In this document: piece after piece, positions 1 to 64,000 of the stretch
Numbering within the stretch: the stretch's first letter is position 1
Layout of the letters: every line of letters begins with the position of its first letter
Assembly: GCA_013177825.1 (NCBI GenBank)
Contig: JABLXX010000007.1
Coordinates: forward strand, 62,001 to 126,000
Source: Syntrophaceae bacterium
Lineage (GTDB): Bacteria; Desulfobacterota; Syntrophia; Syntrophales; PHBD01
Length of the DNA stretch: 64,000 nt
Reading direction: 5' to 3'
The notes under the pieces: model-generated
Told to the model about the DNA's origin: nothing
The model's input: only the letters and a program-made list of their open reading frames with translations
The model's database searches: none
Position numbers and translations under genes: made by a program

Positions 1-894
1 CACGATGTAGATCTCGAAGGTGTCCACGCCGCTCCGGATCAGATAGTTCAGGATGCGCCCTTTCCGGAACGACCGCTCGACGTTCCGGAACAGCCCGATC
101 ATGAAGAGGGCGCCCGCCAGATGGAAGGGAAAGCCGGAGAGGAGAAAATATCCCCGGCCGTAGACGTGAAAAACCTCCAGCTGCCGGGACGTTTCATAAT
201 AATACGGCACCAGGAGAACCGAACCGAGAACGAAGAGCGAGAGCGTATGCCCGGCCAGAAGCTCGACCCGGTCCGGCCGGGCTCCCAGCCAGACGCCGGT
301 CATGAAGAAGGCGCTCCACCCGAAAAAAAGTTTTCCGTAATGCCACTCGAAGGTCGGCTCGGAGATGCCGGACACCCAGAGGGCGTACTCCGAAACCGCA
401 TAAAACCCCAGGGACAGGACGATGGAGACCATGAGGGCCCGGTTCAGGCCTCGGCCCTGGAGATGCCGGTGCAGGAGCGGATACAGAAGGAAAAACTGGA
501 ACAGGACAAAGACGAAATACAGGTGGACGAAACCAGTCAGGAAGGCAAACAGCGCGCTCCCCGAGAACAGGGGCCAGCCCATGAGCACCCTGGCAAAGAC
601 CAGGTAAATCGCATTCCAGACAAAAAACGGCGCCAGGACCGTGGCAACCTTGTGCCGGAGAAATTCGCCGTACCGGACCGGCCCCGGAGAGCGATCGAAC
701 TCGATCCGGAGCAGGAAGCCGGAAATGATGAAGAACAGGGGCACCGCAAAGCGCGAGAAACAGAGGAAGGCCAGTTCCCGTGGCTGTGCCGCTTCACCGC
801 CGTGGAAGAGAAAAATGTCCAGTACATGACTGAGGACGACAAGCAGCATGCAGCCGGTTCTGGCGATTTCAATCCACTCGATCCGCCTGTTCAA
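1..894 (-). CDS. acyltransferase family 3 membrane protein, 3' end outside window
   Basis: This is an integral-membrane acyltransferase of the acyltransferase_3 (OafA/NodX/OpgC-like) superfamily, which moves acyl groups onto extracytoplasmic sugars or glycans. The reading frame is open from a TTG at 894 to the window edge (298 codons, truncated). The N-terminus MNRRIEWIEIARTGCMLLVV and the following SHVLDIFLF match the family's opening, with the conserved Arg and the first-helix His. Many hydrophobic helices follow, for example LCFSRFAVPLFFIISGFLL. The start is TTG because the first in-frame ATG (codon 16) lies inside the first conserved segment, and a GGAG lies just upstream of the TTG. The acceptor substrate cannot be told. 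Confidence 0.8.
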   Translation of the reverse strand, partial: MNRRIEWIEIARTGCMLLVVLSHVLDIFLFHGGEAAQPRELAFLCFSRFAVPLFFIISGFLLRIEFDRSPGPVRYGEFLRHKVATVLAPFFVWNAIYLVFARVLMGWPLFSGSALFAFLTGFVHLYFVFVLFQFFLLYPLLHRHLQGRGLNRALMVSIVLSLGFYAVSEYALWVSGISEPTFEWHYGKLFFGWSAFFMTGVWLGARPDRVELLAGHTLSLFVLGSVLLVPYYYETSRQLEVFHVYGRGYFLLSGFPFHLAGALFMIGLFRNVERSFRKGRILNYLIRSGVDTFEIYIV

Positions 895-1014
895 GTCTCT
901 CTCCGGTGAAATCAAATCATCGGTTTGACCGTTGCCCGTCTGCGGGCTCGGCCCTGACGGCAAGGCACCGATGCCTTGTTCCTCGCATCACCCCGGGGTG
1001 AGCGCTCGCAAGAA

Positions 1015-1656
1015 TCAGCCCTTCCGCCGGGCCTCCCCGTCAACCTCCTGTTCCAGAAAGCCGATCTGCCGGTCGTGGAAAGAGGACAGGGTGAGCATTG
1101 CCATGGTCGAGCCGATCAGCGCGAAAAACATGTCCGACTGGGTATCCCAGGGGTCGCCCTGGGTCCCCAGGAACTCATCAGCCCCCTGCCCCAGGGCGAG
1201 GGCCGCCCACCACTCGATCAGCTCATAGACGGCGCTGAAAGCCAGGGCGACACAGACCGACAGGAACGCAGCCATGCCCTTTCCCCTCACGAACCGGCCC
1301 CGGAGCAGGACCTCCCTCACCAGGAGCGCGGGAACGAATCCCTGCATGAAATGGCCGAGCTTGTCGTAAGGGTTTCTGTTCAAGTCTAAGAACTCCTGGA
1401 ACCAGGCCCCCAGGGGAACCCGCGCGTATGTGTACGCGCCGCCCAGGATCAGGACCAGCGCATGGGCGCAGAGCAGGAAGAAAAGCAGGGAGGTCAGGGG
1501 AAAGCGGCGGTGCGTTGCGAGCAGAATCGGCGCCGCCATCAGAACGGGGGCGACTTCCATGAGCCAGGTGGCGCGGTCGTAGGGATCGAGCCCGGAGACA
1601 ATCAGCGCGGCGAAGACGAACAGCCCGGCGGCAACACGCAGTTTCAGATCGCTCAT
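1015..1656 (-). CDS. YjdF-like (DUF2238) inner-membrane protein
   Basis: This is a 213-residue polytopic membrane protein of the DUF2238/YjdF family, whose biochemical role is unknown. Hydrophobic helices run through most of the chain. The conserved family segments are visible: DKLGHFMQGFVPAL near residue 100, ELIEWW near 150 and GTQGDPWDTQSDMF near 170. The ATG at 1656 is preceded by AAAGGA at good spacing, so the longer upstream extension of the frame is not used. It runs leftward between the flavodoxin-like gene and the acyltransferase gene, with no evidence of a shared function. Confidence 0.82.
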   Translation of the reverse strand: MSDLKLRVAAGLFVFAALIVSGLDPYDRATWLMEVAPVLMAAPILLATHRRFPLTSLLFFLLCAHALVLILGGAYTYARVPLGAWFQEFLDLNRNPYDKLGHFMQGFVPALLVREVLLRGRFVRGKGMAAFLSVCVALAFSAVYELIEWWAALALGQGADEFLGTQGDPWDTQSDMFFALIGSTMAMLTLSSFHDRQIGFLEQEVDGEARRKG

Positions 1657-1745
1657 GAATTCCTTTCCCCGTCTTCCAGACGTTTTCATCCCGGATGCAC
1701 CCACCCCGGTCCTGGAATCGCACGTGACGCCGCCGCCGTTCGGCT

Positions 1746-2345
1746 TTATTCGCCCTCCCGGAAGACGCGGCGGCAAATCGTCTTCGCCTCCTCCAGCCAG
1801 GCCCGCCTCTCATCGAGCGTGCTCGTGACCACGACGCGGAACGTTCTCCGGTGGAAATTCCGGATGCCGCAGAGGTCGAAGATGCAGCGCCTCCACAGGG
1901 CCTCCAGGGGATCGCCGAAGACGGCCCGCTCCCGGTCCTCGACCGTATTCGAGGTGTTGAACACGACGGCTGCCTTCGCCTTCAACAGGCCCACGGGGAC
2001 CCCCTCTCCGCTGTCTCCCTCCTCGAACCGGTAGGCCACGCCGGGGCGGACGACCCGGTCGACCCATCCTTTCAGAATCGCCGGCGGCTGTCCCCACCAG
2101 TTGGGATGGACGATGACAATCCCGTCGGCGGACCGGAGCTCATCGCAGTGCCGCCGGATCGGCTCCGGAAGGACCGCCGTCGTGGCGATCTCTGCTGCGG
2201 GCAGCAGGGGATCGAAGCCCTCCGCCCACAGGTCGTGGAAGACGACGTCATGGCCGCCTTCCTCCAGAGCCGCCCGTGCGGCGGCGGCAACGGCATGATT
2301 GAAACTCCCGGGATCGGGATGACCAAGGACAAGCAGGATTTTCAT
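1746..2345 (-). CDS. flavodoxin-like NAD(P)H (quinone) oxidoreductase
   Basis: This 199-residue protein belongs to the flavodoxin_2 group (NQO1/KefF/MdaB type), FMN- or FAD-dependent enzymes that pass two electrons from NAD(P)H to quinones or related acceptors. The N-terminus MKILLVLGHPDPGSFNHAVA is the typical first strand and phosphate-binding loop. HPNWWGQPPAILKGWVDRV near residue 80 is the second flavin-contacting motif, and FNTSNT follows. The ATG at 2345 has a GGGAGG just upstream. The substrate is not determinable. The next gene downstream is the YjdF-like gene, about 90 bp away. Confidence 0.85.
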   Translation of the reverse strand: MKILLVLGHPDPGSFNHAVAAAARAALEEGGHDVVFHDLWAEGFDPLLPAAEIATTAVLPEPIRRHCDELRSADGIVIVHPNWWGQPPAILKGWVDRVVRPGVAYRFEEGDSGEGVPVGLLKAKAAVVFNTSNTVEDRERAVFGDPLEALWRRCIFDLCGIRNFHRRTFRVVVTSTLDERRAWLEEAKTICRRVFREGE

Positions 2346-2820
2346 ATTCCTCCCTGAAGATGACAAGCCGCCCGCACATTAGCGAGGTGCGCGATGTGCG
2401 TCAAGCCTGATTCTGCCTGCATCTTGATGTACCTCTCCAGGCAATACCGTATCCGTGAGAAGGATGAACAACCCAAACCGGGGGCAGCAAATATCCAATT
2501 CTTCTTTTCTATCATTGCCTTGCCAACATGGCCCTGCCGATAAACCAGGCAGACCGGGCCTCGAACAACAGTTGCAATGCCTATTTATTGCCAGTAATTA
2601 TTAAATAATTATCAGGTGTTGCAATGTTCGAGGCAGGTGCTATTTGTCTGGTCCCGACAGGAATCTCCAGCCTGCATGAGCATGCCGGCAACAAACTCTT
2701 CCCCTGCAAGACACAACCTGCTCGCAGACTGGACCGGCCGACAGACGGCCGAAGCGTCCGCTTCCGAGGCTACGTCGGGCATTCAGCATCCTCCCGGATG
2801 AAAGAAAGGGAAAAGGCGTT
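2346..2820. other. 475-bp intergenic control region of the sugar-uptake operon
   Basis: No gene was found here. The central part (about 2480-2630) is AT-rich compared with its surroundings and holds the repeat and promoter elements listed separately. From about 2640 to 2820 it reads as an ordinary GC-rich untranslated leader of the operon. Confidence 0.6.
2559..2633 (+). promoter_or_regulatory. repeat-flanked promoter upstream of the sugar ABC operon
   Basis: A promoter-like pair TTGCAA (2572-2577), a 17-nt spacer and TAATTA (2595-2600) is flanked by an inverted repeat CCTCGAAC (2559-2566) / GTTCGAGG (2626-2633). The nonamer GTTGCAATG also occurs twice in direct orientation (2571-2579 and 2618-2626), 47 bp apart, the first copy overlapping the -35. 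This layout suggests an operator for a sugar-responsive regulator. No regulator gene is adjacent. Confidence 0.5.
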
Positions 2821-3795
2821 ATGAAAAGAGTGCTGGTTTCTCTGACCGTATGGCTTTGCGTGTTGTCGATTGTCTCCTCCGTCTCCGCCGCCGAGCGCAT
2901 CAAAATCGGCTTCATCGTCAAGCAGCCCGATGAATCCTGGTTCCAGGACGAATGGAAATATGCCGACCAGGCGGGCCGGCAGTTCGGTTTCGACGTCATC
3001 AAGATCGGCGGAACCGACGGGGAAAAGGTCCTGAACGGAATCGACAACCTGGCGACCCAGGGCGCGAAGGGCTTCATCATCTGCACCCCCGATGTGAAAC
3101 TGGGTCCGGCCATCTTGGCCAGGGCCCGGGCGCACCGCCTGAAGCTGATGAGTGTCGACGACCGCTTCATCGGCCCGAAGGGGGCTGTCATGGAAGACGT
3201 CCATCATGTCGGGATCTCCGCCTACAACATCGGCTCGCTGGCCGGCTGGACGATCATCAGCGAGGCGAAGGGACGAGGCTGGAACCTGAAAAACGTGGGC
3301 TTCCTCCGGATGAGCTTCGATTCTCTGCCCACCATCAAGGAGCGAACGGAAGGAGCCACCGCCGCGCTTGTCGCCGCCGGTGTTCCGAAAGCGCGCATCT
3401 TCGATTCACCCATGAAGACCCTCGACGTCGAAGGGAGCTTCAATGCCGCAAACATCACCATCACCAAACATCCGGACATCACCCTCTGGGTCGTGGCGGG
3501 GGGAAACGACAACTCCATCCTGGGAGCGATTCGAGCCCTGGAAGGACACGGGTTCGGCGCCGACAGGGCGATCGGAGTCGGGATCAACGGAACCGAGGCG
3601 GTCGCGGAGTTCCAGAAGAAGAACAAAACGGCCTTCACAGCATCCATCCTTCTGAACGCCAGGCAGCACGGCTACGACACGGCCAGAACCATGTTCTTCT
3701 GGATCCGGGACGGGAAGGAGCCCCCGAAAATCACCTGGACGGCGGGCACCGTCATGACGCGCAAGAACTACAAAAACCTGATGGGTCTCAAGTAG
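2821..3795 (+). CDS. periplasmic sugar-binding protein, AraF-like
   Basis: This is the periplasmic substrate-binding subunit of a monosaccharide ABC importer. The 324-residue chain has a signal peptide (basic MKR, hydrophobic core, likely cleavage after SVSA near residue 23). The mature part follows E. coli AraF closely: KIGFIVKQPDESWFQDEWKY, FDVIKIGGTDGEKVLNGID, GAKGFIICTPDVKLGPAI and the later GIGING-type segment (GVGINGTEAV). AraF binds L-arabinose and also D-galactose. The following galK-galT-galE genes make galactose a serious candidate ligand here. It is the first gene of the operon, before the ATPase and permease. Confidence 0.92.
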   Translation: MKRVLVSLTVWLCVLSIVSSVSAAERIKIGFIVKQPDESWFQDEWKYADQAGRQFGFDVIKIGGTDGEKVLNGIDNLATQGAKGFIICTPDVKLGPAILARARAHRLKLMSVDDRFIGPKGAVMEDVHHVGISAYNIGSLAGWTIISEAKGRGWNLKNVGFLRMSFDSLPTIKERTEGATAALVAAGVPKARIFDSPMKTLDVEGSFNAANITITKHPDITLWVVAGGNDNSILGAIRALEGHGFGADRAIGVGINGTEAVAEFQKKNKTAFTASILLNARQHGYDTARTMFFWIRDGKEPPKITWTAGTVMTRKNYKNLMGLK

Positions 3796-3883
3796 GAACC
3801 GGGACCGCAAGGAAACAGGAAAAGGGCGGAACGACGGCACCGCCGCGGTTCCGCCCGATCCCAACCTGCAGGGCGATGGAATC

Positions 3884-5374
3884 ATGAGTTCGTTTCTGGA
3901 GTTTCAAGGCATCACCAAGACTTTTCCCGGAGTCAAGGCCCTCGACAACGTCTCGTTCGGTGTAGCGAAAGGAACGGTGCACGGTCTGGTCGGAGAGAAC
4001 GGCGCCGGCAAATCCACGCTGCTGAAGATATTGAGCGGTGCATACACTCCCACGGAAGGGAAAATCGTCATCCATCAGGAACCGAAGGTTTTCACCAGAA
4101 CCCGCGATGCAATCGATGCCGGGGTCGCCATCATCTACCAGGAGCTGAACCTGGTCCCGGAGATGACGGTGGCGGAAAACCTGCTTCTCGGGAAATGGCC
4201 GCAGCGCGGTTTCTTCCTGGACAGGAAAAAACTGCTGGAGCGGTCCCGGACCCAGATCGCGGAACTTCTGGAGGACATCGATCCGGACACCAGGCTGAAG
4301 CATCTGCCCATCGGGCAGAGACAGATGATCGAGATCAGCAAGGCCCTCCTCCATAACGCCGAGGTCATCGCGTTCGACGAGCCGACCAGCTCCCTCTCCA
4401 GGAAGGAAACGGAACAGCTTTTCCGCATCATCCGGAATCTCCGCGCACGGGGGAAAACCATTCTCTACGTGTCGCACCGGCTCGAAGAGATTTTCACGCT
4501 CTGTGATGCCGTCACCGTCTTCCGGGACGGCCGGAGGATCCAGACCTTCGAGTCGATGGACGGCGTGACGGACAATACCCTGATCCAGCGCATGGTCGGT
4601 CGTGAAATGAAGGATATGTACGGTTACCGTCCCCGGGAAAAAGGCTCCACGCTGTTTGAGGTATCCGGCCTTCAAGGCCCCGGAATCAAGCAAAAGTCTT
4701 CCTTTTCCGCGGCGCGGGGCGAAATTGTCGGGTTCTTCGGCCTCAGCGGTTCGGGCCGGACGGAGCTGATGAAGAACATCTTCGGCGCCATCGAGAAGCG
4801 ATGCGGCAATATTCGCGTCGACGGCAAACCCATCGCCGTCCACAATCCCTTTTCCGCCATCAATCAGGGTCTGTGCCTCTGCCCGGAAGACAGGAAATAC
4901 GAGGGAATCATCGCCGTCCGGTCCCTGAGCGAGAACATCAACATCAGTTCCCGGCGGCATTTCCTGAAACTCGGCCTTTTCCTGAACAAGCGGCGCGAGC
5001 GGGAACGGGCGGACAGCTACATCGAAAAGCTTCACATCCGAACCCCGTCAAGAGACCAGTTCATCGGCAACCTGTCGGGCGGAAACCAGCAGAAAGCCAT
5101 CCTGGCGCGGTGGCTCAGCGAAAAAGTCGACGTCTTCCTGCTGGACGAGCCGACCCGCGGCATCGACGTCGGATCGAAGTACGAGATTTACCAGATCATG
5201 TACGGACTGGCGGAAGAAGGGAAAACGGTCATTTTTGCGTCCAGCAGTCTGCCGGAAGTGATGGGCGTCGCCGACCGGGTCGTGGTCATGTGCGGCGGCA
5301 CCATCATCGGTGAGGTGGACCGGAGAGACGTCAGCGAGGAAACCCTTCTTTCGATGGCATTACCCAAAGGATAA
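3884..5374 (+). CDS. sugar ABC transporter ATPase, AraG-like (two ABC domains)
   Basis: This is the ATP-hydrolysing subunit of the monosaccharide importer, 496 residues with two ABC domains as in AraG, MglA and RbsA. Domain 1 has Walker A GENGAGKST (residues 37-45), the signature-like LPIGQRQ and Walker B VIAFDEPTS. Domain 2 has a degenerate Walker A GLSGSGRTE, which is normal for the second half of this family, then signature NLSGGNQQK and Walker B VFLLDEPTRGID. It lies 88 bp after the binding-protein gene and 17 bp before the permease gene. Confidence 0.94.
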   Translation: MSSFLEFQGITKTFPGVKALDNVSFGVAKGTVHGLVGENGAGKSTLLKILSGAYTPTEGKIVIHQEPKVFTRTRDAIDAGVAIIYQELNLVPEMTVAENLLLGKWPQRGFFLDRKKLLERSRTQIAELLEDIDPDTRLKHLPIGQRQMIEISKALLHNAEVIAFDEPTSSLSRKETEQLFRIIRNLRARGKTILYVSHRLEEIFTLCDAVTVFRDGRRIQTFESMDGVTDNTLIQRMVGREMKDMYGYRPREKGSTLFEVSGLQGPGIKQKSSFSAARGEIVGFFGLSGSGRTELMKNIFGAIEKRCGNIRVDGKPIAVHNPFSAINQGLCLCPEDRKYEGIIAVRSLSENINISSRRHFLKLGLFLNKRRERERADSYIEKLHIRTPSRDQFIGNLSGGNQQKAILARWLSEKVDVFLLDEPTRGIDVGSKYEIYQIMYGLAEEGKTVIFASSSLPEVMGVADRVVVMCGGTIIGEVDRRDVSEETLLSMALPKG

Positions 5375-5391
5375 TCGAGGATATTCGCTTT

Positions 5392-6411
5392 ATGAACAGG
5401 ATCGTTGAGCAACAGGCGGAATCGGCAAAAGCCGTATGGGATTTGAAGAAGGTGCGGATCAACCGGTTTCTGCAGAACATCTGGGCGAATTCCGGAATGG
5501 TGGTGGTCTATGTCGTCATGTTCATTGCGTGCTCGGTGTTCGTGCCCTACTTTTTCACGCTGCGCAACATGATCGGGCTGGCCCTTTCCATCACGACGAT
5601 CGGCATGATCGCCTGCACCATGATGTTCATCCTCGCCGCCGGTGACCTGGATCTCTCCGTCGGCTCCATTGTCGCTTTTTCCGGCATCATCGCCGCCACG
5701 GTCATCAACCAGACCGGCGACGTCTATATCGGCGCCCTGGCGGGAGTGATCGGCGGGGGGGCCGTGGGGCTGCTGAACGGGACCCTGATCGCCGTCTTCA
5801 ATCTGAACCCTCTGATCTGTACCCTGGCGACCATGCAGATCGTCCGGGGCGGAGCCATGATCGTTTCCGACGGCATCGCCATCGGCATCACCATCCCGGA
5901 ATTCTTTGCTCTGGGCAACGAGTCGGTTTTCGGGATTCCAAACCCCATCTGGATCACCATCCTGATTTTCATCGTGTTCGGAATCCTGCTGAACAGCACG
6001 TCCTACGGGAAAAACATCCTGGCCATCGGCGGCAACAAAGAGGCGTCCCGCCTGGCCGGGATCAATGTCTCCCGGATGAAGAACGCGGCGTTCACCCTGC
6101 AGGGGGTCGTCTGCGGAATCGCCGGGGTCATCCTGTCGTCCCGCATGACAAGCGGGCAGCCCAACGTCGGCCTGGGGCTGGAGCTGGACGTGATCGCGGC
6201 CTGCGTTCTCGGCGGCGTCTCCCTGTTGGGCGGCATCGCCACGATCGAAGGGCTGCTGGCGGGCGTCCTCATCATGGGAACGGTCCAGAACGTCCTGAAC
6301 CTGCTGAACGTCGAGACCTTCTACCAGTACGTGGTCCGAGGCGCCATTCTGATCATCGCCATCCTTCTGGATCAGTTCAAACAGCGCAACCAGTCGGCGG
6401 TGATGCGGTGA
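5392..6411 (+). CDS. sugar ABC transporter permease, AraH-like
   Basis: This is the membrane permease of the same importer, 339 residues, from the BPD_transp_2 family (AraH/RbsC/MglC). A cytoplasmic N-terminus of about 30 residues precedes roughly ten hydrophobic helices. The family loop [19 protein letters not shown] is present near residue 82, as is [14 protein letters not shown], which matches the cytoplasmic coupling segment. Its stop codon shares a base with the start of galK (TGATG), so transport and catabolic genes are translationally coupled. Confidence 0.93.
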
Positions 6412-7613
6412 TGGCGCTTCTGGCCCTCTCTCCCGGGAATCATCCGTCCATGGCCGCCGGGGATCAAGCCGGCCGAATTCGCGGGGCCTTCCGCCGCCAC
6501 TTCGGCGAGCCCGCCATGATGGTTCGCAGCCCCGGCCGCGTGAACCTCATCGGCGAGCACACGGACTACAATCTGGGCTTCGCGCTTCCCGGCGCCGTGG
6601 ACCGGGCCATATGGCTTGCCGCAAGCCCCCGCCGGGACCGTTTCTGCCGTTTCTACAGCGTGGATCTGAACGACACGCTGGTCCTGGACCTGGACAAGCT
6701 CTCCCATTCCGAGTCTCACTGGGCCAATTACCTGCTGGGAATCTACGCCGAGCTGGCCGCGGACGGCAGGAAGGTCCCGGGCGTGGACTGTGCATTCGGG
6801 GGAAACGTACCCATCGCCAGCGGCATGTCCTCTTCCGCCGCGTTGGAATGCGGCTTCGCCTTTGCCCTCAACTCGCTTTTCGGCCTGGTCCTGGACCCCG
6901 TGGCCCTGGCCCGTCTCTGCCAGCGGTCAGAGAACCGGTTTGTTGGCGTGGCCTGCGGAATCATGGATCCATTCGCCTCCCTGCTCGGGAGGAAGGATCA
7001 CCTGATTCATCTGGACTGCCGGACCTACAGCTTCCGATACGTGCCCTTCAAGCGGGACGACATACGCGTTGTATTGTGCGATTCGCAGATACGGCGAACC
7101 CTCCGGAACAGCGAGTACAATGTGCGACGGGCCCAGTGCGAGGCGGGCGTAACCGTGCTGGCGGAGGCTTTTCCGGAAGTCTGGAGCCTCCGGGACGCCA
7201 CTCCGGACATGCTGGAGGCGGTCCGGAATCGGCTGGATCCCCTTGTATACCGTCGATGCCGCTACGCTGTGGAGGAAAACCTGCGCGTACTGGAGGCCTG
7301 CGAGGCCCTGGAGCGGAACGATCCGCAGGCCGTCGGCACCCTCATGAACGCCACTCACAAGGGCCTGCGCGACGAATACGAGGTTTCCTGCGCGCAGCTC
7401 GACGTCCTGGCGGAGGCGGCCATGGCAGTGCCGGGCGTCCTGGGGAGCCGCATGATGGGCGGCGGTTTCGGAGGCTGCACGATCAACTTGGTGGAAGAAA
7501 CCGCCCTGGACCGTTTCCGGGAGGCCATGGCGGCCGTTTTTCGCGACCGCCTGAAGAAATCCCCCGTCATTCACGTCTGCTGCATCGACAACGGTACAAC
7601 GGAGGAAACCTGA
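6411..7613 (+). CDS. galK: galactokinase
   Basis: Galactokinase phosphorylates alpha-D-galactose to galactose 1-phosphate, the entry step of the Leloir pathway. It is a GHMP kinase of 400 residues. The galactokinase signature [20 protein letters not shown] lies near residue 45, the phosphate loop [13 protein letters not shown] near 130, and [14 protein letters not shown] close to the C-terminus. The ATG at 6411 overlaps the permease stop. An internal ATG at 6450 would give a more typical N-terminal length and cannot be excluded. The stop overlaps the galT start (TGATG). Confidence 0.94.
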
Positions 7614-8731
7614 TGTTCTCAGACCGCTCCCATCGCCGGCTCAATGTCCTGACCGGTGAATACATCCTGGTGAGTCCCAATCGCAATCAGCGTCCCTGGC
7701 AGGGACTCCGGGAACGAACTCCCGAGGCCGGCCGCCCGGCCTACGATCCGGACTGCTATCTCTGCCCCGGCAACACCCGGGCGGGAGGCCGCATGAATCC
7801 GACTTATGAAGGGACATTCGCCTTCGACAACGATTTTGCGGCACTCCAGCCCAGACTGCATCGAAGGCCCGAACGATTTGAATACGGCCTGTTGACGGCG
7901 GAGGCAGAAGGTGGAGTCTGCCGGGTCGTGTGCTTTTCCCCGCGCCACGATCTCAGCCTGCCGGAACTCGGCATGGAGGAGATCGATGCCGTTCTCGCTG
8001 CCTGGTCCGAGGAAACCGCCGCCCTGGGCGCCCGGGATTCCATCCGTTACGTCCAGATCTTCGAGAACAAAGGCGAAATCATGGGCTGTTCGAATCCCCA
8101 CCCCCACAGCCAGATCTGGGCCACGGAGTACATTCCCACGGAGCCCGCCAGAGAGCTGGTTTGCCAGCGGCAGTATTTTCAGACGCACGGCCGTCCCCTG
8201 CTGCTGGACGTGCTGATCCAGGAAAGGACCGCCGGCGTGCGCATTGTAGTGGAAAACGAGCACTGGACGGCCCTGGTGCCCTTCTGGGCGCTCTGGCCCT
8301 TCGAAACGCTGCTCATCCCCCGCCGCCCCGTGTCCCGCCTGCCGGAACTGGAGGCGGCGGAGCGGCTGGCCCTGGCGGATCTCCTCAAGCGCCTGACCAC
8401 CCGCTACGACAACCTTTTCGAAATCAGCTTCCCCTACAGCATGGGCTTTCACCAGGCGCCTTTCGACGGCGAGGAACACCCCGAATGGGTGCTCCACCTT
8501 CATTTCTATCCGCCACTCCTCAGGAGCGCCACGGTCCGGAAATTCATGGTGGGATTTGAAATGCTCGGCATGCCCGGGCGCGACATCACGGCGGAGCAGG
8601 CTGCGGCCAGGCTGCGGGAATGCTCCGAGATTCACTATAAACAGCGGCAGGATTCATCCGGGAGTTCCGAATGCACGTTCTCGTCACCGGCGGAGCCGGA
8701 TTCATCGGGAGCCATGTCGTCGACCTGCTGA
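7613..8731 (+). CDS. galT: galactose-1-phosphate uridylyltransferase
   Basis: GalT exchanges UMP between UDP-glucose and galactose 1-phosphate. The 372-residue protein shows the zinc-ligand pair CYLCPGN near residue 47 and the active-site [11 protein letters not shown] near 165, whose His takes the UMP. Its start shares a base with the galK stop. The frame runs about 20 residues past the usual family end (around SEIHYKQRQ). That tail is Ser-rich and low in complexity and overlaps the first 61 bases of galE, so the 3' end may be an unselected extension. Confidence 0.93.
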
Positions 8732-9654
8732 TCCGGGAAGGCCACCGGGTCACCGTTCTGGACACGCTGGAGAAGGGGCACCGTCTAGCGGTCCGCCCCG
8801 AGGCGGCCTTTGTCCGGGGAGACTGCGGCGATGCGGCCCTTCTGTCACAGATTTTCAGCGAGGGGTGTGTGGAGGCGATTGTGCATTTCGCGGCCTATAT
8901 CGAGGCCGGCGAATCCATGGCCTTCCCGGAACGATTCTTCGTGAACAACACGGCCCGGACCATGATCCTCCTTGAGGCGATGCTCCGGGCGGGGATCGGG
9001 AAATTCGTATTCAGCTCCACCGCCGCCACCTATGGCGAGCCGCAATACATTCCCATCGATGAAGCCCATCCCCAACGGCCGACCAACGCCTACGGCCAGG
9101 CCAAGCTCATGGTGGAGCAGGCTCTGGACTGGCTGGGCCGGCAGCGGGGGCTGCGCTATGCCGCCCTTCGCTACTTCAATGCCGCCGGCTGCTCCGACCG
9201 CCTCGGGGAAGACCACCGCCCCGAGACCCACCTGATCCCCCTGGTGCTGGACACGGCCCTGGAAAAGCGTCCCCAGATCAAGGTCTTCGGGACGGACTAT
9301 CCGACCCCGGACGGAACCTGCATCCGGGACTACATCCATGTCGAGGATCTGGCCGCCGCACACCTCCTGGCCCTGGAGGCCCTGGGAAGCAGGCGCTCCC
9401 TGCGCTACAACCTGGGCAACGGCCGGGGATATTCCGTCCGGCAGGTCATCGGGGCCGCCCGCCGGGTGACGGGCCACCCGGTCCCCGTCGTGGAGGAGCC
9501 CCGTCGTCCCGGCGACCCCGCAATCCTCGTGGCCGGGAGCGAACACATCCGCAGGGAGCTGGGCTGGGAGCCAAAACGCCCCTATCTGGAGGACATCATC
9601 GAGAGCGCCTGGCTCTGGCGACAGGCCAATCCGATGGGCTACGGGGATGCCTGA
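8671..9654 (+). CDS. galE: UDP-glucose 4-epimerase
   Basis: GalE interconverts UDP-galactose and UDP-glucose and closes the Leloir cycle. It is a 327-residue extended short-chain dehydrogenase. The NAD-binding [10 protein letters not shown] is at residues 6-15, the catalytic Ser lies in FSSTAATYG, and the catalytic YxxxK is YGQAK. The ATG at 8671 has GGGAG just upstream. It begins inside the last 61 bases of galT. It is the last gene of the transporter-gal operon; no clear intrinsic terminator follows. Confidence 0.94.
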
Positions 9655-9721
9655 TGTCCTCATGGGCGTCGCTCGCATCCTTCGCATCGTTCGCGGATCG
9701 GGACACCCGAACGCAAACCCG

Positions 9722-9750
9722 TTGCGCAAATCGCCAAACGGTCCTATATC
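9722..9750 (+). promoter_or_regulatory. sigma70-like promoter before the AtuA-family gene
   Basis: TTGCGC (9722-9727), a 17-nt spacer and TATATC (9745-9750) lie about 125 bp before the coding start, in the 221-bp gap after galE. It is a prediction from consensus only. Confidence 0.4.
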
Positions 9751-9875
9751 GTGATCCCTGACCTTCATGCCGCGTTTCGAAAAAGAGCGGCGACCCGTTT
9801 TCAGCCGCCCGCCGGACCTTCGGACAAAATGGACGGCGAATCCGCCCGAGCTACCGGGAAACGAAAGGAGACATC

Positions 9876-11906
9876 ATGAGCTACCGCATCCTGGCATCCA
9901 AGTTGGGCTACAGCTGTCCCGAATCCTCCTGGGAAGAAGCCATGAAGATGAAGATCGACCTCATCGGGGCCGACGCGGGCTCCATGGACCCGGGCCCCTA
10001 TTACCTGGGGACGGGGAAATCCTACATGAAGCCGGCCTCCCTGAAGCGGGACTTCACACTGCTCCTCCGGGCCGCCCTCCGGATGAACTGCCCGCTCCTC
10101 ATCGGCAGCCTCGGCCTCGCCGGCGACGAGCCCCACCTGGCCTTCATGCTGGAGCTCATCCGGGAGATCTTCGAGGAGGAGAACGCGAGGGACCTCCGGG
10201 TGGCCGTCGTGGACGGGCATGTGGACAACGGTCTTCTGATCGGCCGCATCGACGAGCTGCGGCCCCTGGGGTCCATGCCGGCGCTGGCCGAAGACGATGT
10301 CCGGAACAGCCGGCTGGTCGCCCAGATGGGCATCGCCCCGTACATCACCGCCCTCGACGCGGGGGCACAGATCGTTCTCTGCGGCCGCTCCTGCGACGTG
10401 TCCATCTTCGCCGCGGACCCGGTCCGGCGCGGGATCGACCCGGGCCTGGCCTTCCAGGCGGCCCACATCCTGGAATGCGGCGCCATCGCCTGCGATCCCG
10501 GCTCGGCCAGCGACTACCTGATCGCGGAGTTCCGGGACGACGGGAGCGTCGTATTCATCCCCCCGAACCCGGAGCGGAAGGCCACGGTCTATTCCGTCGC
10601 CGCCCACGCGCTCTACGAAGAGAGCCACCCCTGCCTGCAGTATTACCCCGAGGGCGTCCTGGTCATGCAGCGAACGGAGTATTTCCAGGACAGCGACCGG
10701 ACCGCCGGGATCCGGAACGCCGCTTTCGTACACAGCCCGCTGACCGTCAAGATCGAGGGCAGCCGGAAGATCGGCAAAAGGCTGGTCTCTTTCCTGCCCC
10801 TGAAAGAGGAAGCCGCCCTCTCCCGCGATCCCCTCCTCGACCGGCACCTTGTCTACGGCCTGAACGCCGTGGAGCGAAGCCGCCTCCTCCCGGGAGAACA
10901 GGAGATCGGCATCCTGCTCAAGGTCAACGGCTCCGACGGGGACGGCGTGGAGGCGCTCTCCACGGTCCTGAAGGGCTTCATGCTGCACTTTGGGTATCCC
11001 GGCCGCATCACGACGGCGGGCAACCTGGCGTTCCCCATGTCACCCAGCGAGGTCGTATTCCGGGAAGCGGACGGCACCCATACCGCTCTCGTCCTGGCCG
11101 GGACGAGGGAGCCCCGTTTCATCGAACAAAGGGCAGATATCTTCCGGACGATCCTGGCCCTCGCCGCTGAGGAGTATCCGGCCATCTACGCCGGATGCAC
11201 CGTCGATTTCATCATCGCCGGCCCGGAGCATCCCTTGCTGTTCCTGGAGACCGTGGCGGAGACCGCCGAGGAAGCCGCAAGGCGGCACGAAGAGGACCTG
11301 AAGCAGGCGGAGGCATACCTCGATCCGGGCCGTCCGTCCTTTCTCCGCCTGGAAGGAGCCGACAGCTATGCCTGGAGCGTCTTTCACCTCTGGAACAACG
11401 AGAAGGCGATCCGGGAACACCTGTTTCCGATCCGGCTGTACGAGGCAAACGGTCGGGACTGGACTCCGATCCGGGAGATGCGGCCCGCGTATTTGCCGAT
11501 CGGCCTCACGGACTATCCCGGCAGCCTGGACGACCGCAGCGTGGACGCCATCGAGCCGGTGGCGCACTCGGGAGAGCCCGTCGAATACCGGCCGCTCCTC
11601 GACATGATCCAGGTCCTGCGCTCCAAGGATGCGGGGATCAACACGATCACCTACGACGTCTTTTTCAAGTCGGAGGAGGAGTACCGGCAGGCCCTCCGAT
11701 CGAACGCCTTCACGAAGGAGGCGATCGCGAAAACGCTCGGCGTGCCGGAAGACCGCATCATGGGGACGTTCCGCGCCGACCCGTGCTTCGCCGTCAAGAT
11801 CTCCCGCTACCGGGACCGGATTTCCGGCACCCCCGGCAGCCCGGACGTCTTCGGCGCCCAGCAGCAGATGAAGATCGAGCGGATGAGCGTGCCGATCTAC
11901 CGGTAG
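9876..11906 (+). CDS. AtuA-family (DUF1446) protein fused to DUF4387
   Basis: This 676-residue cytoplasmic protein has two parts. Residues about 1-450 match the AtuA/DUF1446 family of the acyclic terpene utilisation cluster, with the family opening IGADAGSMDPGPYYLGTGKS near residue 30 and the conserved DAGAQIVLCGRSCDVSIFAA. Residues about 565-676 match DUF4387 (VLRSKDAGINTITYDVFF, and FGAQQQMKIERMSVPIY at the end). DUF4387 is normally a small separate partner of AtuA, so this looks like a natural fusion. The reaction is not established. No geranyl-CoA carboxylase or other terpene gene is nearby, so terpene use is not implied. Start: ATG at 9876 after GAAAGGAG. Confidence 0.85.
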   Translation: MSYRILASKLGYSCPESSWEEAMKMKIDLIGADAGSMDPGPYYLGTGKSYMKPASLKRDFTLLLRAALRMNCPLLIGSLGLAGDEPHLAFMLELIREIFEEENARDLRVAVVDGHVDNGLLIGRIDELRPLGSMPALAEDDVRNSRLVAQMGIAPYITALDAGAQIVLCGRSCDVSIFAADPVRRGIDPGLAFQAAHILECGAIACDPGSASDYLIAEFRDDGSVVFIPPNPERKATVYSVAAHALYEESHPCLQYYPEGVLVMQRTEYFQDSDRTAGIRNAAFVHSPLTVKIEGSRKIGKRLVSFLPLKEEAALSRDPLLDRHLVYGLNAVERSRLLPGEQEIGILLKVNGSDGDGVEALSTVLKGFMLHFGYPGRITTAGNLAFPMSPSEVVFREADGTHTALVLAGTREPRFIEQRADIFRTILALAAEEYPAIYAGCTVDFIIAGPEHPLLFLETVAETAEEAARRHEEDLKQAEAYLDPGRPSFLRLEGADSYAWSVFHLWNNEKAIREHLFPIRLYEANGRDWTPIREMRPAYLPIGLTDYPGSLDDRSVDAIEPVAHSGEPVEYRPLLDMIQVLRSKDAGINTITYDVFFKSEEEYRQALRSNAFTKEAIAKTLGVPEDRIMGTFRADPCFAVKISRYRDRISGTPGSPDVFGAQQQMKIERMSVPIYR

Positions 11907-11972
11907 GTCTGCGGCTGCCCCATTCTTCCGCTCCTGCGCCGATTCCGTTCATCGTTCCGGGTCGATTCCCCC

Positions 11973-12001
11973 TCGACAGTGGCGGGAGGGTCATATATAA
12001 A
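11973..12001 (+). promoter_or_regulatory. promoter for the aspartase-like gene and hydF
   Basis: TCGACA (11973-11978), a 17-nt spacer and TATAAA (11996-12001) lie 116 bp before the aspartase start. It is the best sigma70-like candidate in the 210-bp gap. Confidence 0.5.
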
Positions 12002-12116
12002 CCACAGGCGGCGCGCATTGTGCGGTGGCCGATCCGGACCGCCGCCTGTTATCATCCGGCCGCCGGCATTGAGAAGCGAAACAAACGCAAACTCCGGGCA
12101 CGTTTCAGGAAAACTG

Positions 12117-13517
12117 ATGAACTCGACGCGCTTCGAAAAAGACCTCCTCGGCGAACTGGAGATCCCGGCGGACGCATACTGGGGAATCCACACCCACCGG
12201 GCGGTCCGCAACTTTCCCCTCTCCGGGAGGACCGTCAACGTCGGGCTGATCCGGGCCTATGCCCTGGTCAAGAAGGCCTGTTGCCGGGCCAATGCCGAAC
12301 TGGGTTACCTGGATGCGGAGAGGGCCCGGGCCGTCGAGCAGGCCTGCGATGAAGTCGCGGGGGGCGTGCTCGACGGCCAGTTCCCCGTGGACGCCCTCCA
12401 GGGCGGTGCAGGCACGTCCACGAACATGAACCTGAACGAAGTCCTGGCCAACCGGGCCATCGAGATCCTGGAGGGACGGAGAGGCGACTACGCCCTCGTC
12501 CACCCCCTGGAGCACGTCAATCTCCACCAGTCCACGAACGACACCTACCCCACGGCCGTGAAGATCGCCGGGATCTTTGGACTGCGGGGACTCAGCCGGG
12601 GAGCGGCAGACCTCCAGGGGGCTTTCCAGGAGAAGGAAAAGGCCTTCGGCGCCATCGTCAAGGTCGGACGGACGGAGCTGCAGGAGGCGGTGCCCATGAC
12701 GCTGGGGGCGGAGTTCGCCGCTTTCGCCGAGGCGATCTCCCGGGACCGCTGGCGCACCTTCAAGGGGGAAGAGCGGCTCCGAGTGGTCAACCTCGGCGGA
12801 ACGGCCGTGGGAACGGGGCTCGCGGCCCCGCGGGACTACATCTTCCTGGTCATCGAGAAGCTCCGGGAGGCGACGGGGATGGGCCTCTCCCGGGGAGAGA
12901 ACCTGACGGGCGAGACGGCCTTCGCCGATCCCCTCGTGGAGGTATCGGGCATCCTCAAGGCCCACGCGGCCAACCTCGTCAAGATCGCCGGGGATCTGCG
13001 CCTCCTCAACCTTCTCGGAGAGATCCGCCTGCCGGACCTCCAGGCGGGTTCGTCCATCATGCCGGGCAAGGTGAATCCAGTCCTTGCGGAGGCGGCGATC
13101 CAGGCGGGACTCAAGGTCTTCGCCAACGACGCGATCGTCTCCGACGCCCTGAGCCGGGGCACCGGCCAGATCAGCGAATTCCTGCCCCTGGCGGCGGACG
13201 CCTTCCTCGAGTCGCTGGACCTCCTGGAGAAGGCCGACACGCTTCTGGCGGGGCACGTCCGGGGCGTTGAAGCGGACGAAGAGGCCTGCCGGAGAGCCTT
13301 CGACCGGAGTCCCATGCTGGTGACGGCCCTGGTGCCCCACCTGGGATACGAGCGGGCCACGGAACTGATCCGGGAATACCGAGAACTGGAAAGGCAGGGC
13401 CTTTCGGAGAGCCGGACGATGCGAACCTTCCTGGAAGAAAAACTGGGAAAAGAGATGATCGACCGGATCCTGTCACCCTGGTCGCTCACCGCCCTGGGAT
13501 ACCGGAAAGAGAAGTGA
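12117..13517 (+). CDS. aspA: aspartate ammonia-lyase homologue of the hydrogenase maturation cluster
   Basis: This fumarase/aspartase-superfamily lyase has 466 residues; aspartases release ammonia from L-aspartate to give fumarate. Visible superfamily motifs are GTSTNMNLNEV near residue 100, STNDTYPTAVK near 140 and the signature GSSIMPGKVNP near 315. The ATG at 12117 has AGGA 8 bases upstream. Its stop overlaps the region of the hydF start. Aspartase homologues are known companions of hydE/F/G in several [FeFe]-hydrogenase clusters, and ammonia or ammonia-lyase chemistry has been linked to formation of the bridging dithiomethylamine ligand. Whether this copy is dedicated to that role or is a general catabolic aspartase is unresolved. 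Confidence 0.88.
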   Translation: MNSTRFEKDLLGELEIPADAYWGIHTHRAVRNFPLSGRTVNVGLIRAYALVKKACCRANAELGYLDAERARAVEQACDEVAGGVLDGQFPVDALQGGAGTSTNMNLNEVLANRAIEILEGRRGDYALVHPLEHVNLHQSTNDTYPTAVKIAGIFGLRGLSRGAADLQGAFQEKEKAFGAIVKVGRTELQEAVPMTLGAEFAAFAEAISRDRWRTFKGEERLRVVNLGGTAVGTGLAAPRDYIFLVIEKLREATGMGLSRGENLTGETAFADPLVEVSGILKAHAANLVKIAGDLRLLNLLGEIRLPDLQAGSSIMPGKVNPVLAEAAIQAGLKVFANDAIVSDALSRGTGQISEFLPLAADAFLESLDLLEKADTLLAGHVRGVEADEEACRRAFDRSPMLVTALVPHLGYERATELIREYRELERQGLSESRTMRTFLEEKLGKEMIDRILSPWSLTALGYRKEK

Positions 13518-13519
13518 AC

Positions 13520-14788
13520 ATGGACACCACCCCCAAGGGAAACCGCCTCCACGTGGCCCTCTTCGGCCGCACGAACGTAGGCAAGTCGAGCCTCCTCAAT
13601 TACCTGCTGGGCCAGGACGTGGCCATCACCTCCCCCGTGGCGGGGACGACAACGGACGTGGTGGAGAAGGCGGCGGAGCTTTTGCCCCTGGGCCCCGTCC
13701 TGTTCCTGGACACGGCGGGCCTGGACGACGCCACGGAACTGGCGGCCAAAAGGCTGGAGAAGACCCGGCGGATCCTCGACCGGGCCGATGCAATCCTCCT
13801 TGTGACGGAGGCGGAAGACTGGACGGAGTTCGAGGAGAACCTTCTGAATGAAGCGAAGGAACGAAAAATCCCCGTCATCCCGGTTGTGAACAAGACGGAC
13901 CTTCGCGCACCGTCGGAGGCGTTCCTCACCTCGCTCCGGGAGAAGGCCGGGCGGGTCCTGGCCGTCTCCAGCACGGACGGGGCGGGCCGGGAAGCGGCCC
14001 TGGAGGCGGTGAAGCGGCACCTTCTGGAGACGGCGCCGGATCACTTCCTGGAGCCACCGCCCCTGGTGGGAGACCTCCTGCCCCCGGGCGGCCTGGCCGT
14101 GCTGGTGGTGCCCATCGATCTCCAGGCCCCCAAGGGACGCCTGATCCTGCCGCAGGTCCAGACCATCCGCGACGCCTTGGACAGTGACGCCGCGGCCCTG
14201 ATGGTGAAGGAGCGGGAGCTGGCGGCCATGCTGGCCCGCCTGGTTCGCCCGCCCGACCTGGTGGTGACGGACTCCCAGGCGATCCTCAAGGTCTCCGGCG
14301 ACACGCCGGCATCGGTCCCCCTGACGACCTTCTCCATCCTGATGGCGCGGCAGAAAGGCGACCTGGCCACGGCCGCCGCCGGGGTCGCCGCCATCGAGCG
14401 CCTCCGCCCGGGGGACCCGGTCCTCATCGCCGAGGCCTGCTCCCACCATCCCCTGCAGGACGACATCGGCCGGGTGAAGATCCCCCGCTGGCTGCGGCAG
14501 TACGTCGGCGGCGAGCTGGCGGTGGACGTCTCGGCGGGAAGGGATTATCCGGAGGATCTCTCCCGGTACCGGCTCGTCATCCACTGCGGCGCCTGCATGC
14601 TCAACCGCCGGGAGATGCTGAGCCGCCTCCACAAGGCCCGCGAGGCCGGCGTTCCCGTCACAAACTACGGCCTGGCCATCTCCTACACCCAGGGGGTCAT
14701 CCGCCGGGTCCTGACGCCCTTCCCCTCGGCACTCCTGGCCTACGAGCGGGCCGCGGCGGCCGGAACAGGCCTGGGCCGGAAAAGCTGA
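13520..14788 (+). CDS. hydF: [FeFe]-hydrogenase maturation GTPase HydF
   Basis: HydF is the GTPase and iron-sulfur scaffold on which the diiron subcluster is assembled before delivery to HydA. The 422-residue protein has an N-terminal Ras-like GTPase domain with P-loop GRTNVGKSS (16-24), DTAG and NKTD. It has a C-terminal cluster-binding domain with the family pattern CxH...HCxxC complete: C307, H309, H355, C356 and C359. The ATG at 13520 is preferred because GAAAGAG lies about 8 bases upstream; a GTG at 13514 overlapping the aspA stop is the alternative. It is co-transcribed with aspA. Confidence 0.95.
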   Translation: MDTTPKGNRLHVALFGRTNVGKSSLLNYLLGQDVAITSPVAGTTTDVVEKAAELLPLGPVLFLDTAGLDDATELAAKRLEKTRRILDRADAILLVTEAEDWTEFEENLLNEAKERKIPVIPVVNKTDLRAPSEAFLTSLREKAGRVLAVSSTDGAGREAALEAVKRHLLETAPDHFLEPPPLVGDLLPPGGLAVLVVPIDLQAPKGRLILPQVQTIRDALDSDAAALMVKERELAAMLARLVRPPDLVVTDSQAILKVSGDTPASVPLTTFSILMARQKGDLATAAAGVAAIERLRPGDPVLIAEACSHHPLQDDIGRVKIPRWLRQYVGGELAVDVSAGRDYPEDLSRYRLVIHCGACMLNRREMLSRLHKAREAGVPVTNYGLAISYTQGVIRRVLTPFPSALLAYERAAAAGTGLGRKS

Positions 14789-14828
14789 TCGGCTCTGCAT
14801 TCTGCCCCTCCACAACACTCCCGCTGCC

Positions 14829-14857
14829 TTGACAGCAAAGGCTATCTTCCATATAAA
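14829..14857 (+). promoter_or_regulatory. near-perfect sigma70 promoter for the PAS-HD-GYP gene
   Basis: TTGACA (14829-14834), exactly 17 nt, then TATAAA (14852-14857), about 97 bp upstream of the coding start. It implies that the regulator gene is transcribed independently of aspA-hydF. Confidence 0.7.
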
Positions 14858-14953
14858 ATCAATCCTCTGCCCCGGCGGAAGAGATTTTCCCGGCACTTAA
14901 GGCCGATCGGGGCCCCGGCCCCAACGGGCGGCCGATCTCCAGGAGACCTCGAC

Positions 14954-16762
14954 ATGGACGACCAGGACACCAAAGGCGGGACCGGCGCACCTCCCTTCGA
15001 GCAGGAGTCCCTGTTCCGCTTCCTGACGGAACAGATGACCGACGTCATCTGGACGGTCGATCTCAACCTGCAGACCACCTACGTCAGCCCCTCGGTACTG
15101 AAGGTCCACGGATACACACCGGAAGAACGAATCCGTCAGAAAGCCGGGGATCAGGTGACCCCCGAGTCGTACGCCCGGGCCGTGGAACTTATGGCCGCCG
15201 AGATCGAGCGGGAACAGAGGGGCGACGCCGACCGCAACCGCACCATGGCGGTGGAGATGGAGTACATCAATAAGGACGGCTCCACCGTGTGGATGGAAAA
15301 CCTGGTCAGCGGCATCCGGGATACCGAGGGAAAGCCCGTCGGACTGCACGGCGTATCAAGAGACATCACGGAACGGAAGCGCATGGAAAGGCTCCTTCAG
15401 GAACAGGAGCGGAAATACCGGCTCCTGACAGAAAATTCCACCGATGTCATCTGGACCATGGACCTGAACGGTCGTTTTACCTACATCAGCCCGTCGATCC
15501 GGGAGCTGGCCGGATTCACGCCGGAGGAGGCCATGGCGATCCCCTTCGGCAAATACGTCTTCCCGGAAGATTACGATGCCGTCATGGCACAAATTGCGGC
15601 GGAGCTGGCCAAGCCGCCCTCCGAGCGGGCCCGGGTCCGGACCCTGGAGCTCCGGCAGTACGCAAAGGACGGCAGCATCATCGACATCGAGGTCAGTTCA
15701 TCCTGGCTCCTGGACGAGAATGGAGAGGTGATCGGACTCCAGGGAAACACCCGGGACATTCGGGAACGCAAGCACGTGGAAGCCTCTCTCCTGGAAAGCG
15801 AAACGCGCTTCCGGCTCCTGGTGGACAACGCCCCCGACGTCATTTTCGTATCGACGGAGCAGCGGTTCGCCTATCTGAACCGCGCCGCCGTAAAGCTCTT
15901 CGGCGCGGACACGGCGGGACAGCTCCTGGGGCGGCCCGTCATCGACCGGTTTCACCCGGACTACCATGAGAGCGTGAGGCGGCGGGTTCATCGGCTCTAT
16001 GTCGAACAGGAACCGGTGCCGCGGATCGAGGAGGTCTGCCTCCGGATGGACGGATCCTCCGTAACGGTGGAAATCTCCGCCGTTCCCATTGTGTTTCAGG
16101 GAAAACGGGGTGCCCTCGTCTTCGCCCGGGACATCACCGATCGCAAGCAGGCGGAGGAACAGATCCGGTCCAGCCTCGACAGGTTGAAGGCCGCCATCGG
16201 AGGCATCATCCAGGTGACGGTCAACGTCGTGGAAATGAGGGATCCCTATACGGCGGGCCACCAGCGACGTGTCGCGGAACTGGCCGAAGCCATCGCCGTC
16301 GAGATGAACCGGAGCCCCGACGAAATCAAGGCCATCCGCCTGGCCGGCGCCATCCACGACATCGGAAAAATTGGAATCCCCTCTGAAATCCTGAGCAAGC
16401 CCGGAAAGCTGTCGGAGGTCGAGTTTCAGCTCGTCAAAACCCATTCGCGTGTCGGGTCCGACATCCTCAAGGAAATCGAATTCCCCTGGGACCTGGCAGG
16501 CATGATCCTTCAGCATCACGAACGGATGGACGGATCCGGCTATCCTCTTGGCCTCAAGGGCGATGCAATTCTCATGGAAGCGCGAATCCTGGCCGTGGCC
16601 GACGTAGTCGAGGCCATCGCCATCCACCGCCCCTACCGTCCATCCATGGGAATCGAGTCCGCCTTGGAGGAAATCGTTGCCAACCGCGGTGTTTTCTACG
16701 ATTCCGAGGTCGTCGACGTCTGCCTCCGGCTTTTTCGTGAGAAAGGCTATCGACTGGAATAA
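14954..16762 (+). CDS. PAS-PAS-PAS-HD-GYP cyclic-di-GMP phosphodiesterase
   Basis: This is a cytoplasmic sensor-effector of 602 residues. Three PAS domains run in order (about 15-140, 145-275 and 280-400), two opening with a DVIWT(V/M)DL-type strand and each ending near DI(T/R)(E/D)RK. An HD-GYP domain (about 405-595) follows. The HD-GYP catalytic set is intact: TAGHQRR, HDIGK, the TH of VKTHSRVG, and HHERMDGSGYP. HD-GYP proteins hydrolyse c-di-GMP to pGpG or GMP. No transmembrane segment is seen, so the PAS domains probably sense an internal signal. It sits between hydF and TM1266-hydG-hydE with its own promoter. RBS AGGAG lies upstream of the ATG. Confidence 0.92.
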   Translation: MDDQDTKGGTGAPPFEQESLFRFLTEQMTDVIWTVDLNLQTTYVSPSVLKVHGYTPEERIRQKAGDQVTPESYARAVELMAAEIEREQRGDADRNRTMAVEMEYINKDGSTVWMENLVSGIRDTEGKPVGLHGVSRDITERKRMERLLQEQERKYRLLTENSTDVIWTMDLNGRFTYISPSIRELAGFTPEEAMAIPFGKYVFPEDYDAVMAQIAAELAKPPSERARVRTLELRQYAKDGSIIDIEVSSSWLLDENGEVIGLQGNTRDIRERKHVEASLLESETRFRLLVDNAPDVIFVSTEQRFAYLNRAAVKLFGADTAGQLLGRPVIDRFHPDYHESVRRRVHRLYVEQEPVPRIEEVCLRMDGSSVTVEISAVPIVFQGKRGALVFARDITDRKQAEEQIRSSLDRLKAAIGGIIQVTVNVVEMRDPYTAGHQRRVAELAEAIAVEMNRSPDEIKAIRLAGAIHDIGKIGIPSEILSKPGKLSEVEFQLVKTHSRVGSDILKEIEFPWDLAGMILQHHERMDGSGYPLGLKGDAILMEARILAVADVVEAIAIHRPYRPSMGIESALEEIVANRGVFYDSEVVDVCLRLFREKGYRLE

Positions 16763-16805
16763 CCGTTTGCCGTCAGGCGCCGCGATACGCTTGCCGACAT
16801 ACCCG

Positions 16806-16834
16806 TTGACATTCCCGATGATCTGTGATGAATA
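16806..16834 (+). promoter_or_regulatory. possible promoter for the TM1266-hydG-hydE leader
   Basis: A consensus -35 TTGACA (16806-16811) lies 44 bp after the HD-GYP stop. The -10 region at 16828-16834 (around TGAATA) is weak. If used, it would give a leader of about 130 nt that includes the terminator hairpin at 16915-16952. Confidence 0.35.
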
Positions 16835-16840
16835 GCGCGC

Positions 16841-16969
16841 GGCTGGTGAATCCGGCCGGTCCTGAGAGGAAGGACGCCGTCTGACCTCGAGGGGGAGCGC
16901 AACGAGCCATCGCGAGAGGTCTGCTCCCTTCAGGAGCGGACCTCTTTTTTTTGCAATGGAAGGAGCATG
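16841..16969 (+). ncRNA. structured leader / putative attenuator of TM1266-hydG-hydE
   Basis: The 5' leader contains two small hairpins (16841-16857, GGCTGG/CCGGCC with one GU; 16859-16875, GTCCT/AGGAC). Next comes GACCTC (16883-16888), which can pair with GAGGTC (16916-16921), and GGGAGC (16893-16898), which can pair with GCTCCC (16923-16928). Both alternatives would disrupt the terminator stem. The T-run ends only 7 bases before the RBS, so no promoter fits between it and the gene. The class is not one I recognise. Confidence 0.5.
16915..16952 (+). terminator. intrinsic terminator just before the TM1266 RBS
   Basis: A 13-bp stem, AGAGGTCTGCTCC (16915-16927) and GGAGCGGACCTCT (16933-16945) with one GU pair and a 5-nt loop, is followed by eight Ts. 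It may end the HD-GYP transcript, but its position makes it more likely a leader terminator of the next operon. Confidence 0.85.
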
Positions 16970-16970
16970 C

Positions 16971-17219
16971 ATGAACCGTCGCATCGGAACCATCACCATC
17001 ATCATCACGAACCGGGCCGACCAGGCCAACCGGATCAACGCCATCCTGAGCGAGCACGGCGAGGCCGTCATCGGCCGGATGGGGCTGCCCTACCCGCCCA
17101 AGGGCCTTCACATCATCTCGCTCATCGTTCACGCCACCACCGACGAGATCGGCTCCCTGACGGGAAAGCTGGGCGCCCTGGAGGGCGTGCAGGTGAAGTC
17201 GGCCCTGACCAAAGCATAG
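16971..17219 (+). CDS. TM1266-type iron-only hydrogenase system regulator
   Basis: This small ACT/NikR-like regulator of 82 residues belongs to the TM1266 family, regularly found beside hydE, hydF and hydG and annotated as a putative iron-only hydrogenase system regulator. The sequence follows the family end to end: RIGTITIIITNRADQANRIN, IGRMGLPYPPKGLHIISLIV, then TDEIGSLTGKLGALEGVQVK and SALTKA. It probably works as an oligomer sensing a small molecule; no DNA-binding domain is visible. The start is the ATG at 16971, 5 bases after AAGGAG; an upstream in-frame ATG at 16956 would place the RBS inside the gene. Confidence 0.9.
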   Translation: MNRRIGTITIIITNRADQANRINAILSEHGEAVIGRMGLPYPPKGLHIISLIVHATTDEIGSLTGKLGALEGVQVKSALTKA

Positions 17220-17233
17220 AAGGGAAAGACCAA

Positions 17234-18631
17234 ATGACCGCAGATTTCATCGACGACGGAAAGATCGAGCGACTGCTTGACGAATCGAAGAACCCGTCCC
17301 GTCGGCGGGTTGAGGAACTGATTGAAAAAGCGAAGAAGCTGCAAGGCTTGACGCCGGAGGAGACGGCCGTTCTCCTGCAGACGGAGGACCCGGAGCTCCT
17401 GGCCGAAATCGGTCGGACGGCCCGGCAGATCAAGCGGGACATCTACGGGAACCGCCTGGTTCTTTTCGCCCCCCTCTACATCGCGAACTTCTGCAGCAAC
17501 AACTGCCTCTACTGCGGATTCCGCAAGGACAACAAGGACCTCAAGCGCGTGGCCCTCTCCCTGGAGCAGATTGCAAGCGAAGTAAGCGTCCTGGAGCGGG
17601 AGGGGCACAAGCGGCTCCTGATGCTCTGCGGCGAGCACCCCGGCCGATCCAGCCTGGACTACTTCGTTGAGGCCATTGAAACGGCCTATTCCGTGAAGAC
17701 GGAGAAGGGCGGAGAGATCCGGCGAATCAATGTGGAGATCGCCCCGCTGGAAGTCGAGGAGTTCCGGCGGCTCAAGGCGGCGAAGATCGGGACCTACGTC
17801 CTGTTCCAGGAAACCTATCACCACGGGACGTACCGCCGGATGCACCCCAGCGGCCCCAAGAAAGACTACGTCCGGCGGCTGACGGCCATGCACCGGGCCC
17901 AGGAGGGCGGCATCGACGACGTGGGCATCGGAGCCCTCTTCGGCCTCTACGATTACAAGTTCGAGGTCCTCGGGCTCCTCTTCCACGCCCTGCAGCTCGA
18001 GCGGGACTGCGGCGTGGGCCCCCACACCATCTCGATTCCACGGCTGGAGCCGGCCCTCAACGCGCCGGCGGCTATCAAGCCGCCCCACCCGGTCTCCGAC
18101 GAGGAATTCAAGAAACTCGTGGCGGTGATCCGCATGGCCGTCCCCTACACGGGAATGATCCTCTCCACCCGCGAGACAGCAGCCCTCCGGAGCGAGGTTT
18201 TCGACCTGGGGATTTCCCAGATCAGCGCGGGATCCCGGACGAATCCGGGAGGCTACCGGGAGGATTCCAGCGAGGGGTTCCGGGCGGCCCAATTCAACCT
18301 GGGGGACACGCGGACCCTCGACGAGGTGATCCTCGACATCAGCACCCACGGGCACATTCCCAGCTTCTGCACCGCCTGCTACCGGCTGGGCCGGACGGGG
18401 GCGGATTTCATGGACCTGGCAAAACCGGGGCTGATCCAGAAGTTCTGCCGAACCAATGCCATCCTCACCTACAAGGAATACCTGCAGGACTACGCATCTC
18501 CGGAGACCAAGGCCGTGGGCGACGCCCTGATCGACCGTCTCCTGGCGGAGACGAAAAGCAGCCGCCAGCGTGAAAATCTGGAGAAACGCCTGCGGAAGAT
18601 CGAGGAAGGGCAGCGGGATCTCTATGTCTGA
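17234..18631 (+). CDS. hydG: [FeFe]-hydrogenase maturation tyrosine lyase HydG
   Basis: HydG is a radical-SAM tyrosine lyase that makes the CO and CN ligands and the Fe(CO)2(CN) synthon of the H-cluster. The 465-residue protein has the radical-SAM motif C87-SNN-C91-LY-C94. It also has the C-terminal auxiliary-cluster motif C379-TA-C382-x22-C405, which separates HydG from ThiH. YHHGTYRRMHPSGPKKDY and the GALFGL region match the family. It starts 14 bp after the TM1266 gene, and its stop overlaps the hydE start. Confidence 0.96.
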   Translation: MTADFIDDGKIERLLDESKNPSRRRVEELIEKAKKLQGLTPEETAVLLQTEDPELLAEIGRTARQIKRDIYGNRLVLFAPLYIANFCSNNCLYCGFRKDNKDLKRVALSLEQIASEVSVLEREGHKRLLMLCGEHPGRSSLDYFVEAIETAYSVKTEKGGEIRRINVEIAPLEVEEFRRLKAAKIGTYVLFQETYHHGTYRRMHPSGPKKDYVRRLTAMHRAQEGGIDDVGIGALFGLYDYKFEVLGLLFHALQLERDCGVGPHTISIPRLEPALNAPAAIKPPHPVSDEEFKKLVAVIRMAVPYTGMILSTRETAALRSEVFDLGISQISAGSRTNPGGYREDSSEGFRAAQFNLGDTRTLDEVILDISTHGHIPSFCTACYRLGRTGADFMDLAKPGLIQKFCRTNAILTYKEYLQDYASPETKAVGDALIDRLLAETKSSRQRENLEKRLRKIEEGQRDLYV

Positions 18632-19679
18632 ATCGCCGGACCGGATCGCCGGGCTGATCGGGACGGCCCGCCGGGGGGAGTCTCTCTCCCGGGAAGACCT
18701 GACCCTCCTTCTGAACCTGGCGGACGAGGAGTCCCTGGAGGCGCTCGGCACGGCGGCCGACGCCGTCCGCCGGGAAGCCGTCGGGGATGCCGTCTATCTT
18801 CGCGGCATCGTAGAGTTCTCCAATTTCTGCCGGCAGAATTGCCTCTACTGCGGCCTCCGCCGGGACAACCGGGACATCATTCGCTATCGGATGGACGAGG
18901 ACGCCGTCCTCGCCGCCGTCCGCCGGATCCGGGACAGGGACATCGGCACGGTTGTCCTTCAGTCCGGCGAGGATCCCGCATACACCCGTGGCGACCTGTG
19001 CCGCATCGTCGGCCGGATCAGGAACGAGACGGGCCTGATCGTGACGCTCTCGGTGGGAGAGCGGCCCCTGGAAGACTACCGGGCCTTCCGCGAGGCCGGA
19101 GCGGACCGGTATCTCCTCAAGCACGAGACGGCCTCTCCGGACCTCTACCGGCGGCTCCGGCCCGGATGCATGCTGGAGGACCGCCTCCGCTGCCTGAAGG
19201 ACCTCCGGGACCTGGGCTACGAGGTCGGAACGGGGAACATGGTGGGCCTCCCGGGACAGACGCCGGAAATCCTGGCGGACGACCTGCTCCTGATCCGCTC
19301 CCTCGATGCGGACATGCTGGGGATCGGCCCCTTCATCCCCCACCCGGGAACGCCCCTCGCCGGCGCGCCGGGAGGCGACCTGAAAAGGACGCTCCGGGTC
19401 CTGGCCCTGGCCCGCCTCCTGACCCGGGACACGAATATCCCCGCCACGACGGCCCTGGGGACTCTGCATCCGGAAGGCCGGATCCGGGCCCTCCGGGCGG
19501 GAGCCAACATCGTCATGCCCGATTTCACCCCCGAAACCCTCCGTGCCCGGTATGACATCTATCCCGGCAAGTCCACCGTGCCGGACGGGGACATCCTCAT
19601 GGCGCGCCTGCGGGAAGACCTGGTCCTGCTGGAGCGTCACACGGGCAAGGGGCCGGGCGGACGCGTCGTCCCGCGTTGA
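18624..19679 (+). CDS. hydE: [FeFe]-hydrogenase maturation radical SAM protein HydE
   Basis: HydE is a radical-SAM enzyme that processes the HydG product on the way to the diiron subcluster. It has 351 residues. The SAM-cluster motif is C69-RQN-C73-LY-C76, followed by GLRRDNR. LQSGED, KHETASPDLYRRLRPG and GNMVGLPGQT are typical of the family. The second, non-essential cluster seen near the C-terminus of some HydE proteins has no Cys candidates here. The ATG at 18624 overlaps the hydG stop by 8 bases, indicating coupled translation. Confidence 0.95.
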   Translation: MSESPDRIAGLIGTARRGESLSREDLTLLLNLADEESLEALGTAADAVRREAVGDAVYLRGIVEFSNFCRQNCLYCGLRRDNRDIIRYRMDEDAVLAAVRRIRDRDIGTVVLQSGEDPAYTRGDLCRIVGRIRNETGLIVTLSVGERPLEDYRAFREAGADRYLLKHETASPDLYRRLRPGCMLEDRLRCLKDLRDLGYEVGTGNMVGLPGQTPEILADDLLLIRSLDADMLGIGPFIPHPGTPLAGAPGGDLKRTLRVLALARLLTRDTNIPATTALGTLHPEGRIRALRAGANIVMPDFTPETLRARYDIYPGKSTVPDGDILMARLREDLVLLERHTGKGPGGRVVPR

Positions 19680-19703
19680 ATCCCTCCGTAAATGACAAAT
19701 CCG

Positions 19704-19731
19704 TTGACGGTCCCCCCCGAAAAGGTATAAC
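19704..19731 (+). promoter_or_regulatory. sigma70-like promoter for the exported-protein operon
   Basis: TTGACG (19704-19709), a 16-nt spacer and TATAAC (19726-19731) lie 78 bp before the first gene of the 19.8-22.9 kb set. Confidence 0.6.
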
Positions 19732-19809
19732 CTTCGCGCATATAAAAAAACTCACCGCCACATCCGCCGGCCACCATCCGCCGGCGGTTTTCCCAAGCAG
19801 GAGGAAACC

Positions 19810-20202
19810 ATGCGCCCGTTGATCGTCTTCTTTACGTTGTTGGGAATCCTGGCCTGCCCGCTTGCCGCAAGCGCCGGAGGGGTGTCCCCCGCCGCCATGG
19901 ATCGGTACCGTCAGGCCAAAGCATCACTGGAGGAAATGCGTCAGGCCAAGGCAGGCATCTATGCCAGGGACGTTCTGGAAGCCACCCAGCAGACCCTGGC
20001 AAAAGCCGGGGAGGCCGCCGATGGCGGAAACGAAGGAGCCGTGAAGACGGCACTGGACAAAGCTGTTCTCCAGATGGATCTGGCCAGGGCCCGGACCGAG
20101 GAGCGGGAAGCGGCGGAGAAAACCGCCGTGACCCGGGCCAGACTGGACAAACTGCAGAAACGGCTCGATGACATCCTGGCCGGGAAAGGAGAAAAGCCAT
20201 GA
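19810..20202 (+). CDS. small exported helical protein of unknown function
   Basis: I do not recognise a named family with certainty. The 130-residue protein has a signal peptide (MRPLIVFFTLLGILACPLAA, likely cut after ASA near residue 22). The rest is almost entirely charged, Ala-rich helix with coiled-coil character (AAEKTAVTRARLDKLQKRLD). It resembles DUF4398-like periplasmic proteins, often encoded beside OmpA-like proteins. Its stop overlaps the start of the next gene by 4 bases, so the two products are probably made together and may interact at the envelope. An AGGAGG-type site precedes the ATG. Confidence 0.75.
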   Translation: MRPLIVFFTLLGILACPLAASAGGVSPAAMDRYRQAKASLEEMRQAKAGIYARDVLEATQQTLAKAGEAADGGNEGAVKTALDKAVLQMDLARARTEEREAAEKTAVTRARLDKLQKRLDDILAGKGEKP

Positions 20203-21356
20203 AACGGTTTCTCTTCTCCCTGCTGTTCTCCATCCTGTGCGCCGCCCTGGCCCTTCCCGCACTGGCCGACGAAAGAGAGCAGGGCCAGTTCGCCATCCAG
20301 AAGGCACGGACGATCATTGAAAAGACAACCGCCAGAAGCGATGAGCTGAAAGTCCCGGCTGGGGAGCTTCAAAAAGCCCGGGCATTCCTGGGAAACGCCC
20401 AGGCCGCCCTGGACGGAAATCTCTCCTGGCGGGGCAAGCTGAAGCCGGAGGTCCTCCCGGACATTCTTTACTGGGCGGAAATGGCGGAAATCGCCGCCTC
20501 CACCGGCATGGCCCGGCTGGACAAGATCTCCCATGAACGGGAAAACCTGAGGCTGGAAAAGGCAATCCCGGAAACCGAGGCCAAGATCAAGGTCTTCGAA
20601 GACAAGAACGAGGAAATTCGGAGGCTTCGAGAACAAGTGGGAAAGCCCCAGGGGGAGATGAAAAGTCTGTCGGGAGAGTTGTCCGCATTGAAGAAGGCCA
20701 AGACAGGCCTGGAGAAGGATGTCGCCCAGCTTAAAACCGAGCGGGCGAACCTGAACGGACAGGTGGAAGCGCTCAATGCCGTGGCGGCAGGCCTCCGCAA
20801 AGACCTGGCCGAAAAGATCCGTTCGACGGAAGAGCTGTCCGCGGAAAATCGCCGCTTGAAGGATGATTTCAAGGCCCTGGAAAACCGGAAGGGGGCCGAT
20901 ATTGTCCAGATGGAGGGGCAGGTCCGCTCCCTGACGAGGACGGCCGAGTTCCAGAAGTCCCTGGACAGGCTGGGGTACCTGCTTCGCCCGTCCGAAAAGG
21001 GGCCGGTCGTCGTAATCCCCCGGAACGATCTGATCCGGGCCACGAGCAGGGGATCCTCCCTTGCCCCGCAGGCGGAGCGGCAGATTCAGCGCCTTGCAGA
21101 AATCGTAAAGACCCATCCGGGAACGCGGCTGTCCATGACGGTCCACGGCTCCGGGAAACCGACCCGGACGGAAAACCGGAAGGGTACGGACGCCATGGCC
21201 CAGCTGCTGCGGAAGGCCTTTTTGAACGCCGGGATCTCCGACTCCGCCGTCGAGGCCTCCGGCGCGGGGACAGAGGCCCCCCTGTTCCCGAAAGGAAGCG
21301 GAGATGAGAACCGGAGGGTGGAGATTCAGGTGATCACGCTGCCCCCGGCCAAGTGA
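20199..21356 (+). CDS. exported coiled-coil protein with OmpA-like C-terminal domain
   Basis: This is a 385-residue envelope protein. A signal peptide is followed by about 230 residues of charged coiled coil. The C-terminal part (about 275-385) resembles an OmpA-like domain, which usually binds peptidoglycan: RQIQRLAEIVKTHPGTRLSM, RKGTDAMAQLLRKAFLNAGI and the end ENRRVEIQVI. The usual NxxLSxxRA motif is degenerate (ENRKGTDAMA), so peptidoglycan binding is uncertain. The gene overlaps both neighbours (4 bases on each side, if the next starts at its GTG), and all three encode envelope proteins. Confidence 0.78.
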   Translation: MKRFLFSLLFSILCAALALPALADEREQGQFAIQKARTIIEKTTARSDELKVPAGELQKARAFLGNAQAALDGNLSWRGKLKPEVLPDILYWAEMAEIAASTGMARLDKISHERENLRLEKAIPETEAKIKVFEDKNEEIRRLREQVGKPQGEMKSLSGELSALKKAKTGLEKDVAQLKTERANLNGQVEALNAVAAGLRKDLAEKIRSTEELSAENRRLKDDFKALENRKGADIVQMEGQVRSLTRTAEFQKSLDRLGYLLRPSEKGPVVVIPRNDLIRATSRGSSLAPQAERQIQRLAEIVKTHPGTRLSMTVHGSGKPTRTENRKGTDAMAQLLRKAFLNAGISDSAVEASGAGTEAPLFPKGSGDENRRVEIQVITLPPAK

Positions 21357-21403
21357 AAGGATTCATTTCGCCGCGTAAGGAAAGAGCGATGAGGAGATCT
21401 TTC

Positions 21404-22858
21404 ATGAAACACCGTTCCGGTCTGACCGTTCCGATGATCTGTCTGATCGTCTGCTTTGCGATTACGACCGCCGGCACCGCCCGGGCCGCCTTCACCCTGG
21501 AGGACGAGCGGAAAGTGGGACGTGAATTCTACGAAAAGATGGAAAAGAGCAACGCCCTGTACAAGGAAAAGCGCGTCCAGTCCTACATAACAGAGTTGGG
21601 CAACAGCATCCTTTCGCACAGCAACAAGGCTCCCTTTGACTTCCATTTCTCCGTCTACAAGGACTCTGCCATCAACGCTTTTGCAACGCCCGGGGGATAT
21701 GTCTACGTTTCCCGGGGTCTCATCGCCATCGCAGAGGACGAGGCCCAACTGGCCAGTGTCATGGCCCATGAAATCGCCCATGTGAACGCCCGTCACATCG
21801 CCAGGATCATCGAGAAATCAACGAAGGTGAACGTGGCCGCCTTGGCGGCCATTCTTGCCGGGGCGTTCCTGGGCGGAGGCAGCGACCTGGCCGCCGGGGC
21901 CATGGCCTTCTCCCTGGCCGCCGCCACAACCCTCAACCTGAAATACAGCCGGGAGCACGAGGAAGAAGCGGACCGCCTTGGACTTTCATACCTTATTTCA
22001 ACAGGATACGATGGCCAGGGTTCGGTCGAAATGCTGCGCCTGATGCGGCGATACGAATACTACTCGAGCACCATCCCCTCGTATTTCAAAACCCACCCGG
22101 GAACGGACGACCGGATCCACTACCTCGACGGCATGCTTCAGACGGTTTACCGGAAGCAGCAGGGTAAGGACAACCTCTCGAAGCGGTTCGACAGAATCAG
22201 GATCGAGATGGCCCTGTCCAGGCCGGACGCGCAGGCGAATTACGCCTATTTCCGGGACCGGGTTAAGAAGAATCCGGCTTCCCTGGACGACCGGCTTGGC
22301 CTGGCGGTCTCCCTGGAAAGAACCGGCCGCGTTGCCGAGGCCCTGGAGATCTTTCACAAGATCCTGCAGGAAGCCCCGAACGACGCGGATATCCTGAGAG
22401 AAACCGGTATCGTCTATGTAAAGACCGGACGGACACAGGCGGCCATCGAACCGCTGCGGAAGGCCCTGCAGCTTGACCGGGACGACAGGGAAACCCTGCT
22501 CTACCTGGGAAGGGCCTACGGGACGATGGAAAATTATGAAGCCGCCGTAGACCTGTACCGGCGGCTGGAAAACGATCCTCCCCAGGAAGCGGACATCCTC
22601 TACAATATGGCCATGGCCTATGGCAGAACGGGCCGTACCGGGGACTACCACTATTTTTACGGCCTGTTCCTGAAGAAAAACGGCCGAAAGGACAACGCCC
22701 TCTACCACCTTGAAGAGGCCCGAAAGCTTCTTGGGCGGGACCCGGAAAAGTCCCGGCGCGTCCAGAAGGCAATCGATTCCCTCAAGAAGGGTCAGGACAA
22801 CCCTGACTCGCCGCCATCCAATTCCGCCAAGAGGTGGGGAGCCTCCCGGCGGATGTAA
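21404..22858 (+). CDS. periplasmic M48-family metalloprotease with TPR repeats (BepA-like)
   Basis: This exported zinc metalloprotease resembles BepA/YfgC, which in E. coli handles outer-membrane protein assembly. The 484-residue chain has a signal sequence ending near ARA, a peptidase M48 domain (about 35-250) and TPR-type helices (about 270-460). The active site HEIAH is at about 140-144, and the third zinc ligand is in EHEEEADRLG. The ATG at 21404 has GAGGAG 7 bases upstream; the ATG at 21389 is also plausible. The 3' end overlaps the convergent GAF-HD-GYP gene by 67 bp. The two upstream envelope genes probably share its transcript. Confidence 0.88.
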   Translation: MKHRSGLTVPMICLIVCFAITTAGTARAAFTLEDERKVGREFYEKMEKSNALYKEKRVQSYITELGNSILSHSNKAPFDFHFSVYKDSAINAFATPGGYVYVSRGLIAIAEDEAQLASVMAHEIAHVNARHIARIIEKSTKVNVAALAAILAGAFLGGGSDLAAGAMAFSLAAATTLNLKYSREHEEEADRLGLSYLISTGYDGQGSVEMLRLMRRYEYYSSTIPSYFKTHPGTDDRIHYLDGMLQTVYRKQQGKDNLSKRFDRIRIEMALSRPDAQANYAYFRDRVKKNPASLDDRLGLAVSLERTGRVAEALEIFHKILQEAPNDADILRETGIVYVKTGRTQAAIEPLRKALQLDRDDRETLLYLGRAYGTMENYEAAVDLYRRLENDPPQEADILYNMAMAYGRTGRTGDYHYFYGLFLKKNGRKDNALYHLEEARKLLGRDPEKSRRVQKAIDSLKKGQDNPDSPPSNSAKRWGASRRM

Positions 22859-24486
22859 GCCGAGTAAAGCTTCTCCCGCACGAACAGATCGAAAATATCC
22901 CCGTCGATGTGCCGGTCCTTCACCATGAACCCCACGATCTTGAGGGCTTCCGCCAGGGTCTTGCCCTTTGTGTAGGGCCTGTCCCGGGCCGTCAGGGCCT
23001 CGAAGACGTCCGCCAGGGCCAGGATGCGGGCCTGGATGGGTATCTCGGCCTCTTTGAGACCCAGCGGGTAGCCGGTGCCGTCGAGGCGCTCATGGTGGGA
23101 CGATGCATATTCCGGCACGTGTTTGAGCTTCTTCGGGAACGGCAGTTGGGAGAGCATTTTGAAGGTCACAACCGTGTGGTTGTTGATGATTTCCCGCTCC
23201 GCATCGTTCAGGGTGCCCCGGCGGATGCTGAGGTTGGCACACTCGTCCTCCGTCAGGACCGGCAGTTCCTCGCCGTTGAGGCAATACTTCGTTTCCGTCA
23301 GTTCCTTCAGCCGCTTCACCTTGTCGTCCGGCAGGAATTCTCCGCCCAGATTGGTCGTCTCCAGAAATTTCAGGTCTTCGTCAAGATTCCGGGTAAAGTC
23401 ATCTTCGTAATCCTCATCCGGCAGTTTCCCTCCGGCGCCGTCACCACGCGACTTCCGCCGAAGAACATCAATGATGTGGTTCTTCTTGATGATCTCGACG
23501 CGGGCCTTCAGGAGATCGATCCGGTCGCAGATCGTCTGCAGTTTCGTGGCCTTGTCCACGACATGCTCCGGCGTCGTGATCTTGCCCACGTCGTGTAGCC
23601 ACGCCGCGAGCCGAAGTTCCCGCATCTCGTCGCTGTTCAGGTGGTAATTGTCATATGGCGGTTGCGTTGTTGCGTTGATCCGCTCGGCGATGTCCATGGT
23701 CAGCTCGGCGACGCGCCGGATGTGGCCGCCCGTATAGGGCGATTTTTCGTCGATGGCGCTGCCGATGGTCCGGATGAAGGATTCGAGGAGTTCTTCCAGG
23801 TCGCCGATGAGGCGGTTGTTGGTGAGCGCCACGGCGGCCTGAGAGGCCAGGGATTCCGTCATTTCCTGGCTCTCCTTGCTGAACGGAATCGTTTCGCCCG
23901 TCTCGGGGTCGCGGGGGTTGAGGAGCTGCAGAACGCCGATGATGTCGTTCTCATGGTTGCGCATGGGAAGGACAAGCATGGACTTGGACCGGTACCCCGT
24001 CCGCTCGTCGAATTTTTTCGTCCCCTCGAAGTTGAACCCCTCGGCATGGTAGACGTCGGGGATGTTCACCGCCTTGCCCGTCAGAGCCACGAAGGCGGAG
24101 ACGTTCGAGAAATTCTCCGATCCGTCAGGGCAGTGAAGCGGAACGGCAGGCCAGGTGATCCGGTCCCCGGTTCCACCCATGCGGACATCCAGCGTTCCGT
24201 TCTGGACGATGGCAAACTGGAGCTCCTTCTCGTCGTCGGACATGATGTAGAGCGTCCCGCCGTCGGCGGTGGTGAACTCCCGGGCCTCGTCGATGATCAT
24301 CTCCAGGAGCTTCCCCAGGTTCCGCTCCGCCGAGAGGGCCGAGCCGATCTGGGTAAGACGGCGTATCAGGCCAAGCTGGGCCTCGGTGAAGTCCTGGACT
24401 TCCGCAACGAGATGGTTCAGCAGGTGGTTCAACTGGGGATAGGCAGTGAACCGGATTTCGGGCTTCCGTTCGCTTGTCTCGTTCAT
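22792..24486 (-). CDS. GAF-HD-GYP protein with an insertion in the HD-GYP domain
   Basis: This cytoplasmic 564-residue signalling protein has a GAF domain (about 45-215) and a C-terminal HD-GYP domain, the c-di-GMP phosphodiesterase type. HD-GYP motifs GGHIRR, LHDVGK, INNHT and HHERLDGTGYP are all present. Compared with a normal HD-GYP, roughly 95 extra charged residues lie between HDVGK and the next metal His (INNHT), including the acidic PDEDYEDDFTRNLDEDLKF. The ATG at 24486 has GAGG 8 bases upstream. The gene follows nrdG by 68 bp and could be carried on the nrdDG transcript. Confidence 0.9.
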   Translation of the reverse strand: MNETSERKPEIRFTAYPQLNHLLNHLVAEVQDFTEAQLGLIRRLTQIGSALSAERNLGKLLEMIIDEAREFTTADGGTLYIMSDDEKELQFAIVQNGTLDVRMGGTGDRITWPAVPLHCPDGSENFSNVSAFVALTGKAVNIPDVYHAEGFNFEGTKKFDERTGYRSKSMLVLPMRNHENDIIGVLQLLNPRDPETGETIPFSKESQEMTESLASQAAVALTNNRLIGDLEELLESFIRTIGSAIDEKSPYTGGHIRRVAELTMDIAERINATTQPPYDNYHLNSDEMRELRLAAWLHDVGKITTPEHVVDKATKLQTICDRIDLLKARVEIIKKNHIIDVLRRKSRGDGAGGKLPDEDYEDDFTRNLDEDLKFLETTNLGGEFLPDDKVKRLKELTETKYCLNGEELPVLTEDECANLSIRRGTLNDAEREIINNHTVVTFKMLSQLPFPKKLKHVPEYASSHHERLDGTGYPLGLKEAEIPIQARILALADVFEALTARDRPYTKGKTLAEALKIVGFMVKDRHIDGDIFDLFVREKLYSAYIRREAPHLLAELDGGESGLS

Positions 24487-24554
24487 GGGAAAAACCTCAA
24501 CGGGGATTGTCGGCGCTATCGGCCGGACCTGGCCCGGCGGGACAGAACCGGAGC

Positions 24555-25241
24555 TCAACGGATCCGGACCCGGGATACATGCTGTTTCAGGATCTCCGCA
24601 CATTTCTCCAGGTCCGGCGGTTCGGCTCCGGGGGGAGGAACAGCGGGATCGAGCTGTTTCGTTCGCGCGTATCTCTGTAGCACAAAACGGGGGGCGTTCT
24701 CCACGAGTTTCCCGATCTCCCGGAAATCCCGCTCAGCGAGGAGAGAGGGAACGACGGTGGTGCGGAATTCGCAGGGAAGACCGGAGGCCACGATGAGGGC
24801 GATGCTTTCCCGGATCCCCCGGCTGCTGTCACCGACGCCCGTCAGGGCGTCATATTTTTTCAGGGGGCCCTTGACGTCCATGGCCAGGAAATCGATCAGC
24901 CGCCGTTCGACCAGCTCCTTCAGGACCTCCGGCCGGGAGCCGTTGGTGTCGATCTTCACCAGGAAGTCCATTTCTTTCAGGCACCCGGCAAACGCCGCAA
25001 GGTCCGGCTGGAGGGTCGGCTCGCCGCCGGTGATGGACACTCCGTCGAGCTTACCCCGCCGCTTTGCCAGGAAACCGAGGATCTCCGCCTCGTCCAGGAG
25101 CGGTTCAAACCGTCCGGGATCGACCAGCTCCGGGTTGTGGCAGAAGGGACAGCGGAAGTTGCACCCCTGGGTGAATACGACGGCGCTGATCCGCCCGGGA
25201 TAATCGATCAGGGAAACCTTCTGAAAACCACCGATTTTCAT
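24555..25241 (-). CDS. nrdG: anaerobic ribonucleotide reductase activating enzyme
   Basis: NrdG is a radical-SAM activase that generates the glycyl radical on NrdD. It has 228 residues, with the SAM-cluster motif CNFRCPFC (residues about 27-34) and SITGGEPTLQ further on. The start has the typical family opening MKIGGFQKVSLIDYPGR. It lies 31 bp downstream of nrdD in the same direction, as in most nrdDG operons, and is expected to act only under anoxic conditions. Confidence 0.95.
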   Translation of the reverse strand: MKIGGFQKVSLIDYPGRISAVVFTQGCNFRCPFCHNPELVDPGRFEPLLDEAEILGFLAKRRGKLDGVSITGGEPTLQPDLAAFAGCLKEMDFLVKIDTNGSRPEVLKELVERRLIDFLAMDVKGPLKKYDALTGVGDSSRGIRESIALIVASGLPCEFRTTVVPSLLAERDFREIGKLVENAPRFVLQRYARTKQLDPAVPPPGAEPPDLEKCAEILKQHVSRVRIR

Positions 25242-25272
25242 ATAGAGAGCGATACTCCCAATGCCCGCATGC

Positions 25273-27363
25273 TCAGAACCCGTATTCCCTTCTCAGCTGG
25301 AACTCCGCCTGTTTTCCCTTGTTCCACTGCTGGACCGGCCGCAGGTATCCCACCACCCGGGAGTAAATCTCGCAGGGCGACTGGCATTCCGGGCATTCCT
25401 CCATCTCCCCCTTCAGATATCCGTGGGACGGGCAGATGCTGAAGGTGGGTGTAAAGGTCATGTACGGAAGGTGATAGCGGGTGCAGACCTTCCGGACGAG
25501 GCTCTTGACCGCTTCGGGGTCATCGACACGCTCCCCGGCAAACGTATGGAAGACGGTGCCCCCGGTGTACTTCGACTGAATCTCGTCCTGCAGGTCCAGG
25601 GCCTCGAAGATGTCGTCGGTGTAATTCACCGGCAACTGGGTCGAATTCGTATAGAAGGGCTCCGCCTTCTCCTCCCGGATGCGGTCCTCGTTGGCACAGA
25701 GGATCTCGGGATATTTTTCCTTGTCGATCTTGGCCAGCCGGTAGCTGGTCCCCTCGGCGGGGGTGGATTCCAGGTTGTAGTTGTTTCCCGTCTGGCGCTG
25801 GAAGTGGACCAGCCGGTCCCGCATGAAGTCGAGGACCTTCTTCGTGAACCGCTGGCCCTCGGGACTGGCCAGGTTTACGCCCAGCAGGTTCTGGCAGGCC
25901 TCGTTCATCCCCACCAGGCCGATGGTGGAAAAGTGGTTCTTCCAGTATTCGCCGAAGCGCTCCTTGATCTTGCGCAGATAGTGCCTCGTGTAGGGGTAAA
26001 GGTTCCCGTCGGTAAAGTTCTCCAGGACCTTGCGCTTCGTCTCCAGGCTCTCCCGGGCTACGCTCATCAGCCGCTCCAGGCGCTGGAGGTACTCGTCCTC
26101 CGAATTGGACAGGAAACCGATCCGGGGCATGTTGATGGTAATGACGCCGATGGAGCCCGTCAGGGGGTTGGAGCCGAACAGACCGCCGCCCCGCTTTTCC
26201 AGCTCGCGGTTGTCGATGCGGAGCCGGCAGCACATGCTTCGGGCATCCTCCGGATTCATGTCGGAGTTGATGAAGTTGGAGAAGTAGGGAACGCCGTACT
26301 TGGCCGTCATCTCCCAGAGACTGGCGAGGTTCGGGTCTTCCCAGTTGAAATTCTTGGTGACGTTGTAGGTCGGGATGGGAAACGTGAAGACCCTTCCCTT
26401 CGCGTCCCCTTCCGCCATCACCTCCAGGAACGCGCGGTTGAAGAGATTCATTTCCTTCTGAAAGTCTCCGTAGACGTCTTCCTGGGGCTGGCCGCCGATG
26501 ATGACGGACTGATCCGCGTAGTACCGGGGCACCGTCACGTCGAGGGTGACGTTCGTGAAGGGCGTCTGGAAGCCGACCCGGGTCGGAACGTTGATGTTGA
26601 AGATGAATTCCTGGAGGGCCTGCTTGATCTCGATGTATTCGAGGTCGTCGTACCGGATGAAGGGCGCCAGCAGGGTGTCGAAGTTGGAAAAGGCCTGGGC
26701 ACCCGCCGCCTCGCCCTGGAGGGTGTAGAAGAAATTGACGATCTGTCCCAGGGCACTCCTGAGATGCTTGGCGGGCCGGCTCTCGACCTTCCCGGAGACG
26801 CCGCGGAAGCCTTCCAGGAGCAGGTCGTAGAGATCCCAGCCGACGCAGTAGACCGACAGGAGGGAGAGGTCGTGGATGTGGAAATCTCCGTCCGAATGGG
26901 CCTTGCGGATCTCCGGGGAATAGATCTCGTTCAGCCAGTAGACCTTGCTCACTTCCGAAGAGATGTAGTTGTTGAGCCCCTGGAGGGAATAGTCCATATT
27001 GCTGTTTTCGTTTATCTTCCAGTCCTTCTTCTTGAGGTATTGGTCGACCAGGTCCACCTCCATCTTCTGGGTGATTTCCCGCAACCGGGCGTGCTGGTCC
27101 CGGTAGATGATGTAGGCCTTGGCTGTCTTGCGGTAGGGGGAATCGAGGAGTACTTCCTCTACGATGTCCTGGGCGTCCTCCACGGTCATGATGTTGCCGT
27201 TGTAGAGTTTTTCCGCCAGGTTGAGGACCCGGATGGTGAGCTTTCGGGCTGCCTTCTCGTCGAATTCCCCCGTCGCCTCCCCGGCCCTGGCGATGGCGTT
27301 CGTAATCTTCTCGGCGTTGAACTTGACGAGCCGCCCGTCCCGTTTCCTGATCTTTCCACGCAT
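25273..27363 (-). CDS. nrdD: anaerobic ribonucleoside-triphosphate reductase, class III
   Basis: NrdD reduces ribonucleotides to deoxyribonucleotides in the absence of oxygen, using a glycyl radical. The 696-residue protein begins with an ATP-cone (MRGKIRKRDGRLVKFNAEKI to about 95), which normally senses dATP/ATP. The catalytic barrel follows, and the C-terminus has the zinc site CPSHGY...CPEC...C and the glycyl-radical loop RVVGYLRP. RBS GAGGGAA lies before the ATG. Two NrdR-like boxes and a TATAAT lie upstream. Confidence 0.96.
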   Translation of the reverse strand: MRGKIRKRDGRLVKFNAEKITNAIARAGEATGEFDEKAARKLTIRVLNLAEKLYNGNIMTVEDAQDIVEEVLLDSPYRKTAKAYIIYRDQHARLREITQKMEVDLVDQYLKKKDWKINENSNMDYSLQGLNNYISSEVSKVYWLNEIYSPEIRKAHSDGDFHIHDLSLLSVYCVGWDLYDLLLEGFRGVSGKVESRPAKHLRSALGQIVNFFYTLQGEAAGAQAFSNFDTLLAPFIRYDDLEYIEIKQALQEFIFNINVPTRVGFQTPFTNVTLDVTVPRYYADQSVIIGGQPQEDVYGDFQKEMNLFNRAFLEVMAEGDAKGRVFTFPIPTYNVTKNFNWEDPNLASLWEMTAKYGVPYFSNFINSDMNPEDARSMCCRLRIDNRELEKRGGGLFGSNPLTGSIGVITINMPRIGFLSNSEDEYLQRLERLMSVARESLETKRKVLENFTDGNLYPYTRHYLRKIKERFGEYWKNHFSTIGLVGMNEACQNLLGVNLASPEGQRFTKKVLDFMRDRLVHFQRQTGNNYNLESTPAEGTSYRLAKIDKEKYPEILCANEDRIREEKAEPFYTNSTQLPVNYTDDIFEALDLQDEIQSKYTGGTVFHTFAGERVDDPEAVKSLVRKVCTRYHLPYMTFTPTFSICPSHGYLKGEMEECPECQSPCEIYSRVVGYLRPVQQWNKGKQAEFQLRREYGF

Positions 27364-27397
27364 GGAAATTCCCTCCGCTTTCTTGTATGAACCGATT

Positions 27398-27464
27398 ATT
27401 ATAACGACGATGAATTACCCAACATATTGGGGTGGAGGTTCCCTTTTACCACTACATATTGGTG
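27398..27464 (-). promoter_or_regulatory. nrdD promoter with two NrdR-like boxes
   Basis: On the minus strand a perfect TATAAT (plus positions 27398-27403) lies 35 bp before the nrdD start. Two NrdR-like palindromes with a shared ACATATTGG core (27417-27432 and 27449-27464) match about 12 and 11 of 16 positions of the NrdR consensus. Their centres are 32 bp apart, about three helical turns, the usual pairing for NrdR. The first overlaps the -35 position. Confidence 0.78.
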
Positions 27465-27480
27465 CAATCAAGAGGAAAAT

Positions 27481-27596
27481 GGGGTAAGGGGAGGAACGGC
27501 ACCCCTCAGGAACAACGGAGGAGGTTTCTTTTTTAAAAGGAAGTCAGGGGGTTGTTGTATCCGGGAGCGGCGGAAGAAACCGCTCCCGGATTTTTT
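27481..27596 (+). ncRNA. possible small structured RNA upstream of nrdD
   Basis: The region folds into three successive hairpins on the plus strand: GGGGT (27481) with ACCCC (27501), AACAAC (27511-27516) with GTTGTT (27551-27556) enclosing a U-rich/A-rich inner stem, and the terminator at 27561-27596. No coding frame with support was found. A promoter on this strand was not convincingly seen, so this is a candidate only. Confidence 0.3.
27561..27596 (+). terminator. plus-strand intrinsic terminator
   Basis: A 10-bp perfect stem CCGGGAGCGG / CCGCTCCCGG (27561-27570, 27580-27589) is followed by A and six Ts (27591-27596). The T-run is on the plus strand, while both flanking genes run leftward, so it does not serve either of them in the usual way. 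Its last T belongs to the aminotransferase stop codon. Confidence 0.65.
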
Positions 27597-28777
27597 CAGC
27601 GATACTCGCGCCGGACCTCGGCGAACCCTTCAAGGGCTCCCAGGATGGTCCGGTCGTCGACGCAGTAGGCGATGCGGAAATGCCCCGGACCGCCGAAACC
27701 GCTTCCGGGCACGGTCAGGATCCGCTTCGCCTGCAGGGCCCGCACGAAGGCCACGTCGTCCTCGATGGGGCTGCGGGGGAAAAGATAGAAGGCCCCCTCC
27801 GGTTTCGTCACCTCATAGCCGGCCTTGACGAGCCCCTCGTACAGGAGGTCCCGTTTCTTCCTGTAGATGTCCGCGTCCACCTGAATGCCCTGGAGGCGGC
27901 TGATCACCCGCTGCATCAGGGCCGGCGCGTTGACGAAACCGAGGATGCGGTTGCACAGGACCAGGGCTCCCAGGAGATCCTCCATCGGCTCGGCGGAAGG
28001 GTTGACGGCGATGTAGCCGATCCGTTCCCCCGGCAGGGACAGGTTCTTCGAGTAGGAGGAAGCCACGAGACTGTTTCCGTAGGCCGCCAGAATGCTGGGA
28101 ACTTTCACGCCATCGTATACCAGTTCCCGGTAGGGCTCGTCGGATACCAGGTAGATCGTCTTTCCAAGAAGCCGGCTTTTCTCCGCCAGCATTCCTGCAA
28201 GCGCGTCGATGGAGGCCTTGTCATAAACGCGCCCTGTCGGGTTGTTGGGTGAATTGATGAGGACGACCTTCGTCTTGTCGGTGATGGCCTCGGACAGGGC
28301 ATCCAGGTCGAGGGAAAAGTCCGGCCGCGTCGGGACGAGCTTCAGGACGCCGCCGGCGTTGTCCGCGTAGAAACGATATTCCACGAAGAAGGGGGTCGGG
28401 ACGACGACCTCGTCCCCCGGATCCAGGAGCGACTTCAGGATGACATTGAGTGCTCCGCCGGCCCCGGCGGTCATGACGAGGTGATCCGCCGTCAGCGCGA
28501 CGCCGTGAATCCCGGAGAGATGGTCTGCAACAGCCCGGCGGGTATCCGGGTAGCCCGCGTTGGGCATGTAGCCATGCATTCCCTCTGTTTCCTGGGCGGC
28601 CAGCCGCCTCAGTTCTTCCTTGAAGACCGCCGGGGGGTCCACGTTCGGGTTCCCGAGGCTGAAGTCGAAGACGTTTTCGGCGCCATGGATCTGCCTGAGG
28701 CGGACACCCTCCTCGAACATTTTGCGGATCCAGGAAGACTGGGAAATGAAGGATTGGATCTTCCGGGAGATGGCCAT
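27596..28777 (-). CDS. PLP-dependent class I/II aminotransferase
   Basis: This 393-residue fold-type I aminotransferase is close to the aspartate/aromatic aminotransferase subgroup of AAT I. The PLP lysine lies in SYSKNLSLPGERIGY near residue 235. The substrate-carboxylate region has INSPNNPTGRVY, and FDFSLGNPNVDPP lies near the N-terminus. The exact amino acid substrate cannot be assigned. The ATG at 28777 is preceded by AGGAGG; the frame extends further upstream but without RBS support. Its promoter is at 28844-28872. Confidence 0.87.
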   Translation of the reverse strand: MAISRKIQSFISQSSWIRKMFEEGVRLRQIHGAENVFDFSLGNPNVDPPAVFKEELRRLAAQETEGMHGYMPNAGYPDTRRAVADHLSGIHGVALTADHLVMTAGAGGALNVILKSLLDPGDEVVVPTPFFVEYRFYADNAGGVLKLVPTRPDFSLDLDALSEAITDKTKVVLINSPNNPTGRVYDKASIDALAGMLAEKSRLLGKTIYLVSDEPYRELVYDGVKVPSILAAYGNSLVASSYSKNLSLPGERIGYIAVNPSAEPMEDLLGALVLCNRILGFVNAPALMQRVISRLQGIQVDADIYRKKRDLLYEGLVKAGYEVTKPEGAFYLFPRSPIEDDVAFVRALQAKRILTVPGSGFGGPGHFRIAYCVDDRTILGALEGFAEVRREYR

Positions 28778-28843
28778 GAAATACCTCCTGGCTGGAGTTT
28801 GCCCGATATGCCTGTATGATGTGGTCCGGGCTGCGCCGGAAGC

Positions 28844-28872
28844 TTTGTACCACAGGGGTTGGACGGCGTCAA
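28844..28872 (-). promoter_or_regulatory. promoter of the aminotransferase gene
   Basis: On the minus strand TTGACG (plus 28867-28872), a 17-nt spacer and TACAAA (plus 28844-28849), 67 bp before the ATG. Confidence 0.65.
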
Positions 28873-28946
28873 CGCGGGGGTGCACCCTCATCTGGCAGCC
28901 ACCTCCCAGGCAACGTGAGGTCATGCCCCGCCGGAACCTGGAATTC

Positions 28947-28975
28947 TTGACATTTCGCCGGCCCTGCCCTACATT
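28947..28975 (+). promoter_or_regulatory. promoter of the FmdB-like gene
   Basis: TTGACA (28947-28952), a 17-nt spacer and TACATT (28970-28975), 80 bp before the coding start. Confidence 0.65.
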
Positions 28976-29055
28976 GCCACCATCTCCCGGCTTCCGGACC
29001 CGTTGTAACCGATACCGGCAGACAGGGGAAATCCGAAGGAACACCAGAAACCACC

Positions 29056-29247
29056 ATGCCCATCTACGAATACGAATGCAAAAAATGCAAGGATCGCTTT
29101 GAACTCCTGGTCCGTTCGAGCGACAGGGAAGCGGATCTTGCCTGCCCGTCCTGCCGGTCGAAGCGGATCCATAAGCTCATGTCCGCTTCCGCCGGAGGAA
29201 AATCGGGGTGCTCTTCCTGTGCCGCAACCTCCTGCAGCCCCGGCTGA
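29056..29247 (+). CDS. FmdB-family zinc ribbon protein
   Basis: This 63-residue putative regulatory protein of the FmdB/CxxC_CxxC_SSSS family starts with the family opening MPIYEYECKKCKDRFE. Two CxxC pairs (CKKC and CPSC) form a single zinc ribbon. The tail is Gly/Ser/Cys-rich, with CSSC also present. The cellular role is poorly known. It has its own promoter and a terminator-like hairpin directly downstream, so it is probably monocistronic. Confidence 0.88.
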   Translation: MPIYEYECKKCKDRFELLVRSSDREADLACPSCRSKRIHKLMSASAGGKSGCSSCAATSCSPG

Positions 29248-29260
29248 GGGCACTGAGCCG

Positions 29261-29282
29261 ATGCGGCGGTCCGCCGCATTTT
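29261..29282 (+). terminator. short terminator after the FmdB-like gene
   Basis: A 7-bp stem ATGCGGC / GCCGCAT with a 5-nt loop (29261-29279) is followed by a short T-run. Confidence 0.55.
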
Positions 29283-29286
29283 CCCG

Positions 29287-29315
29287 TTGCCAACTCGACC
29301 CGGATTGGTTATAAG
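29287..29315 (+). promoter_or_regulatory. promoter of adenylate kinase gene
   Basis: TTGCCA (29287-29292), a 17-nt spacer and TATAAG (29310-29315), 111 bp upstream of adk. Confidence 0.55.
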
Positions 29316-29425
29316 GCTCGCGCACTGCAGAGTCCCTCCGGAGAAGCCAAAGCGAAAAAGAACCGACGCCGCGAGTCGGAGCCGGCGGCGTTCCGGAGTC
29401 TCATAAAGACGAAAGGAGTTCCCGC

Positions 29426-30100
29426 ATGAACATTCTTATTTTCGGACCCAACGGCAGCGGCAAGGGCACCCAGGGCGCCATCGTCCAGAAGAAGTTCGGC
29501 GTGCCCCACATCGAGACGGGCGTTATCTTCCGCCAGAACATCAAGGGGGGAACGGAACTGGGCATGAAGGCGAAGGCCTTCATCGACAAGGGCGAACTGG
29601 TCCCCGACGAGATCACCGTTCCCATGATCCTGAGCCGGCTGCAGGAAGACGACTGCAAGAAGGGCTGGCTGCTGGACGGCTTCCCGAGGAACCTGGCCCA
29701 GGCGGAGGCCCTCTGGAAGGCCCTGCAGGCGGCGGGCATGAAGCTCGACTTCGTCATCGAGATCCTCTTGGACAGGAAGATCGCCAAACAGCGCATCATG
29801 GGCCGGAGGCTCTGCGCCAATGACAACAACCATCCCAACAACATCTTCATCGACGCGATCAAGCCGGCGGAAAAAGACGGCAAGCCGGTGTGCCGGGTCT
29901 GCGGCTGCGAGACCCTGACGGCCCGGGCCGACGACCAGGACGAGGACGCCATCGACAAGCGTCACGGCATCTACTACGACACGAAGACCGGCTCCCTGGC
30001 GGCGGTTAACTATTTCAAGGAGCGCACGAAGGTCATCGGAGTGGACGGGACGGCCGGCGTCAAGGAAGTATCCGAAGACCTGCTCAAAAAGCTGGCGTAA
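29426..30100 (+). CDS. adk: adenylate kinase
   Basis: Adenylate kinase interconverts ATP + AMP and 2 ADP. The 224-residue protein has the P-loop GPNGSGKGT (residues 7-15), where the usual form is GPPGAGKGT. It also has the AMP-binding HIETGVIFR segment and DGFPRNLAQAE. The LID domain is long and carries Cys at RRLCAND and at CRVCGC, with a His in NNHPNN between, which may hold a structural zinc. The LID differs from that of typical E. coli-type enzymes, and residues 135-180 look like a lineage-specific form. AAGGAG lies before the ATG. Confidence 0.9.
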   Translation: MNILIFGPNGSGKGTQGAIVQKKFGVPHIETGVIFRQNIKGGTELGMKAKAFIDKGELVPDEITVPMILSRLQEDDCKKGWLLDGFPRNLAQAEALWKALQAAGMKLDFVIEILLDRKIAKQRIMGRRLCANDNNHPNNIFIDAIKPAEKDGKPVCRVCGCETLTARADDQDEDAIDKRHGIYYDTKTGSLAAVNYFKERTKVIGVDGTAGVKEVSEDLLKKLA

Positions 30101-30172
30101 TCCGCATTCCGATAGAACAGGCGGCCCGGGGCATGGAGCACGGCCACCCGGGCCTCATGCGAAGAAACACAG

Positions 30173-30204
30173 GCCCTCCCGAAAACCGGGAGGGCTTTTC
30201 TTTT
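30173..30204 (+). terminator. strong terminator after adk
   Basis: A 9-bp stem GCCCTCCCG (30173-30181) / CGGGAGGGC (30187-30195) with a 5-nt loop is followed by TTTTCTTTTC. A second GC-rich hairpin (GGCCCGGG / CCCGGGCC, about 30123-30154) lies just before it. Confidence 0.85.
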
Positions 30205-30281
30205 CTTGCCCGCATCATGGTTTTGTGATGAAAGAAGCGGTATTCCATTCCTAAAAAATACCGAAGGTCCCGGGAGGTTCC

Positions 30282-31196
30282 ATGAAACGCTTGATCGCCG
30301 CCGGTTTCATTGCCCTGTTGCCCCTGCTGCTGCAGGGATGCGTCCAGGATGACATCCGCGTTTCCGTGCGTCCCGACGGAACCGGAACCATCGAGGAGAA
30401 GCTTCTCATCTCCAATACCGTCAGGGAATTCATGGAGAGCATGACGAATGCGGCAGAGAAGGAAAGCCGGGAGGAGAAGCCGGACGGCGGCCCGAACAAG
30501 GACAGCCTGAAAGAGACAAAGCCCGAGAAGCCGGACGAAATCGCGAAGATGATGGAGGACGCGAAGAAGAAGTCGACCCAGTTCGGGACGGGCGTCCGCT
30601 TCGTGTCGGCCGTACCGGAGAAGACCGGGGACGCGGCGGGTTACCGCGCCGTTTATGCCTTCGACGACATCCGCCAGATACGGATCGGCAAGGAAAAAAG
30701 CGGCAAACAATCCGCCCCGGAGGGCAAAGCGGAAGAAAAAGAGAATGCGGACGACGCCATTCGTTTCGAGTTCACCAGGGCGGCTGCCGGCGCTCCGGCC
30801 ATGCTGACCGTCCACCTGCCGGAGAAGTCCAGGGACCAGAGCAAAGAGAAGGGAGCCAAGGACTCCGGGGAAAAAGAAAACGCCGCACCGGAGCAGCCCA
30901 TGGATCCCAAAACCCTGGAGATGATGCAGACCCTCTTCAAGGGCATGAGGATGAGCGTCTCCGTCCGGATCGAAGGCTCCATCTCCAAGACCAACGCCAC
31001 CTGGCGGCAGGGAGCGGATATCACCCTCATGGACCTCGATTTCGAGAAGATCCTCGGAAACAGGGACCTGATGCAGAAGATGACCACCGGGAAACCCGAA
31101 TCCTTCGCGGACATGAAGGCTCTGTTCCACAAGGTGGACGGGCTGAAATTCGAACTGCAGAATCCCATGACGGTGAGCTTTCAGCAGGCACCCTGA
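30282..31196 (+). CDS. lipoprotein of unknown function
   Basis: I do not recognise the family. The 304-residue product has a lipoprotein signal: MKR, a hydrophobic core and lipobox LLQGC with the modified Cys at residue 20. Residues about 60-85 and 145-205 are Lys/Glu-rich and probably disordered. The N-terminal stretch DDIRVSVRPDGTGTIEEKLL and the C-terminal segment (ADITLMDLDFEKILGNRDLM) are the ordered parts. It is flanked by the adk terminator and lepA, apparently as a single gene. Confidence 0.75.
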   Translation: MKRLIAAGFIALLPLLLQGCVQDDIRVSVRPDGTGTIEEKLLISNTVREFMESMTNAAEKESREEKPDGGPNKDSLKETKPEKPDEIAKMMEDAKKKSTQFGTGVRFVSAVPEKTGDAAGYRAVYAFDDIRQIRIGKEKSGKQSAPEGKAEEKENADDAIRFEFTRAAAGAPAMLTVHLPEKSRDQSKEKGAKDSGEKENAAPEQPMDPKTLEMMQTLFKGMRMSVSVRIEGSISKTNATWRQGADITLMDLDFEKILGNRDLMQKMTTGKPESFADMKALFHKVDGLKFELQNPMTVSFQQAP

Positions 31197-31471
31197 TCCC
31201 GCCGCAAGGCTACAGCGGGCGGACGGGTTCCATTCCGCAGCGAAGCGGAACCGCCGCCGACAGTGTCGCGTTCGCAACTGCGGCTGCCGGTATCGCCGCG
31301 TCTGCCCGTCTTCTTGTCATGGTGTTCCCTGCCCCGAGAGCCGTTTCCCTTCCGAAACGGACCGACAGGGGACCTTCCCGTCGCACTCGCGGGTCGCACG
31401 ATATCCCGCCTCCCGGACGCATTGACAAAACCCCGCGGCTCTAGTAAGGAAGGGCGCTTCGAAGGGAGTTT

Positions 31472-33268
31472 ATGGAAACCATACGCAATTTCAGTATCAT
31501 CGCCCACATCGACCACGGCAAGTCCACCCTGGCGGATCGCCTGATCCAGCATACCGGCGTCTGCGACGACCGGAACTTTCAGGATCAGATCCTGGACAAC
31601 ATGGACATCGAGCGGGAACGGGGCATCACGATCAAAAGCCAGGCCATCACCCTGCCCTACCGGGCCAAGGACGGCCGGGACTACGTGCTCAACCTGATCG
31701 ACACGCCGGGACACGTCGACTTCTCCTATGAAGTTTCCCGTTCCCTGGCTTCCTGCGAAGGGGTACTTCTCCTGATCGACGCGGCCCAGGGGGTCCAGGC
31801 CCAGACCCTGGCCAACCTTTACCTGGCGCTGGAGCACAACCTGGAGATCATTCCGGTCATCAACAAGATCGACCTGCCCGCGGCGGACGTGGAGCGCGTT
31901 CTGGAACAGATCGACGCGGAGCTGGGACTGGATTCGGACAGCGCGCTGCGCTGCTCCGCCAAGGAGGGAATCGGCATCGAAGCGATCCTCGAGGCCGTCG
32001 TGGAGCGAATTCCGCCACCCGGGGGAAATCCCGAGGCCCCCCTTGCGGCCCTGATCTTCGACGCCAAGTACGACCCCTTCCGGGGCACCGTCATTAACTG
32101 CCGGATTTTCGACGGCACGGTGAAAAGCGGCGACACGATCCGATTCATGTACAACGGGACAACCTACCGGGTGGAAGAAGTCGGGCGCTTTCTCCTGAGT
32201 CGGGAAAAGCGGTCCGTCCTCTCGGCGGGCGAGGTGGGCTATATCATCGCCGGCGTGAAGACCGTCGCCGACGTCCGGACGGGCGATACGATCACCCTGG
32301 ACGCCCGGCCCTGCGACGGCCCACTTCCCGGTTTCAAGGAGGTCAAACCCGTCGTCTTCGCCTCCATCTATCCCATCGCCTCGGACGATTACGAGGACCT
32401 GGCCGTCGCACTGGAGAAATACCGGCTCAACGACGCCTCGTTCGTCTACGAGAAAGACTCCTCTGTCGCCTTGGGGCAGGGATTCCGATGCGGATTCCTG
32501 GGGCTTCTCCACTTGGACGTCGTCCAGGAGCGCCTGGAGCGGGAGTACGACCTCTCCATCATCCTTTCGGTCCCCTCGGTGCGCTACCGGTTTACCTTGA
32601 GGGACGGATCCGTCGTCGACGTGGACAACCCGTCCCACTATCCGGACCCCATCTCCATTGACGGCTCCGAGGAGCCCTACATCCGGGCCATGATGATGCT
32701 CCCGGAGCGCTACCTGGGCGCCGTCATGAAGCTCTGCATGGAAAAACGGGCCGTGAATTCGAGCCTGAACTACCCCACCCCGGGACGGGCCGAACTCACG
32801 TACGAAATGCCCCTGGCGGAGGTCATTTATGATTTCTACGACCGCTTCAAGTCGGTCACCCAGGGATACGGCTCCTTCGATTACGACCTGATCGACTACC
32901 GGGAGAGCAACCTGGCCCTCCTCGACATCCTGGTAAACGGGGAAAAGGTCGATGCCCTCTCCCAGATCGTCCACCGGGACAAGGCCCGTGTTCGGGGCGT
33001 CCAGGCCTGCGACCGGCTGAAGGACGAGATCCCCCGGCAGATGTTCAAAATCGCCATCCAGGGGGCCATCGGCGGCGAGATCATCTCCCGGAGCACCATC
33101 TCCGCGTTCCGGAAGGACGTTACGGCCAAGTGCTACGGCGGCGACATCACGCGGAAGCGGAAGCTCCTGGAGAAGCAGAAAAAGGGCAAGAAGCGCATGA
33201 AGATGGTGGGAAACGTCAGCATCCCCCAGAGCGCCTTCCTGGCGGTCCTGAAGTCCGACACGGACTGA
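31472..33268 (+). CDS. lepA: elongation factor 4 (ribosomal back-translocase)
   Basis: LepA is a membrane-associated translational GTPase that acts on stalled or mis-translocated ribosomes. It has the usual length (598). The GTPase domain has AHIDHGKST (P-loop), DTPGH and NKIDLP, and the family's C-terminal domain ends in KRKLLEKQKKGKKRMK. A consensus -35 (TTGACA at 31424) lies upstream, but the -10 is poor. It is 15 bp before hemW and co-directional with it. Confidence 0.96.
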   Translation: METIRNFSIIAHIDHGKSTLADRLIQHTGVCDDRNFQDQILDNMDIERERGITIKSQAITLPYRAKDGRDYVLNLIDTPGHVDFSYEVSRSLASCEGVLLLIDAAQGVQAQTLANLYLALEHNLEIIPVINKIDLPAADVERVLEQIDAELGLDSDSALRCSAKEGIGIEAILEAVVERIPPPGGNPEAPLAALIFDAKYDPFRGTVINCRIFDGTVKSGDTIRFMYNGTTYRVEEVGRFLLSREKRSVLSAGEVGYIIAGVKTVADVRTGDTITLDARPCDGPLPGFKEVKPVVFASIYPIASDDYEDLAVALEKYRLNDASFVYEKDSSVALGQGFRCGFLGLLHLDVVQERLEREYDLSIILSVPSVRYRFTLRDGSVVDVDNPSHYPDPISIDGSEEPYIRAMMMLPERYLGAVMKLCMEKRAVNSSLNYPTPGRAELTYEMPLAEVIYDFYDRFKSVTQGYGSFDYDLIDYRESNLALLDILVNGEKVDALSQIVHRDKARVRGVQACDRLKDEIPRQMFKIAIQGAIGGEIISRSTISAFRKDVTAKCYGGDITRKRKLLEKQKKGKKRMKMVGNVSIPQSAFLAVLKSDTD

Positions 33269-33283
33269 TCGGAGCTGAGGGTC

Positions 33284-34405
33284 ATGGCCGCGGGCCTTTA
33301 CATTCACGTCCCCTTCTGCCGCTCCAAGTGCGCCTACTGCAGTTTCTACTCCCTCCCGGAGGCGGAACGGGAAATCCCCCGGTTCCTGGAGGCCCTGCGC
33401 CGCGAGATGGCCTTTCACCGGCGCACCTTCCGGTCCTTCGACACGGTCTATTTCGGGGGCGGGACACCGTCCCTGCTCACGCCGGAACAGGTCGGACGGA
33501 CGATCGAAGACGTCCGGCATTCCTTCCGCATCGCCCCTGACGCCGAGATCACCATAGAAATGAACCCCGCCGATTGGACAGCCGCGGACCTGCGGAAACT
33601 CCACGAGATCGGAGTAAACCGGCTCAACATCGGCGTCCAGTCCCTGGACGACGGCATCCTGGCCTTCCTGGGGCGACGGCACACGGCGGAGCAGGCTTTG
33701 CGGGCGGTCCGGGATGCGGAGCAGGTAGGTTTCGGAAATCTGGGGATCGACCTGATGTACGGTATCCCCGGCCAGGACCCGGCAACATGGCTGGAGACGC
33801 TGGCGGCCGCGGTTGCCCTCCCCGTCGCCCATCTGTCCTGTTATGAGCTGACCGTCGAACCCGACACAACCCTCGGCCGTCGCTATGCAAAGAAACTCCC
33901 CGAACCGGCGGGAGAATCCCGTTCCGCAGATTTTTTTCTCGCCACATCCCGATTCCTGGCCGAAGCAGGGTATCTCCACTATGAGGTGTCGAATTTCGCC
34001 CGGGGAACTCTGCACGTCAGCCGCCACAACTCGAAATACTGGCGGCATGTCCCCTATCTCGGCCTGGGGCCCTCTGCCCATTCGTTCCGGGAAACCCGGC
34101 GCTGGTGGAACGTCCGCTCTCTGACAGATTACCTGGCGGCTGTCGATTCGGCACGCCCCCCCGTCTCCGCAGCGGAGACCCTGTCCCGGGAGCAGATGGC
34201 CCTGGAAGCCCGATTCCTGGCCCTTCGGACTGCCCGGGGGCTCCACATGGAAAGTTATCGACGGAAATACGGGACGGATCTGAAAGGAGAGAACGGCCCC
34301 CTTCTCCGGAAATTGGCGGAAGAGGGCCTCGTGGAGATGTCCCGGGGATTCCTCCGTCCCACCCGGGCGGGACTGGCCGTGGCGGACCGTCTGGCTCTGC
34401 TTTGA
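33284..34405 (+). CDS. hemW: radical SAM haem chaperone HemW (HemN-like)
   Basis: HemW belongs to the coproporphyrinogen-oxidase-like radical SAM group but acts as a haem-binding chaperone in characterised cases. The 373-residue protein has the SAM-cluster motif CRSKCAYCSFYS at residues 11-22, GGGTPSLLTPEQ, GVQSLDDGILAFLGRRH and the C-terminal HemN domain. It is shorter than true HemN, and the radical-SAM fourth-position residue pattern (CxxxCxxC followed by S) fits HemW better. Co-location with lepA is common in bacteria. Confidence 0.9.
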   Translation: MAAGLYIHVPFCRSKCAYCSFYSLPEAEREIPRFLEALRREMAFHRRTFRSFDTVYFGGGTPSLLTPEQVGRTIEDVRHSFRIAPDAEITIEMNPADWTAADLRKLHEIGVNRLNIGVQSLDDGILAFLGRRHTAEQALRAVRDAEQVGFGNLGIDLMYGIPGQDPATWLETLAAAVALPVAHLSCYELTVEPDTTLGRRYAKKLPEPAGESRSADFFLATSRFLAEAGYLHYEVSNFARGTLHVSRHNSKYWRHVPYLGLGPSAHSFRETRRWWNVRSLTDYLAAVDSARPPVSAAETLSREQMALEARFLALRTARGLHMESYRRKYGTDLKGENGPLLRKLAEEGLVEMSRGFLRPTRAGLAVADRLALL

Positions 34406-34440
34406 GGCAAAAGGCGTGAGCTGCACACGGCCGCGCCGCC

Positions 34441-36327
34441 TTATCCTTCCCCAAGCGTTTCGATCACCATCCGCTTTGCCCGTTCGATGATCTTCTCATA
34501 CTGCAGGCTGGTTCGCTGAACGTGATAATGCACGTTGAGAGACCGCTGTTTTCTGCTCCGGCCGTTGAAGGCCCCACGGAACGCCTCCGGAGATCCGACC
34601 CGCTGCAGGAAAAGCTCCCCCCAGTTGTTCCCGTACAGAATGGTGTACGCATCGCCGCTCCTTCCTCCCGATGCATCCTCGAAGTTTACGATTACAAGCA
34701 TTTTCTCCAGTTGCTCCTGGACGCTGAAATTGTGGAAGTCGACTGCGGAGATATCGTAGATCCCGAACAGATCGCGCACCTTGTTGCCCAGGTTCAGGAT
34801 TTCCTGGAGGGTTACGGATGTGGGATTCGGAAGCATACGGATTTCCCCGGGCCGGAAGAGATCGTTCCAGACAAGATAGGCGATGCAGGGAATGACGTGA
34901 ATGTCCTCGACGATTACGGTCTCCTGATCGTCGGCAGGAAGAACCTGCCATTTTTTCCCGTTGAAACGGAAAACAAGGGTCGGCTGGTTCAGTGAATCGG
35001 TCGGTTTGTGAATGACGGGAATCTTGCTGGGCTTTTTCTCCAGACAGGAGGAAAGCTTCCGGCCAATGATCCGGAGGTCCCCGGGACTGACCCGGCTCGG
35101 CTCGGTATTCGATTGCACCCTCGTAATGTCCTTGTATATCTTCAAGAGTAGCGACAGCGTCCTATTTCCGATGCGAACCTGGTCATGGAAATGCCAAGTC
35201 TTGAATCGGTTGAGGCTGTGGATTTCCTCCCTCGAAAGGGGGTCTTGGTGGAAGGCTTCGCGGAGGAGTTCTTCCCGCAGTCCTGATTTCCTGGAATGCA
35301 TCTTCGCGTCGCAGCGGAGATAAATGCATTTCTGGACGAATTCAAAGTCCCCCCGGTTGCCGTCTCGGTTGAAGTCCAGGATGGATCGGATCGTAAAGGT
35401 TCCGGGGTCGAGGAACGTCCGGTTGTCCCTTCGGCCCAGGATCTCCGTCCGGAACTGATGGCAGAGAAGATGCCCCGGCGGAAAGGCCAGGAACATCTGC
35501 AGGAGCAGCATCTTGGTGATGGATTTCAGGGGATGGGTGAGCGCCTTGTTGAACTGCCAGAGGGCGGCGCCGAAGTACTCCTCCTGTTCGACCCGCTCCA
35601 GAATTCCCAGATCGATGGCGTCATAGTCACCGAAGATGTCCCGCTCATAATCGGTGGCCAGCTTCCGGTAATCGACGTCACCTTCCGGATCGAAGGCCAG
35701 CCACCAGAGGGGAATCTTGCCGGCGATCAGGACCGCCGTTCGGTAGAACTCCTCCTTCAGGATATTTTTCTGGGTGCTGCCGCTGCTTTCGCCTGAAACA
35801 TCGCCGAAATGACCTTTCCGAACGTCTTCCACGTCACAGAGAAAGAAATAGACGGGCATGCGGATGTTCGCATCGAGCCAGTCCTTGATCAGGTTGACCT
35901 TCTGCTGCAACTGCGCCATGCCCTCCTCGCCGAACCGCTCCCGGTCCACGCACAGCCAGATGTCGCAGTCGGAACAGGTGGTCTGCATGACGGAGCCGAC
36001 GCTCCCGATCGTGTAGATGCCCTGGATCATCCAGGAATCGGGCTTGACCTTCACCTTCCTTCTTGCCTTGTCGATGTGGAACAGAAAACTGAAGGAGGCC
36101 TCCCGTTTGCGGATCTCCGGGTCGTTGTCCAGATTGTGGACGCAGATGGGGCGGGACAGGTGAGGGACATATCCGGGCACCTGGGGATTGTTTTCGTTCA
36201 GCATCCACGGGAGAAGATACAGGATGGCTTCGCTGTCCTTCGGGGCCAGCTCGGCAAAGAGACATTTCCGGAACTGATTGTAGGCAAGATATTGTTTCTT
36301 GTTCTGAATGAATGTTTTCGGCAGCAT
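34441..36327 (-). CDS. class I adenylate cyclase-like protein
   Basis: This 628-residue protein is related to the catalytic part of class I adenylate cyclases (CyaA of enterobacteria), which make cAMP from ATP. The nucleotidyltransferase motif GSVGSVMQTTCSDCDIWLCV (near residue 104) parallels the GSxxSxGQxxxSDLDIWxC of CyaA, with the two metal-binding acidic positions. The second part shows FEDASGGRSGDAYTILYGNN. The regulatory C-terminal region of enteric CyaA is replaced. The ATG at 36327 is used; RBS evidence is weak. cAMP synthesis is inferred, not shown. An HD-GYP gene lies directly upstream. Confidence 0.8.
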   Translation of the reverse strand: MLPKTFIQNKKQYLAYNQFRKCLFAELAPKDSEAILYLLPWMLNENNPQVPGYVPHLSRPICVHNLDNDPEIRKREASFSFLFHIDKARRKVKVKPDSWMIQGIYTIGSVGSVMQTTCSDCDIWLCVDRERFGEEGMAQLQQKVNLIKDWLDANIRMPVYFFLCDVEDVRKGHFGDVSGESSGSTQKNILKEEFYRTAVLIAGKIPLWWLAFDPEGDVDYRKLATDYERDIFGDYDAIDLGILERVEQEEYFGAALWQFNKALTHPLKSITKMLLLQMFLAFPPGHLLCHQFRTEILGRRDNRTFLDPGTFTIRSILDFNRDGNRGDFEFVQKCIYLRCDAKMHSRKSGLREELLREAFHQDPLSREEIHSLNRFKTWHFHDQVRIGNRTLSLLLKIYKDITRVQSNTEPSRVSPGDLRIIGRKLSSCLEKKPSKIPVIHKPTDSLNQPTLVFRFNGKKWQVLPADDQETVIVEDIHVIPCIAYLVWNDLFRPGEIRMLPNPTSVTLQEILNLGNKVRDLFGIYDISAVDFHNFSVQEQLEKMLVIVNFEDASGGRSGDAYTILYGNNWGELFLQRVGSPEAFRGAFNGRSRKQRSLNVHYHVQRTSLQYEKIIERAKRMVIETLGEG

Positions 36328-36443
36328 GCTTCTGTCTTTCTTACTGGAAAGAATCCCCGGATGCGCAGGCTGCGGGTCTTTCACATCCTGGCACGCCGGA
36401 CGGGACACGCGGTGAGTAGGCGGAACCGGCAATCACAATGCCT

Positions 36444-37460
36444 TCATGTATCGGTAAACAGACGAACGAACTGATCGAAATGATCTTTATGGAAATGGTT
36501 CAACATTTCATCCTTCATCAACCGAAGGGCCTCAAAGGTTGTCATCCGGCGCTTGTAAGGCCGGAATGCAGTCAACGCCTCATATACGTCCGCGATGGAA
36601 CAGAGTCTTGCATAAAGGTGGATTTCATCGCCCCTGAGCTTCAGAGGATATCCTTTCCCGTCATCCCGCTCGTGGTGCTGAAGGACGATCTGCCTGCATT
36701 CATGGGTCAGCTGCCTGGTGTCCCGAAGAATCTGATACCCGTACGGCGGATGCCGGCGCATAACCGCCATCTCTTCTGCCGTAAGCCGCGCCGGCTTGTT
36801 GATGATGGTCGTATCGATGCGTACCTTTCCGATATCATGAAGGAAGAATCCGGCACCGAGTTCATGGAGGTTGTGTTCATCCGATCCCTTGAAGAGAACC
36901 TTGGAAAGAGCGATTCCCAGGAAGCCGACCGTCACCGAATGGGTGTACGTTTGATAGTCATGTGACGTAATCTGCAACAGGTGTCGGGTTGTCGAATCGT
37001 CGCGGATGATCAGGTCCACGACGTTACCGATGCTTTTTTTCGCTTCCTCGATATTGGAGGACGTTGGCTGCTCCAGAAGGTTTTTCATCATGAACATGGA
37101 CACCTTCTGAACGGCCCGGGCTTTTTCCGGGGAAGGCATTGTGCGATCGTGGATGACCTCTTCCATGTATTGCCGGATCTCCATCTGCTCCGGCGAGGGG
37201 TCCGCCGATTCCCCATAACCAGCGATGGTTTGGCCGGTTTTCTCCGGGGCATCGACCGCATCTCCGGCACCCTCTTTCCGGGGCTGGCCGCATTCGGAGT
37301 TAAAGATCACCGTCCTGATTCCATAATCCTTGATTTTTTCGATCTGTTTTTCCGTTTCGAGGCAGATTTTGCTGGAGAAAAAAGGATGCCTATACCATGG
37401 CCCGGGCAGAATGATCTTCATGCCAACTTTCAGATCTTCCGTGGAAACTGTCCTATGCAT
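36444..37460 (-). CDS. HD-GYP protein with DUF3391-like N-terminus
   Basis: This is a probable c-di-GMP phosphodiesterase of 338 residues. The N-terminal 90 residues look like the DUF3391 domain often placed before HD-GYP (STEDLKVGMKIILPG near the start). The HD-GYP catalytic motifs are intact: HDYQTYTHSVTVG, LHDIGK, MRRHPPYGYQIL and HHERDDGKGYP. It lies 117 bp upstream of the cyclase-like gene in the same direction, so the two may be co-transcribed. It is divergent from the hybrid kinase across an AT-rich 281-bp gap. Confidence 0.9.
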   Translation of the reverse strand: MHRTVSTEDLKVGMKIILPGPWYRHPFFSSKICLETEKQIEKIKDYGIRTVIFNSECGQPRKEGAGDAVDAPEKTGQTIAGYGESADPSPEQMEIRQYMEEVIHDRTMPSPEKARAVQKVSMFMMKNLLEQPTSSNIEEAKKSIGNVVDLIIRDDSTTRHLLQITSHDYQTYTHSVTVGFLGIALSKVLFKGSDEHNLHELGAGFFLHDIGKVRIDTTIINKPARLTAEEMAVMRRHPPYGYQILRDTRQLTHECRQIVLQHHERDDGKGYPLKLRGDEIHLYARLCSIADVYEALTAFRPYKRRMTTFEALRLMKDEMLNHFHKDHFDQFVRLFTDT

Positions 37461-37741
37461 GTCGATACCGTTTTGATCGCAGATCCCTGAATTCTGGTGT
37501 TCTATATATCATATCGAACGACCGCCTGAAATTCTTTAGACTGTCGGACATTTTTATATATTCGTATTCATTACCTTATTACAATTTTACCTCCCTCGCC
37601 TCCGCTCCCGCGGGCTCGGACGAACCGGTCGTGCCAAGCCTCCGAAAGCACATCATAAAATTCCATGTTGAAAAACGAAAATAAATCATATAGATTCGCG
37701 CATCAATGCTGCAGGAGACAACAAGTGAGCCTCAAGGACCG
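37461..37741. promoter_or_regulatory. AT-rich divergent control region
   Basis: This 281-bp gap separates the leftward HD-GYP/cyclase genes from the rightward kinase. It is AT-rich, with runs such as TATATATCATATCG and TTTTTATATATTCG. A leftward TTTCAG / 17 nt / TATATA pairing is possible, and a rightward TATAGA lies at about 37687. No promoter here is close to consensus. Confidence 0.4.
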
Positions 37742-40603
37742 ATGAGTGACGAACCCCTTTATAACAGCCGGATTACAAAAGGTTACATCGAATATCTGAA
37801 GGCGCACAATCCGGATGTAGATATCGAGTCGGTTCTCGATTCCGCGGGGATCACAGCGGGACAGATTGAAGACCGGGGGCATTGGTTTACCCAGGAGCAG
37901 GTGGACCGATTCCAGGAAACCCTCCTCGATATCCTGCAGGACCATGATCTCCCGCGGAAAGTCGGACGGTATACCGCACTGTCCGCAGCGGCGGGCGACG
38001 TCCAGCGGCTGGCTCTGGGATTCATGACCCCCGCACGTTCCTACCGCATGCTGGGCAGAATATTCAGCCAGGCATCAAAATCGTTCACCGTCTCGACCAG
38101 AGACCTCGACAAGAACCGGGTCGAGGTGATCGCGCGTCCTAACAAGGGCATCCGGGAAAAGCCTTACCAGTGCGCAAACAGGATGGGCACTCTGGAGGCG
38201 ATCGGCCAGTTGTTCACGGGAGAATATGCCTCGATCGACCACACATCCTGCATTCACCGGGGCGATCCTGTTTGCCGTTACATTGTCTCGTGGAAAAGAC
38301 CGCCCGCCATCTTCTGGAAGCAGGTCCGCAACTGGGCCATTCTGATCGGCTTCATTATCGTCGCAGCCCTGATCCCCGCAACAGAGCCACCGGGCTGGCT
38401 GAATCTGTCCCTCACTTTTGCCGCCGCCGTATCCATCCTGTCCCTGCTCGTCAAGCACCTGGAAAACAGGGAACTTCGGAATCGCCTGCAAAAACAGGGA
38501 GAGACCGCCGGCGATCTGATGGACCGGATCAACATGACATACAAGAGTCTGCTTCTGGTACAGAAGATCGGCGAAGGAACCTCTCAGACGCTCCAGACCA
38601 ACCAGTTCCTGCGAACAATCATGGAAAGCATGGAAGGGTTGCTTGATTTCGACCGGGGGCTCATCCTGCTCGCCGATGATAACAAGACCAAGCTCGTTTT
38701 TGCAGACGGTTACGGATACACTCCGGAGGAACAGCAGTTTTTTTTCATGGGACAATCGTTCTTTACCAACAGCCCCTCCTCCCGGGGACCTTTCGTGGTC
38801 TGTTTCCGGGAACAGAAACCGCTGCTCGTCAACGACATCGACTCGATCCGGAAAGATCTCTCTCCCAAAAGCATGGAATATGCACGGGAAATGGGCGTGC
38901 AATCGTTCATCTGTGTCCCCATCGCCTACGAGGGAGAGGTGGAGGGAATTCTTGCCGTAGACAACAAACGGACAAAGCGGAACCTGACCCAGAGCGACCT
39001 GAACCTCCTCCTGGGGATCGCCCCCTCCATCGCGTTCAGCGTCCGGCTCAGCCGGGTCTACCAATCCCTCAAGGAGAGCGAGGAACGATTCCGCAACCTC
39101 AGTGAAAACTCACCGGATATCATCTTCACCCTCGATTCGGACGGGCGGATCAACTATGTTAACCCCGCCTGGGAAAAGATCCTCGGTCATCGGGCGGAGG
39201 AGGTGCTGGGAAGATTTTTTCTGGACTTTGTGAGCGATGCGGATCACCGGCTTTACATCGAACAGTTCAAGAGAATCCGGGACGGACTGTACATCATGCG
39301 GGATGCCACGGGCAAAATCCTGGACCGCTCCGGAAGGGGGCGCCTGTTCATTGCCAACGTCGCACCGGATTTCAACTCCGAAGGAAACGTAAAGGGAATC
39401 GTCGGATCCCTGAAGGACATTACGGAACAGCGCCGCCTGGAAGAGCAGCTCAATCACGCGTCGAAAATGGAAGCCATCGGCACGCTGACCGGCGGAATCG
39501 CCCACGATTTCAACAATATCATCCATGCCATGAGCGGCTACAACCAGATCCTCATGCGGAACCACGGAATCTCTGGAGACTGGAAACACCTGGAAAGCAT
39601 TCACGAATTGACAGAGCGGGCGGCAGACCTGATTCGGCAGCTCCTGTTCTTCAGCCGCCGGGTGGAAAGCCGGCCGGAACGGATCGACCTGAACGGAGAA
39701 ATTCATTCCCTTTGCGAATTGCTTTACCGAACCATACCGAAGATGATCGCCGTCGAGTTCGTGCCTTCCGAGCGCCCCTGTACCGTTCATGCGGATCCCG
39801 TCCAGATTTCACAGGTCATCATGAACCTTATCGTCAATGCACGGGACGCCATGCCGGAGGGCGGAACAATCAAAATCCGTACGGATGTAGTCCGTCTGGA
39901 GGATCCTCACGAAGCGGATATGAAATTCCTGAAACCCGGCATGTATGTATGGATGAGCATTCAGGACAGCGGTTTTGGCATGGACCAGACGACGCTGGAC
40001 CACATTTTTGAGCCCTTTTTCACCACGAAAGAAGCGGGCAAGGGAACGGGACTCGGCCTGTCCGTCGTGTACGGCATCGTAAAGCATCACGAAGGTTCGA
40101 TCCTTTGCAGCAGTGAGCCCGGGAAGGGATCCACCTTCCAGGTTTATCTTCCCTACTGTACAGAGGCGGCGGAGTACAAACAACGGGAAGAATCCGGGAC
40201 CTCGGTCATTGCCGGAACCGGAACGACGCTCCTGTTCGTCGACGACGATCAGAACCTTCGCGAAATCGGTCAGGACATGCTTCAATACTACGGATATGAT
40301 GTGCTGACAGCCGACAGCGGGGAAAAAGCGCTCGACATCTTCCGGGATCACAGCGACCGGATCGGCCTGGTCGTCCTGGATCTGATCATGCCCGGAATGG
40401 GAGGGGCCAAATGCATGATCGAACTACTGAATCTCAAACCGGATGCGAAGATCGTCATTTCCAGCGGCTGCCTTCCCGATGCCGCCCTGGCGTCGACCAT
40501 TGAGAAGGGAGCCGCCGGATATGTCGAAAAGCCGTACAGCTTTGACAGACTGAATCGGGAAATCGAGCGAATCCTCCACCCCCACGAAACCGTATCATCC
40601 TGA
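37742..40603 (+). CDS. hybrid histidine kinase with V4R-like N-terminus, GAF, PAS and receiver
   Basis: This 953-residue membrane-anchored hybrid sensor kinase has several domains in order. A ligand-binding-like region spans about 1-185 and ends in CIHRGDPVCRYIVSW, like the Cys motif of V4R (4-vinyl reductase) domains. Two transmembrane helices (about 198-238), a GAF (about 280-440) and a PAS (about 450-570) follow. The HisKA has GGIAHDFNN with the phospho-His near 588, and the HATPase has GKGTGLGLSVVYG. The C-terminal receiver has DDD, LVVLDLIMPGMGG, and K in EKPY. The ATG at 37742 has AAGGA 5 bases upstream; an ATG 12 codons earlier lacks a good RBS. Its output partner is not evident. Confidence 0.88.
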   Translation: MSDEPLYNSRITKGYIEYLKAHNPDVDIESVLDSAGITAGQIEDRGHWFTQEQVDRFQETLLDILQDHDLPRKVGRYTALSAAAGDVQRLALGFMTPARSYRMLGRIFSQASKSFTVSTRDLDKNRVEVIARPNKGIREKPYQCANRMGTLEAIGQLFTGEYASIDHTSCIHRGDPVCRYIVSWKRPPAIFWKQVRNWAILIGFIIVAALIPATEPPGWLNLSLTFAAAVSILSLLVKHLENRELRNRLQKQGETAGDLMDRINMTYKSLLLVQKIGEGTSQTLQTNQFLRTIMESMEGLLDFDRGLILLADDNKTKLVFADGYGYTPEEQQFFFMGQSFFTNSPSSRGPFVVCFREQKPLLVNDIDSIRKDLSPKSMEYAREMGVQSFICVPIAYEGEVEGILAVDNKRTKRNLTQSDLNLLLGIAPSIAFSVRLSRVYQSLKESEERFRNLSENSPDIIFTLDSDGRINYVNPAWEKILGHRAEEVLGRFFLDFVSDADHRLYIEQFKRIRDGLYIMRDATGKILDRSGRGRLFIANVAPDFNSEGNVKGIVGSLKDITEQRRLEEQLNHASKMEAIGTLTGGIAHDFNNIIHAMSGYNQILMRNHGISGDWKHLESIHELTERAADLIRQLLFFSRRVESRPERIDLNGEIHSLCELLYRTIPKMIAVEFVPSERPCTVHADPVQISQVIMNLIVNARDAMPEGGTIKIRTDVVRLEDPHEADMKFLKPGMYVWMSIQDSGFGMDQTTLDHIFEPFFTTKEAGKGTGLGLSVVYGIVKHHEGSILCSSEPGKGSTFQVYLPYCTEAAEYKQREESGTSVIAGTGTTLLFVDDDQNLREIGQDMLQYYGYDVLTADSGEKALDIFRDHSDRIGLVVLDLIMPGMGGAKCMIELLNLKPDAKIVISSGCLPDAALASTIEKGAAGYVEKPYSFDRLNREIERILHPHETVSS

Positions 40604-40909
40604 CATCTGTCCCCGGCCGGCCGCACCCGATACCGGAAGAAGAAGGACCGCCTCGTTGCGTTGCTTCACACCGGTTTCACGTTTCTCCTTCCAGACATTC
40701 AACCGTCCGTCTCCCGCGAGACGGGGCGCACTCCGCTTCCACACAATCCTTGCCGGAAAGGGCCCCCATCACCAAGTTGACGTGTAGTATCGGTGCCTCC
40801 CTGGCGAAGAGGTACTGTAATTGAGACTCTGCCCGCAATATCGATAAAAAAGGCGCCCCGGAATCCGGGGCGCCTTGCCGAATCTGCTCAGGATTCTCTT
40901 AAACCCTCA
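40604..40909. other. intergenic region between convergent kinase and hppA genes
   Basis: A 306-bp gap between two convergent genes. It contains a small hairpin CCGTCTC / GAGACGG (40707-40724) without a T-run, and the hppA terminator at 40846-40875. No gene is supported here. Confidence 0.5.
40846..40875 (-). terminator. terminator of hppA
   Basis: Read on the minus strand, a perfect GC-rich stem (GGCGCCCCGG / CCGGGGCGCC, plus 40852-40875) is followed by six Ts (plus 40846-40851), 35 bp after the hppA stop. Confidence 0.88.
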
Positions 40910-43359
<2,450 letters not shown>

Positions 43360-43360
<1 letters not shown>

Positions 43361-43953
43361 TAAACCTCCTCTTCCTCAAAATTTTTCTTGGCTCTGCCAT
43401 TGTACCTGTTCATAGCCGCCGGAAGTCCGGACGTCACGAGCAAGCCAATGGCTTCCGCCGCTTCAGTAATGACCTCGGACAATCTCTCCGCCTCCTCCCG
43501 GGGGAGAATCTGGAGAACATAGTCTTCCACCATTCCTTTATGGGGTGGCTTGCCAATCCCCATGCGAACACGGATAAAATCGTCCTCCCCAAGGGATTGT
43601 ATGACGGAGATCAAACCTTTGTGCCCGCCGGAACCTCCCCCTTTTTTCAGGCGGAGGGTTCCGAAGGGCAGGTCAAGATCGTCATGGACGACGATGAGGT
43701 TTTCCAGGTCGATTTTAAAAAAGTCAAAGAGCCTGCGGACAGACATTCCGCTGAGGTTCATATACGTCTGGGGCTTGGCGAGAAGGGCGGGCGACGGACC
43801 GATGAATCCCTTTCCGTAAATCGCCTCGAACCGTTTCTGGGAGAGGGTTATCTCCTCGCTGTCGGCCAGCCCATCGATCACCAGAAATCCCATGTTGTGC
43901 CGGCTGAACCGGTATCTCTCCCCCGGGTTGCCCAGCCCCACGATGAGCTTCAT
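43360..43953 (-). CDS. pth: peptidyl-tRNA hydrolase
   Basis: Pth cleaves peptidyl-tRNA released from stalled ribosomes. The 197-residue protein shows the family opening MKLIVGLGNPGERYRFSRHN with the conserved Asn and His (H19-N20), KPQTYMNLSG, HDDLDLPFG and GGSGGHKGL. The C-terminal ~20 residues are Lys/Glu-rich. It follows rplY by 15 bp in the same direction, the common prs-rplY-pth arrangement. Confidence 0.96.
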
Positions 43954-43968
43954 CGGATTCCCCGATCC

Positions 43969-44613
43969 TTACTCCTCGCGCGCCTTCTGCTTCAGGACTT
44001 CCGGTTCTTTCGTACCTTCTTCGCCGGCCTCCGTCTCGGCCGCTGCGGCGACTCTCGGGGCCATAACGGTTACAATGGCCGTATCCTCGCCGTCGACCAG
44101 CACGAGCCCTTCCGGGACCTTGAGGTCAGCAATCTTCAGGGAGTCACCGATCTTGAGACCGGTCACGTCCACCTCGATGAACTGAGGAAGCAAACCGGGC
44201 AAGCAACTGACGCGCACCTCTCTTTTGAGATGGAGCATCTCACCGCCATCCTGAATGCCGACTGGCGTTCCCGTGAAGTGAAGAGAAACGTCAAAGGTCA
44301 TCTTGTGGTCCATGCTGACTTCACAGAAATCGGCGTGGAATAGCTTCCGGCTGGATGGATCGATCTGAAGATCCTTGATCAGGGACAGTTTTTCCGCTTT
44401 ATTCCCCGCTTCATGGATGACCAGCTTCACGAAGATATTCTCTTCCGCGGTCTTCAAAAGTTTCAGCAGATCGCGGGAATTGACGGAGATAGGCACGGAG
44501 TCGGCCCCGCCGCCGTAAAATACGGCCGGAATCTTCCCCTGGCTGCGCAGACGCCGGGCCGGCCCCTTTCCCGATCCTGTCCGGGCCTCGGCCCTCAACT
44601 CCATGACTTCCAT
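43969..44613 (-). CDS. rplY: 50S ribosomal protein L25 (Ctc type)
   Basis: L25 binds 5S rRNA. The 214-residue protein is the long Ctc form, with an N-terminal 5S-binding domain (GSGKGPARRLRSQGKIPAVFYG) and a C-terminal beta-rich Ctc domain (GEMLHLKREVRVSCLP). The tail after residue 185 is Ala/Glu-rich. The start has AGGAGG 5 bases upstream. It is 12 bp after prs. Confidence 0.95.
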   Translation of the reverse strand: MEVMELRAEARTGSGKGPARRLRSQGKIPAVFYGGGADSVPISVNSRDLLKLLKTAEENIFVKLVIHEAGNKAEKLSLIKDLQIDPSSRKLFHADFCEVSMDHKMTFDVSLHFTGTPVGIQDGGEMLHLKREVRVSCLPGLLPQFIEVDVTGLKIGDSLKIADLKVPEGLVLVDGEDTAIVTVMAPRVAAAAETEAGEEGTKEPEVLKQKAREE

Positions 44614-44625
44614 GACTTCCTCCTG

Positions 44626-45567
44626 CTATATGAATAGTGAACTGATGGAATCGTTATAGTAAATCCGCCGCACCGCTTCGCTTAACAGCCTGGCCACGGA
44701 AAGCACCTGGACCCGGCTGCATCCCCTCGCCCGTTCATGAAGCGGGATCGTGTCGGTGACGACCACTTCCTTGAGCGACGAGCTTTCGATTCGCTCGATG
44801 GCCGGACCCGAAAGAACGGGATGGGTGCAGCAAACCGCCACTTCGAGGGCACCGGCATCCTTCAGGGCGTTGCAGCCCTGGACAACCGTTCCTGCCGTAT
44901 CGATCATATCATCCAGGATGATGACGCGTTTTCCTTCAACGTTTCCGATGATGTTCATTACCTGCGCTTCATTGGGACCGTCCCGCCGCTTGTCGATGAT
45001 GGCCAGGCTCGCCCCGAGGCGCTTGGCAAAAGCCCTCGCCCTTTCGACGCCCCCCGTGTCAGGCGAAACAACAACGGTGTTATCCGTATAGCGCTCTTTG
45101 AAATAATCGAGAAGAATGGGGGTGGCGAAGAGGTTGTCGACGGGGATATTGAAGAAACCCTGGATCTGGCCGGCGTGAAGGTCCATGGAAAGGACACGGC
45201 TGGCGCCGGCCGTCGTAATGAGATCGGCCAGCAGTTTTGCCGATATGGGGGCTCTGGGAGCCACCTTCCGGTCCTGTCTGGCATATCCGTAATACGGGAT
45301 GACTGCTGTGATCCGGTCCGCCGAGGCCCGCTTCATGGCATCGATCATGATCAGCAGTTCCATGCAGGTTAGATTTACCGGCGGACAGGTAGACTGGATG
45401 ATAAAAACATCCATTCCACGGACATTTTCATCAATTTCCACCCGCGTCTCACCATCGCTGAATGTGGAGACATGGGCCTTGCCGAGGGGAACTCCCAAAT
45501 GATTGCAGATTTTTTGGGAAAGCTCCGGATTGGCATTCCCGGAGAAAACCCTGATTCTTTCCAGCAT
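44626..45567 (-). CDS. prs: ribose-phosphate pyrophosphokinase
   Basis: Prs makes PRPP from ribose 5-phosphate and ATP, for nucleotide, His and Trp synthesis. The 313-residue protein has [16 protein letters not shown], the flexible-loop [20 protein letters not shown] and the PRPP-binding [13 protein letters not shown]. It lies 57 bp downstream of the tRNA-Gln gene in the same direction. Confidence 0.96.
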
Positions 45568-45623
45568 GATAGACTCTCAATCGGCGGGGAATCGCTCCCC
45601 GATGGGTTAACCGGTTATGAACA

Positions 45624-45698
45624 TGGCTGGGGCGGGAGGATTCGAACCTCCGTATGCAAGATCCAAATTCTTGTGTCTTACCGCTTGACGACGCCCCA
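45624..45698 (-). tRNA. tRNA-Gln (UUG anticodon)
   Basis: On the minus strand the 75-nt sequence runs from TGGGGCG (plus 45698-45692) to an encoded CCA (plus 45626-45624). The acceptor stem TGGGGCG/CGCCCCA pairs perfectly with discriminator G. The anticodon stem is CAAGA/TCTTG with loop ATTTGGA, giving TTG for Gln. The T-arm has GTTCGAATC in the GGAGG/CCTCC context. It lies between ispE and prs. Confidence 0.96.
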
Positions 45699-45775
45699 GT
45701 ATACCATCCAGACCTTCATGCATGTCCGGACCCGGGATCTGTCGAACCGGCGGACGACAACAAGGCAACAGGAAG

Positions 45776-46612
45776 TCACAGTGAACAGGCCGTGTACACG
45801 TCCCATTTCCCGGATCCCGTCAGGGCCGCCGCGGCTCTCCGGGCATCTTCTCCCTTTTCGAAAATGCCGAAGACGGTGGGACCGCTGCCGGACATCAGGG
45901 CACCCAAAGCGCCTCTTCGAAGCAGGAGATTCTTAAGTTCCCGAAGCTCCGGATGACGCTTCAGGGTCACACTCTCCAGATCGTTCCAAAGACCCTGCGC
46001 CACGTCACAGATCGTATAAAATCGCGGGATGCTATAATGGATAGGGTTGTTTGTCAATCTCAAATTCAGTCCCTGATAGACCGGTCCGGTGGGTACTTCG
46101 AGGGGAGGATGAAGGAGAACCAGGTCAAAGGGAGGAAGGGGATCCGCCGGCTCGAGCCGTTCGCCGATTCCAAAGGCCCAGGCACGGTTTCCTGACAGGA
46201 AGAAAGGAACATCCGCCCCCAGGGAAGCCGCCTGGCGGCTCAATTCATCTGCCGGGAGAGGATATCCATAAAGCTCATTCAGGACGGACAGGGTGACGGC
46301 GGCGTTGGAACTGCCGCCGCCCAATCCGGCGGCCATGGGAATCCGTTTGTGAAGCTCGATCTCCACCCCCCCGGAGATGCCGGATCGGGAATAAAAGGCC
46401 CGGGCGGCCCGGTAGACCAGGTTCCGCTCATCCTCCGGCAGGTCGCTCCCGGGACAGCGGAGTTTGATGCCCTGTGGCTTCTGCTGGAAGATCAGTTCAT
46501 CATGGAGACTGATGGCCTGCATCAGGGAGGCAATCTCATGATAACCATCCCCTCTTTTTCCCAGGACCCGGAGAACGAGATTCACCTTGGCCGGAGACAG
46601 TCTCCGGATCAT
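45776..46612 (-). CDS. ispE: 4-diphosphocytidyl-2-C-methyl-D-erythritol kinase
   Basis: IspE is the fourth-step kinase of the MEP isoprenoid pathway. It is a GHMP kinase of 278 residues. The opening MIRRLSPAKVNLVLRVLGKR and the phosphate loop PMAAGLGGGSSNAAVTL near residue 95 are diagnostic, with the C-terminal LMSGSGPTVFGIF. The start overlaps the stop of the DUF1844 gene (ATGA). Confidence 0.95.
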   Translation of the reverse strand: MIRRLSPAKVNLVLRVLGKRGDGYHEIASLMQAISLHDELIFQQKPQGIKLRCPGSDLPEDERNLVYRAARAFYSRSGISGGVEIELHKRIPMAAGLGGGSSNAAVTLSVLNELYGYPLPADELSRQAASLGADVPFFLSGNRAWAFGIGERLEPADPLPPFDLVLLHPPLEVPTGPVYQGLNLRLTNNPIHYSIPRFYTICDVAQGLWNDLESVTLKRHPELRELKNLLLRRGALGALMSGSGPTVFGIFEKGEDARRAAAALTGSGKWDVYTACSL

Positions 46613-47070
46613 CGGCTGCCGCTCTCTTTCACATACCGCATCCGCAGTTCAAACAGCGCGCTGTCCAGAAGGGCCTTTTCTCCCTCATCCAGGTTGCCCT
46701 CCGTTTTCCGCTGCAGCATCCCCAGGATGTCGATGGACTGCTTGGCCGCCGGCAGGTTCCGCTCCGTGCGGTTGGTCACGGGGTCGGGAATGTCACCGAA
46801 ATGATAGAGAACCGACGTGCTCAGGGAAACGACGAAGCCGGCAAACGAGACTTCCGGGTACGAGGCCTCCCCCCCTTGGGAATCGGCCGCAGTGGGCTCT
46901 TCGCGGGGAGTTTCCTGCCGGGGAGGAGACTCGTCACCGGCGGCCGCCCGTTCATCCGAGGAGGCGGGAGCAGCCTCCGGAGGGGCCGTCTCTTCTTTCG
47001 GCGCTCCCGATTCGTCGAAAAGGCGCCGATCCCGGACCACAAAACCTTTTCCTTCCTTTTCTTCCGTCAT
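46609..47070 (-). CDS. DUF1844 domain protein
   Basis: This 153-residue protein has a disordered, Pro/Glu/Ala-rich first half. The C-terminal DUF1844 segment (about 70-150: VSFAGFVVSLSTSVLYHFGD, IDILGMLQRKTEGNLDEGEK) has no known function. The gene is frequently encoded just before ispE in deltaproteobacteria, and here their coding regions overlap by 4 bases. A large hairpin (47093-47138) lies between it and htpX. Confidence 0.85.
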   Translation of the reverse strand: MTEEKEGKGFVVRDRRLFDESGAPKEETAPPEAAPASSDERAAAGDESPPRQETPREEPTAADSQGGEASYPEVSFAGFVVSLSTSVLYHFGDIPDPVTNRTERNLPAAKQSIDILGMLQRKTEGNLDEGEKALLDSALFELRMRYVKESGSR

Positions 47071-47092
47071 GGCGAATGCCTCCGATAGGAAA

Positions 47093-47138
47093 GGACTTCC
47101 GGCGAGGCCCGGTAAAATATCCGCCCCGCCGGAAGTCC
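47093..47138 (-). terminator. hairpin terminator after htpX
   Basis: An inverted repeat GGACTTCCGGC (47093-47103) / GCCGGAAGTCC (47128-47138), 11 perfect pairs, is followed on the minus strand by TTTCC. The loop is 24 nt. It probably ends the clpB-htpX transcript, though the T-run is short. Confidence 0.6.
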
Positions 47139-47148
47139 TCTACCGAAT

Positions 47149-47997
47149 TCAGGAAATCCTCATGCTGCGGAGCCTGGCAATCCGCTCTTCAATCGGCGGA
47201 TGGGTGCTGAACAGGCTCATGAGGGACCGCCCCGTCAGGGGGTTGACAATGAACATGTGGGCCGTTGACGGATTGGCGTCCATCGGAACGGCCTGGGATG
47301 CCCGGGAGAGCTTCTCGAGGGCTCCCGCAAGTCCGTACGGTTTACCGGACACCTTGGCTCCTCCTTCATCCGCCAGGTACTCCCGGGATCGGGAGATGGC
47401 CATCTGGATGATCGTCGCGGCGATGGGGGCCAGGATGGCCATCGCGATCAGGCCGAGAATACCCCCTCCCCCTTCGTCGTCGTCCCGGCTGGCGCCGCCG
47501 AATATGGCCGCCCACTGGGCCATGTTGGCCAGCATGACAATGGCCCCTGCCAGTGTCGCGGCGATGGAACCGACGAGAATGTCCTTGTTTTTGATATGGG
47601 TCAGCTCGTGGGCGATGACCCCTTCCAACTCATCCCTGTTCAGAATCCGGAGGATCCCTTCCGTCACGGCCACTACGGCATGCTGCTCGTTGCGGCCCGT
47701 GGCGAACGCGTTGGGCGTATCCCCCGGGATGATGTAGACCCGCGGCATGGGAAGGGACGCTTTCAGGGCCAGGTTCTTCACCATGTGATAGAGCTCCGGG
47801 GCCTGGGCTTCCGTAACCTCCTGAGCACGGTACATTCTCAGGACGATCTTGTCGGAGAACCAGTAGCTTCCGAAGTTCATGACCATCGCAAAGACGAAGG
47901 CCAGGACAACCCCGCCCCGCCCTCCGAAATATCCCCCGATGAGCATCAGGAGTCCCGTCAGCGCCCCCAGCAGGAGGGCTGTTCGGAACGAGTTCAT
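47149..47997 (-). CDS. htpX: HtpX membrane metalloprotease
   Basis: HtpX is an inner-membrane M48 zinc protease induced by envelope or heat stress. The 282-residue protein has N-terminal hydrophobic helices ([19 protein letters not shown]), the active site HELTH with THIKNKD near residue 140 and a second metal region [11 protein letters not shown]. The ATG at 47997 has AGGAGG upstream and overlaps the clpB stop (ATGA), so protease and chaperone are coupled. Confidence 0.95.
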
Positions 47998-50606
47998 ATG
48001 GACCTCCTTTTTTTCGTCTCCGGTTTCTGCATGGTGATCTCGCCGGCCTCGGACGCGTCCACCCGGATGGTGTCGCCCTCCCGGAACGTCCCCTCCAGAA
48101 TCTTCATGGCCAGCGGATCCAGCAACAGTTTCTGAAGCGCCCGCTTCAGCGGTCTCGCGCCGTATACGGGGCTGTATCCGGCCTCGGCTATAGTATCTTT
48201 CGCCCGGTCTGTCAATTCGAGGGTCAGCTTGCGCTCCTCCAGCCGCTTTACGATCAGCCCGATCTGAATCAGGATGATCCGGCGGATGTCCTCGAGAGCC
48301 AGCCCGCGGAACATGATAATGTCGTCCACCCGGTTGAGGAACTCGGGACGGAACGTAGCCCGGAGCGCATCCATGGCCTGAGCCCTCTTGTCCTCCTCGC
48401 TCATGTTCGGGTCCTGGATCCACTGGCTCCCCACGTTGGACGTCAGGATCACGACCGTATTCTTGAAATCGACCGTCCGGCCGTGACCGTCGGTCAAACG
48501 CCCGTCATCGAGAATCTGGAGCAGCACGTTGAATACGTCCGGGTGCGCCTTCTCGATCTCGTCGAACAGGAGAACGGCGTAGGGACGGCGCCGGACCGCC
48601 TCGGTCAGCTGCCCTCCTTCGTCATAGCCGACATATCCGGGCGGCGACCCGATCAGTCGGGCCACGGAATGTTTTTCCATATACTCCGACATGTCGATCC
48701 GGATCATGGCCTGCTCGCTGTCGAACATGAACTCTGCCAAGGCCCGGGCCAGCTCGGTCTTGCCAACGCCGGTAGGACCGAGGAAGATGAAGGAGCCGAT
48801 GGGCCGGTTCGGATCCTGAAGGCCCGAACGGGCACGCCGCAGGGCGCTGGAAACGGCGGCAACGCCTTCGTCCTGGCCGACGACCCGGAGACGCAACCGC
48901 TCTTCCATGTGGACCAGCTTGTGGACATCCGTCTCGAGCATCTTGGACACGGGAATCCCCGTCCAGTTGGCCACGACCTCGGCCACGTCCTCCGCGTCCA
49001 CCTCCTCCTTCAGCATCCGCTCGCCCTTCTGGGCCTCTTCCAGCCGTGTCTGCTCCTTCTGAATCTCGCCGTTGAGCTCGACCAGGCGGCCGTAGCGGAT
49101 CTCTGCCGCCTTCGCCAGGTCTCCCGACCGCTGGGCATCCGCCTCTTCCAGCTTGAGCTGTTCGATCTGGCTCTTGATCGTCTGGATCTGCTTGATCGCC
49201 TCCTTCTCGGCGCTCCAGTGGAGCTTCATCCGGTCCATGGACTCATTCAGGTCCGCCAGTTCCCGGTCGATCTTTTCCCTTCGCTCCACCGCCGTCGGAT
49301 CCGTCTCGTTCTTCAGGGACTGACGCTCAATCTCGAGCTGGATGACCCGGCGGTCGATGGCGTCTATCTCGGCGGGCATGCTGTCCAGCTCGATCCGCAG
49401 GCGTGAGGCCGCCTCGTCGACCAGGTCCACCGCCTTGTCGGGCAGAAACCGGTCGCTGATGTAGCGGTTCGACAGGGTCGCCGCGGCGATGAGGGCATCG
49501 TCCTTGATCCGGACCCCGTGATGGACTTCATAGCGCTCCTTCAGTCCCCGGAGGATGGCGATGGTGTCCTCCACGGTAGGCTCCTTCACCAGAATGGGCT
49601 GGAAGCGGCGCTCCAGGGCCGGGTCCTTTTCGATGTATTTCCGGTACTCGTTGAGGGTCGTGGCGCCGACGCAGCGGAGCTCGCCCCGGGCCAGGGCGGG
49701 CTTGAGCATGTTGGAAGCGTCCACGGACCCCTCCGCCGCCCCCGCGCCGACCACCGTATGGATCTCGTCGATAAAAAGGATGATCTCCCCTTCAGCCGCG
49801 ATGACTTCCTTCAGTACGGCCTTGAGGCGCTCCTCGAACTCGCCGCGGTACTTCGCGCCGGCGACGAGGGCTCCGATGTCGAGGCCGACAACGCGCTTGT
49901 CCTTCAGGTTTTCCGGAACGTCGCCGTTGACGATCCGCTGGGCCAAGCCTTCGACGATGGCCGTCTTGCCGACCCCGGGCTCTCCGATGAGGACCGGGTT
50001 GTTCTTCGTCCGGCGGGACAGGACCTGCATGATGCGACGGATCTCGTCGTCCCGGCCGATGACCGGATCGAAGGACCCCTTTCTGGCCAGCTCGTTGAAA
50101 TCTCGGGCGTAGCGCTTCAGGGCCTGGTATTTTTCCTCCGGATTGGGATCGGTGATGCGCTGGTTTCCCCGGATATTCACAAGGACTTTAAAGATGCTGT
50201 CCCGCGAGATCCCCTGATCCTTCAATATACCCGCCGTTGCCCCTTCCTTTTCCTCCGTCATGGCGACCAGGATGTGCTCGGCGCTCACGTATTCGTCGGA
50301 CAGGCGCGCCGCTTCGGACACCGCCTGATCCAGAACCCGGCCCAGCCGGGGGGAAAGGTACGTCTGTCCTCTTCCCGCCCCCTCCACTCTTGGGATCTTC
50401 TGCAGAGCCCGGTCGAGATCCTTCTCCAGTTTCCCGGCATCGGCGCCGAGCTTGCCCAGGATCTCCCCGACGACTCCCTCCGTCTGCCGGAGCAAAGTCA
50501 GGAGGAGATGCTCCACTTCCACGGCCTGGTGGCCGCTCTTCTGGGCCAGGGTCTGCGCGTCCTGCAGGGCCTCCTGGGCTTTCAGGGTGAATTTGTCGAA
50601 ACGCAT
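47994..50606 (-). CDS. clpB: ATP-dependent disaggregase ClpB
   Basis: ClpB is an AAA+ hexameric disaggregase working with the DnaK system. The full-length 870 residues have an N-terminal Clp repeat domain, AAA domain 1 with Walker [10 protein letters not shown], a coiled-coil middle domain (about 410-530) and AAA domain 2 with Walker [10 protein letters not shown]. It is coupled to htpX, a proteostasis pair. rpoH is about 1.2 kb away and transcribed in the other direction; no clear sigma-32 promoter was found upstream of clpB. Confidence 0.96.
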
Positions 50607-50749
50607 GACAACCTCCGCTATGCTTATTCAACCGATCGCTTTATCCGCGCGGGAAGCAGCCGGGAAACATCCTTCGTATCCGGGTTCCCTTTTTCCAATT
50701 GACCGGACAGGCCGGCGGCTTCCCGAAGCCCCCGGCGATACTGCCTTTC

Positions 50750-51619
50750 CTATTCTGTGGGCTTTTCAATGCTAACGAGGATCTTGCCTCTTTTGAAAAT
50801 CGTCACGTTGCCCGATGATTCGGACAGAACGATGGCAATCGCATCGGTAATGCTCGTGATGCCGGCCGCCGCGATATGGCGACTTCCGAGTCCATGAGGA
50901 AAATCTTTGCCTTCCAGAGCCGCGCTCAGGTGTCTCCCCGCCGTGACGAGAACACCGTTGTCCTGGATCACAAACGCCCCGTCGATGGCCGAAAATTCCT
51001 TGATCGTCTCTTTGAGGTCCGGATTCAGGATATTCCTCTGTTCCTCGGCATAGCCCATGAAGGGGTTGATGATCATCTGCCGGGAAAGCTGGAGCACCCG
51101 CTCGTGATCCCCCAGGATAAAGATGGTTCCCACTTTCCGGCCTTCCCTTCCCTGGGCGGCCAGTTCCAGAGCCAGATTCAGAACGGTGCCGAAGACTTCC
51201 GGATAAACCGTTTCGGTTAGTCCCGTCATGTTTTCGGAGGTGAGGATCTCGAATTCCTTCCCCACGTCGATGACGAACAGGCTGTCGGCATACCCGAAGC
51301 GGGATACCCCGCTGAGGCACACAACCTTGTCCCCCTTCTGGAAAATGCCCATGGCGATCCCTTTGGTGATGGCGATCTTGATCTGGCCGAGGCGGGTCAG
51401 CTTGACGTCGGGCACGTTGATCAGGATGCTCCTGTTCCGGATGTGCTCGGGGATCTCTTCATCCCCCCGGGTAACGACGATCAGGTCGTAACAGCACTCT
51501 CCTTTTTCGGAAATAGGCATGTGGTCCACCAGGTCGGAATACAGAAGCATCGCTTTCGCTTCCGCCTCTTTGGCTATCTTGCAGGCTGCTTCGAGAATAA
51601 TCTGGCTGATTGAATTCAT
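50750..51619 (-). CDS. DacZ-like diadenylate cyclase
   Basis: This is a probable c-di-AMP synthase. The 289-residue protein has an N-terminal alpha/beta domain of the pyruvate-kinase C-terminal-like type and a C-terminal DAC/DisA_N catalytic domain. The metal-binding DGA motif is in IDGAFVIQDNGVLV (213-215). The usual RHR is replaced by SRHIAA (246-251), a pattern seen in the archaeal-type DacZ enzymes (GLGSRHIAAAGITSITDAI). The start is the ATG at 51619, because the preceding AAAGGTGAT is a better RBS than anything before the ATG at 51634. It is divergent from rpoH. Confidence 0.82.
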   Translation of the reverse strand: MNSISQIILEAACKIAKEAEAKAMLLYSDLVDHMPISEKGECCYDLIVVTRGDEEIPEHIRNRSILINVPDVKLTRLGQIKIAITKGIAMGIFQKGDKVVCLSGVSRFGYADSLFVIDVGKEFEILTSENMTGLTETVYPEVFGTVLNLALELAAQGREGRKVGTIFILGDHERVLQLSRQMIINPFMGYAEEQRNILNPDLKETIKEFSAIDGAFVIQDNGVLVTAGRHLSAALEGKDFPHGLGSRHIAAAGITSITDAIAIVLSESSGNVTIFKRGKILVSIEKPTE

Positions 51620-51648
51620 GGCATCACCTTTCATCCAAAATCGGCGTT

Positions 51649-51677
51649 AAATTAAGCACAAAGCCTCTTCCTGTCAA
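51649..51677 (-). promoter_or_regulatory. promoter of the diadenylate cyclase gene
   Basis: On the minus strand TTGACA (plus 51672-51677), a 17-nt spacer and TAATTT (plus 51649-51654), 30 bp before the start. Confidence 0.65.
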
Positions 51678-51700
51678 GGACGCGACCGGATACAAAACGC

Positions 51701-51730
51701 TTGACAGGGGTCCCATCTACAGGATATTTT
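51701..51730 (+). promoter_or_regulatory. promoter of rpoH
   Basis: TTGACA (51701-51706), an 18-nt spacer and TATTTT (51725-51730), 32 bp before the TTG start. It is back-to-back with the diadenylate cyclase promoter; the two -35 elements are only 23 bp apart. Confidence 0.65.
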
Positions 51731-51761
51731 AACATGATATCAATGTTTTGCAGGAGGACAC

Positions 51762-52622
51762 TTGGAACTTCCCACCCTGACGGGAACCCTTGATCGATAC
51801 ATCTCGGAGATCAATCAGTTTGAGCTCCTGACTCCGGAAGAGGAATTCCGGCTGGCCGTCCGTTTCCGAAAATACAACGACATGGAGGCGGCCCAGCATC
51901 TGGTCGTGTCCAATCTTCGGTTCGTTGTCAAAATCGCTCATGAATACAGGAATTACGGCATGAAACTGGCCGACCTCATCCAGGAGGGAAACATCGGCCT
52001 GATGCATGCCGTCAAGAAATTCGATCCGTATCGGGGATACCGCCTCATCTCTTATGCCGTCTGGTGGATCCGCGCCTACATCCAGAATTACATCATCAAG
52101 ACCTGGAGCGTCGTCAAAATCGGAACGACTCAGGCCCAGCGCAAACTGTTCTTCAAACTTGGCCAGGCAAAGAAGAAGCTCGAAGCTCTCTCCCAGAAAA
52201 ACCCGGAGTTTGCGGAAATCGCCGAATCCCTTGGGGTGAAGGAGATCGACATCGAGCAGATGGACCTGCGGCTGAGTCACCGCGACCTCTCCCTGGACGC
52301 GACGATCAGCGACGACGGGGAGGTGTCGCACCTGGATTACCTGACCTATGACGGGGATGACCAGGAGATTTCACTGATCAAGAAAGAGGAAATGGAACTG
52401 GCGCGGAAGAACATCGCCGGAGCGATGGCCGCGCTCAACGAAAAGGAAAGCTACATCATCCGCCATCGGGTCATGGCGGACAATCCGGAGACCCTTCAGG
52501 AAATCGGAAACCGATACCACATCACCCGGGAGAGAGCACGCCAGATCGAGAAGCAGGCCCTGAAGAAGCTGGCAACAGCACTTCCCTACCTCGGAACCGA
52601 TCCCCCTCTTCTGGGCAACTAG
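51762..52622 (+). CDS. rpoH: heat-shock sigma factor RpoH
   Basis: RpoH is sigma-32, directing transcription of heat-shock genes. The 286-residue protein has the region 2 helices (VVSNLRFVVKIAHEYRNYGM, DLIQEGNIGLMHAVKKFDP), the RpoH-type box QAQRKLFFKLGQAK and region 4 with YHITRERARQIEKQALKKL. The start is a TTG at 51762 preceded by AGGAGG at 5 bases. No ATG in frame exists before codon 40, which would remove region 1.2, so the TTG is well supported. Confidence 0.93.
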   Translation: MELPTLTGTLDRYISEINQFELLTPEEEFRLAVRFRKYNDMEAAQHLVVSNLRFVVKIAHEYRNYGMKLADLIQEGNIGLMHAVKKFDPYRGYRLISYAVWWIRAYIQNYIIKTWSVVKIGTTQAQRKLFFKLGQAKKKLEALSQKNPEFAEIAESLGVKEIDIEQMDLRLSHRDLSLDATISDDGEVSHLDYLTYDGDDQEISLIKKEEMELARKNIAGAMAALNEKESYIIRHRVMADNPETLQEIGNRYHITRERARQIEKQALKKLATALPYLGTDPPLLGN

Positions 52623-52824
52623 CGGGCCGTCGAAAGACGACCGCCCACCGTTTTCCCCCCGTTCTCCGTCCATCGACGAAGCGACAAACACGCCTGACGG
52701 ATCGGGATTCCGGTTGACCGGCAGCCGGACATGCTGAAAAGGCCTGCTAATCCGGATTTCTTAAATACGCCGGGGATGCCGCAGGCCCGCTGCGGATAAC
52801 CATCGGCAAGAACGGATCGTTGCA

Positions 52825-54189
52825 TCATACAGCCCCTTCGGAGCGGGCCAGATTCTCGAAGCAGGTGTATTTTTCCAGGAAGGCCAGCTTCACGGTCCCG
52901 GTGGGGCCGTTCCGCTGCTTGCCGATAATGATCTCCGCAATGCCCTTCTCGGGATTGTCTTCCGTCCGGTTATACACCTCGTCACGGTAGATGAAGGCAA
53001 TCACATCGGCATCCTGCTCGATCGCTCCGGACTCCCGCAGGTCAGCCATCTGGGGCCGGCGATTCGTCCGGTCTTCCACCTTTCGATTCAGCTGGGACAG
53101 CGCGATAACGGGCACGGAGAGTTCCTTGGCCAGGGCCTTGAGGGAACGGCTGATCTCCGAGATCTCCTGCTCCCGCGAATCCCTGGATCCGCCGCCTTTC
53201 ATGAGCTGAAGGTAATCCAGGATCACAAGCCCCAGGCCGTTTTCCGCCTTGAGCCGCCGCGCCTTGGCCTTCATCTCCAGAACGCTCAGGGCGGGTGTGT
53301 CATCGATAAAGATCAGCGCTTCCGACAATTGACCTGCAGCTGCGATGAGCTTCGGCCAATCCGTTTCCCCCAGGAATCCCTTGCGGATCCTTTGCGAATC
53401 GACCTTGGCTTCGGACGCCAGCATCCGGAGCGCCAGCTGCTCTTTGGACATCTCCAGGGAAAACACCGCCACGGGCACCCCGGACAGGGTGGCGGCGTTG
53501 CGGGCGATGTTGAGGGCGAAGGCCGTCTTGCCCATGCTGGGGCGCCCGGCAACAATAATCAGGTCCGATTTCTGCAAACCCGAGGTCAGCTCGTCGATCC
53601 TCTCGAAGCCCGTCGGAACGCCCGTAACCAGTTCCTTGCGCTCGTAAAGCTTCTCAATGGTCCGGATGCTTTCCTTGATGATGGTTTTGAACGGCCAGAA
53701 GGTGGGTCTGATTTTCCTCTCCGAGATTTCGAAGATGGCGTGTTCCGCCTCGTCGAGGACCTGGTCGACGTCCGCCGAGGCGTCATAGCTCTTGCCCAGG
53801 ATTTCGGTGGCGGTCCCGATCAGCCCTCGAAGGATGGCCTTTTCCTTGACGATCCGGGCGTGAAAAGCGACATTGGCGGCCGAGGGCACATTGTCCACGA
53901 GAGAGGCGAGATATGCCGTTCCCCCGACCGGATCGAGCTGTTTCTTTTCCTTGAGCAGATTGCTCAGCGTGATCAGGTCGACCGGGTCGTTGCGGTCCGA
54001 CAGCTCCACGATCGCCTTGAAGATCCTCCGGTGGGCCTCGCTGTAGAAATCCTTGAAGTCCAGAACCTCGAGCACCGGGTTGAGGGCATGATTATCCAGG
54101 AGAATCCCTCCGAGAATGGATTGCTCCGCTTCCAGGTTCTGGGGAGGAATCCGATGCAGGGAGGCGTCAATGTCTTTCATGGCCCTCAT
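52825..54189 (-). CDS. dnaB: replicative DNA helicase
   Basis: DnaB is the hexameric helicase of the replication fork. The 454-residue protein has the N-terminal domain (HRIPPQNLEAEQSILGGILL) and a RecA-like domain with Walker A GRPSMGKTAFALN, VAVFSLEMS and Walker B LVILDYLQLM. The start may be the ATG at 54189 or the in-frame ATG at 54180. It is the last gene of the rpsF-rpsR-DUF2232-rplI-dnaB group. Confidence 0.96.
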   Translation of the reverse strand: MRAMKDIDASLHRIPPQNLEAEQSILGGILLDNHALNPVLEVLDFKDFYSEAHRRIFKAIVELSDRNDPVDLITLSNLLKEKKQLDPVGGTAYLASLVDNVPSAANVAFHARIVKEKAILRGLIGTATEILGKSYDASADVDQVLDEAEHAIFEISERKIRPTFWPFKTIIKESIRTIEKLYERKELVTGVPTGFERIDELTSGLQKSDLIIVAGRPSMGKTAFALNIARNAATLSGVPVAVFSLEMSKEQLALRMLASEAKVDSQRIRKGFLGETDWPKLIAAAGQLSEALIFIDDTPALSVLEMKAKARRLKAENGLGLVILDYLQLMKGGGSRDSREQEISEISRSLKALAKELSVPVIALSQLNRKVEDRTNRRPQMADLRESGAIEQDADVIAFIYRDEVYNRTEDNPEKGIAEIIIGKQRNGPTGTVKLAFLEKYTCFENLARSEGAV

Positions 54190-54200
54190 GGATGATACGT

Positions 54201-54653
54201 TCAGGATTCCATTTCCGCCTCGACGGAAACGGTGATTTCAGCGTTCACTCCTCCGGGGAGCCTGATCTTGACCGGAAATGTTCCCAGTTCCCGGATGGGC
54301 TCCTCCAGGAGGATCCATTTCCGCTCCAGCTCCACCCCCATGTCAACGGCGCACTGCTCGATGTCCTTCGTGTTCACAGAACCGAACAGCTTCTCCTGCT
54401 CGCCCACCCGGCGCCGAACGACAAACGTAACGCCGGCCAGGCGATCCGCCATGGATTGGGCCTTCCGGCGATCCTTCTCTGCTTTCTGCAGGATGCGCCG
54501 CCGCTCGTCTTCGACCGATTTCGCGTTCTTCGAACTCGCCTCCACGGCAAGTCCTTTGGGAATCAGGAAGTTCCTGGCATATCCGTCGGATACCTTGACT
54601 GTTTCCCCGACCTTGCCCAGGGAATCCACATTCTCCTTCAGAATCACCTTCAT
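54201..54653 (-). CDS. rplI: 50S ribosomal protein L9
   Basis: L9 has 150 residues, the typical length. The N-terminal domain MKVILKENVDSLGKVGETVK is diagnostic, followed by the connecting helix and the C-terminal 23S-binding domain. It is 11 bp upstream of dnaB. Confidence 0.97.
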   Translation of the reverse strand: MKVILKENVDSLGKVGETVKVSDGYARNFLIPKGLAVEASSKNAKSVEDERRRILQKAEKDRRKAQSMADRLAGVTFVVRRRVGEQEKLFGSVNTKDIEQCAVDMGVELERKWILLEEPIRELGTFPVKIRLPGGVNAEITVSVEAEMES

Positions 54654-54714
54654 GGTTCATGCTCCTTTTTCTGGATAGTATCGCTTCCCGGTATTGCAAA
54701 TCAAACCCGTGTCG

Positions 54715-55707
54715 TCACGAAGGACCACCCCGTTCGCCGATGTATTTTCGCAGGTCCGCCCACAGGTCGAGCAGCCCCAGGACCGCCAGGGTCAGGGCCA
54801 CATACTGCTGGGCAAAAACCAGCCCGTAAAAAAGATAGCGGAAAAACAGTGGAATCCTCTTCCGCTCAAAAAAACAGGCAGCGATGGCCAACCCCTGAAA
54901 CAGGTAGACGAACAGGCATAGAATCAGAACGTTCAGCCCGACCTGTCGGACCGGATCGGCCGGCACCAGCAATGCTCCACCGGCGGCGATCAGAAACCAC
55001 ACGGTCCGTTCCGGGGCCTTCCAGAGAGTCAGATCGCCGAAATCGGGATACGCTCCCCCCTGCTGCCGGATCAGAAAACCGCCGGCCAGGACATTGAGCC
55101 AGAGAACGAGGGTCGCCATTACGATGGCAAAAGCCGGAACAACGGAGGAGAAGAAGCGGATGAGTTCCGGCAGTTGATCCCGGATGTCCTGGATCTGCTC
55201 CGGGGACAGGCTCAGCATCCCGTAAACCCGGAGGTTATCTTGAATACCTGCGGCTACATAGGCTTCCAGAACAGCAAACGGCGCCTGGCCCGTCAGAAGG
55301 CCATGAACGATAAAAACAAGACAGCCCGTCGTGAAGAAAACCAGGACCGGATAAAGGACAACCTTCTCAAGGGAGAGGCTTCTTCCCAGGAGCTCTCCCA
55401 GGACAACGCCAGCCAGGCCCGTCAGAAGGAAAAGGGGCATCGACGATTCCGCACCCGCCAACAGCAGTGCGCCGAATACGATACTCCACGACAGGGCCAG
55501 GATGATCAGGCCCTGCCTCCGGCCCTTCAGCAGATAGTGGTACAAGACGGGCAGGGGCATCAGGGGGATCAGGAACGATCCGGCAAAGGGCAGGAAAAAG
55601 GCGGCGAGATAGACCAGCGTGGTCCAGAGAAAACCTGCAAACAACGCACTCCCTCCAAGACCGCCTCCCCAAGCCTTCCGCCTGCAGCCGGAAAACGCCC
55701 GTTCCAT
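54715..55707 (-). CDS. DUF2232 (YybS-like) membrane protein
   Basis: This 330-residue polytopic protein with about eight hydrophobic helices belongs to the DUF2232 group. It is found between rpsR and rplI in many deltaproteobacteria and near the same genes in Firmicutes (YybS). Visible segments include LAAFFLPFAGSFLIPLMPLP near residue 40 and FERKRIPLFFRYLFY near 285. The function is unknown; location in a ribosomal-protein/helicase operon suggests co-transcription but not a role in translation. Confidence 0.82.
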   Translation of the reverse strand: MERAFSGCRRKAWGGGLGGSALFAGFLWTTLVYLAAFFLPFAGSFLIPLMPLPVLYHYLLKGRRQGLIILALSWSIVFGALLLAGAESSMPLFLLTGLAGVVLGELLGRSLSLEKVVLYPVLVFFTTGCLVFIVHGLLTGQAPFAVLEAYVAAGIQDNLRVYGMLSLSPEQIQDIRDQLPELIRFFSSVVPAFAIVMATLVLWLNVLAGGFLIRQQGGAYPDFGDLTLWKAPERTVWFLIAAGGALLVPADPVRQVGLNVLILCLFVYLFQGLAIAACFFERKRIPLFFRYLFYGLVFAQQYVALTLAVLGLLDLWADLRKYIGERGGPS

Positions 55708-55752
55708 ACGACCCGTTCTGCCGGCCGACAGTCAGTCCGGCTGAGACCGACG

Positions 55753-56019
55753 TCAGCCCTCTCGAACCGCAAACGGGAGGAGAGCCAGCGTCCGGGCCCG
55801 CTTGATGGCCACGGTAAGCTCACGCTGGTGGCCGGCGCAGTTCCCGGTGATTCTTCTGGGCATGATCTTGCCCCGCTCGGTGACAAAGTCCCGCAGGATG
55901 GAGGGATTCTTGTAATCGATCTGAATATTGGAGTCCGTACAGAAGCGGCAGAATTTGCGCCGGTGGAAAAACTTCTTGTGCGGCCTGGACGGCCGGCTTC
56001 CGGATGATGGATGTGCCAT
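55753..56019 (-). CDS. rpsR: 30S ribosomal protein S18
   Basis: S18 has 88 residues. [26 protein letters not shown] and [20 protein letters not shown] are diagnostic. The Cys pair (FCRFC) may bind zinc, as in many C+ ribosomal proteins. It sits 4 bp after rpsF. Confidence 0.97.
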
Positions 56020-56023
56020 GGCT

Positions 56024-56521
56024 TTACTCCCCCCCCTGATCCTTGGCTGCCGGCGGAGCTGCAGGCTGAGCTGTAGGCTGAGCCGCCGGTTGAGCCTGCG
56101 ATGATGCCGGTGAAACGACCGTCAGCGGAGCCCTTGTCTCGGAAGGAGCCCCCGACGATTCCCCTGTCGAATCCGCAGCCTTTTCCTTGCTCTGGGCAAC
56201 TTCCTTCTCCAGATCCTTCAGGCTGACGTTCTCGTTCTTCAGGATCGTCATGTATTTCAGGACATGATCGTCGATCTTGAAGTTCCGCTCCATTTCGGAA
56301 ACGACGGCACTCGACCCGGCATAATCCAGGAGGACGTAAGTCCCTTTGGACTGCTTGCGAATCAGGTACGCAAGCTTGCGCTTTCCCCAACGGTCCACCT
56401 TGACCAGAACACCCTTGTAGGCCGCGATGATATCGCAATAGCGATCCGTCAGCACGGTTGCTTCCTCGTCGTTCAGGTCCGGATGGATGATGAAAACTGT
56501 CTCATATCTCCTCAATTTCAT
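56024..56521 (-). CDS. rpsF: 30S ribosomal protein S6 with a long C-terminal tail
   Basis: S6 has 165 residues. The globular part ([20 protein letters not shown], then [19 protein letters not shown]) occupies about 1-100. The remaining ~60 residues are a Ser/Ala/Pro/Gln-rich tail with [12 protein letters not shown] repeats, longer than in E. coli, where S6 gains poly-Glu. It is the first gene of the group; a promoter is at 56594-56622. Confidence 0.95.
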
Positions 56522-56593
56522 TTACCTCCTCACGGCTTTTCAGCCCGGGCAGGACGCCCGGACAAGGAGTCTGTCCCCAAAAAACGGAGTCGC

Positions 56594-56622
56594 CTTCTAT
56601 CCCATCGATATGGATAAAGCAA
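56594..56622 (-). promoter_or_regulatory. promoter of rpsF operon
   Basis: On the minus strand TTGCTT (plus 56617-56622), a 17-nt spacer and TAGAAG (plus 56594-56599), about 73 bp before rpsF. Confidence 0.5.
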
Positions 56623-56660
56623 GCCTTTTCTCATCCGGGAGAAGAGATCAGGCTGACATG

Positions 56661-57563
56661 TCAGTTCTGCACCCTCTTGACGAGCATTCTGCGAAGGTGT
56701 TTCTCATACTCGTCCCGGCGGTGAGTCACCAGATAGTCCAGATAGTTCAAGTTCCTTTCTATGCTTTTCATGTAAAGATCTTCATCGATATTCCATCGTT
56801 TCCGGAAATGGTAGCGACTGTAAAGATACGCGTCCCCCAGTTCCTCCCGGAACCGCTCCCGGGTCATCTGAAAGAATCCCCGAGTCTTCTCCAGCAGGTC
56901 CAGCTGGCTCGAATAGGCCGTGATTCCGGCTTCAATAAACTCGGCATAAAGATCCAGCAGTTTTTCCAGGTAATGGCGATCGGCCATCTGTCCCAAAAGA
57001 TCCGCCGTGCCCAGCATGTGCCCCAGGAGTTTGATGCTATCGTTGCGGAACTGAATTTCTCCGATCTTGGTGTTGAGGCCGGTACACTGCAGGATATCGC
57101 TGAAGAAGGGCAGTTCCTCCCGGAATATGGGGTTGTTCCGGTAGTATTGCACCATGAACTCGATGCTCCGGTTGATGTGAACAAGCGTGTATTTTGCCCC
57201 GGTTCCCTCCGTATCGCCACTTCTCTGGATATAGCCGGTATCATGCATCAGCCCGCAGACGAGACCGATGTTGAATTCCTTCTCCGTGAAGGAATGACCT
57301 GCTTCAATGGCCCCGTGCATCAGACGGGTGACGGCCAGGGTGACCGCCATGGTATGACTCAGGTCATGGTAATCTACGTTCGAGTGGCGATAGCCTGGAT
57401 ATTCCCCGCTGAAAAGCCGGACGATATCTCCATAAGCCCGATCGAGCAGCCCATGGTCAAATTGGGGAAAGGAAAGAGAGGCAATGAGCCGGATCTCTCC
57501 GATGACGGCATCGTGATCCTCAATGTCCAACAGGTTGGCCAACTGGTTTGAGCGATCCTTCAT
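56661..57563 (-). CDS. HD-domain phosphohydrolase-like protein
   Basis: This 300-residue cytoplasmic protein has an HD metal-binding domain. The His/Asp pattern of the HD superfamily is in YHDLSHTMAV (near residue 65), LMHDTGY (near 108) and later DLLGQMAD. It is related to eukaryotic-type 3',5'-cyclic nucleotide phosphodiesterase folds, but I cannot assign the substrate. The ATG at 57563 has AAGGA 6 bases upstream; an ATG two codons earlier abuts the RBS. It lies downstream of the SpoIIE-type phosphatase gene in the same direction. Confidence 0.75.
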   Translation of the reverse strand: MKDRSNQLANLLDIEDHDAVIGEIRLIASLSFPQFDHGLLDRAYGDIVRLFSGEYPGYRHSNVDYHDLSHTMAVTLAVTRLMHGAIEAGHSFTEKEFNIGLVCGLMHDTGYIQRSGDTEGTGAKYTLVHINRSIEFMVQYYRNNPIFREELPFFSDILQCTGLNTKIGEIQFRNDSIKLLGHMLGTADLLGQMADRHYLEKLLDLYAEFIEAGITAYSSQLDLLEKTRGFFQMTRERFREELGDAYLYSRYHFRKRWNIDEDLYMKSIERNLNYLDYLVTHRRDEYEKHLRRMLVKRVQN

Positions 57564-57696
57564 CGGCATTCCTTATTCTCAAAGACAATTGCCCTGAAAA
57601 TATGCCCATTTTTTACTCTAATAACCGTTGAAAAACAAGAGGAAACGTTTCAGGGGCGCCGACTGGGCGCGCAAAGGTGTGGAGATCGTCGTCTAT

Positions 57697-59364
57697 TTAT
57701 ACGACTTTAAGAACGACAAGGGCGATATCATCGAATTGGGGCCTCCCACCGGCGAACGCAATGACGGCGTCCTGGATTTTCATGATGATCTCCCCGGCGG
57801 ACAAATCCCGGTTTTCCCGAACGACCCGGACCAGCCGGTCGAGGCCGAAGGGCTGGTCGTTTTCGTTGACCGCTTCGGTAACGCCATCGGTGTACAGAAC
57901 CACCAGATCTCCATCCGACAGCGGCAGTCCAATTTCCTGCACATGGATGTCCCTTTTCACCCCCAGGGCAATGCCCCGGGCCTTCAGCCAGCCCGGTTCC
58001 TCCGACCCACTCCGCAGCAGGAGCGGAGGGTTGTGGCCGGCGTTCACATAACGGAGCTTCGGACCCGGCTCGACAACCGTATAAAACAGAGTGACAAACA
58101 TACCGGACGTGGAATCGCGGCAGATCAGTTCGTTGGCCTGCCGGATGGCGTGTGCCAGATCAAGCGTTCCCGTGGCGCTGGCCCGGACGACCGTCCTGGA
58201 CAGCCCCATGAACATGGCCGCCGGCATTCCCTTGCCGGATACGTCGGCGATGACGACCCCCCACAAATCATCCAGAACGGGGATGAAGTCGTAAAAATCA
58301 CCCCCGACTTCCCTCGCCGGAATATTGTTGGCTGCCAGATCAATATTCGGAATACGGGGCGCCCGCTCCGGAATCAGCCGTTGCTGGATTCCCCGGGCGA
58401 TTTCCAGTTCCTTGAGAAGGCCTTCCCGGTCAGCCGTGGTCTGCTTCAGCTCCGACATATGCTCCCGCAGGTCCATGGTCATCCGGTTGAATGCCGCGGC
58501 CAGTTCCTCCATCTCATCCCCTGTCTGCACCTCCACCCGATGGTCAATCTCTCCGCGCCCGATGGCTTTCACGCCACGGATCAGGGAAAGGACGGGCCGG
58601 GTAATCGTGCGGGAGATGAAAACGGCGACGCCGAGGACCACAAGCATCAGGAAAAGAAGGAACGCAAAGAAGTTCCGATAGATATCGTCCAGGGTCTCAT
58701 TGACATGCTCCTTGATCTGATGGGTCGTCGCGTCGATCCGCTTCTTTGTTTCCTTTACCGGGATGGAGAATTCGTCGATATACGTTGTCGCAGCGACCAT
58801 GAACATGGAATCCCGAACGGGCACGATGGACATGAATTTACGCCGGATCCTGCCGTCCAGGTCGGGCCAGTCGTAGTAGCCGCTGTTGGAGGACCCGTCG
58901 AAGGTCTTCTCGAAGATTTTCCAGAAATCGGGAAGTTTGTCCCGCCACTGACGAAGATCGAAGTCAACAACCTCCGGATTGGGGTGAAATCTCATCATCC
59001 CCGTTTCGCGGTCGAAGACCAGAGTATAACCGGTTTTCCCAACGGACTGGACGGCGATTTTCTGAAAATCCGGCCTTTTTCTGAGTTCATCCAGCCGGAT
59101 GCCGGGATGTGCGTCCAGATAGATGCGGCACTGAAGGGCTACATCCGCCGCCTTCTGTGTGATAATGCCTTCTCCAAGTTCTTCCAGGGCCTTGGCGCTG
59201 TCACTGGCGGCCCGGTCCCCCAGGGCTGCACTGCTATCCAGGGCGTAGTTCCCGATCTGCTGGATATCCCCGAATGCGAAATAGCCGAAGATCATCAGAG
59301 AGATCACCGGCAAACCCAGAAAGGCGAGGAGAAGCTTGGTGCGGATGGGTATTTTTAATTTCAC
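57697..59364 (-). CDS. membrane PP2C (SpoIIE-type) phosphatase with HAMP domain
   Basis: This is the signal-input phosphatase of a partner-switching pathway. Of 555 residues, a periplasmic sensing loop (about 30-230, containing the PDFQKIAVQSVGKTGYTLVF Cache-like stretch) lies between two membrane helices. A HAMP (about 255-305) and a C-terminal SpoIIE/PP2C domain (about 330-555) follow. The metal-binding motifs are GGDFYDF, ADVSGKGMPAAMFM and FDDIALVVL. The start is GTG at 59364. It would dephosphorylate the STAS protein encoded upstream (60918-61250). Confidence 0.88.
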   Translation of the reverse strand: MKLKIPIRTKLLLAFLGLPVISLMIFGYFAFGDIQQIGNYALDSSAALGDRAASDSAKALEELGEGIITQKAADVALQCRIYLDAHPGIRLDELRKRPDFQKIAVQSVGKTGYTLVFDRETGMMRFHPNPEVVDFDLRQWRDKLPDFWKIFEKTFDGSSNSGYYDWPDLDGRIRRKFMSIVPVRDSMFMVAATTYIDEFSIPVKETKKRIDATTHQIKEHVNETLDDIYRNFFAFLLFLMLVVLGVAVFISRTITRPVLSLIRGVKAIGRGEIDHRVEVQTGDEMEELAAAFNRMTMDLREHMSELKQTTADREGLLKELEIARGIQQRLIPERAPRIPNIDLAANNIPAREVGGDFYDFIPVLDDLWGVVIADVSGKGMPAAMFMGLSRTVVRASATGTLDLAHAIRQANELICRDSTSGMFVTLFYTVVEPGPKLRYVNAGHNPPLLLRSGSEEPGWLKARGIALGVKRDIHVQEIGLPLSDGDLVVLYTDGVTEAVNENDQPFGLDRLVRVVRENRDLSAGEIIMKIQDAVIAFAGGRPQFDDIALVVLKVV

Positions 59365-59458
59365 CGGTTGCCTGCTCTCGATAATCTCCGTGTCATTCGC
59401 CTTCCGGCGTTCCGGGCCGTGGGATCCATCGACGGGAGGATCCCCCCATGCCGTCTCC

Positions 59459-60409
59459 CTAGATGTTCAGTGTCTTCCAGCGCAACTCACGTTCCAGCCT
59501 GTAAAAGGGCCGTCTCCGGCCGTCGGCTTCCTTTCGAACCACGAATCCGCGGACCATATACCCCCTGGCCAGATAATGCATGAACAGGGCGCGGCAATAA
59601 TCACGAAGACGCTGGGCCTTGGTGCGGTCCTGCTTCAGGATCCTGTCCTGGTTGTAGGGAATTTCCACAAACAGGGGGGTCGTGTTGAGATGAAAGAGGG
59701 TTTTCCCGCCGGGGCACTCCAGCCCGTCCTCGTCCAGGTCAATGGCGTTGACGATGTTCTCTTCCGTCATCTCCGAGGTGTCGTCCAGGGCCGGCAGAAT
59801 GCCCCGCTCGATCCGCTCGCGGACACGGTCGGTCTGGATGAGCCACTCCACGATGAAACGGTCCGTTGAGATGGCCCGGTTGAATTCGTCGCTCGTGAAG
59901 ACGGCGCTGTAATAGTTGAACCCGATCTCCCGCACGATGGCACCCATGCGGTGAATATAGATATAACCGTTCCGCGAGACAAGCGGATCGTAGGTCCAGC
60001 GGATCCGCGAAATACCCCGCTCCTTGGCGCACTCGTAAAGGACGCTGACCAGTTCCTCTCCGATGTTCTTGTCCCGGTAGAGCCGGTCCACGCCCATTCG
60101 GGCCCCGTACCAGAACGGCCCCTTTTTGTCGAAATCGGCAAAGCACACCAGGAATCCGATAGGCCGGTCCTGGGCGTACCAGGAATCCTCCCGGGCCATC
60201 TGCCGCCGCTCCTCCTCCGGGTAAATCCCCTCGTCGAACGCCGTCAGAACGAGCCCGTTGGTCAGGTAGGCCAGTTCGAAATACAGCATCGGTGCGTTCA
60301 CTTCCCGGTACCCTTCCCGGTTCCATACCCTTTTCTCCAGTTCGACCACATCGTTGAGGACCGACTCCCGAAGATATTTCTCCACACGGACCTTCCGCTG
60401 GTCATCCAT
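59459..60409 (-). CDS. GNAT-like protein in the partner-switch module
   Basis: This 316-residue protein's first half resembles GNAT N-acetyltransferases, with GVDRLYRDKNIGEELVSVLY as the acetyl-CoA-type turn and GYIYIHRMGAIVREIGFNYY further on. The C-terminal half (FVEIPYNQDRILKQDRTKAQ) is not recognised. No acceptor substrate can be named. The ATG at 60409 has AAGGAG at 6 bases. It lies 17 bp after the RsbW-like gene and is probably co-transcribed with it. Confidence 0.7.
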   Translation of the reverse strand: MDDQRKVRVEKYLRESVLNDVVELEKRVWNREGYREVNAPMLYFELAYLTNGLVLTAFDEGIYPEEERRQMAREDSWYAQDRPIGFLVCFADFDKKGPFWYGARMGVDRLYRDKNIGEELVSVLYECAKERGISRIRWTYDPLVSRNGYIYIHRMGAIVREIGFNYYSAVFTSDEFNRAISTDRFIVEWLIQTDRVRERIERGILPALDDTSEMTEENIVNAIDLDEDGLECPGGKTLFHLNTTPLFVEIPYNQDRILKQDRTKAQRLRDYCRALFMHYLARGYMVRGFVVRKEADGRRRPFYRLERELRWKTLNI

Positions 60410-60426
60410 GGGTGCTCCTTCCGGGT

Positions 60427-60888
60427 CTACAGGGGTTGACCGGAATGACGGCATCCCGGTTCGCCCGCGAACGGGGCCGGCTTCTCCGGGGAGACGACCA
60501 GAGTCAGGACATTGTGGTCTTTTTCCCGGCGATAGCGAATGTCGTCGATCATCTTCCGAATGAAGTAGATGCCGAGTCCGCCGACTTTACGCCGGCTGAT
60601 TTCCGTGGATAATTCGGGATCGGGAATGGACAGAAGATTGAAGGGAACGCCCTCGTCCTCGATTTCGATGACGAGCTGCCGGTCAGCCGTAACCCGGCAG
60701 CGGACCTCGACATCGCCGGGACGTTCAGGGTAGGCGTATCGAAAAATGTTCACCAGGGCCTCTTCCACCGCTAGCTCAATCTCGCTTGCCCGGTGGGGAT
60801 GGAAGCCCCGCAGGACCAGGCAGTTCGACACAAAAGCCATGAACGGCCGAAGGGAATCCAGTGTTGCAGGTTGTTTCATGGACGGCAT
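60427..60888 (-). CDS. RsbW/SpoIIAB-type anti-sigma serine kinase
   Basis: This 153-residue HATPase_c protein of the RsbW/SpoIIAB/BtrW group binds ATP and phosphorylates a STAS antagonist. The N box EEALVNIFRYAY, G1 IEDEGVPFN and GGLGIYFIRKMIDD are clear. A bound sigma factor or other target is not evident in the window. It lies 30 bp downstream of the STAS gene. Confidence 0.88.
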   Translation of the reverse strand: MPSMKQPATLDSLRPFMAFVSNCLVLRGFHPHRASEIELAVEEALVNIFRYAYPERPGDVEVRCRVTADRQLVIEIEDEGVPFNLLSIPDPELSTEISRRKVGGLGIYFIRKMIDDIRYRREKDHNVLTLVVSPEKPAPFAGEPGCRHSGQPL

Positions 60889-60917
60889 ACAGAATCCGAA
60901 TGCCCGGCAGAAGGCCG

Positions 60918-61250
60918 TCAGCCGGGGTTCAATGCAGCTTCCACCGTATCATAGATCGGGAAAAGAGTATCGAAGCCGGATATCTCAAAGACTTCCCGGA
61001 CAGGTCCTTTCAGATCGGCCAGAAAGATTTCCCCTTTCCCTTCCTCGAGTTGCCTGGCCGCCGCCAGAATGCACTGGAGGCCGGCGCTGCTGATGTACTC
61101 GAGGGCACTGAAGTCGATGACGAAACGGCTCGCTCCCTCTTCCAGGAAACACTCCAGGGCCCGGTCGAAATCCGGAGCACAAAGGGCGTCCATCCGGCCG
61201 CGGACGGAAACAACAACCGTATCTTTTTCCTTGCGGGTGGTGATCTCCAT
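60918..61250 (-). CDS. STAS-domain anti-sigma factor antagonist
   Basis: This 110-residue SpoIIAA/RsbV-type STAS protein carries the regulatory Ser in LEYISSAGLQ (the kinase target in homologues). The fold shows VVVSVRGRMDALCAPDFDRA and RFVIDFSALEYI. The ATG at 61250 has GGGGAGG just upstream. It is first in a leftward STAS - RsbW-like - GNAT-like - SpoIIE-like set. Confidence 0.92.
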   Translation of the reverse strand: MEITTRKEKDTVVVSVRGRMDALCAPDFDRALECFLEEGASRFVIDFSALEYISSAGLQCILAAARQLEEGKGEIFLADLKGPVREVFEISGFDTLFPIYDTVEAALNPG

Positions 61251-61333
61251 GGTTCCTCCCCGTCCTGAAGCCGGAATCAGCCACGGCCCGGCTTCTTGCA
61301 AGGATCAGCTCCGGAACGGCAGCCGGTCCCGAA

Positions 61334-61367
61334 GCCCCCTCTCCCGGACATGCCGGGGGAGGGGGCC
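61334..61367. repeat. GC-rich hairpin between hbd and the STAS gene
   Basis: An inverted repeat GCCCCCTCTCCCGG / CCGGGGGAGGGGGC with one mismatch and a 4-nt loop lies about 35-70 bp after the hbd stop. It lacks a T-run in either direction, so it may be a Rho-independent-like pause site or a processing hairpin rather than a true intrinsic terminator. Confidence 0.5.
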
Positions 61368-61402
61368 GGAATCCCTTCAGGAAACGGCGTGCGGATGCCG
61401 CA

Positions 61403-62260
61403 TTACTTGCTGTAATCGTAAAAACCGCGCCCGCTTTTTCGCCCCATGTATCCGGCGTCGACGTATTTCTTCAAAAGCGGGCAGGGCCGATACTTGGAAT
61501 CGCCGAAGCCCTTGTAAAGGACGTCCATGATGGCCCAGCAGGTATCCAGGCCGATCAGGTCCGCCAGCGCCAGAGGCCCCATGGGGTGGTTCATTCCCAG
61601 GACCATGATGTCGTCGATCGCCTTCGGCTGCCCGACTCCCTCCATCAGGGCATAGACCGCCTCGTTGATCATGGGCATCAGGATGCGGTTGGACACGAAT
61701 CCCGGGAAATCGTTGCATTCCACCGGGACCTTGCCGAACTGTTTGCTCAGGGCCTCGGTGGCGTTATAGGTTTCCTGCGAAGTGGCAAGGCCGCGGATGA
61801 TCTCCACGAGCCGCATGACCGGCACCGGGTTCATGAAATGCATGCCGATAACCAGTTCGGGGCGTTTCGTAGCACCTGCGATCCTGGTGATCGGAATGGA
61901 CGACGTGTTCGTGGCGAGAATGACGCCGGGCTTGCAGATTTCGTCGAGCTTCTTGAAGAGCCCCAGTTTCAGGTCCTCCCGCTCCACGGCCGCCTCCACG
62001 ACAATGTCGGCATCCTTCATATCCTCAACGTTCGTGCTCTTTTTGATCCGGCCGAGGATCTCCGCCTTCTGGTCCGCCGTCAGCTTTTCCTTGGCCACCA
62101 AGCGGTCCAGATTCTTGGAAATGGTTTCATAACCCCTGTTCACGAACGGTTCGGCAATGTCGTTCATGATGACATTCAGGCCGCCCGGAGAGGCTGCGAC
62201 CTGGGCAATTCCGTTTCCCATCTGACCCGCACCCACTACACCGATTGTTTTAATCGTCAT
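61403..62260 (-). CDS. 3-hydroxybutyryl-CoA dehydrogenase
   Basis: This 285-residue NAD(P)-dependent 3-hydroxyacyl-CoA dehydrogenase is of the Hbd/PaaH type. It interconverts acetoacetyl-CoA and 3-hydroxybutyryl-CoA. The Rossmann loop is [14 protein letters not shown], the catalytic His/Glu region is [18 protein letters not shown] and the C-terminal signature includes [20 protein letters not shown]. The RBS AAGGAGGG lies 6-13 bases before the ATG. It is downstream of the thiolase, and the pair can form part of butyrate/crotonate or beta-oxidation chemistry. Confidence 0.93.
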
Positions 62261-62401
62261 CTCCTACCCTCCTTGTTTTTTCCCTGGAACACGGCAGCCC
62301 CTGAGAAACGGCGAGGCATGAAAACCCCGCTCCTTCCTTTTTCTGCCGTTTCCGGTATGTCGTTGTGGATGGAGAACCGTATCGTACCCCCCGGTTCCCT
62401 T

Positions 62402-63763
62402 TTACTTGTCCACCCGGATCAGCATGGCGTCTCCCTGGGCGTGGCCGGAGCAGATGCCGCAGACGCCGAGGCCGCCACCACGCCGCCTCAGTTCATATCC
62501 GAGGGTCATGAGGATCCGGGCCCCGGTAGCCCCGATGGGATGGCCGTAAGCGATGGCGCTCCCGTTGACGTTGACCTTCTTCATCATGTCTTCCTTGGAC
62601 ATGCCCAGGATGCTCCGGGCACTGACGAGAACGACGGCCGCAAAGGCCTCGTTGATCTCGATCAGATCCACCTGATCGAGCTTCAGATCGTTCTCTTCGA
62701 GGATTTTTTTGATGGAAAGTCCCGGGACGGTGGCGATGTCCTTGGTCGGCTGGGAGACCTCCGCATAACCGAGAATCGTGAAAAGGGGCTTCAAGCCTAG
62801 TTCCTTCGCTTTCTCGGCACTCATGAGCATGCACACGTCTCCGCCGTCGTTCACGCCCGGCGCGTTGCCCGCCGTCACGCTGCCGAGCTGCCCCGTTACG
62901 GTGCTCTTGTGATTGAAGACGGGAGGCAGCTTGGCCAGACCGTCCATGGTCGTACCCGTCCGGGGTCCCTCGTCCTTGTCAAAGACTGCCACGTCTTTCC
63001 CCTTCTTGATCTCCACGGGGAATATCTCGTCATCCAGGCGACCGGCCTTCATGGCCTCCACGGCCCGCATCTGCGAGGTGAACGCCCACTCGTCCTGGTC
63101 CTGTCTCGTGAAACCGAATTCATCGGCCGTCTCCGACCCGTGGATGGCCATGTGGCGATTGTAGAAAGCGTCCCACAGTCCGTCATAGACCATCAGATCG
63201 ACCATGCGTCCGTTGGGAAGTCCCATGCGGCTCCCCCAGCGCATGTCGGGCAGCGAATACGGACAGTTCGACATGCTTTCCTGGCCGCCGGCGACGACAA
63301 TCTCGGCTCGTCCTGTCTGGATCATCTGAACGGCCAGGTCGATCGTCTTGATGCCCGAGGAGCAGACCTTGTTCACGGTGATGGACGGCACGGACTCGGG
63401 CAATCCCGCCAGCAGGGTCGCCTGCCGGCTGGGCACCTGCCCGCATCCGGCGGGTACCACCTGTCCCATGATGACATAGTCGACGTCCTCCGGCTTGACC
63501 TTGCCGCTCACCCGCCGCAGGCACTCCTTGATCGCCAGCGCTCCCAACTGAGGGGCATCGAAGCCCTTGAGGGAGCCTCCGAAAACGCCGTAAGGCGTGC
63601 GGCAGGCCTCTACGCAAACCACCTCCCGGAATCCCTTGAACTGGCCTTTGATCTTTCTCCCCATGCCGGAATAATCGGGTTTCCTCTCGCCGAACCCGGC
63701 TATCTTGGCATCGGCGTAAAACTTTGGTCTGGTTTTATCCAGTTTCTGCGGTACCTTCTCCAT
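62402..63763 (-). CDS. acetyl-CoA acetyltransferase (thiolase) with N-terminal extension
   Basis: Thiolase condenses two acetyl-CoA or cleaves acetoacetyl-CoA. The nucleophile Cys is in NKVCSSGIKT (C134), with YGHPIGATGAR and the C-terminal CGICSGHAQGDA supplying the catalytic His and second Cys. The conserved thiolase core begins only at EVVCVEACRTPYG (about residue 47). The first ~45 residues are an extra basic segment absent from ordinary thiolases. AGGAGG precedes the ATG at 63763. Partner gene: the hbd downstream. Confidence 0.92.
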   Translation of the reverse strand: MEKVPQKLDKTRPKFYADAKIAGFGERKPDYSGMGRKIKGQFKGFREVVCVEACRTPYGVFGGSLKGFDAPQLGALAIKECLRRVSGKVKPEDVDYVIMGQVVPAGCGQVPSRQATLLAGLPESVPSITVNKVCSSGIKTIDLAVQMIQTGRAEIVVAGGQESMSNCPYSLPDMRWGSRMGLPNGRMVDLMVYDGLWDAFYNRHMAIHGSETADEFGFTRQDQDEWAFTSQMRAVEAMKAGRLDDEIFPVEIKKGKDVAVFDKDEGPRTGTTMDGLAKLPPVFNHKSTVTGQLGSVTAGNAPGVNDGGDVCMLMSAEKAKELGLKPLFTILGYAEVSQPTKDIATVPGLSIKKILEENDLKLDQVDLIEINEAFAAVVLVSARSILGMSKEDMMKKVNVNGSAIAYGHPIGATGARILMTLGYELRRRGGGLGVCGICSGHAQGDAMLIRVDK

Positions 63764-63862
63764 CTCGTCCTCCTTTTATTTCCCCCGGACTTGCCCTGTA
63801 CGCTCCACTCCCGTGCAGGTCCGGTTCGTAACTATGTTGGGGAAGGGGGAAAAAGGCGCTTT

Positions 63863-63913
63863 ACCAGTAAAAGACTGGTTCGGATTTTTCTCACAACCCC
63901 GGCAGTTTGTCAA
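63863..63913 (-). promoter_or_regulatory. putative promoter and operator before the thiolase gene
   Basis: On the minus strand TTGACA (plus 63908-63913) with a poor -10 (GAAAAA) lies upstream. A perfect inverted repeat ACCAGT - AAAAG - ACTGGT (63863-63879) lies just downstream of the expected start site. It looks like an operator for a dimeric regulator. Confidence 0.4.
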
Positions 63914-63984
63914 TTGCTTTGGCTCCGGGTGCCGGTTTTCCGTGCCATGACGCGCACAGCGGCTTACACGGCCCCACAAAACGG

Positions 63985-63990
63985 TTGACA
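63985..63990 (+). promoter_or_regulatory. -35-like TTGACA at the right edge
   Basis: TTGACA at 63985-63990; any -10 would lie beyond the window. It may serve a rightward gene outside. Confidence 0.25.
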
Positions 63991-64000
63991 GCCCGTCCGA

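Follow-up and report, generated by a model that had tools for sequence, protein, structure and literature searches.

A probable attenuating leader RNA upstream of the TM1266-hydG-hydE operon in a Syntrophaceae bacterium and other Desulfobacterota

The window (the whole stretch of 64,000 nucleotides that was analysed) carries [FeFe]-hydrogenase maturation genes in the order aspA - hydF - PAS/HD-GYP gene - 208-nt gap - TM1266 - hydG - hydE. A terminator stands in the gap. The original prediction was an attenuator or riboswitch leader on this operon. The leader is read here as a transcription attenuator belonging to a new family of cis-regulatory RNAs that would serve [FeFe]-hydrogenase maturation operons specifically, with a probability of about 0.85 that covers the attenuator family as such and excludes the effector. 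The evidence is computational and comprises a hairpin with covariation, competing helices, the gene context and absence from Rfam. The putatively controlled genes are:

16958..16965, + strand: Shine-Dalgarno-like GGAAGGAG, read from the sequence
16971..17219, + strand: TM1266-family gene, first in the operon (TIGR03959, 107 bits, cut-off 61)
17234..18631, + strand: hydG (TIGR03955, 551 bits)
18618..19679, + strand: hydE (TIGR03956, 336 bits)

The TM1266 gene starts with the ATG at 16971 and encodes a protein of 82 residues, the nearest solved structure being 2nzc. TM1266 is annotated only as a "putative regulator" of [FeFe]-hydrogenase systems, and the literature searched contained neither a tested function for it nor RNA-level control of [FeFe]-hydrogenase maturation. 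The PAS/HD-GYP gene (c-di-GMP phosphodiesterase-like, window positions 14954-16762) lies between hydF and the leader, and its 3' end is about 45 nt upstream of the leader promoter. Two elements frame the leader:

16806..16833, + strand: candidate promoter, located purely by consensus match; similar layout in most Syntrophales relatives
16914..16952, + strand: intrinsic terminator predicted by folding, with a 14-bp stem (16914-16946), a 5-nt loop and eight U (16945-16952)

The terminator ends 18 nt before the TM1266 start codon and folds by itself at -25.3 kcal/mol, whereas shuffles give -10.7 +/- 2.7 (z -5.5) and none of 200 equalled it; this agrees with the strong terminator originally described before this gene. 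The candidate promoter comprises a perfect TTGACA -35 (16806-16811) and a weak -10, ATGAAT (16828-16833), with a predicted transcription start near 16840; in a generic promoter scan 16806-16833 stayed below the threshold. Most Syntrophales relatives have TTGACA with a 16-18 nt spacer upstream of the conserved element described below, and in many of them TTGACA-18-TAnnnT lies about 19-20 nt upstream of the conserved core, so that the core is predicted to start about 12 nt into the transcript; in the window the corresponding distance is about 20 nt. Given the promoter-like TTGACA at 16806, the leader is probably a separate transcript. The original prediction held that no promoter fits and that the operon must be read from upstream, but with this TTGACA and the weak -10, read-through from the preceding operon is not required. 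As in an attenuator, an intrinsic terminator is placed between the candidate promoter, a consensus match, and the first gene.

The conserved core of the leader is a small hairpin upstream of the terminator:

16861..16893, + strand: sensor (aptamer-like) hairpin of 33 nt, with covariation, with P2, P3 and a P1-like stem in the single-sequence fold, and matched by covariance model R2

In the window the sensor is formed by P1 (16861-16863/16891-16893, CCU/GGG), a GA/GA loop, P2 (GAGG 16866-16869/CCUC 16885-16888), an AA/GA loop and P3 (GGAC 16872-16875/GUCU 16879-16882), and an unconstrained fold of the window leader gave much the same hairpin. The element is present in about 40 leaders. The general plan opens with CCU/GGG, which a purine internal loop, G[A/C]/RA, separates from a 4-bp helix with covariation; a second purine loop and a variable tip follow, and the consensus in leaders of TM1266 homologues is CCUGAGAGRRAGG - 5 to 13 nt - CUGAYCUYRAGGG, upstream of a terminator. 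From 25 leaders RNAalifold derived a hairpin in which purine loops separate P1 (CCU/GGG) from P2 (GAGR/YCUY) and P2 from the apical stem, whose closing pair is an invariant G-C.

Among 42 sensors, the P2 pair 8:36 was seen as G-U, G-C, A-U and C-G, the P2 pair 11:33 as G-C, G-U and A-U, and the P1 pair 3:41 as CG, UA and UG. Paired cells reached 98.4% in this set, compared with 96.1% in shuffles and at most 76% with the partner strand slid. Two-sided changes were identified at three pairs, and the covariation score was reached by 0 of 500 shuffles. P1 and the G-U/G-C pairs of P3 show hardly any variation and are therefore backed by conservation, not by covariation. The sensor shows the conserved, covarying structure expected of a riboswitch aptamer. 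The alignment of TM1266 leaders from relatives, proposed along with the original prediction, thus yielded a conserved element with covariation, although in another place than foreseen: two small hairpins at 16841-16875 had been taken as part of an aptamer, whereas the sensor is found at 16861-16893 and the hairpin at 16841-16857 falls outside the conserved core.

Ribosome-mediated attenuation through a leader peptide was considered, as a GTG frame of 12 codons can be read in the window, with the UGA of the conserved CUGA as its stop. The apical loop, however, is 5 to 13 nt long in different leaders, with lengths in all three classes modulo 3, so the sensor keeps no common reading frame, and the leaders inspected have neither a conserved start codon nor a Shine-Dalgarno site ahead of it. 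This explanation is highly improbable and was excluded by the loop-length variation.

The sensor is connected to the terminator by a third helix, the antiterminator:

16891..16898, + strand: antiterminator 5' strand GGGGGAGC, overlapping the P1 3' strand and starting at the P1 GGG in nearly all relatives
16923..16928, + strand: antiterminator 3' strand GCUCCC, also within the terminator 5' arm, from duplex and folding analysis

The pairing of GGGAGC (16893-16898) with GCUCCC (16923-16928) is the conserved antiterminator, and in nearly every leader the best antiterminator runs from the P1 GGG into the terminator 5' arm. Since the GGG is common to P1 and the antiterminator, and the arm to the antiterminator and the terminator, the helices are mutually exclusive. 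Taken over 12 families together, the stretch from the GGG up to the terminator loop exceeds dinucleotide shuffles in stability (Fisher P ~1e-7, the families not being fully independent as related Syntrophales families share the terminator by descent); a mutually exclusive antiterminator, as expected of an attenuator, is therefore kept in relatives. The clearest antiterminators with unrelated terminators are those of G353 (GGGCUCUAAGGA/UCCUUAGAGCCC, z -6.7), G259 (GGGCUGGA/UCCAGCCC), G226 (GGGUUGU/ACAACCC) and G554 (GGGUAA/UUACCC). In the window the antiterminator segment alone is no more stable than shuffles (z -0.3 to -0.4), and a run of five G allows P1 and most of the antiterminator to form together, so the competition is softer than in relatives. 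The support is consequently comparative and belongs to the family, not to this sequence. In Syntrophus (L009, L011, L013, L020) the antiterminator loop is enlarged by an additional structured segment about 80 nt long.

Two alternative helices had been proposed originally, and the one from 16893-16898 is the conserved antiterminator. The other, GACCUC at 16883-16888 with GAGGUC at 16915-16920, pairs in the window (-10.9 kcal/mol) but is not generally conserved: it occurs in Syntrophales and in some members of family f52, whereas f58, f85, f53 and other parts of f52 have it weakly or not at all. It was rejected as a part of the switch; the bases 16883-16888 belong to the P2 region of the sensor.

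In the proposed mechanism, the sensor hairpin at the transcript start would compete, via its closing GGG, with the antiterminator, for which the 5' arm of the intrinsic terminator supplies the second strand. When stabilised by what it senses, the hairpin would block the antiterminator, the terminator would fold and the operon would be off; when not stabilised, the antiterminator would win and TM1266-hydG-hydE would be transcribed. That anything binds, and that binding means off, is what we infer. The same strong terminator could simply end the upstream gene or a short transcript, with constitutive read-through and no regulation, and similar terminators devoid of a sensor are found between hydA and aspA in Smithella-like genomes. 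Such a plain terminator is very unlikely: the upstream hairpin covaries and is better preserved from family to family than the terminator, which is the fastest-changing part; the competing antiterminator is kept while terminator sequences change; and in family f19 the element precedes aspA, not TM1266.

The distribution of the element was obtained with R2, a covariance model built from the 39-position sensor only, the position before TM1266 not being used in the search. The set comprised 395 genomes sampled across Desulfobacterota and 42 from the class of G436 (~430 in total). In the window genome the sole match was the TM1266 leader (41.5 bits). Outside the model's own leaders there were 15 matches at E <= 0.05, six of them directly upstream of TM1266-hydG: G325 (f40), G398 (f53) and G554, G555, G558 and G559 (f52). 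The probability of this by chance is roughly estimated at ~1e-24, and each of the three families has an unrelated terminator. The remaining nine lie in coding sequence or unrelated places. These blind matches before the same genes in other families, together with the covariation and the conserved antiterminator, uphold the attenuator or riboswitch leader first proposed for this operon.

The element was identified before TM1266-hydG in families f1, f4, f10, f11, f12, f13, f40, f52 and f53, followed by hydE where the contig was read that far. In f19 it heads the whole aspA-hydF-TM1266-hydG operon (the contig piece of G123 reaches only the start of aspA), and in f58 and f85 a near variant, CCUGCGGGGAGG..CCUGAACCUYAGGG, again precedes TM1266. 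Among the named loci, L037 from Syntrophus sp. PtaU1.Bin005 and L038 from Smithella sp. SCADC represent the best-known organisms. No R2 match was obtained in two genomes reached via Firmicutes-type TM1266 loci.

Several other matches were discarded. R1 matches upstream of aspA in Smithella-like genomes (E 1e-4 to 0.1), which looked like second elements, proved to be only the terminator after hydA, with no sensor; this hydA-aspA intergenic terminator (L101, L104, L106, L102) resembles the one of the TM1266 leader, AAAGAGGUUUGU..ACAAACCUCUUU. R1 and R2 matches at E 0.001-0.1 in coding or unrelated places (G508, G434, G462 and others) were taken as chance, as was the one at G072:2747196 (same E range), which adjoins a repeat array. 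The match in G421 is away from hydG and its sensor is incomplete.

The sensor co-occurs with TM1266. Of the 395 sampled genomes, 83 have HydG and 26 have TM1266, with 22 having both; an R2 sensor was present in 8 of those 22 and in 0 of the 61 that have HydG without TM1266 (Fisher P 8e-6, ancestry ignored), and a local sensitive search of HydG loci lacking TM1266 found no sensor. Within one genus, G353 has the leader and TM1266 and G395 has neither, hydG coming directly after hydA; G489 (f52) has hyd genes with neither TM1266 nor sensor. Two genomes without TM1266 have degenerate sensors, and the argument from sensor decay stands on these two: G024, with a sensor before hydG whose P2 is damaged, and G143, where the sensor lies before aspA-hydF-hydG-hydE. 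Intact sensors were found only where TM1266 is encoded with one exception, G221, whose hyd locus is decayed. In G221 and G034 (L109 ~4000-4320; L105 760-1300) only a C-terminal hydF remnant follows the leader or terminator, apparently a scar of a lost hyd operon. The co-occurrence fits TM1266 as a partner that would read the RNA and also a leader that simply moves with the first gene; such joint movement and common ancestry both confound the link.

In f58 the sensor variant and TM1266 are kept in genomes without HydG, so a HydG product is unlikely to be the signal or ligand. Two complete f58 genomes lacking HydG (L197 = G259:C37:55000-65000; L198 = G226:C21:4500-13800) have [FeFe]-hydrogenase, TM1266, aspA, hydF and hydE. 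Further along their operon, one NifH-like protein and two NifE/D-like ones are encoded, and G226 also has HypE- and HypC-like genes (named from sequence only) between TM1266 and aspA. A source of CO/CN ligands independent of HydG is suggested by these loci.

Concerning the effector, there is about an even chance that it is the TM1266 protein itself, in autogenous feedback, acting either unaided or together with a small ligand bound in its ACT/NikR-like fold. More specifically, and more tentatively, TM1266 may be an RNA-binding attenuation protein which would read the maturation status of the H-cluster, close the hairpin and shut its own maturation operon. The hairpin could instead bind a small molecule directly, TM1266 being merely the first regulated gene; candidates would be, for example, an H-cluster assembly precursor or by-product, tyrosine, iron or a redox cofactor. 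This possibility, a rival to TM1266 as effector and not to the attenuator, is a serious one somewhat short of even odds: the sensor is compact, with nearly invariant loop nucleotides around a covarying stem, its place at the transcript 5' end coupled to a terminator is the usual riboswitch plan, and in f19 the element would control the entire maturation set including aspA-hydF. A metabolite is disfavoured by the sensor occurring only with TM1266 and being lost or decayed where TM1266 is gone though hydG stays, and the f58 variant makes a HydG product an unlikely ligand. On balance the two come out nearly level, feedback by TM1266 being slightly favoured over a metabolite riboswitch.

PyrR-responsive pyr leaders have a purine-loop hairpin before an antiterminator/terminator pair, with the regulator gene first in the operon. 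Under the TM1266 model the hyd leader would have the same plan as these binding-loop attenuators, although sequence and structure differ, TM1266 is unrelated to PyrR and its RNA binding is hypothetical here. A dedicated leader RNA in at least nine families of Desulfobacterota, sulfate reducers and syntrophs among them, would show how H-cluster assembly is matched to need and points to an undescribed control of hydrogen metabolism. A single short RNA and a single small protein suffice for a direct test of what TM1266 does, and a metabolite riboswitch would reveal the compound by which the cell gauges H-cluster assembly.

The original prediction recognised no known class, and the Rfam search proposed with it agrees: no Rfam 15 family was found above the gathering cut-off in the window, and at relaxed E-values the window leader (E <= 10) and the 15 sources holding relatives (E <= 1) gave no match, whether to TPP (RF00059) or another riboswitch or to PyrR. 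HydG is a paralogue of ThiH, which belongs to the pathway of the HMP-PP (thiS motif) riboswitch, and the Syntrophales versions of the sensor share the words CUGAGA, CUGAUC and AGGGAAG with the TPP consensus. In TPP aptamers these words stand in helices other than those formed here, and the leader is a simple hairpin, not a multi-branched structure. The thiS motif likewise couples a very small sensor to an intrinsic terminator, but it is an ON switch whose aptamer forms part of the terminator hairpin itself, and it stands before HET-P genes (PMC6478431); here the conserved hairpin is upstream, the terminator changes fastest of all parts, the switch is probably OFF and the leader has no sequence match to the motif. 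Kinship with TPP or HMP-PP was rejected on its lack of covariance-model support and its different architecture, and membership of such a known class is very improbable. The nifV and gcsH motif riboswitch candidates (PMC11109978, where hydrogenase is not mentioned) are also rare leaders, from Geobacter or Desulfobacteraceae, on metallocofactor or one-carbon genes; the genes and structures are others. In literature text searches, no paper was found that describes a riboswitch, an attenuator or any leader RNA of hydG, hydE or TM1266, a large 2017 survey of riboswitch candidates (doi 10.1093/nar/gkx699) lying outside their scope, and there may be an earlier sighting of the family outside Rfam. The leader would thus be a new family of attenuating RNA, the attenuator mechanism itself being already known.

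Other arrangements were observed upstream of TM1266. Families f100 and f36 (L138, L141, L143, L145, L148, L154; ~1300-1490) share a different conserved leader, CUGACGYC-GAG-loop-CGA-GRCGGAAG with a terminator behind it, which was not detected by R2 and may represent an alternative version of the sensor. The TM1266 operon of G398 has a group II intron upstream of it (L155 2317-2856, minus strand). In f21 (G146; L151 ~1450-1490) the sensor-like repeats CCUGAGAUCAAGGG and CCUGAGAUUGAGGG directly precede the TM1266 start, with no terminator. In f74 (L156, L157) the sensor-like UCUGAUCUAGAGGAGAAG overlaps the Shine-Dalgarno site just upstream of TM1266, where AUA seems to be the only codon at a suitable distance for the start; could this element serve translational control?

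Follow-up and report, generated by a model that had tools for sequence, protein, structure and literature searches.

A DacZ-class diadenylate cyclase gene placed with clpB behind a predicted heat-shock promoter in Syntrophales

The window, that is, the whole analysed stretch of 64,000 nucleotides of a Syntrophaceae bacterium, contains the gene dacZ at 50750–51619 on the (-) strand, and the explanation that we consider likely is that its soluble DacZ product makes c-di-AMP and that dacZ lies in a heat-shock operon with clpB, both genes being co-induced, most probably by RpoH. The family of the protein, its predicted fold, the gene order, a common promoter motif and a c-di-AMP riboswitch were obtained by computation; from these we infer enzyme activity, co-transcription and RpoH dependence.

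The open reading frame of dacZ is present where the initial annotation had put it, and alignment with relatives prefers the ATG at 51619 as its start, an in-frame ATG being found also at 51634. The product of 289 aa carries a C-terminal Pfam DAC domain (76.6 bits, cut-off 27) and an N-terminal domain of the PK_C superfamily, recognised as Pfam DacZ_P (49.4 bits, cut-off 27.4), while Pfam PK_C itself stays below its cut-off on this protein (18.3 vs 28). Among the NCBIfam models, the haloarchaeal DacZ equivalog (NF041371) gives by far the highest score, 142 bits, although this lies below its cut-off of 430; CdaM (43), CdaA (38), CdaS (33) and DisA (16) follow. The protein is far from the CdaA family (TIGR00159, 37.8 vs 188.8 bits; no CdaA_N match) and from the DisA family (NF010009, 15.9 vs 201 bits), and the window's own genome has no DisA match.

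An AlphaFold2 model was built from the window protein and 51 relatives, with a mean pLDDT of 84.6 and a pTM of 0.85. In the predicted fold, residues 1–125 (51245–51619, (-) strand) align with the pyruvate kinase C-terminal domain in 5ws9 (Z 15.2 over 119 residues at an rmsd of 2.3), which agrees with the DacZ_P match and bears out the pyruvate-kinase-like N-terminal domain proposed in the initial annotation; this part is a putative ligand sensor. The DAC catalytic domain, at about residues 138–287 (50759–51208, (-) strand), was placed by alignment of the predicted fold to CdaA and DisA: residues 138–285 match CdaA 8c4n with Z 15.3 (129 residues, rmsd 2.5), and the domain matches DisA 9y9y with Z 14.9. 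The best 50 Foldseek matches are all DAC proteins, one of which carries only the title of a hypothetical B. cereus protein.

As for the active site, the DGA motif is found at D213–A215 (50975–50983, (-) strand), and the usual RHR is indeed absent, as had been noticed from the letters: the second motif reads G-S-R-H-I, so that R-H-I at residues 247–249 (50873–50881, (-) strand) has Ile as the third residue. The DGA motif is conserved in 55 of the 58 members from the same order (DGS in the other three) and in 46/46 members outside it, and R247, H248 and the third-position Ile occur in all 58 order members. In the 46 DacZ_P members outside the order, the listed forms show R, M, V, L, A or H as the third residue; the motif is RHH in both haloarchaeal DacZ and RHT in the CdaA-type proteins of the window's order. 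Since this position varies across DacZ as a whole and in the order's CdaA-type proteins, Ile there is no argument against activity, and loss of the third RHR residue was rejected as a mark of inactivity or of archaeal origin. That is to say, the loss which had been taken as a sign of archaeal-type DacZ is real, but it is not diagnostic. The predicted catalytic residues D213, G214, R247 and H248 are kept. A dead or altered DAC domain, which would regulate RpoH or ClpB by binding or make another nucleotide, could be read from the change of RHR to RHI throughout the order members; it is very improbable in view of the conservation of these four residues, the freedom of the third position and the two genomes (G000 and G001) in which DacZ is the only DAC found and a c-di-AMP riboswitch is present.

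The class of the protein was further examined with a tree of 52 DAC domains (136 columns, LG+I+G4), in which DisA, CdaS and CdaM are not represented; DisA was left out since it is over its cut-off in 0/198 genomes of the phylum. The CdaA-type set of 17 comprises 16 sequences from Desulfobacterota-like genomes and one annotated Anoxybacillus CdaA, and archaeal DacZ is represented by two annotated Haladaptatus sequences from haloarchaeal plasmids. The split between 35 DacZ-type domains, including the two haloarchaeal ones and the window protein's group, and the 17 CdaA-type domains received a UFBoot of 100, so that the window protein stands in a clade with archaeal DacZ. A DAC phylogeny had been proposed as a test that could refute the DacZ assignment; it sets the protein apart from CdaA, while on the DisA side the separation is by profile only (16 bits, vs 142 for the DacZ model). 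In addition, an insertion around NPF is common to the aligned DacZ sequences and lacking in CdaA. Pfam, predicted fold and tree all support the earlier identification, and by its sequence the window protein is a DacZ-class diadenylate cyclase, an established kind.

According to PMC6741144, nearly all Euryarchaeota and some bacteria possess DacZ/CdaZ homologues whose N-terminus is PK_C-like, and the DacZ of H. volcanii shows activity with manganese. The window protein shares with the euryarchaeal proteins (H. volcanii DacZ, M. jannaschii CdaZ) the PK_C-like N-terminus, the DAC domain and the DGA motif, and with the two Haladaptatus DacZ the NPF insertion and the DAC clade; it differs in its N-terminal family, which is DacZ_P rather than DACZ_N, and its gene adjoins rpoH and clpB instead of mscS, the neighbour given for H. 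volcanii in the same text. The bacterial DacZ_P proteins (Pfam PF21755) have the same two domains, whereas CdaA, including the CdaA-YbbR fusion of the same order, has the DAC domain in common with DacZ and differs in its membrane CdaA_N domain and separate DAC clade. Bacterial DacZ_P proteins are reportedly described by Galperin (2023).

DacZ had been regarded as unusual in bacteria, whose synthases are usually DisA, CdaA or CdaS; here it is not rare. Sorting 100 order genomes (the window's own included) by score class gave DacZ-type proteins in 58, high-scoring CdaA-type proteins in 75, both in 41 and DacZ only in 17, where the CdaA-type class means a bit score of 112 or more, with some members checked by sequence or domain, and three fragmentary DAC matches (G082, G084, G087) were kept out of the DacZ count. 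In a draw of genomes from the phylum, DacZ_P matched in 60/395, 55 of them over the cut-off, and it matched in 52/52 members of set A2. Going by record titles, DacZ_P proteins occur in Thermodesulfobacteriota, Nitrospinota, Tectomicrobia, Planctomycetota and other taxa, and the 80 matches listed in a contig scan for DacZ are all titled bacterial, with no archaeal record among them. Bacterial DacZ is already known, being included in the available text of PMC6741144, and Pfam already names DacZ_P.

Several other DAC proteins were observed in these genomes. Three short DACs of 213–224 aa (L089–L091, in G023, G038 and G078) group with DacZ and have no recognised N-terminal domain, Pfam having been run on L090 only; two of them lie near the haloarchaeal DacZ in the tree. 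An 864-aa open frame with a DacZ-like region in G106 (L138:2723-5314 (+)) may represent a fusion or a read-through from upstream. The second DAC found in the order (L003:1144-2592 (+)) combines CdaA_N, DAC and YbbR (CdaR-like) domains in one chain of about 490 aa and has GLRHTAA at the second motif, and the same CdaA_N-DAC-YbbR form is seen by sequence in L005, L013, L020 and L031, with Pfam applied to L003 only.

The remaining parts of c-di-AMP signalling were searched for in the genome. The DAC model has one match only in the window's genome, namely dacZ. A c-di-AMP riboswitch (RF00379, 95.1 bits, gathering 38) lies at G000:C9:48843-48983 (L260, L273) in this Gram-negative genome and ends 55 bases ahead of the gene of a 647-aa K_trans (Kup) protein, and TrkA_C (RCK_C) has nine matches, so that both kinds of receptor which the initial annotation suggested looking for are present. 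The genome also encodes a PgpH-like protein (7TMR-HDED, 7TM and HD domains) and a DHH-DHHA1 protein similar in size to NrnA. The DAC protein, the riboswitch and the PgpH-like protein put a synthase, a receptor and a likely degradation enzyme together in one genome. The dacZ product most likely makes the c-di-AMP of this bacterium. Across the order, the riboswitch was found in 7/31 genomes, two of which have a CdaA-type DAC only (G004, G019) and one of which has no DAC found (G026). Within the window, a 302-aa protein at 56661–57569 (-) has a weak, below-cut-off HD-domain match and adjoins a PP2C-phosphatase-like protein at 57697–59364, named from its sequence only.

The divergent neighbour rpoH of dacZ, as already claimed, is real: it lies at 51762–52622 (+) with a TTG start behind AGGAGG and scores 333 bits with TIGR02392 (cut-off 323). 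Downstream of dacZ on the same strand, a point absent from the initial annotation, is the disaggregase gene clpB at 47994–50606 (-) (TIGR03346, 1355 bits, cut-off 1232), separated by a gap of 143 bases; the gap is 5–20 bp in 35 of the 54 order loci that have one. Of the 57 order loci counted, from which the short DAC loci L089–L091 were left out, 52 have a divergent rpoH upstream (no more than 534 bp away in 49, and at 646–1508 bp in three), and 54 have clpB downstream on the same strand. For the loci lacking rpoH, about 1.1 kb or less remains to the contig end in L038, L042 and L065, and 3.5 kb of sequence without rpoH is present in L039 and L055; where clpB is lacking, htpX occupies its position in L044 and L065, and L063 lies at the end of a contig. 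Outside the order, where 46 of 47 loci were used (L149 has no DacZ match), the neighbours are lineage-specific and clpB is near dacZ in 0/46, so that the dacZ-rpoH-clpB arrangement was rejected as a context shared by all DacZ. In one family outside the order (L124, L142, L161), rpoH is divergent at 1.2–1.4 kb from dacZ, with a gene of 310–324 aa between them.

A ClpB search of 30 DacZ-less order genomes gave 30 loci, 16 of which have rpoH divergent from clpB with 123–494 bp between; the remaining loci are truncated, belong to ClpA-like paralogues or show no rpoH within reach. DacZ-less relatives thus keep rpoH and clpB as divergent neighbours, and dacZ is either present or absent between clpB and its promoter region.

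The paired TTGACA elements reported at first are real, at 51672–51677 (-) and 51701–51706 (+) with 23 bases between (51678–51700). On the dacZ strand, TTGACA occurs in 55/58 upstream regions against about 5 expected, far above chance, and on the rpoH strand in 15/58. The dacZ element is the -35 part of a heat-shock-type promoter motif of dacZ(-clpB), CTTGACA-N13-TGCTTAATTTA at 51648–51678 (-), which is common to groESL, hsp20 and clpB, while the rpoH element belongs to a sigma70-like match at 51701–51730 (+) with 16–18 nt after TTGACA, a weak -10 and 10/12 consensus matches. With expected numbers taken, as for TTGACA, from mononucleotide shuffles, the strict motif TTGACA-N13-15-TGNT[AT]NNNT stands upstream of dacZ in 29/58 regions (0.02 expected) and the loose form in 43/58 (1.1 expected), 15 regions being without even the loose motif. 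The loose form with its TG..T element is in 0/58 regions on the rpoH strand, and the motif is upstream of dacZ in 0/46 loci outside the order. Ahead of clpB in the 16 DacZ-less loci, the strict form was found in 9 and the loose form in 10.

In 60 order genomes, CTTGACA-N12-14-TGNTTANNTTA gave 71 matches genome-wide, vs 1 for the reversed pattern: groES/EL 27, dacZ 16, hsp20 12, clpB 7, dnaJ 1 and other genes 8. All 71 were assigned, 58 via the downstream reading frame and 13 via known dacZ or clpB coordinates; Pfam was scanned on 57 of the 58 frames, and the groEL frame of L368, which contains a run of X, was assigned without it. Because dacZ and clpB regions supplied the pattern, the independent measure is the 40 of 48 matches not at dacZ or clpB that stand before heat-shock genes (groES/EL, hsp20, dnaJ). 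A shorter form gave 5 matches in the window's own genome (control 1), at dacZ, groES, hsp20, an ORF of 133 aa and one resembling ATP synthase b, as read from their sequences. The motif is thus common to dacZ and to known heat-shock genes of the same genomes, as expected of an RpoH regulon, and it marks a predicted heat-shock promoter class of the order with dacZ as a member.

As dacZ lies between clpB and the heat-shock promoter of clpB, the two genes would be transcribed together, although the 143-base gap in the window means that clpB could have a promoter of its own; a generic sigma70 scan listed no promoter-like site there. The absence of the dacZ-clpB link outside the order means that the arrangement may be inherited gene order. 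On that explanation an ordinary DacZ supplies steady c-di-AMP for K+ or osmotic control, its adjacency to rpoH and clpB being frozen and without a heat-shock link, and it is supported by dnaB, rplI, DUF2232, htpX and ispE, which are likewise near in many order members, and by the other neighbours of DacZ outside the order. We hold it to be unlikely, as the dacZ motif is the one ahead of groESL and hsp20 and as clpB is preceded by it where dacZ is absent.

The E. coli-type sigma32 consensus CTTGAAA...CCCCAT is hardly enriched (a score of at least 10 in 31/58 regions vs 106/290 mononucleotide shuffles) and no exact CIRCE was found in the dacZ upstream regions, so both were rejected as the dacZ promoter; the generic sigma70 scan called the rpoH site and not the dacZ site. 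The order motif resembles the sigma32 (RpoH) regulon in its targets groESL, hsp20, clpB and dnaJ and in a -35 beginning with CTTGA, and differs in its -10, TGNTTANNTTA, unlike CCCCAT. In the available text of PMC545781, the sigma32-like promoters of delta-proteobacteria are close to those of E. coli, and the nearest known site is CTTGAcA-N13-aCttAT ahead of Desulfotalea grpE-dnaK. With the target list and its gene next door, RpoH is the natural candidate; since the motif is not the E. coli consensus, the sigma factor is assigned by inference, and RpoH probably drives the dacZ promoter. It could be argued instead that housekeeping sigma70 reads the motif as a promoter with a TG-extended -10, which serves strongly expressed genes, chaperones included, induction coming from HrcA/CIRCE at groESL only. 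Both TTGACA and TGN resemble sigma70 elements, the dacZ regions match the E. coli sigma32 consensus weakly, and CIRCE at groESL in delta-proteobacteria is given in the available text of PMC545781; against this, a general promoter should precede ribosomal and metabolic genes, while 63 of the 71 matches are at dacZ or chaperone genes, and the dacZ regions have no exact CIRCE. We regard this as rather unlikely.

In the preferred explanation, induction by RpoH, dacZ would be transcribed with clpB upon protein-folding stress. Soluble DacZ would form c-di-AMP from two ATP, with the pyruvate-kinase-C-like N-terminal domain probably acting as a metabolite sensor; c-di-AMP would act at least on the riboswitch ahead of the K+ transporter gene kup and probably on RCK_C-type proteins too, and the PgpH-like phosphodiesterase would remove it. 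Heat would then raise c-di-AMP and lower K+ uptake. The further proposal that dacZ of Syntrophales became a heat-shock gene, with c-di-AMP as a heat-shock output that throttles K+ uptake through riboswitch and kup while ClpB clears aggregates, seems to us somewhat better than an even chance.

Little is understood of what turns on c-di-AMP synthesis, and the role of c-di-AMP in Gram-negative bacteria has received little study. In searches of open-licence papers, none was found that connects c-di-AMP synthesis with RpoH or ClpB or describes a heat-shock-controlled diadenylate cyclase. DacZ_P proteins outside the order show neither the motif nor clpB. What is new is the regulatory setting: across one order, the gene of a c-di-AMP synthase is conserved within a predicted heat-shock operon. 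This is a strong computational prediction. In such an operon, protein-folding stress would be an input open to direct testing and the riboswitch-controlled kup a visible output, and relatives that carry dacZ in the operon form a natural contrast with those that lack it. A heat-shock promoter for dacZ would tie a potassium-control signal to heat stress in an ecologically important group of syntrophic bacteria.
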